A DNA stretch of 24,843 nt from Chromera velia. Lineage: Eukaryota; Sar; Chromeraceae. The stretch's first letter is position 1. Each line of letters begins with the position of its first letter. The stretch lies in contig JAHBMJ010000871.1 in assembly GCA_018398765.1 (NCBI GenBank), positions 1 through 24,843 of the forward strand, read 5' to 3'. Position numbers and translations under genes: made by a program. This document shows, piece after piece, positions 1-24,843 of this stretch. The notes beneath the pieces were generated by a model, which did not search any database, was not told the DNA's origin, and saw only the letters and a list, made by a program, of their open reading frames with translations.

Positions 1-224
1 GGGCACTATGCTAAGTGCTGTCCGCTGAAGAAATAGAAGCAGCAGTAAGCAGCAGCTGCAGGGGTGAGGGTGTAGAAAGGGACTATGTTCGAGCTCCGTG
101 AGGTTCCCCAGGGGACTTTCACGGACCAGGATTTTTAAATGGCCCCTGGGCCGCCCCCCCCCAGTTCCAGTCCAGCCGCTGGGGGGGGGCAGGGGCCAGT
201 GAGAAGGCTGGCAGTGGGCGTTTC

Positions 225-641
225 ATGAGGGCAACCTTGTGGAATACCGAGAAGAGGGGGTGGGAGTTTGGCGGGGAAACGGATGAAGTGAGAGTTGTCA
301 CGTCTATTGAGTCCTTTGTCGGTGTGATGGGGGAAGACGATGGAGAGATGATTGCCGATTCCGGGGCCTCGAAGAGTCTCGTTCCCCCCTCGTTTGACAG
401 GTATATTGTTTCGTATGTTGACCAGGCTGTCTCGTTTCGTCTCGTCTCTGATGCTGCCCCCCTCTCTGTAAGAGGGGTCAAGACATTTCACCTTCCGTTT
501 GTCGATGAATGGGGTGGTGTGCGCATCGTTTCTGAGGAAGGGTGTAGTCACGAGTCAATCGGTTGTCCGTTGTTTGCTTGTGGAAGAAGAAAGTTGTCTC
601 TCCCAGGGGAGGAGAGTCCCTCTGAACCTGGGTGGGTCTGA
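225..641 (+). pseudogene. Copia polyprotein, gag end and retropepsin-like protease segment
   Basis: The retropepsin-type active site D-S-G-A-S starts at codon 45 (Asp codon 357-359), preceded by hydrophobic M-I-A as is usual for this fold. The frame is open upstream of the ATG at 225 back to a TGA at 99-101, so the ATG is probably internal to a longer Gag-Pol reading and not a true start. The segment ends at TGA 639-641, after which the same frame continues directly into the integrase part, so that stop is a nonsense change or a readthrough site and not a real terminus. Upstream, 154-162 is a run of nine C and 181-189 a run of nine G, which could hide indels. No CCHC zinc knuckle of Gag is visible in the available sequence. 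Confidence 0.75.
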
Positions 642-1220
642 TTGAAGGATGTGCATGGGGAGAGGTTTCGTTCTCCTGTTGATCAGACGGGCAATATTCC
701 AATTCTCCGTCTTACGAAGGTTGAGGAAGCAGTTGTTGCTGCCAACGTTTATGCTTCTGTTTCTCCTTGTCCCCTCCGACAGTCTGCTCTCTCTGGGCAG
801 GCAGAGATTTCTCCTGAGAACAGATCGCACCTTTTGTTTGTCCTTCACTCCCGTCTCGGTCATGCGACTGGGCAGCGTTTGGAGGCCACATTGAAGGAGA
901 AGGAGGTGGGGGTGCAATTTTCTGCGAAAGAGTGTAAAGAGGTGAGAAACACGTGTAAGGCATGTCGTGTTGTGACCTTTCGGAGGAGAAAGTTGAAGAG
1001 AAGAGGTGTAGCAGCAGGGACGCGAAAGCGTTCTCGCAAGGGGGATGAGTCTTCTGTTCATGAGGATGATGAGGAAAAGGGGCCAGAGCCTGCGGGTCCG
1101 GGGGGGCAGTTCAACGCCGACATCTACCACGACCTGAAGGATATGAAGAAAAAGGGGATCGGGGGGTTTCGTTACGTGTCTATCATTGTTGATTTGCAGA
1201 CGCAAAGAAAATCGTTGTAG
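642..1220 (+). pseudogene. Copia integrase N-terminal part (HHCC zinc finger and start of catalytic core)
   Basis: This continues the frame of the protease segment. A pre-integrase zinc finger is visible as H-x4-H in LHSRLGH (about 847-867) followed by C-x2-C in CKAC (about 955-966). The catalytic core starts at FNADIYHDL (about 1110-1136), which holds the first acidic residue, followed by GGFRYVSIIVD. A lysine/arginine-rich insert with an acidic stretch (residues about 113-150) separates finger and core. The frame stops at TAG 1218-1220 but stays open on both sides. Just before the stop, the neighbouring frame reads AKKIVV, which resembles the usual continuation after the VD motif. Two small compensating indels around 1197-1219 are therefore an alternative to a single nonsense substitution. 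Confidence 0.8.
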
Positions 1221-3413
1221 GCACTGCGGCCGAAAGATCGCGCAGTACGTCACCTGATCTCCTGGACTCGTCGGTGGGAGAAAGCCGGCAAGGGGAAGCC
1301 GAAGGTTGTGCACTCAGACAACGGAGCCGAGTTCATTTCTGATCTCTACCTCTCGTTTTGTTCGTCAGTTGAGGGAGGAGGGATTGTAACTCAGTTTGGT
1401 CCTCCTCTCACTCCCGAAGTGCAGGCATTTGTTAAGAGAGTGAACGACGATTTCTTTTCTCTTTTGAATAAAGTTCTCTTTCAGCGTTCTCTTCCCTTTT
1501 ATCTCTGGCCTGTCTTCATCCCTGGAATTGCCAATTCTCTGAATGAGGTTGTTCACGGCTCGACTGGCCTTTCCCCAAATTGTACTCTTTTTGGTGTGCG
1601 TTCGGGGGTGCCCCCTGTTGCCCCGGGGGATGTTGTTCGCTTGTCTGATCCCTCTCGCCGTCAGCGTTTCGTTGCTGGCAGTCCTGTCAAAAAGAGTGAG
1701 AGAGCTCTTTTCGGGGGGGTGATCAGTCCACAGTCCGTCTCTGTGTTGATTCGGAGAGGGAGACAGTGGAGGCCTCTTCGCGTTCACCCCAGCCACATTC
1801 AGATGGAGTCGTGGTTAGGGGTGGAGCGTATTGATTTTGACAAAGATGGCAGAAGCGATGTAGTTGCAGAGAGGGAGACAGATTCCATTGTGGGGAGAGG
1901 ATCCGTTTGGGTTGGTTGGGGAGAAGAAAACAACCGGTCAGATGCAGACAATGCAGAGACTGGGGGTGAGGCGTCTGATGAGGACGTTTCTCATCCGGTC
2001 CGTCAGCTCCCTTGTTCTCCCCGAGGCGTTCGCGTGCCTCGTTTGCAGGGTGTTCTTGCCCGATGGTCAGATGAGGCCCTGTTCCCAGGGCAGATTGTGA
2101 GGGAGGGGGAAAAGCAAGTGAAGAGCATCATAGCAGCACGGTTGAAACAGAGGGATGATGGAAGTTTCTTTCCTGCCGAGCTGGAGACAGTAAAACAGAA
2201 AGACATTGTGGAGCGGTTCGAGCTCCCCGCTGATGGACAGCTTCCCCCTGCTGTGCTTGACAGACTTGCTGAGCAGGCACCTCCTGTGCCTGATCCTGTT
2301 CCCCCTGTCCCTTCAGACGAAGTCCCGGTAGACGTTGATGTCGTTGCCGACCAGGCAGCCAAGGAAGCAAATACCGCCGAGTTCCTTCGGTGGTCTGAGA
2401 TGTCCAAATCTCAGAGGAAGAATCAGATCCGTGAGCGCAGAAGGAGAAGAAGAGAGATAAAGGAAGCACGGATTGCAAAAGCCCTTGACACGCACTTTGA
2501 GATTGCGTGTGCAGTGATGAAAGGTGAGAGGGCGCGCAAGTTGCTAGCGAGAGAGAACGATGCGAAGGGGCACATTCTTGCCACCGAGGAAGAGATTGTA
2601 CAGGGTCTCTTCAAAGAGTCCAATCGAAAGGAACTCGCTCGTTGGTGTCTCTGTTCTGTATTTGATCTCTCTACACAGACACTGCAGATGGAGAAGGGGG
2701 TCAAGGCGATTACTCTTCGGTGGGTGAGGACCTGGAAGTTGAAGGAGGGAAAGAGGGTTCCAAAGTCTCGTCTCGTAGCGAGAGGGTTCCAAGACTCTCG
2801 TGATTGGTCGGTGCTTGAGACCTACTCTGGCACAGCAGACACAAGTCTGGCTAGAGTTGCCTTCCTCTGGGCCGTCTTAAAAGGTCTGCAGGCAGCCAAA
2901 ATGGACGTGTCAACTGCGTTCCTGCAGGTGCCCATGAAAGACGCAGTGTGGCTGCGCCTTCCGTCCAACCTCCCTGTAGAGGTCTATCCCGGCCTCCGTG
3001 CTGGCGTCTTCGTTCGCATTCAGAGGGCTGTTTACGGCCTGAAAGATACCTCAAAGGTGTACACGAGTTACTTCAAGAAGAAGGTTAGCAGCCTGGGGTG
3101 GACTGAGATTGCTGAGTCGATTTTGGTCAGAAAGAACAAGAAGGGTGAGATCGTTGCTTTGCTTGTTATGCATGTTGATGATCTTTTTATTTTTTCTCCT
3201 TCCGTTGACAAAGACGTGAAGCAAATCCAGGAGCTTTTTGACACAGACCAGCCAGAGAGAATGGACAATGGAGAGCTTCATTCTTATGTGGGCATGTCCA
3301 TTCGGATGCATCCTGGTGAGATGTTGCTTGACCAGTCCACGTATATTGAGGGAATGGTGAAGGGAGTGAGTGAAGAGGCAAAGAAGCCCTTGACTGACTC
3401 AGAGAAACTTTAA
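1221..3413 (+). pseudogene. Copia integrase C-terminal part, linker and reverse transcriptase
   Basis: The frame is open from 1221 through the ATG at 1308. The second integrase Asp lies in HSDNGAEF. The third catalytic residue, Glu in the usual V-E-R-x-N motif, appears as Lys in FVKRVN (codon AAG 1434-1436). A long charged and proline-rich linker follows (about residues 190-430 from 1308). Reverse transcriptase then shows VARGFQD, the first catalytic Asp in KMDVSTAFLQ (Asp codon 2904-2906), the VYGLK motif and HVDD (3171-3182) in place of the common YVDD. The reading ends at TAA 3411-3413, but the frame continues with recognisable connection-domain sequence, so the stop is a lesion. Confidence 0.88.
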
Positions 3414-4108
3414 GATCTCCTGTTGCCTGAGACTGCAGAGACTGATATATCCTTGCAGGAACAGCAGCAAAAGAATGTGGAGTGTTTGGGGTGGGCTGTT
3501 AAGACCCAACCTTCTCTTTCCTTCTTGTTTTCACACCTTTCCCGCTTCAATTCCCGTCCATCTCATGATCCGTTCTTGTGAGTGAGAAGGCTCTCTGGCA
3601 TGCATTTAAGACTTCCCATCCTCTGTCTCTTCGTTCTGCTCCCTCCCTTCCAGTTCTGTTGGTGTGGGGGGATGCGTCTTATCAATTGCACAAGAAAGAG
3701 GGTAGACTGGGTGTCGAGATGCAGTTGGTTGATGAAGGAGAGCTTACCAATCTTGATGAGATCGGTGAGTACAACACTGTGTATTGGCTGAGCAGGAAGA
3801 TAGGAAGAAAGCTAGGGTCTACGACTTCTGCAGAGCTTCTTGCAATAAGAGACGCAGTGAAGATGTCCTGGTCATTCATTCATTTTGTTCGAAAGTTGTG
3901 GGGTGAGATGCCTCCGGTTGTGGTGGTGACTGACTCTCAGCCGCTGATGCATCAGATTGGTTCCAAACAGTGCAAAAGCGAGCCAAGAATGCAGGGGGAG
4001 TTGGAGTACGTTTTAGAAAATTTGATGGAGTTGGGAGTAAAGGTTCGTTAGATCAAAACTGGGTCAATGCGTGCAGACAGACAGACTAAGTTCCTTCATT
4101 GCAGTTAA
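3414..4108 (+). pseudogene. Copia connection region and RNase H domain, frameshifted
   Basis: Frame 3 from 3414 to 3578 gives the conserved connection between RT and RNase H (ECLGWAVKTQP, then FLFSHLSRF). It hits TGA 3579-3581, while frame 2 picks up at SEKALWHAF, so an indel of one or two bases sits near 3578. RNase H acidic residues are visible in WGDASY, TSAELLAI and VTDSQPL, so the domain core is intact. TAG 4049-4051 falls where a Trp is usual before the I-x-T-G segment. The frame then runs 19 more codons to TAA 4106-4108, which I take as the ancestral end of Pol. Confidence 0.82.
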
Positions 4109-4151
4109 GCGTTTCTCTCTTTTAGTCTGTCTTCCTATTTGTGTTCAGTTC

Positions 4152-4161
4152 AGACAGGGGG
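4152..4161 (+). promoter_or_regulatory. Candidate polypurine tract of the copia element
   Basis: The ten bases AGACAGGGGG lie 44 bases after the Pol stop and are followed at 4162 by TGATTTGTG. A purine tract abutting a TG dinucleotide is the normal arrangement at the internal edge of a 3' LTR, where it primes plus-strand synthesis. The assignment is by position and composition only, because the matching 5' LTR is not in the window. Confidence 0.45.
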
Positions 4162-4640
4162 TGATTTGTGAGAGTAAACGCATGTATCCAAGCGTGCGTC
4201 AGGTGGGTGTCGGGCGTTCTGTAAGCGCGCCAGCCATCCGCACGAGTGAAAAGTATTGCGAGCGGCGTGATCGCATGTTTGAGTGCATTAACGTCTAACT
4301 CTTTGATCGAACAGTAAGACTGTACGAAGGCTCGGTCTGCTCAGTCGGTTCATGATAGCGAGCATCCTCAGATGGCAGTCTGATCAGTCTGTGTGTCAGG
4401 TTTGGAGCGTCGAAGTCCCGCGCATTAGATCGAATGTGCGGTCTTCGTTTAAGTGAATTCTAGATTGCCGTCTCCTTAAATTTCTCTGTCATTACTGAAT
4501 GGATTTTCCTGTCTGGACTGAGGACTGTGACCCAGTAGGTCAGACTTCCCGTTTAGCTGTTTGAGCGTTACCCATTTTCGTTACCTGACTGTTCTAGTCT
4601 GTTCTAGGTAACGTTTACCGTCACACTTCATTCATCCACC
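4162..4640 (+). other. Possible 3' LTR of the copia element (right end not defined)
   Basis: The segment begins with TG directly after the purine tract and contains no coding sequence of its own. It holds a perfect 8-bp inverted repeat, CGTTACCT 4579-4586 and AGGTAACG 4606-4613, whose loop is two near-copies of CTGTTCTAG. A terminal CA and a target-site duplication could not be identified, so the right boundary is arbitrary. Confidence 0.3.
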
Positions 4641-5866
4641 TGCAGGCCTAAGCAGATTCTGTTACTGCACACACTTCCTTTCCATGCCCCTCTTTTTCCA
4701 TGCACTCGCACGCCTAAACATTCACCCACACGTCGCCCAAACGGCTTCTGTTCACACACTTACTTACCTAGCTTTATCCACCGGCCCAAACAGCTTCTGT
4801 TCACATCTCTCCCTCTTGAACTTGCCAAGCGCTGAACCCATACGCGGTGAGCCTCTCCACAATATTTTAAAGCGAATACTATAGTATCCACAGTGACACA
4901 TACTATATATAGATAGTATTTTGCATCCCAAATCCTCACGTGGAGGTAGAAGGAAGTCGAGAAACCAGGTGCTGAAGAATGACAAGAGGGGCCAAGTAGA
5001 GAGAAAGAAGATGGGCAAAAAGAGGTTCCTGCAGATCAAATTAACCGTTTTTCCTCTTTGTCAAGCGTACTTAGTCGTGGTGTGGCTTACTCCTGACTCT
5101 GTAAGGTGGCATATCTTAACTTGCCACTGAGCTTGGTGGCATAGTCAAACAACGGAGCAATTCAGAACAGCTTCACTTAGACGGTGTGCTTTATTGCCTT
5201 CCTTGAAAACTACACAGATGATCGAATCTATGTACAATTCCCCTCCATGTGTGTTTTTGCATGTGTACCGATACATTAAGGTTCGACAAAAGGTGCATGT
5301 TCGCCATGCACGCGCTGTACAGTTGCATGCCGGAAAGCGCGGGTCCCGAAAGGCAAATGTAACCCGATTTATTGGTAATTCGACTTTTTTTTTTCCATAG
5401 GTGCGGCTAAGGGCCTTAACAGATACCATGGCCGGGGGCCACGGCACACCAACTTCTGACGCACGCGCGGTGAGAAGTTCCGAGTTTTTGCGAGAGGTCC
5501 TTGAAAGCGAACTATAGGCACATGCAGTTCAAAGGAAAAGAAAGCGTTGATTGTGAAAGTGCCCCCTCTTTCCGGGGCCATGGGTTCATCGCCCGAATTT
5601 TGGCTCGGAACCCAAAAGATCAGACCCGCGCTCAAAAAATTTGCCACTTCATTGCATTTCTGCTGAGGCAGAAGGTTCACAAGAGTGTACATCGTGGCAT
5701 TGCCAGAACTTGCTAAGGCTTGCTTTTGTGTCTCAAGTTAGGCATCATATTCGTGTATGTCAACAAGAGCTTGTGAAGGCAAGAAAGACGACAAAAGACC
5801 CAAGTTCCAAAAAGATTTCCCGACCCCCTGTTCTGACCCCCCTGTCAAGTGCAAACAGCACTCCCA
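4640..5866. other. Non-coding stretch upstream of the AlkB-like gene
   Basis: No ORF here looks like protein. Between about 4646 and 4815 there are three imperfect copies of a segment around CAGCTTCTGTTCACACACTT, two of them about 48 bp apart. At 4899-4918 there is a short AT hairpin (ATACTAT/ATAGTAT, 6-base loop). The last few hundred bases should contain the promoter and 5' UTR of the downstream gene, but no TATA or initiator element could be assigned. Confidence 0.4.
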
Positions 5867-5950
5867 ATGGCTCCTGCCAAGCAGACCGCTCAGAAGTCCA
5901 CAGGAGGAAAGGCACCAAGAAAGCAGCCTGATCTCAAAGCCGCGAGAAAG
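5867..5950 (+). other. Histone H3 tail-like segment (H3 register 1-27)
   Basis: The codons after the ATG encode A-P-A-K-Q-T-A-Q-K-S-T-G-G-K-A-P-R-K-Q, then P-D-L-K-A-A-R-K. With Met removed, the lysines fall at positions 4, 9, 14, 18, 23 and 27, exactly as in H3, with no insertion or deletion. Three of the differences, R2P (CGN to CCT), T3A (ACN to GCC) and R8Q (CGG to CAG), can each be explained by one base change. This is consistent with descent from a real H3 coding sequence. Residues 28-37 (RPVPKATRRF) could be a shortened remnant of the H3 27-41 region, but that match is weak. Confidence 0.9.
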
Positions 5951-6943
5951 CGGCCTGTGCCAAAAGCAACTCGTCGCTTTGAGAGTTCTCTCTACGACCC
6001 ACTCTTTTCAGCCCCTCCCGTCTCTCCTGAAGACCTGGGACGTCTTGTTCAACCCCCAGTGATTTCTCCCAATGCCCAGTGGATTGAGCTCGCCCCTGGT
6101 CTCGTGCACGTGAAGGATGCGATCACTGAAGAGCAGCAGGTCATCTTGGCACGTCACGCGCTCTACAGAGGCTGCCAGACTCCCCCCCTTGGTTTCCGTC
6201 AGGTCATGAACGAGGAGACAGGAGAGCTTGGACCGAATGCCGAGCCCAACGCCGGCAGGGGTCGAGAGTATCTGGAGAAAGAAGCGCAGTCAGTTGAGGT
6301 ACAGAGGGTGGGAGAGGAGATTGCAAGAGAGACTGCAGCACGGTACCCCACTGACCTACCTGAGCCTGTCATCACCCACATCCTCACACTTCACTACTCA
6401 CGAGGCAACCCAGGCTTCGCTCGAGTCTCACCAGGGATCTTCTGGCACAAGGACGACGGTGCCAACGACGGGCACGGCACCGCCCCTATTTTCGCCCTCT
6501 CTCTCGGGGAGAGCTGTCGTTTTTTGATGATGGAGAATTGGAGGTTTGTGGGGTACAAGGAGAGAGTGCAGAATGGAGAATTGCACGACATCACTCTCGA
6601 ATCAGGTGACCTTCTGGTCATGGGGGGTCCCTCCCGTTACATCCACCATTGCATCCCGGGTATGAAGAAGGGCAGCTGCCCCGACCATCTGAAGGCCATT
6701 CTGGGAAGTGCCCGTGTGAACATCACATGGAGGAGCGCTCCTGGAGTCAACGCAGCCGACTACGTGAGGCAGCAACTGAAGCCCTCGAGAGGGAAGAAGA
6801 TCGGCATCAAGAAGCAGAAGACAACCTCTCCTGCATCCTCCTCCTCCTCCTCTTCCCCTTCTACATCATCATCTGCTGCTGCTGCTGCTGATTCTCTTCC
6901 TCCTCCTCCTTCTGCAGCTCCTGGTGTTTCTCCCCCCCCTTGA
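5867..6943 (+). CDS. AlkB-type 2-oxoglutarate/Fe(II) dioxygenase with an N-terminal histone H3 tail
   Basis: Intact single-exon gene, 358 residues. The start is the ATG at 5867; the frame is open to a GTG at 5849, but the H3-like match begins exactly at this Met. Residues 2-28 match canonical H3 residues 1-27 at 21 of 27 positions, with KSTGGKAPRKQ and KAARK unbroken. R2, T3, R8 and L20-T22 differ. A basic proline-containing linker (about 29-40) leads to the AlkB domain (about 69-292). Iron ligands are H194-x-D196 in FWHKDD and H261 in YIHHC. R283 and R289 in the RVNITWR motif correspond to the 2-oxoglutarate-binding arginines of E. coli AlkB. The family removes alkyl or methyl groups from DNA or RNA bases, or acts on protein; the substrate here is unknown. 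The tail after about 293 is basic (GKKIGIKKQK), then runs of Ser, Ala and Pro. No histone fold follows the tail. Nuclear, chromatin-linked action is inference. Confidence 0.93.
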   Translation: MAPAKQTAQKSTGGKAPRKQPDLKAARKRPVPKATRRFESSLYDPLFSAPPVSPEDLGRLVQPPVISPNAQWIELAPGLVHVKDAITEEQQVILARHALYRGCQTPPLGFRQVMNEETGELGPNAEPNAGRGREYLEKEAQSVEVQRVGEEIARETAARYPTDLPEPVITHILTLHYSRGNPGFARVSPGIFWHKDDGANDGHGTAPIFALSLGESCRFLMMENWRFVGYKERVQNGELHDITLESGDLLVMGGPSRYIHHCIPGMKKGSCPDHLKAILGSARVNITWRSAPGVNAADYVRQQLKPSRGKKIGIKKQKTTSPASSSSSSSPSTSSSAAAAADSLPPPPSAAPGVSPPP

Positions 6944-7637
6944 GCTGTCTCTTGTTTTATCTCCACCGTGGCCTCTTCCATCTAATATGAGATGATCCAG
7001 AGATGTTTGTGTGGGTAAAAGCGGGGCTGCATGATCGAGAGAGGGCGGGCGAGGCGAGGGGGTAAGGATCTTCGACAAACAGGGAGGGGAAGAGACGGGA
7101 AGGGGGCCTCCAAAATCGATTGAATGAAGATTGAGGAGACTTCCGCATGTGTGGTGATGTGGAGGCACAAGAGAGAATTAAGACAAAACAAACATGCATC
7201 ATGTTGACCCGATGATCGTCTGTGGTTGTTGCGACGAAGTCCGTGATTGCATGATCAGGTGACTGCTCGAATTAATTTCAGGACGTGGGATTGTGAATGC
7301 CTACCTGTGTTCTGAAGTCTTCAGACAGAGAGAACACGCCGACAAGGCTGGCTGGTTGCATCGAGAATTGAGATCATGTGAGGTTGATAGAGGATCGAGG
7401 TATTGCAGATGGATTCTGTGTATCAACATTCGGACTGCGAGGTGTCGGGAAGGGAGGCGAATGAGGATATTCAATCTCAGAAGGGGAGAGGAAATCAAAG
7501 TTCCCATCTGTATTCCTTCCTTTCTTCCTTCCTTCCTGCATTCTGTTCCTTTCACCCTAGTCTGCGTACTTGTTTGTTTTCACTTGTGCGTGCGCACACG
7601 CGCAAGTGTGTGTACATGTGTGTCTCTCCCTGTGTGA

Positions 7638-7639
<2 letters not shown>
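6944..7639. other. 3' flank of the AlkB-like gene, non-coding
   Basis: No supported gene. This should include the 3' UTR of the dioxygenase. A TTCC/TTCT-rich patch lies at about 7516-7540. At 7581-7608 there is an imperfect palindrome (CACTTGTGCG and CGCGCAAGTG, 9 of 10 pairs, 8-base spacer). No clear polyadenylation signal was identified. Confidence 0.4.
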
Positions 7640-7676
<37 letters not shown>

Positions 7677-7682
7677 CGCGCG
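7640..7682. repeat. Alternating (TG)n(CG)n tract, possible Z-DNA
   Basis: Forty-three bases of unbroken purine-pyrimidine alternation, roughly 28 bases of TG followed by 15 of CG. Both dinucleotides favour left-handed DNA and CG is the strongest. Confidence 0.9.
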
Positions 7683-8115
7683 TTCCATCCTTTCTTTGAT
7701 TCGACGGGCACTGTAAAGAGCACTCCAAGGATCCTAGGAATATGTGTGAGGTGCGAGTGTGAGGCTGTGAGCTACCCCCCTCTTTTGCATGTTCTTATCA
7801 CTTGTAAATGACAGTAAATCTAAAAGTTGTAATCTTTTGGTAGTCGGAACTAGAGTCGTGAAAGGCAATATACTCAGATCTTTATAGATAATTTGCTAAA
7901 TCGGATTATATAGGCAAAAACAATTAAATAAGATTGATTTATATCTATACGTTTGCATGTCTAACTGGCCATGACAATGCATGGTAGGTTGCATAATATT
8001 GCATAAATAATTGAAACATCTGATACTACGTTACTAGTTTACATACATTACCCCCCTGACACTCAAGGCTACTTAAAATTTTGTGCTGCTCAAAAATTTA
8101 TTCTTAAAAGGCCAC
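7683..8115. other. Non-coding stretch becoming AT-rich
   Basis: No ORF of interest. From about 7800 the sequence turns AT-rich. Positions 8083-8109 match a second copy at 9194-9220 (23 of 27 bases), so this is the left member of a dispersed repeat pair. Confidence 0.4.
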
Positions 8116-8279
8116 GCCATGTCTTAAAAAGCCGCACCGCAGGCGCAGCCTATGTCTTGAAAAGCGGTGCCGCAAGCGTGGCCTATATCTTGAAAAGCAG
8201 TGCCACAGACGCGGCCTATGTCTTGAAAAGCTGTGCCGTAAGCACAGCCTATGTCTTGAAAAGCCATACTGCATGAAAA
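8116..8279. repeat. 33-bp tandem repeat, about 4.5 to 5 copies
   Basis: Units start at 8116 (32 bp), 8148, 8181, 8214 and 8247. Each has the core GCCTATGTCTTGAAAAGC followed by a GC-rich half that varies between copies (GTGCCGCAAGCGTG-like). The 5' half is nearly invariant and the 3' half diverges. The last copy breaks down after AAAAGCC. No open frame runs through the array. Confidence 0.9.
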
Positions 8280-9145
8280 GCTTATAATATTATCTTGAAA
8301 AAAAATGTTATATACACGGCCTAGGCCTTAAAATATCTCAAAAAACCATTAAATTTGACTATAATTGTACAAAATACGATAAAAAAATATATATCACACA
8401 AAAAACTATAAAAATCAGCAATACTTTTACTAATTTCATCAGTGATACATGAATGAATTATTCATTCATTCATCCAACATTCAACCTAACACATCATTCA
8501 CTGCCTGAGTCTTCAGGGCCGGAATTTGCAAAGTTATCGAGACGACAAAGCTCTCAGTCATCCTGATGGGCGCCCCTACAGGCAGCCACGCGAAGACTTC
8601 CAACAGAAGACTCCAAGACGGAGTTGCTCGCAGGAGCATCCGGGTATACAACGATATCGGGCATGCAACTGAAAAGGAGGCGGCAGGTAAGATACAAGAG
8701 GATAAGTTGCTAACAGGGAGGAAAGCCGAAGGAGGAATAAATGACTTTCTGGATATGTACACAAATTCTGTGAGGAAGATGGGAGGATCAAAAAAGAATT
8801 GGCAAGAGAAACTGACCAACGCACGTTCAAGTTTTTTTTTTCTCCCTGTTGTATGGTAGCAGATTCTTGAACGTACGTTTAGATTTTTTTTTTCTGAATT
8901 TCGTACACGTGACATACCTGAACAACACGTGACACACCTTTGCATGACTCGCGGCCGCGACTGCGCTGCCCTCTGAAATATTGCGCAGTTGCCCTCCGAG
9001 CCTGCACGTCGTTGTCAGGGCTCCATGAATAAGCCCCGAGAAAAACACCGTACAGAAACTTCAGAAGCATGCCGGGGCCACGGTTTCTGGGGCTGTGTGG
9101 TGCTTCGTAAAGGCAGCGCGTCGTGTTGCGTGTGAGATAAATTTT
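8280..9145. other. Non-coding stretch with short inverted repeats; one unsupported ORF
   Basis: At 8449-8469 there is a near-perfect palindrome (ATGAATGAAT, one base, ATTCATTCAT). ACGTTCAAG 8823-8831 pairs with CTTGAACGT 8866-8874, and each arm is adjacent to a T run. An ATG at 8566 opens a lysine-rich plus-strand ORF of 97 codons to 8859. Its sequence matches nothing I recognise and an equally long ORF lies on the other strand. A consensus-like donor (CAG|GTAAGA, about 8690) lies within it, but I cannot show a spliced product. Confidence 0.3.
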
Positions 9146-9310
9146 AGCGGCACGAAATAGTGCCGCCGCTCAAAAATCCTAAGTTGAAATTAAGTGCCGC
9201 TTAAAAATTCAATCTTAAAAAATGTTTTCAAGAGCAGCTTGGAGTGTTGGGGGGATAACATATATATAGTGATAAGTGATAAGTGATTTAGTGGTGCCCT
9301 TCAAAGTTGA
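9146..9310. repeat. Hairpin and second copy of the GTGCYGCTYAAAAATT repeat
   Basis: AGCGGCAC 9146-9153 pairs with GTGCCGC 9160-9166 across a 6-base loop. Immediately after, 9194-9220 repeats the motif seen at 8083-8109. A GATAAGT triplet-like tandem lies at about 9271-9290. The two copies, about 1.1 kb apart in the same orientation, might mark the edges of a non-autonomous element. Confidence 0.5.
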
Positions 9311-9780
9311 GCACTGTCGCCATTTTGTCTTGTAGAGGTCGCCTCCACAAATAGCAGAGGGGTGTACCTCATCACTGAGGCTCAGACCACACCCCGTGGC
9401 CCGCCTGGTTTCCTAGGCTGCTAACAAAAAACAATCTGTCTATGCTTTATATGCTGTGGTCAATGGGCTGCTCAGAAGGGCTAGCAGAAAGGACTGTTCC
9501 AAAAATCGATCCAATGACACAGGACGAAAGGACACTTTGGCTTTGTGCACACCCTCTTTCTATTCTTCTCTCAGCAATTTTTCCTTCTCCTTCCTTCAAG
9601 CTTCAGCTATCTACCTGCTTCTATCGCCTCCAAGATGGTTACGACTTCGATTCATAACCACAAACCACCCATATAATCTTACCGTCTAACCCAACTTATC
9701 TATGCCGGCCTCCTGGCCCTTTCTAATCCATACCTGCACACCTACTACCAATAATCCCACACACACAGATAATATTGGTA
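9310..9780. other. Non-coding stretch, nothing recognised
   Basis: Short ORFs occur (for example 9442-9657) but none has recognisable domains or protein-like composition. The sequence becomes pyrimidine-rich and then AT-rich toward 9780. Confidence 0.4.
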
Positions 9781-10900
9781 TCTGTATTCTTCTTTTTGTA
9801 CATTATATGAGGGCAAATTCCCGGGCAATATCCAAAACCTTAATCCTATGTTATACTAGATGTTATATCCCATCGTATTAATTCTAGATCATATAATAAT
9901 AATTTTAGTAGTAATTTTGCATAATTATATTTAAAAATGACATCTTGATCTGTATATTATTAGCAATCAATCCTAGCAAACAATCAATAGTATAATATAC
10001 TAGTAGTTGTGAACAAATAGAGAATAGCTAGGAGAATGGGGTTAATTAAAATTATTAAAATAACAATTAACAAATAATTATAAATAATATATTATTACCA
10101 AGCAATCTCAATCATTGCTAACCAAACAACGCTAAAAACGATCGAGTCGGATCGATGTCTGCAACTAGCTATCTGCAATATGAGTTTATTTCAGTCAATC
10201 AATAATTGAGACAGTAGTAAACATTACTGGCGTGTAGCATCTACACTGTCTGCATAAGAATAACGGCTCTAGAATAGTAACGAGGCGGCCGTCAGGCCGC
10301 TAAGTTACGGTTTTTTAGTAACTGAAGCTTTAAAATAGTGAATTACGGAAAAACAATTCCATATCATAGGATTAAATAGGATGGGCTAAAGGATAGCTAG
10401 GAGGATAGGATTAATGATTAGAAGATTGGCCTCTTGCCCCAATTGATTGATTGATAGGTTCCGCACAAGGCCTTCTCGCTATGTCTATCTGTTGCCAGAG
10501 CTAGCAGGGCCGCGATACTCATATTGCACTGATTGCAGCAAAGATTGCATATAGTATGTTTAATGTAAGAACTCTGTCTTTATATCAATATTTGCTCAAA
10601 TTTCTAAGAACTTTAAACTTTTTTTATGCACTACAGATCATAAGAAAAGGTTTCAAAAGTTTAAAATTACGGTCTATATATATTTTTATAGAATAAAGTT
10701 AGTACGTAGTCTGTAACGTAGAATCTAGAGAAGTATAAATTCTTTAGTAAAACCCACTAAAATATTTTAAATTTTATTATTAAAATTCTAAGGTTAAATT
10801 TTACTATTATAATTCCATTAAATTTCTGGGGAATCTAGTGGGGAATTTAACTTGGTCTTGTAAAGTACGGATCTACAGAATTCCCATACAACATTGTTTC
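9780..10900. other. AT-rich island with no ORF
   Basis: About 1.1 kb of markedly AT-rich sequence without any ORF of 60 codons on either strand, unlike the flanks. It contains GC-rich islets, notably the hairpin at 10277-10308, and many near-repeats of GATTGATTGAT- and TAATTATA-type words. It could be a replication or matrix-attachment region, an old organellar insertion or a decayed element; the sequence alone does not decide. Confidence 0.5.
10277..10308. other. Strong two-stage hairpin followed by a T run
   Basis: GTAAC 10277-10281 pairs with GTTAC 10304-10308. Inside this, GCGGCC 10285-10290 pairs with GGCCGC 10295-10300 around the loop GTCA, leaving a symmetric 3x3 internal loop (GAG/TAA). 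GGTTTTTT follows directly. The shape is that of an intrinsic terminator, but no transcribed gene leads into it. Confidence 0.75.
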
Positions 10901-12137
10901 CCTTCCGTCTTTTAGTCCGTCAACATCTAGGAAAGAAGACCTAACAACAAAGGAGCGCACAGTATTTAAAGGAAGAATGAGAAAGAGACTCATACGTCGA
11001 CTTTTGCTTTTGCATTACATCAATTTGCATGACGGCGGACCTTTTTCCTTGATTTATTGGATTTATACTTTTGTGTGAGGGGTATTAGAAGGGGGTGCAG
11101 GCAGCATTGAGATCAGGAAGACTTTACAATAAAGAAGATTGTTTAAATGGTTTGGTTTCCATGAATACATAGATTTTATTTGGGGAGTACGGTGGGGTCT
11201 AGGGTGGAGTTTGTGATCGATAAATTCATTCAGCACCTTTATGCTGCGAACAGGGGTGTGGGAGGCGGGGCTGGGGGAAAAAAGAATGCATTGGGGAGGG
11301 GGTATGCACATCGATTTTACTCAGCCCTGTCTGCAAATAATGGGAGAGACGGACTGTTTGTGGTCACGCCGATTATGGTTGTTGCAGAGTCCCAGATGGA
11401 GTAACAGGATGTGGAGATGGCGTACATACAGTTTTAAGTGCTAAAGTGGAACGTTGTTGGGGTGAGGAGCTAGAAGACTGAAAGGGAAGTCCATTTGGAG
11501 AGTGAGATCGATTAGCATAGGGAAGGGGGGAGCGGGAAGGGAAGGAGACTTTGGAGCACCTAAAAGGTCTGCAAGATTAGCTGCTAGATGGAGTGGAGTT
11601 TTGGTCTATACAGAAAAGTTGTTTGCACGCTGATCAGGAGCCAAGAAAAAGACAGAAACCAACCAGCAAAGTAAAGAAGAAGCAAGAGAGACAAAGTTAA
11701 CTGAGAGTAGGAAGCCAAGAGTGATGATACCATAGATGAGGTACGTGAAAGAGAAAGGAACCCTCTCTTTTTCATCTTCACATCTTTCTACCTCTCCCGT
11801 TCCCTCTCCCTCCCCCCTCCCCTTTCTCTCTTAATTTCTCTTCCTTCTTCGCTCCCTTCTTTATCCCACTCTCCCTCTGTTCCTCGATTACGGAGTCCCC
11901 CCCTCTCTCCTTCTCAGCTTGCTCCTATTCTGATCGAAGCCACCGGAGCAGAAATGTTAGAGAGAGCTCCACCTCGAGCACGCTTTGTTAGGAGGGAATG
12001 CAGAGGCTCAGCTTCTTCCTCAAAGTGTCTCAAGGCGGTGGTCGGCTTCTAGTTGGAGTCCTTCTTGGGGACCCTGCGATGGGGATCAGCCTCCATGGTC
12101 TCAACCATCTCCTGTACGAGGGAACTTGAGGAAAAGA
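10901..12137. other. Non-coding stretch, no supported gene
   Basis: ORFs of up to 82 codons occur on both strands without recognisable motifs. A long pyrimidine-rich stretch lies at about 11760-11920. Nothing else structured was seen. Confidence 0.4.
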
Positions 12138-12625
12138 ACCCCAAGTAGAGTGAGAAACAAGGTAAAAAAATAAGGAAGAGTCGAGAATAGGGTGTGACCC
12201 TCTGATGTGAAGTGCAGCGAGGCCTAATTATGTCTGAATAAATCTGTTGGTCTGTTTCTGCTTGTTTTCATTCCTTCCTTTTTGCTTTTCCGTTGCTTTT
12301 CTTCTTTCCCTCTTCTTTCCTTGGTTCCTGCTCTGGAGTTCCTTCTCATGCTTAAACGGGTTTCTATCGGCTCATGTCTGCATGTTACTGTTACAGTAGC
12401 CTGTGCGAGTGAGTGAGTGAGTGAGTGAGTGAGTGGGTGAGTGAGTGTGTGTATGTGTATGTGTGTGTGTGTGTGTGTGTGTATGTGTGTATATGTGTGT
12501 GTGTGTATGTGTATATGTATATGTGTATATGTGTATGTGTGTGTGTATGTATGTGTGTGTGTGTGTATGTGTATGTGTCTGTGTGTGTTGGGGGTGGAGA
12601 GGAAACGAAAGATGTATGACTGTCA
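12138..12625 (+). repeat. Dispersed repeat, copy A, with internal GAGT and GT satellites
   Basis: About 260 bp of unique-looking sequence from ACCCCAAGTAGAG onward, then (GAGT)n from about 12408, then a long (GT)n interrupted by AT steps to about 12588, then GTTGGGGGTGGAGAGGAAACG. The same order occurs in copy B at 14280-14680, with the unique part about 90 percent identical by eye. Copy A is longer because its GT tract has expanded. Confidence 0.9.
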
Positions 12626-14039
12626 GTTCAGAATTCAACAAACGATTTTTCTGCGGTTCGAAGGCATGAGAGGAATGAAGACACAGCGTGCCGCCTTTGA
12701 CTGCAGAACTTTTAACTCATATGCAGTCAATCGATTGCCGTTAGTCTATCCACTTCGTGGCGCACACCCTCGCCGGCATGCTCTCAGTGATGATCGTCAC
12801 TACAGCCGCCATGCCTCGTGAGCTAAGAGTGTCTTGCCGCGGGAATCAGATGTTGGACCTCCGCTTGCCGCCCTCATTTCTCTCTCACCTCTTTCCGCCC
12901 CCCTTCTGTCGATCGATCTGTGCTTCCTTTCTCCCCCTTCTTCGATCGATCTTTTGTTTTCCTCGTGCATGCTTCCCCTCTTCTCCTGTTTTCCTGGCCA
13001 TCTCTTGTCGTAGCAGTTGAGGTTCACGTGGGTGCGTCTCCTCGTACTGTCCTGCAAGAACGGAAAGACGATGGAAGAAGAGCATCATTCTAAAAAGCAC
13101 CGATCCCTCTCAAGTCAACCAGAGCGATGTGGAAGCAGAAAGAAGCAGCGAGCAATTAAGCAAGCAAGCAAAAGCAAATGGTTGATCGAAACTGCCGAAT
13201 ATACCCCCATAACAAACACTCACACTCAAAATAACATTCAAGAAGCACAGCACAAGTACTTCAAGCCATTCCCCGCATACTCTCCATACCTACCGCCCCT
13301 CTCCTTCTGTAAACAAGTCAAACGGCCGGAGCCGAAGAGACTTACAGCACGCTACTGAGAAAGGTCGAGCAGACTCATAGTCAAACCAACTGACTCTCTG
13401 CACACTTGATACTTAACACGACGCTTGACGTTGCGCAATAATAAAAACAGACACCTCGCATTCCACGCATGCCGACAAGCCTACGAACTGACCTAAAGGA
13501 AAGTCCAAGCCGCCTCCAGAAGGTGCGTGACTTTGTTTGTTCCGATCGACTGACCGTCCGGTCAGCCCGGGCGAAGGGGTCAAGGTCCTGCTATCTGAAG
13601 GTCTGATTCAGAAGGTTGACGTTGAACCTCGCACCAACCCTGCACACACGTATGCATGCACTCGCACCCTCCCTATTCTCCCTTTCGCTCCGTCCTGACT
13701 TGGAGAACTCTTCCACATGAATCTGCTTGGCAATATGCACACCCCCATGTACACAGGCCCTTTCTTAGTTAGCACTTCATCCATCCATCCATTTATCCAC
13801 TAGTCCATCCATCTATGCACTCATGCACCAAATGCCATGCAGATTGAATGATTGGTTCAAGAAAGACAGAGAGGCGAAAAGGGGTCTGGATGCGTTCGAA
13901 CAAACGTGGTAGATCCTTATCCTTTTGTATGTTCGTTCTTCTCTCTCGCTCTCCATTAGTCTCTTCGCTCATTTTATCTCTGGTAGCGCGTCGATCCGAC
14001 CGGCTGGGCAAGGCCCTAGGCAAGGCTGACTAGCTGTCC

Positions 14040-14041
<2 letters not shown>
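12626..14041. other. Non-coding stretch, no supported gene
   Basis: Several ORFs of 60-113 codons exist, but none has domain-like sequence and they overlap on both strands. The segment contains CCATCCATC-type short repeats near 13780-13815. Confidence 0.4.
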
Positions 14042-14073
<32 letters not shown>

Positions 14074-14120
14074 GTGTGTGTGTGTGTGTATATGTGTATG
14101 TATGTGTGTATGTATGCATG
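14042..14120. repeat. (CT)n and (GT)n/(GTAT)n microsatellites
   Basis: A CT run at about 14044-14073 passes into GT and then GTATGTAT repeats to about 14118. Confidence 0.85.
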
Positions 14121-14279
14121 CACCTGTCAGGTCACGTCGAGAGCTCATGGCAAGTCCATCCCGGTAGACCCAGGCGAGAGGGAAAACCTCTCCCGGCCGT
14201 CCGTTTCCGCCGACTTGCCTCCATCCCAGCTCGAGACTAGCTCATATCACCGGACCCTTCGTGCGAAAGGGCGAATGGC

Positions 14280-14605
14280 ACCCCAAGTGGAGCGAGAAAG
14301 AAGGTAAAAAATAAGAAAGAGTCAAGAATAGGGTGTAACCTTCTGATGTGAAGTGCAGCAAGGCCCAATTACGTCTGGATGAATCTGTTGGTCTGTCTCT
14401 GCTTGTTTTCATTCCTTCCTTTTTGCTTTTCCGTTGCTCTACTTCTTTTCCTCTTCTTTCCTTGGCTCCTGCTCTGGAGTTCCTTCTCATGCTTGAACAG
14501 GCTTCTATCGGCTCATGTCTGCATACATCCTGTGTGAGTGAGTGAGTGAGTGAGTGAGTGAGTGAGTGACTGAGTGAGTGGGTGAGTGAGTGGGTGAGTG
14601 AGTGA

Positions 14606-14643
<38 letters not shown>

Positions 14644-14680
14644 TGGAGGTGGAGAGGAGACGAAAGACGTACGACCGTCA
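14280..14680 (+). repeat. Dispersed repeat, copy B
   Basis: Direct-orientation copy of 12138-12625, offset by 2142 bp at its left edge. Identity stops abruptly upstream of ACCCCAAG in both copies. The GAGT array is longer here (about 14534-14612) and the GT array shorter. The right edge is near CGTCA at 14680. Confidence 0.9.
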
Positions 14681-15078
14681 TTAAGTTCCAAAAGAACTCG
14701 AAAGCATTAAGCGTGAGGGCCTTTCCCCGAGCCACTCATCCCCATTCACGGGACTAATAAAAACGTTGAGCTTTTTGAAAATCCTCGTCTTCCCCATCAC
14801 TAGTAGATCTCGCGGCTCTCAGCATGTCTGCGTTATAAGCACAGACAGGTATGTGAAGAAGCATATGTAAAGGTACGTAAACAGACAGAGTCGAGAACAA
14901 CCAGCCCCCGCCTCAGACCCCAGACTCATACAGACAGCGGCGCAAAGAAGACAACACGCAGGTACGCAGATAAGCAAACCAACAAAGAGTGTTGACCAGA
15001 TGCAACTATCTTCTCTTTGCCCTTCTCGAAAAGCTTGTCTTTCTCTGACTCTCTCATTTCCTCACTCTTATGTTAACA
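14681..15078. other. Non-coding stretch, nothing recognised
   Basis: Short sequence between the dispersed repeat and the CA/GA satellite, without ORF or structure of note. Confidence 0.4.
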
Positions 15079-15264
15079 TACACATACATACACACACACA
15101 CACACATACCCACACACACACACACACACACACATACACACACACACACACACACACATACACATACACACACACACATACACATACACACATAGACACA
15201 CACATACACACAGAGAGAGAGAGAGAGAAGAGACAGAAGAGAGAGAGAAAAAAGAGAGAGAGAA

Positions 15265-15325
<61 letters not shown>

Positions 15326-15350
15326 AAGAGAGAGAGTGAGAGAGAAACAA
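15079..15350. repeat. (CA)n followed by (GA)n microsatellite
   Basis: CA repeats with TA interruptions run to about 15212, then GA repeats with occasional CA and AA interruptions to about 15345. The apparent ORFs across it are only His-Thr or Arg-Glu repeats and are not genes. Confidence 0.95.
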
Positions 15351-16470
15351 AAGTAGGAGACAACGTGAGATGAGAAATGAAAGCGAAAACAAAAGCAATC
15401 GGGAGCTTAAAGCATGCAGACGCACTGCAGAACAGCTAGCTATAGTGAAAACTAAAATGTGAATGCAAAAACCGTATCAGAAAGAAATTCAGACAACAAA
15501 TGATCGATGTTGGTAATGCACAAAGTAGATTAAGTATTCTAAGATGTAGTACCCTCACTCAATCAAACTGTTGGGGTGGGAATAACGGTTGAAAAGGATC
15601 AGAACAAGATTAGGGGAAAGCAAAAGAAATCTCTGCTCACTCTGATATTTGTCTCATACTTTACTGCCACAGAGAAGGCGCGCTGAGCCACACCTCTTCC
15701 GTTAATCACAAAGGTGACTTTATCAGCATCTGTCGAGTGCTCATGTGTGTAGTAGTATAGCTTTCTCTTCGGTGCTCCGGGCTTCTAATTTTTCTTTTAT
15801 AGCATTGGCAAACAGACAGACGCCGCTTTCCTCAGGTACTGGATCAACTGCACGTAAAGTTGAAAAAGACATGCAGAAAGAGTAAAAATATGTAAAAACT
15901 TGAATTCAGAATCTTCTGTTTTACCTTTATCGTTTCTCTTTTTTAAAAATTTGGTGGACTTTTAAACAAAGTGAGAGGCTCTCTTCAACTTTCCTTGACC
16001 AAGTAAATCTTTACATAGGAGTCTGATGAACTATTTTTTTGTATAAGAAAGACAAAGAGAGAACTAAATGAGGGAAGAATGTTCGCATATTTGTCGGTGT
16101 GATTCGGTGTGTACATTGATGTGCATATATAGAACATGTAAGTATAATCTTCATGATTTTTTTTTACCTGCGTATTTGTACAATGCACACGCACATTCTG
16201 ATCTGTACCACTGATAGGGCTTGTGATCTGACCAGCCCCACTGCATACTCACCCCCCTGTACCTACCTCCTACCCTAGGCCTAGCCTACCTCAGGGTCCT
16301 TTTCCAAATAGTTCGTCTATTATATTCTGTACTTTGGCTCTCGTTTCAAGCTGAATTTTTCCCTAGTCTGTAGTCTCAAGTGCGTTTCCGGATATAAAAG
16401 CCGCCTGAGCAAACGGATCTATGCATAGAAGCAGCGCCATAACGCTGTAACTGCATGCACAGCACATACA
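15351..16470. other. Non-coding stretch, no supported gene
   Basis: No ORF with protein-like content. Composition is mixed and mildly AT-rich, with nothing further recognised. Confidence 0.4.
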
Positions 16471-16500
16471 GGGGGGAGGGAAGGGGGCGGGGGGGGGAGG
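16471..16500 (+). other. G-quadruplex-capable G run
   Basis: Four G tracts of at least three bases (6, 3, 5 and 9 G) separated by 1-2 bases on the plus strand meet the usual intramolecular quadruplex rule. Confidence 0.75.
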
Positions 16501-16566
16501 AACATGCACTGCAAGCGGCTGCCAACATATAATCATGCCCATATAATGTTTACTATCATTCTAACC

Positions 16567-17010
16567 GTCACCCGTTCACAATCAAGCACAGCAGCTAAGA
16601 AAAGCAATTCTGGCTATTACCGCGCAGACGCTCTCCTTTTGCTCACAGAAACGCAGATGAAGAGGCAGACGACAGTACATGCGGTCACCCGTTCACAATC
16701 AAGCACAGCAGCTAAGAAAAGCAATTCTGGCTGTTAGCACACAGATGCTCTCCCTTTGCTCACATAGACGCAGACGAAGAGGCAGACGACAGTACACGCG
16801 GTCACCCGTTCACAATCAAGTATGGTAGCTGAGAAAAGCAATTATGGCTGTTAGCATGCAGACGCTCTCCCTTCGCTCACACAAACGCAGACGAAGAGGC
16901 AGACGACAGTACATGCGGTCACCCGTTCACAATCACGCACAGCAACTGACAAAAGCAATTCTGGCTGTTAGTGTGTAGACGCTCTCCCTTTTCGCATACG
17001 CAGGCATAGA
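16567..17010. repeat. 117-bp minisatellite, about 3.8 copies
   Basis: Units begin with GTCACCCGTTCACAATCA at 16567, 16684, 16801 and 16918, exactly 117 bp apart, the last truncated. Copies differ by scattered substitutions and no indels. The unit is 39 codons long, so one frame persists. The first unit is open in the frame of ATG 16504, but the next units carry TAG at the same place (TGTTAG against TATTAC in copy 1). Present coding is therefore unlikely. Confidence 0.95.
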
Positions 17011-17689
17011 AGTGATAAAGAAAGAGACAACTTTGTTTGCGATTACTCAATCGTTCATAGCGCTGGGCGGACGGGCAGCAAACTGCAGCAGAAAGCTATT
17101 GGGCTAAGCTTTGCTGTAGGGAAACCTTTTGTCGGTCACAGTCTTGATTTTTTCCTGCAGTGGCAGTTCGAGCGGAGCGTAGCAGAGTCTCGAATTGAGG
17201 TCCAGTCAGAACGAACGGGCATGCGTGAAGCGGGCCGGCCGGGCCCGGACTCAGGGACCCAGAAGCCGGAAGGATAACATAGATGTACATGCGCAGGCGC
17301 GGACGGACGCAGCAGGGAAAGAGAAAAAAAAGGGAAATCAGCGGAGACTGCATAGAAATCATGAAAAAAGCGAAGAAGAGGTCTCCTTTCACAGACTCTC
17401 CTCTGTCAAAAGAGAAGTCGTAGTAATCCGATCGGCGAGCGAACGTTTTTCTCCCGCCCACCCTCCCGAGGAACGATTGTATCCGGTCTATATCCCAGCC
17501 TGGAAATATGCTACCTAGTCGTTCTTTGGTTGGGATCACATATCCCTGCGATACACGGCGGCAGGTGTTTGCGGGGGGTGGTAGGCTCGTGCCTGCTCAG
17601 ATTACTAGCTTAGCCTATATGGTGGAGCCGGAGATCCGGGAGGGTGCATATTGACTAGAGCCGGCTAAAACCGGACTCTAAACAAACGG
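17011..17689. other. Non-coding stretch with a small hairpin
   Basis: ORFs at 17195-17518 (plus) and 17096-17539 (minus) overlap each other and have no recognisable motif. TAGAGCCGG and CCGGACTCTA (about 17656-17680) form a hairpin with one bulged base. Confidence 0.35.
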
Positions 17690-17976
17690 TCAGGGTAGAA
17701 AGGCAGGAAGGACAATGGAACGGTAGACCGTGTGGAGTTTGGAGACATGTATCATTCCAACTTGCTTGAGTCCCTCCTTGTTCGCCTTTTCAATCACCGC
17801 CCTCAGGGCCAGCGAGTTTGCCTGTGTTGCCAGCTCCTCCAGTTGCCTCTCTGTTGCCGCTTTTCTAGCTTATGCATCCTTAAGTTTTTTCTCTCTGTCT
17901 TGGAGGTGCTGTTACGCCAAATTTCTCTCTTTCACGGCCATGTTTGGGTTCTTTTCGGCCTGTAGTTCCAGATGTA
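17690..17976 (-). pseudogene. Relic of a coiled-coil protein gene
   Basis: The minus strand, read from about 17971 down to TGA 17692-17690, gives strongly helix-forming sequence rich in Glu, Lys, Gln, Ala and Leu: NPNMAVKERNLA, then QHLQDREKKLKDA, then ARKAATERQLEELATQANSL. Leucine spacing is heptad-like, as in coiled coils. Two in-frame TAA codons (plus-strand 17912-17914 and 17870-17872) break it, each where a charged or polar residue would fit the heptads. No larger domain is recognisable and no start was found, so it looks like a fragment of a decayed gene or of an element's accessory protein. Plus-strand ORFs over the same bases are its shadows. Confidence 0.6.
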
Positions 17977-18647
17977 CACACATATATAGAGGGAGGAACA
18001 AGTGCAGATCGACAAGCAGATACGCAAGGCAGGAATTAATCTAGTCGCGCTATGTATGCATGCAAATATTTTACACATCGCGCGGTGTGCGCACGGTACT
18101 TCTATGAACCGTTCTGACACCTTCATGTATTGGCATACATGATTGCGCCACAATTTCACTACTCATTTGATAGAAATTAGGTTTCATTACTAACACTAGT
18201 CCTAATTAATATATTAGAAATCAAAGTCTAATTCTTTATCACTTTTCTAACTTCTAAATTTTATTATTTTTCTATTGTTTCTCTAACAATTTTTTAAATA
18301 TTTTTTTGAGGGAATATAATGATTAAATTCGATTTACATACTTTTCGATTTACACACAGAGTTTACACACATACCAAATTCTAAATTAAATGATAAATGT
18401 TTTGAATCAAACTGATTCAATCAAGTTAAATTCATTTTATTTTACTTTTTTTTCCGCAAATAATATAAAGTATATCACAGTCTATGCATCGCACATACTC
18501 ACATAGACATCATCCAGATAGACATGCACCTGCACATACACTCACAACGGTAGACTAAAACAAAATATAATTTAAATATTAAAAAGTTTGAGACATCTCT
18601 CTACATCTCTCCTAAGAGACATCTATACAATCCCCCCCCCCCCCTTT
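17977..18647. other. AT-rich non-coding stretch
   Basis: Sequence from about 18160 to 18620 is AT-rich with long A and T runs and no ORF. It ends in a run of C at about 18632-18644. Confidence 0.45.
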
Positions 18648-18650
18648 NNN
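18648..18650. other. Assembly gap (NNN) between C homopolymers
   Basis: Three N are flanked by C runs, and TTT occurs on both sides in the same order (C run, TTT, NNN, C run, TTT). The two sides may be the same homopolymer entered twice. Confidence 0.9.
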
Positions 18651-19615
18651 CCCCCCCCCCCTTTTATGATCACTTTATTGAACGAGCATGAGACTTCAAG
18701 CTCAGATATAATCTGGTAAACAAAGTCATGTACAGTCAAGGTGCTAGAGACCGTGTGAATGGGAGAAGACTTTGTCACTCATTTGCCTCCTTCCGGATCT
18801 CTTAACGCAGTCTGTGACGCACTCGCCGATGAACCTGACGTCTTCCCTTTTCCGTGACCCACCATCCACTCTATCACACACTTACTCCTACTCTCCCTGA
18901 CACACATAGCAGCTCACAATCCTCCCTTCCTCCACATGCTGACGCACTCACTTAAACAATGGTCGGTTTGGACACACCTCATCCCTCAGCAACTCGCAGA
19001 CCTTCTCAATAATTCCCTCACTTTGTCACGTACACACCCACTGACTCCTTCTGCATCGCCAATTTCTTTCGGGTATACCTGCCATGCCGTACATGCACTT
19101 GCATGCCTGCATCAACAGTAACACATTACACGGGTCTGCTTGACTAACCAAACTGAGGGGACCAATCATCCACAAAGAACAGAGGGGACTGTCACGTACT
19201 ATACCCCATTCTCTATCTCTGTTCCACCACAGTCTCTTGAGAGGTCGACAGACTCTCTCTCTTTGTAGTCGATCTGCTCGATCGGGTCCGCCTGTCAGGA
19301 ACTTTTGGGGTATCTCCTCTCTGCACAAACCAGTCAAGCACACCAGGCAGACAGACAGAAAGACATACCAACACACACGTGAGGTGCATCAAAGAAACAG
19401 AACATATCCTCCCTCCCCCCCATGAGAAGCCTCTCAAAGAACATTTGCAATCGATCTCTGAAGGCACAAGGGGATGGAACGAGACAATACACGCAGGCAC
19501 TGCAGTTCCCGGTTCGTCGGAGCGGCACTCACAATTTTGTTCAGTCAGTGCATGTCCTGCTGACACTTTTGATGGTTGACAAGAAAAAAGAACAAACGAG
19601 CTGAAAGAGGCTCCT
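18651..19615. other. Non-coding stretch downstream of the membrane-protein gene
   Basis: Overlapping ORFs on both strands up to 117 codons show no recognisable domain. It should include the 3' UTR of the minus-strand gene ending at 19616. Confidence 0.35.
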
Positions 19616-20362
19616 CTACAACATCAACCCATGCAGTTTGAACAGGCTCCCGAAAACAGGAAAATGGCGCCTGTCTTTTCTGACCTTCTTTTCCCTTCTG
19701 CACGGTGCCTTGAAGAGGAAGCACGCGAACTTCCACAGCACCCCCAGCAGAGTGAAGCAGATTGACATCACCAACGTCGACCCCCCTCTGTAACTGTCGA
19801 GGGTCAGACAAGTGAGAATTAAAATCACAATTTCCGACAACGACAGACAGAAGGCAGCAAGGCGAACACCCCATCCTCTTGCTGTCTTCTCTCCGCCTTG
19901 CACACCCTCTATTGGAAGCCCTCCAAATTGTTGGGACAAATCTTCACGCACCAGCCACACATTGGCCAAATCCATCACAGTCAGCCCCCCCACTGTCACG
20001 CCATACCAATGGAATCTGGAAGATGCCCTACCGATATTTAACATGATTCCAGCCACAGCAGCATCAGAAAGCAAATCGAGGGCAACTAGCGACAGCCCAA
20101 CAAACAGAATCACCCTCTCTTTTCTCCTCTCTTGTTTTGGGCCCTCGAGACTCTCTGCAAGACGGGACATCCGATCAACAGCAAACTTCTGAACAGACCG
20201 CCCCCGATCTCGCAAAGCCGCAAACCCAGACCTCTTCCCCCCTTTCTCCCCATCCTCTCCAGTGCCATTCTCACCCTCCTCAGTGCCTCCCACTCGATCC
20301 CCAGAGGTGTTCAGAGACACCCCCCCTTGGCCCTCCTTGTGCCCCTCCCCCCCCCAAGTCAC
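19616..20362 (-). CDS. Multi-pass membrane protein, C-terminal part (continuation of the same gene)
   Basis: This frame overlaps the previous ORF by about 80 bases with a one-base shift at the G9 run, and has no ATG near its beginning, as expected for a continuation. It gives a Gly/Glu-rich cytosol-like linker (about residues 1-80), then about four hydrophobic segments: ILFVGLSLVALDLLSDAAVA, WYGVTVGGLTVMDLANVW, LAAFCLSLSEIVILILTCL and LVMSICFTLLGVLWKFACFL. The end is a basic tail (CRREKKVRKDRRH). The D-L-L-S-D motif in the first helix vaguely recalls XK-related membrane proteins, but I do not assign it there. Together the two ORFs would give about 490 residues with about ten membrane segments. 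Confidence 0.6.
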   Translation of the reverse strand: MTWGGEGHKEGQGGVSLNTSGDRVGGTEEGENGTGEDGEKGGKRSGFAALRDRGRSVQKFAVDRMSRLAESLEGPKQERRKERVILFVGLSLVALDLLSDAAVAGIMLNIGRASSRFHWYGVTVGGLTVMDLANVWLVREDLSQQFGGLPIEGVQGGEKTARGWGVRLAAFCLSLSEIVILILTCLTLDSYRGGSTLVMSICFTLLGVLWKFACFLFKAPCRREKKVRKDRRHFPVFGSLFKLHGLML

Positions 20363-21098
20363 AAGGAAAGCCCATGAATCTCGGCCTGTCCAACAGCGCA
20401 GCCCTACCCAAAGTGAAGGCCGCCATAGGGTCTAGAGCCCGCAGTCTGTTTCTCTCTGTTCTCTCTGACTCAATCTCAGCCTCTGAGAATGTTCGGGGAA
20501 ACGCTCTCCAAGCGAAGAGCATGGCATAGACCCAGTAGAAAATCACGATACCGAAGATGGGAATCGTGTAAATCTCCCCGAATAGACCGAGGTAGTGACT
20601 GCGTGCCAACGGGATGGCAGCACTTGCGAGACACACACAGTAACCGACCAAAGAAAGAGTCTGACTTGTCTGCGATGAGGGTTTAAAGAAGAGTGCACAG
20701 AGCTGCAAAATTGGGGCTCTGCCTAACTGCTGGAAGATCCAGACAAGAAACACAAGGACACTGTGCTCACTCGCCCCCCTTGAATACATCACCCACCCGT
20801 CCGAAGCCGTGAAGAAAAAAGAAGCCAGAACAGGACCTAAGAGCACACCTCCAAACATGGGCAACACAAGTTGGCCCACAGGCAGTACCACAAAGGGCAA
20901 AACGAAGACAACGAACTCAGCTGCTCCTCTCACCGAACAACAGCTCGAACTGCAACACTGCTGCAAGACCCAGACCCCGCACCAAGGGACCCAGACGACC
21001 ACAGGCAGCAGAAGTCCGAGTCCCAAAGTGATCGAGACAGAAGAAAGAGAGACAGCAAAAAAGAAGGCAAAGGAAAAAGAAAACAAGAGACTTGACAT
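20280..21098 (-). CDS. Multi-pass membrane protein, N-terminal part
   Basis: Minus-strand ORF. The frame is open to 21284, but the first plausible ATG is at 21098-21096 (MSSLLFSFSF), directly followed by a long hydrophobic stretch that may be a signal anchor. About six hydrophobic segments follow, including one around EFVVFVLPFVVLPVG, one around VLVFLVWIFQQL, one around SLVGYCVCLASAA and one around IPIFGIVIFYWVYAML. They are followed by a cytosol-like charged segment (EAEIESERTERNRLRALDP). The frame then runs through a G9 tract (plus-strand C 20347-20355) into glycine-rich nonsense and stops at 20280. One G fewer would lead directly into the second ORF at 20362. No family was recognised, and the 5' end could be an exon boundary and not a true start. 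Confidence 0.6.
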   Translation of the reverse strand: MSSLLFSFSFAFFFAVSLSSVSITLGLGLLLPVVVWVPWCGVWVLQQCCSSSCCSVRGAAEFVVFVLPFVVLPVGQLVLPMFGGVLLGPVLASFFFTASDGWVMYSRGASEHSVLVFLVWIFQQLGRAPILQLCALFFKPSSQTSQTLSLVGYCVCLASAAIPLARSHYLGLFGEIYTIPIFGIVIFYWVYAMLFAWRAFPRTFSEAEIESERTERNRLRALDPMAAFTLGRAALLDRPRFMGFPCDLGGGGAQGGPRGGVSEHLWGSSGRH

Positions 21099-21284
21099 TC
21101 GCACCGTTGAGTCCAGATGAAGTGTCACACAAAACGGTATCGACTGTATTCTTCTTCTTCTCCAACAAGAAGAGCCACAGAGTCCCAACCGGGCAGTAAG
21201 TAGAAGGCGCGGCTCTCTCTTTATCTCTCTGCTGCTTACGTCTTCCCCCTCTCTGTTCCTTCCAGCTGCACGCAGATCCGTCAC

Positions 21285-21920
21285 ATGAGAAGCAACAAAT
21301 CAAAGATGAAGAATCCCTTATACTCCGGAAGGCCGTTTTGGGGAAACAGCAGAAGGCCATCCGATCCAGATAGGTGCGCTCTGACAAATTCTGCCAGCAG
21401 CGTGCCGTTCGAATTTCTTGAAGTCTCTCTGTCCTCTCACGCACTGCCATTTATTTGCCTTCCGTCTCCTTGAAAATGTCTGTCTGTCTCTCTGTCTCTC
21501 CATTTGTCTCTCCCTGACTTCTCCTCCCCTCTCTCGTCCTCCCACTGTTCCTTCCTTTGTCCGGGTTGTTTATGTGCATGTCTATCCGGACATGAATATG
21601 AGGCGATGGTTGATTCACCAATACTCTAAGGAACACAGAAAACGACAGAAAGGAAAAGACAAATAATATTTGATCACACTGCCCCCGAGACAAAAAAGCA
21701 AAAAAATAATTGAGTCAAACATGAATCTTAAGTTTCGGTCTTTTCCCTCCCAAACTACAGACAGACAGACAGTCAGACAGACAGACAGACAGACTATATG
21801 TTTCTTCTTCTTCTCCCTCCCTTCCTTCATGAACACAAGAGACAAAAAGAAAGAACAAAGACAAAAGAACAGCACCAACAATCACACAGCGTGGGCAGGG
21901 GGCCCGAAAGGTGAGAGTTA

Positions 21921-21951
<31 letters not shown>

Positions 21952-22239
21952 AAGAGAGAGAGAGACAGAGAGGCCGATAGACAGACAGACAGACGGACAA
22001 ACCAGAAAGAAGCAAGAAAAGAAAGAAAGAAAGAAAGCCTTTGTCTTTGACTTCGAGACTACGGCCTACAATCGCACACATATACACACACACACAGAGG
22101 ACACACAGAGGGGGGGGGGATAGACAGATACATAGATAGATAGATAGATATGGAGAGCGTGAACAGACAAAAGTACGTACACAAACAGACACAGCGAAAT
22201 AAATACAGAAAAACTTCTCCTCACTTACTCACTCACGGA
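21285..22239. repeat. Non-coding stretch with GACA, GAAA, GATA and CTGT microsatellites
   Basis: CTGTCTGT near 21477-21500, GACA arrays at about 21758-21792 and 21922-21990, GAAA at about 22018-22038, CA at about 22075-22095, a G run at 22112-22119 and GATA at about 22122-22150. Those GACA copies and the CTGT array are the same repeat on opposite strands. Apparent ORFs here are repeat translations. It may contain the promoter of the minus-strand membrane-protein gene. Confidence 0.85.
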
Positions 22240-23196
22240 CTATCTCACTGACTTCTTATTACACACACCTGCCTTCTGACGTACTTGCTTCCTTGCTGCG
22301 AAACGAAGAGCCAGCAGGCCTTCAGACTCACGTTCAGACGCGCTCTCCATCTCTCTCCAGTCCCTCGCCTCCCTTTCAGAAGAACTTTGATCTGCAAGGA
22401 CACCAGCAGGGGCGCACCCGGTAGTTCGAGTCCGCCCACGCTCAAATTCACCCTCACATTCTTCCTTCTCTTCCTCTTTCCTTGCCCAATTTTCCGAACA
22501 AACTGCGAGGAGGGGAAGGACATTCCCGTCTCCGTCGCCTCTCTCGACATAGATGCCACGCGGGCCCTTCTCACCCACAGACCTTTCTGATATGGGTGAG
22601 TATTTCACCAGGAAGATCTCCTGATTCTTTTGTGGGGGGGGACTCATGGCACCATACGCGCACAGAGTAGCAGAGAAGGCAAGTCTGTCTCCCACATTTC
22701 CTACTGAAGATTTTGCCGTCTCCTTCCCTCCGCCGCCCACCCCCTCTTCAGAATGGCCCTCTCCTTCCGCATCCCGTCCAAGGTCATTGGCGCACCATCC
22801 AGAAAGTCCATCCAGAGATTCAAGAGACAGGCGCGATAGTACACTGTCGAGACACCCGCCGTCTTCGAGAAAAGAGGAAGAAGAAGAGGAGACGGGCGAG
22901 TGATGAGACGGTGGAAATTTTTCGTCCTCAAACATCCTCTCACTATCTGGGCACGTGCATCTACACACAACGAAATTGCCAAACGAGGCCGAGTGAGAGA
23001 TCTGGCATCGTGAGGTCCAGTAACCGGGCTGCAGCCCCCACATTGCATGACGTACCAGTCTGACTGCTAGTCCAGGATGAAGATGAGTATGCCGTGGTGC
23101 GCAAATCGCCCTCGCGATCTTCGCCGTCTCCGCCCAGCCGTCTCCAACGACAGGTTGCTTCATTGGAATGAAAGCTGCCTTGAGCTGTTGACCCAT
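22240..23196 (-). CDS. Uncharacterised polar protein or exon
   Basis: Minus-strand ORF with first ATG at 23196-23194, about 318 codons. From about residue 80 the composition is protein-like: a serine/acidic section (HHSPVSSSSSSFLEDGG), SLESLDGLSG, a glycine patch, then a Glu/Arg-rich C-terminus with EEEKEECEGEFERG. No domain, signal peptide or convincing membrane segment was recognised. The first part is rich in Cys, His and Trp and reads less convincingly, so the true start may lie downstream or in another exon. It could be a real low-complexity gene or a chance long ORF in GC-rich DNA. Confidence 0.35.
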   Translation of the reverse strand: MGQQLKAAFIPMKQPVVGDGWAETAKIARAICAPRHTHLHPGLAVRLVRHAMWGLQPGYWTSRCQISHSASFGNFVVCRCTCPDSERMFEDEKFPPSHHSPVSSSSSSFLEDGGCLDSVLSRLSLESLDGLSGWCANDLGRDAEGEGHSEEGVGGGGKETAKSSVGNVGDRLAFSATLCAYGAMSPPPQKNQEIFLVKYSPISERSVGEKGPRGIYVERGDGDGNVLPLLAVCSENWARKEEEKEECEGEFERGRTRTTGCAPAGVLADQSSSEREARDWREMESASERESEGLLALRFAARKQVRQKAGVCNKKSVR

Positions 23197-23489
23197 GCAC
23201 CCGAAGCAGCTCACCAAAGGATTTATTATCCCTTCGACACTTCATTGCATGTCCCAAAAAAGCTGCGCTCTGAAGGCCCGAAGAGTTTCAGAAGACAGTG
23301 AGTTGCAAAGGCTTCGTTTCGAATCCACATGCAAAGAGGCTGACCAAATTGTGGTGAGAGATCCGACTGACATTCCATCGGTAGGACTGGGTAGACGGTC
23401 TCAAGAGGGACTCAATTCAGGCAGTCGGCTGCCGCATCTTGTCTTTTGTGGCAAGGAAAGGAAAGGGAAAGAATCGTTGCGAAGCGCCC

Positions 23490-23828
23490 ATGGCACGGGT
23501 GAGTACTCGGTGTGCGGTGTCAATTCACTTCGGTTCCTGAAGCTCTCTCCCGTCTCCTCCTGTTCACACGCTTTCCCCCCCCCCTCTCCCTCTTATTCCC
23601 CCCTTTCCTCGATCTATGCAGCACAGGACATGGACCTGGATGGGGTTCATGCACTACCACGTTCCTGCCACGTTGATCCTGACGTTCGGGGCCTGGCGTC
23701 TCTACTCAGAGCTCAAGGCCAAGAACGAAGTCATCGTCAGGAAGAAAAGCCTCCCTCCTCCACAGATCGCGTGGGCAGACGAGGGCCCAGCAGAAGACTC
23801 AAATTCAAAGCAAGCCGAATCTAGATAG
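23490..23828 (+). CDS. Two-exon gene for a 71-residue single-span membrane protein
   Basis: Exon 1 is ATG GCA CGG (23490-23498), followed at once by a strong donor GTGAGT. The intron is 23499-23621 (123 bp) with a pyrimidine tract and acceptor ATGCAG. Exon 2 is 23622-23828, ending in TAG. Joining is in phase 0 and yields MARHRTWTWMGFMHYH at the N-terminus. Next comes a hydrophobic segment (about residues 16-31, VPATLILTFGAWRLYS), then a basic, polar tail with KKSLPPPQ. A small protein with one helix near the N-terminus and a charged tail resembles accessory subunits of mitochondrial respiratory complexes, but I recognise no specific family. Without the intron, translation could start at ATG 23616, which lies inside the acceptor and is less likely. 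Confidence 0.6.
23499..23621 (+). other. Predicted spliceosomal intron
   Basis: Donor CGG|GTGAGT and acceptor TCTATGCAG|CAC, with a long C/T-rich tract at about 23545-23610. The predicted length is 123 bp and splicing preserves the frame. Confidence 0.6.
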
Positions 23829-24843
23829 ACTGCATGTAGTCGACAGGACAACCAATAGAGTGGTTGACAGTGCTCTGAAGTGCGTCAAAAAGGGAGGAAT
23901 GAGAAAGTGAAAGAGATGCAAGCAAGATGATCGCCTGGTCTTTGTAGAGTTGACTTAGAGCGCCTTCTGAAGAGCCACCTATACATGCTTACTGACTTCC
24001 CTGTTCACCCATACCCTTCTCCCCCTCTCCCTCTCCTCAACCTGTCCTTTCTCGCACGATTGGCATAAAGGGTTCATTCCTCAATACAATGATTCTTTCT
24101 CCCCTCTCAACCTGTCAAGGAGCTGTTCTTGCCCCACCCCCCCACTGCCGTCCTAGAGTTTTGTCCGCTCCCCCTCCACTGACACCTTGTATTGCGTCTC
24201 TCCTTATGAACGATTTCCGGGTGGTGGAGTTCCTGTCCCTTTTTGTCTGAAACACTTTCGGAATCTCGTCGATTCGTTTGGGCCTCTTTCTTTGTGCTCA
24301 GCGAGGCGCTCGGTGTACGCGCGTGTGCGTTTGCTTTGAATTCCTTGTACCGGCACCTGCCAGTGATGAGTAAGAGAAGGGAGAGAGGATCCTTCCTTCG
24401 ATCTGTCATTCCAGCATCCAGTCATTCTAACAACCAATCGGTCTGTCCCAATACATATTTATTCATTGTCCTTGTCGTTTTCTCTGCGCTTTTGTGCCAG
24501 TAGCTGCTTGGCTGCCGCTCCCTTAGATTGTACATAGCTGTGTGTCTGTGTCTCCTTGCCGGTGGGCCGTTTCATCTTACCGCTCGCTCACTTCTCCTTT
24601 CTCCCCCTCGTTGGCCTCTGCTGTCACTTGGTCAATCTCTCCGTCTGAGTCCTTCAACCCCTCTGTCGGTATCCCTTCTTTCTTGCCTGCCGGCCTGCGT
24701 GCCTGTCTGTCTGTCTCTCTGTTGAGTAAGCTGGCTTGCTCCGCCTTGCAGTCAATGTCTCCATGTGTGTCCTGCTTTGCCTCTGGGCTTTCCAGTCAGC
24801 CCACTTACGCATCGTTTTTCCGTCTGACTCCTTCTCTCCCCCC
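23829..24843. other. Non-coding stretch to the window end
   Basis: The first part should be the 3' UTR of the small membrane-protein gene. Overlapping ORFs up to 100 codons on both strands show no motif. Pyrimidine-rich patches and a CTGTCTGT stretch (about 24702-24720) are present. Confidence 0.4.

Follow-up and report, generated by a model that had tools for sequence, protein, structure and literature searches.

An open reading frame of Chromera velia, found on the + strand at 5867-6943 of the window (the whole stretch of 24,843 nucleotides analysed here), encodes a predicted protein of 358 amino acids, in which the tail sequence of histone H3 stands in register ahead of an AlkB-type dioxygenase domain. 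To judge from the sequence, this long stretch of H3 tail very probably came from an H3 gene, and it now sits on an enzyme that would, by its family, act on DNA or RNA methylation. The likeliest role of the tail, if far from an assured one, would be that of an import and chromatin-address tag on a fusion of an H3 gene 5′ end with an AlkB gene. With such a tail, the enzyme may be treated like a histone and so be directed to the nucleus or to the chromatin machinery.

The frame starts with the ATG at 5867, its stop codon ends at 6943, and it contains no internal stops. The first-pass annotation had proposed an uninterrupted frame leading from an H3-like tail into a complete AlkB domain, and the predicted translation agrees with this. 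The nearest in-frame stop upstream lies at 5834 with no in-frame ATG in between, and position 5867 is therefore the sole ATG start that does not call for an unseen upstream exon. The following features were assigned:

5867-5950, + strand: H3-derived N-terminal tail, residues 1-28 (Met plus H3 residues 1-27), with 68 of 84 bases identical to the H3 gene C1406 of the same genome.
5894-5926, + strand: unchanged block K9-Q19 (KSTGGKAPRKQ) including K9, K14, R17 and K18, taken from the list of changes relative to C1406.
5951-6070, + strand: linker, residues 29-68, with undetectable H3 similarity and low model confidence at residues 32-42.
6071-6751, + strand: AlkB (2OG-Fe(II) dioxygenase) domain, residues 69-295, assigned by PF13532, the actinobacterial homologue and the nearest structures.
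6446-6454, + strand: HxD iron ligands H194-K-D196, from the alignment.
6647-6649, + strand: distal iron-ligand histidine H261, from the alignment.
6713-6733, + strand: RxNxTxR motif, R283-R289, from the alignment.
6752-6943, + strand: basic patch followed by a Ser/Ala/Pro-rich low-complexity C-terminus, residues 296-358 plus the stop codon, from the charge count (8 Lys or Arg in residues 296-330).

The assembly searched comprises 177.8 Mb in 4040 contigs, and three full H3 genes (C1406, C2707 and C858) were found in it. Residues 1-28 of the fusion protein are identical to each of them at 22 of 28 positions without gaps, so the earlier claim of an H3-like tail directly after Met (21 of 27 identical, gapless) holds against the organism's own histones. 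Relative to C1406, the tail carries the changes R2P, T3A, R8Q, L20P, A21D and S22L (H3 numbering); it keeps all six H3 lysines and the intact K9-Q19 block, and the position of H3 residue 28, which is Thr in the H3 of this genome, is Arg in the fusion. Over the 84 bases of the tail, 68 are shared with C1406, 65 with C2707 and 61 with C858. A DNA search of the whole assembly with the open reading frame returned 21 matches, namely itself, two H3 genes and 18 low-complexity places matched by the 3′ part of the frame (within bases 959-1065). Bases 1-84 matched C1406 with 81% identity (E = 1e-13) and C2707 with 77% identity (E = 1.2e-9). The best local DNA alignments to these two genes run from one base before the ATG to the K27 codon, and that to C858 extends a few codons beyond, with gaps. 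Past base 84, comparison with the three H3 genes revealed no H3 similarity (scores of 17, 23 and 23 against shuffle means of 19-20; 98, 10 and 9 of 100 shuffled sequences scored as high).

Protein searches of the genome were performed exon-wise with only the best candidates scored, and a further copy could be missed; within this scope, no other H3-tailed non-histone frame was detected. An H3 protein query (E up to 1) found eight places: the three full H3 genes, three partial H3-like sequences, the fusion (residues 1-29, 76% identity, E 0.0018) and one place with an E-value of 0.7. The tail as query (E up to 10) retrieved, besides its own locus, C1406, C2707 and C858 (E 1.2e-4 to 3.9e-4). When the whole protein was compared with the PDB using phmmer, H3 chains matched about residues 1-30 with E-values from 1.6e-4 to 9e-4 among the 60 listed of 144 matches. 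The histone fold (PF00125) is absent from the three Pfam families listed for the protein at E up to 1; therefore, the fusion protein is no histone. Elsewhere in the assembly, C1557:13526-13831 (L018) encodes a divergent H3 with 61% identity over residues 32-135 and an unmatched H3 tail, perhaps a centromeric variant, and light-harvesting proteins (PF00504) gave 58 exon-wise matches, the mark of a photosynthetic eukaryote; one of these pieces, 175 residues long, reached no more than 121.6 bits against PDB chains, which is far from identity. None of 4227 Rfam families reached its gathering score in the window or in the surroundings of the H3 genes C1406, C2707 and C858.

The remainder of the protein matches PF13532 over residues 145-289 (E = 1.1e-17) with 65.4 bits against a curated cut-off of 31.2. 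In an alignment of 36 rows, H261, R283, T287 and R289 are invariant, and H194, D196 and N285 are nearly so. The HxD...H residues constitute the iron triad of such enzymes, and RxNxTxR is their 2-oxoglutarate motif. The domain match and these seven residues confirm the complete AlkB domain described from the letters alone. The AlkB part (a query of 250 amino acids, 6071-6820) shares 30.4% identity over 86% of its length with an actinobacterial homologue (E 3e-8). A sequence search of the PDB placed the rice protein 5xeg first (E 1e-5), followed by E. coli AlkB (E 0.007) and chains named ALKBH1 (E 1.1 to 1.5), and the NCBIfam AlkB equivalog scored 32.7 against a cut-off of 267. An AlphaFold2 model computed from the 36-row alignment had a mean pLDDT of 67.9 and a pTM of 0.66; the structure alignment (A2) was hand-picked and includes 32 of 80 bacterial and three of four viral loci. 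Mean confidence was at least 85 in blocks 51-100 and 241-290, and 50, 53, 58 and 46 in blocks 1-10, 11-20, 21-30 and 31-40; the values of 50-58 for residues 1-30 are as expected of an exposed flexible tail. The top Foldseek matches of the model were rice ALKBH1 (5xeg, titled OsALKBH1), 6ie2, which is a methyladenine demethylase, and E. coli AlkB (best E 4e-8), with TM-scores of 0.23-0.52 among the 50 rows listed, often with a large rmsd; the model thus agrees with the double-stranded beta-helix fold of the family but does not decide the matter. We infer both the activity and the substrate of the product, a putative AlkB/ALKBH1-like Fe(II)/2-oxoglutarate nucleic-acid demethylase. PF13532 has five matches in the genome including the fusion gene, one of them under the cut-off; the four other places, some of which are exon pieces, lack an H3-like start in the frames displayed, and in a direct protein search of the genome the fusion gene was its own sole match at E up to 0.001.

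The tail likely originated by capture of the 5′ end of an H3 gene, an origin already suggested in the first-pass annotation and well supported by the DNA match, by an excess of codons shared with C1406 and by the differences that set the tail apart from each of the full H3 genes found. The 5′ coding end, from the start codon to K27 and nearest to the C1406 copy, would have become fused, with the reading frame kept, to a gene of the AlkB family. Among the 22 shared residues, 16 have codons identical to those of C1406, whereas 9.8 are expected when the shared residues are re-encoded afresh with the codon usage of seven coding stretches of this genome (P = 0.0018); the corresponding counts are 13 of 22 for C2707 (P = 0.14) and 12 of 22 for C858 (P = 0.26). 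This excess, together with the DNA E-value, points to descent from a C1406-like H3 gene. C1406 and C2707 differ from each other at four sites of the tail; the fusion has the C1406 base at three of them and, at the fourth, a base found in neither gene, which gives a hint of capture after the C1406/C2707 split, with sites too few for a claim.

A promoter or 5′ UTR in common with the H3 genes was considered and rejected, as the 800 bases upstream show no clear similarity: the fusion scored 25, 18 and 24 against C1406, C2707 and C858, values reached by 7, 99 and 12 of 100 shuffles. Among the H3 genes themselves, the upstream regions of C1406 and C858 scored 21 (reached by 55 shuffles) and those of the close pair C1406 and C2707 scored 655. 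Since C1406 and C858 likewise share nothing upstream, an old common UTR would have faded, and these comparisons lend no support to an H3 promoter having been captured recently. Location of the fusion gene within a retroelement was also rejected, because window positions 1-10000 contain no LTR pair; the sole direct-repeat family of at least 40 bases there is a tandem repeat with a 33-base unit, which lies downstream of the fusion gene at 8119-8283. Upstream open reading frames at 225-4051 (+ strand) resemble, by eye, a Copia-type retrotransposon polyprotein, for which an LTR pair was not found.

The searches revealed no close donor that would speak for the whole protein having come from a virus or a bacterium. 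The whole protein had no relative in the viral_contigs set, the AlkB part had none in genome_contigs, and 50,697 phage records gave no match. Matches to the AlkB part (E up to 1) occur in 27 of 72,556 plasmid records; three of them extend over 80% or more of the query, one lying under another annotated gene, and the N-terminal frames of five plasmid loci (L027-L031) have no H3-like start. A profile (A1) built from the window protein and five bacterial sequences, and leaning to actinobacteria, found four relatives among 46 candidate viral stretches and at least 481 among 597 bacterial ones, of which the best 80 were kept.

An assembly chimera or a wrong gene model would explain the fusion as an artefact. 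The gene is a single copy in one assembly and known from assembled sequence alone, and immediately before the ATG a run rich in pyrimidines that closes with AG (seen by eye) makes an unseen 5′ exon possible. However, a chimera would copy an existing H3 gene, whereas the tail differs at 16, 19 and 23 of 84 bases from C1406, C2707 and C858; since it diverges from all three full H3 genes found and yet remains in the reading frame of the AlkB domain, the assembler is unlikely to have made the join, and we consider an artefact of either kind very improbable. Basic leaders are common, and this speaks for chance or convergence onto an H3-like sequence. Against it stand the DNA match (E = 1e-13), the exact register from Met and the codon excess with C1406, and the DNA match in practice refutes this explanation, the probability of which is close to nil.

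For the function of the tail, we prefer a tag for import and chromatin addressing, perhaps one that is still acetylated, to full H3 mimicry. In the crystal structure of Kap123 with H3(1-28), K14 and K23 each occupy one of two pockets for lysine, no residue other than Gly or Ala is tolerated beside K14, and the middle stretch carries no sequence requirement (PMC5677370). The resulting H3-type localization signal reads Gly/Ala-Lys-Gly/Ala, at least six residues, then Lys (same source). The tail matches this pattern with G13-K14-A15, seven residues and K23, although the match is weak evidence because the motif is loose. The six substitutions leave G13, K14, A15 and K23 untouched, with K23 at its native spacing, and the site of S22L is described as a backbone contact to Kap123 with no strong residue preference (PMC5677370). 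The enzyme would ride the H3 import route through these kept importin contacts. The recognition stretch of GCN5 around K14 is G-K-X-P (PMC3344931), and it is intact in the tail, which makes acetylation of K14 plausible. By the Kap123 data, such acetylation would weaken import, hence the idea that K14 acetylation might gate it. Counting against an import role of the tail, the C-terminal basic patch alone could serve as a nuclear signal.

The first-pass annotation saw the enzyme as a mimic of H3, with H3 enzymes acetylating or methylating its tail, H3 readers binding it, and nucleic-acid demethylation thereby coupled to chromatin state. We regard such mimicry as possible but doubtful. The identity of 22 of 28 residues, the six kept lysines and the intact K9-Q19 block favour it. 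In H3, R2, T3 and R8 are contacted by the readers and writers of K4 and K9. The replacement of all three in the tail speaks against faithful mimicry of H3 around K4 and K9, and Arg instead of Thr at residue 28 is a further point against mimicry. K9-Q19 and the six lysines leave K14/K18 acetylation and importin binding possible. The intact GCN5 stretch (PMC3344931) also favours mimicry, as does the behaviour of rice ALKBH1, the nearest solved relative: it binds genes that carry the H3K4me3 and H3K27me3 marks, and the binding of PRC2 is impaired by it (PMC10469495), so that an AlkB enzyme on chromatin is not far-fetched.

It is less likely still that the tail is a relic of the capture, in which the H3 piece contributed the start codon plus a basic leader that does no harm, and is now drifting. 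Six amino-acid changes in 27, compared with zero or one between C1406, C2707 and C858 in that part of the sequence, agree with a relic, and one genome cannot prove constraint. In contrast, the frame is kept, and dN is 0.13 against a dS of 0.61 relative to C1406 (0.13 and 1.05 for C2707, 0.15 and 2.15 for C858), part of dS being contributed by the H3 branches. Simulated neutral change kept 22 or more identical residues with P 0.009 when all 16 base differences were placed on the fusion branch, and with P 0.042, 0.074, 0.15, 0.42 and 0.82 for 14, 13, 12, 10 and 8 changes on it. When all six lysines also had to be kept, P was 0.001, 0.013, 0.074 and 0.16 for 16, 13, 10 and 8 changes. By position shuffling alone, six changes sparing all six lysines have P = 0.19, as does the unchanged 11-residue run K9-Q19, which is non-significant by itself. 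Purifying selection on the tail is suggested by these values from one genome, but not proven.

A possible second chimera was found with an H4 query of the genome, which returned three H4 genes and an open reading frame at C3012:56582-57184 (+ strand; L125 1471-2073). The latter has an H4-like N-terminal stretch (approximately H4 residues 10-41, including GGAKRHRK) and then departs from H4. This stretch matches the H4 gene C1149 over 64 bases of DNA (score 53, shuffle maximum 25), and its comparison with the H4 gene C3751 gave a score of 24 equal to the shuffle maximum. The remainder has a weak histone-fold match under the curated cut-off (PF00125, E 5.5e-4) and is identical to the organism's H3 at 11 of 27 residues (E 5e-5 in a two-sequence comparison); a genome search with this part (E up to 1) found only itself and not the H3 genes. 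The best PDB matches of the whole protein are H4 chains, some aligned through residue 97. The protein possibly combines an H4 tail with a different histone fold, perhaps one like that of H3, but because its fold part finds only itself and its best PDB matches are H4 chains, it may instead be an H4 that has diverged strongly. The H4 stretch seen bound to Kap123, GGAKRHRK (PMC5677370), is retained in it, and K5, K8 and K12 of H4 are lost. If this protein is chimeric, importin contacts are kept in both cases, which favours the address-tag reading, although two cases are few. The broader idea that histone tails are transferable address tags (H3 on a demethylase, H4 on another fold), whose carriers would be imported, modified and read as histones, with activity or placement of the demethylase following H3 marks, seems rather improbable. 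A piece of 68 bases at C1187:17137-17250 (L126), 64 of them identical to the H4-like tail of the C3012 frame, has stops in the H4 frame and looks like a duplicated fragment.

If correct, the fusion would offer a natural experiment on the function of the H3 tail without a nucleosome (import, modification and reader docking). It would also tie histone marks directly and physically to base demethylation, a connection studied in rice through the binding of ALKBH1 at genes with particular H3 marks (PMC10469495). Searches of open-licence full-text literature on AlkB/H3 fusions, histone mimics and histone chimeras listed no AlkB protein with an H3 tail, and the earlier statement that no described protein of this architecture is known stands uncontradicted there.

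The fusion protein shares the PF13532 domain and the HxD...H and RxNxTxR motifs with the AlkB/ALKBH1 family (E. coli AlkB, rice ALKBH1 with PDB entries 5xeg and 5xoi, and human ALKBH1), is about 30% identical to its bacterial relatives, and adds an H3 tail and a Ser/Pro-rich C-terminus. With the organism's own H3 tails it has in common the start and 22 of 28 gapless residues; in contrast to the H3 genes, it has no histone fold, R2, T3, R8, L20, A21 and residue 22 are changed, and homology fades at K27. Histone mimicry by non-histone proteins is exemplified by the ARKT motif of G9a, influenza NS1 and the SNAG-domain factors bound by LSD1, and such mimicry usually consists of a short motif whose origin is uncertain. 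These proteins likewise carry an H3-like stretch on a non-histone protein, which is N-terminal in the SNAG factors as well, whereas the tail of the fusion is 28 residues long and very probably has DNA-level descent from an H3 gene. MacroH2A retains the histone fold and connects it through a linker to a macrodomain (PMC8015243); both proteins join a histone part to a globular domain, but the fusion keeps only the tail and carries it on an enzyme. The enzyme family and the kind of trick are known, and what is new is the architecture with its traceable origin.
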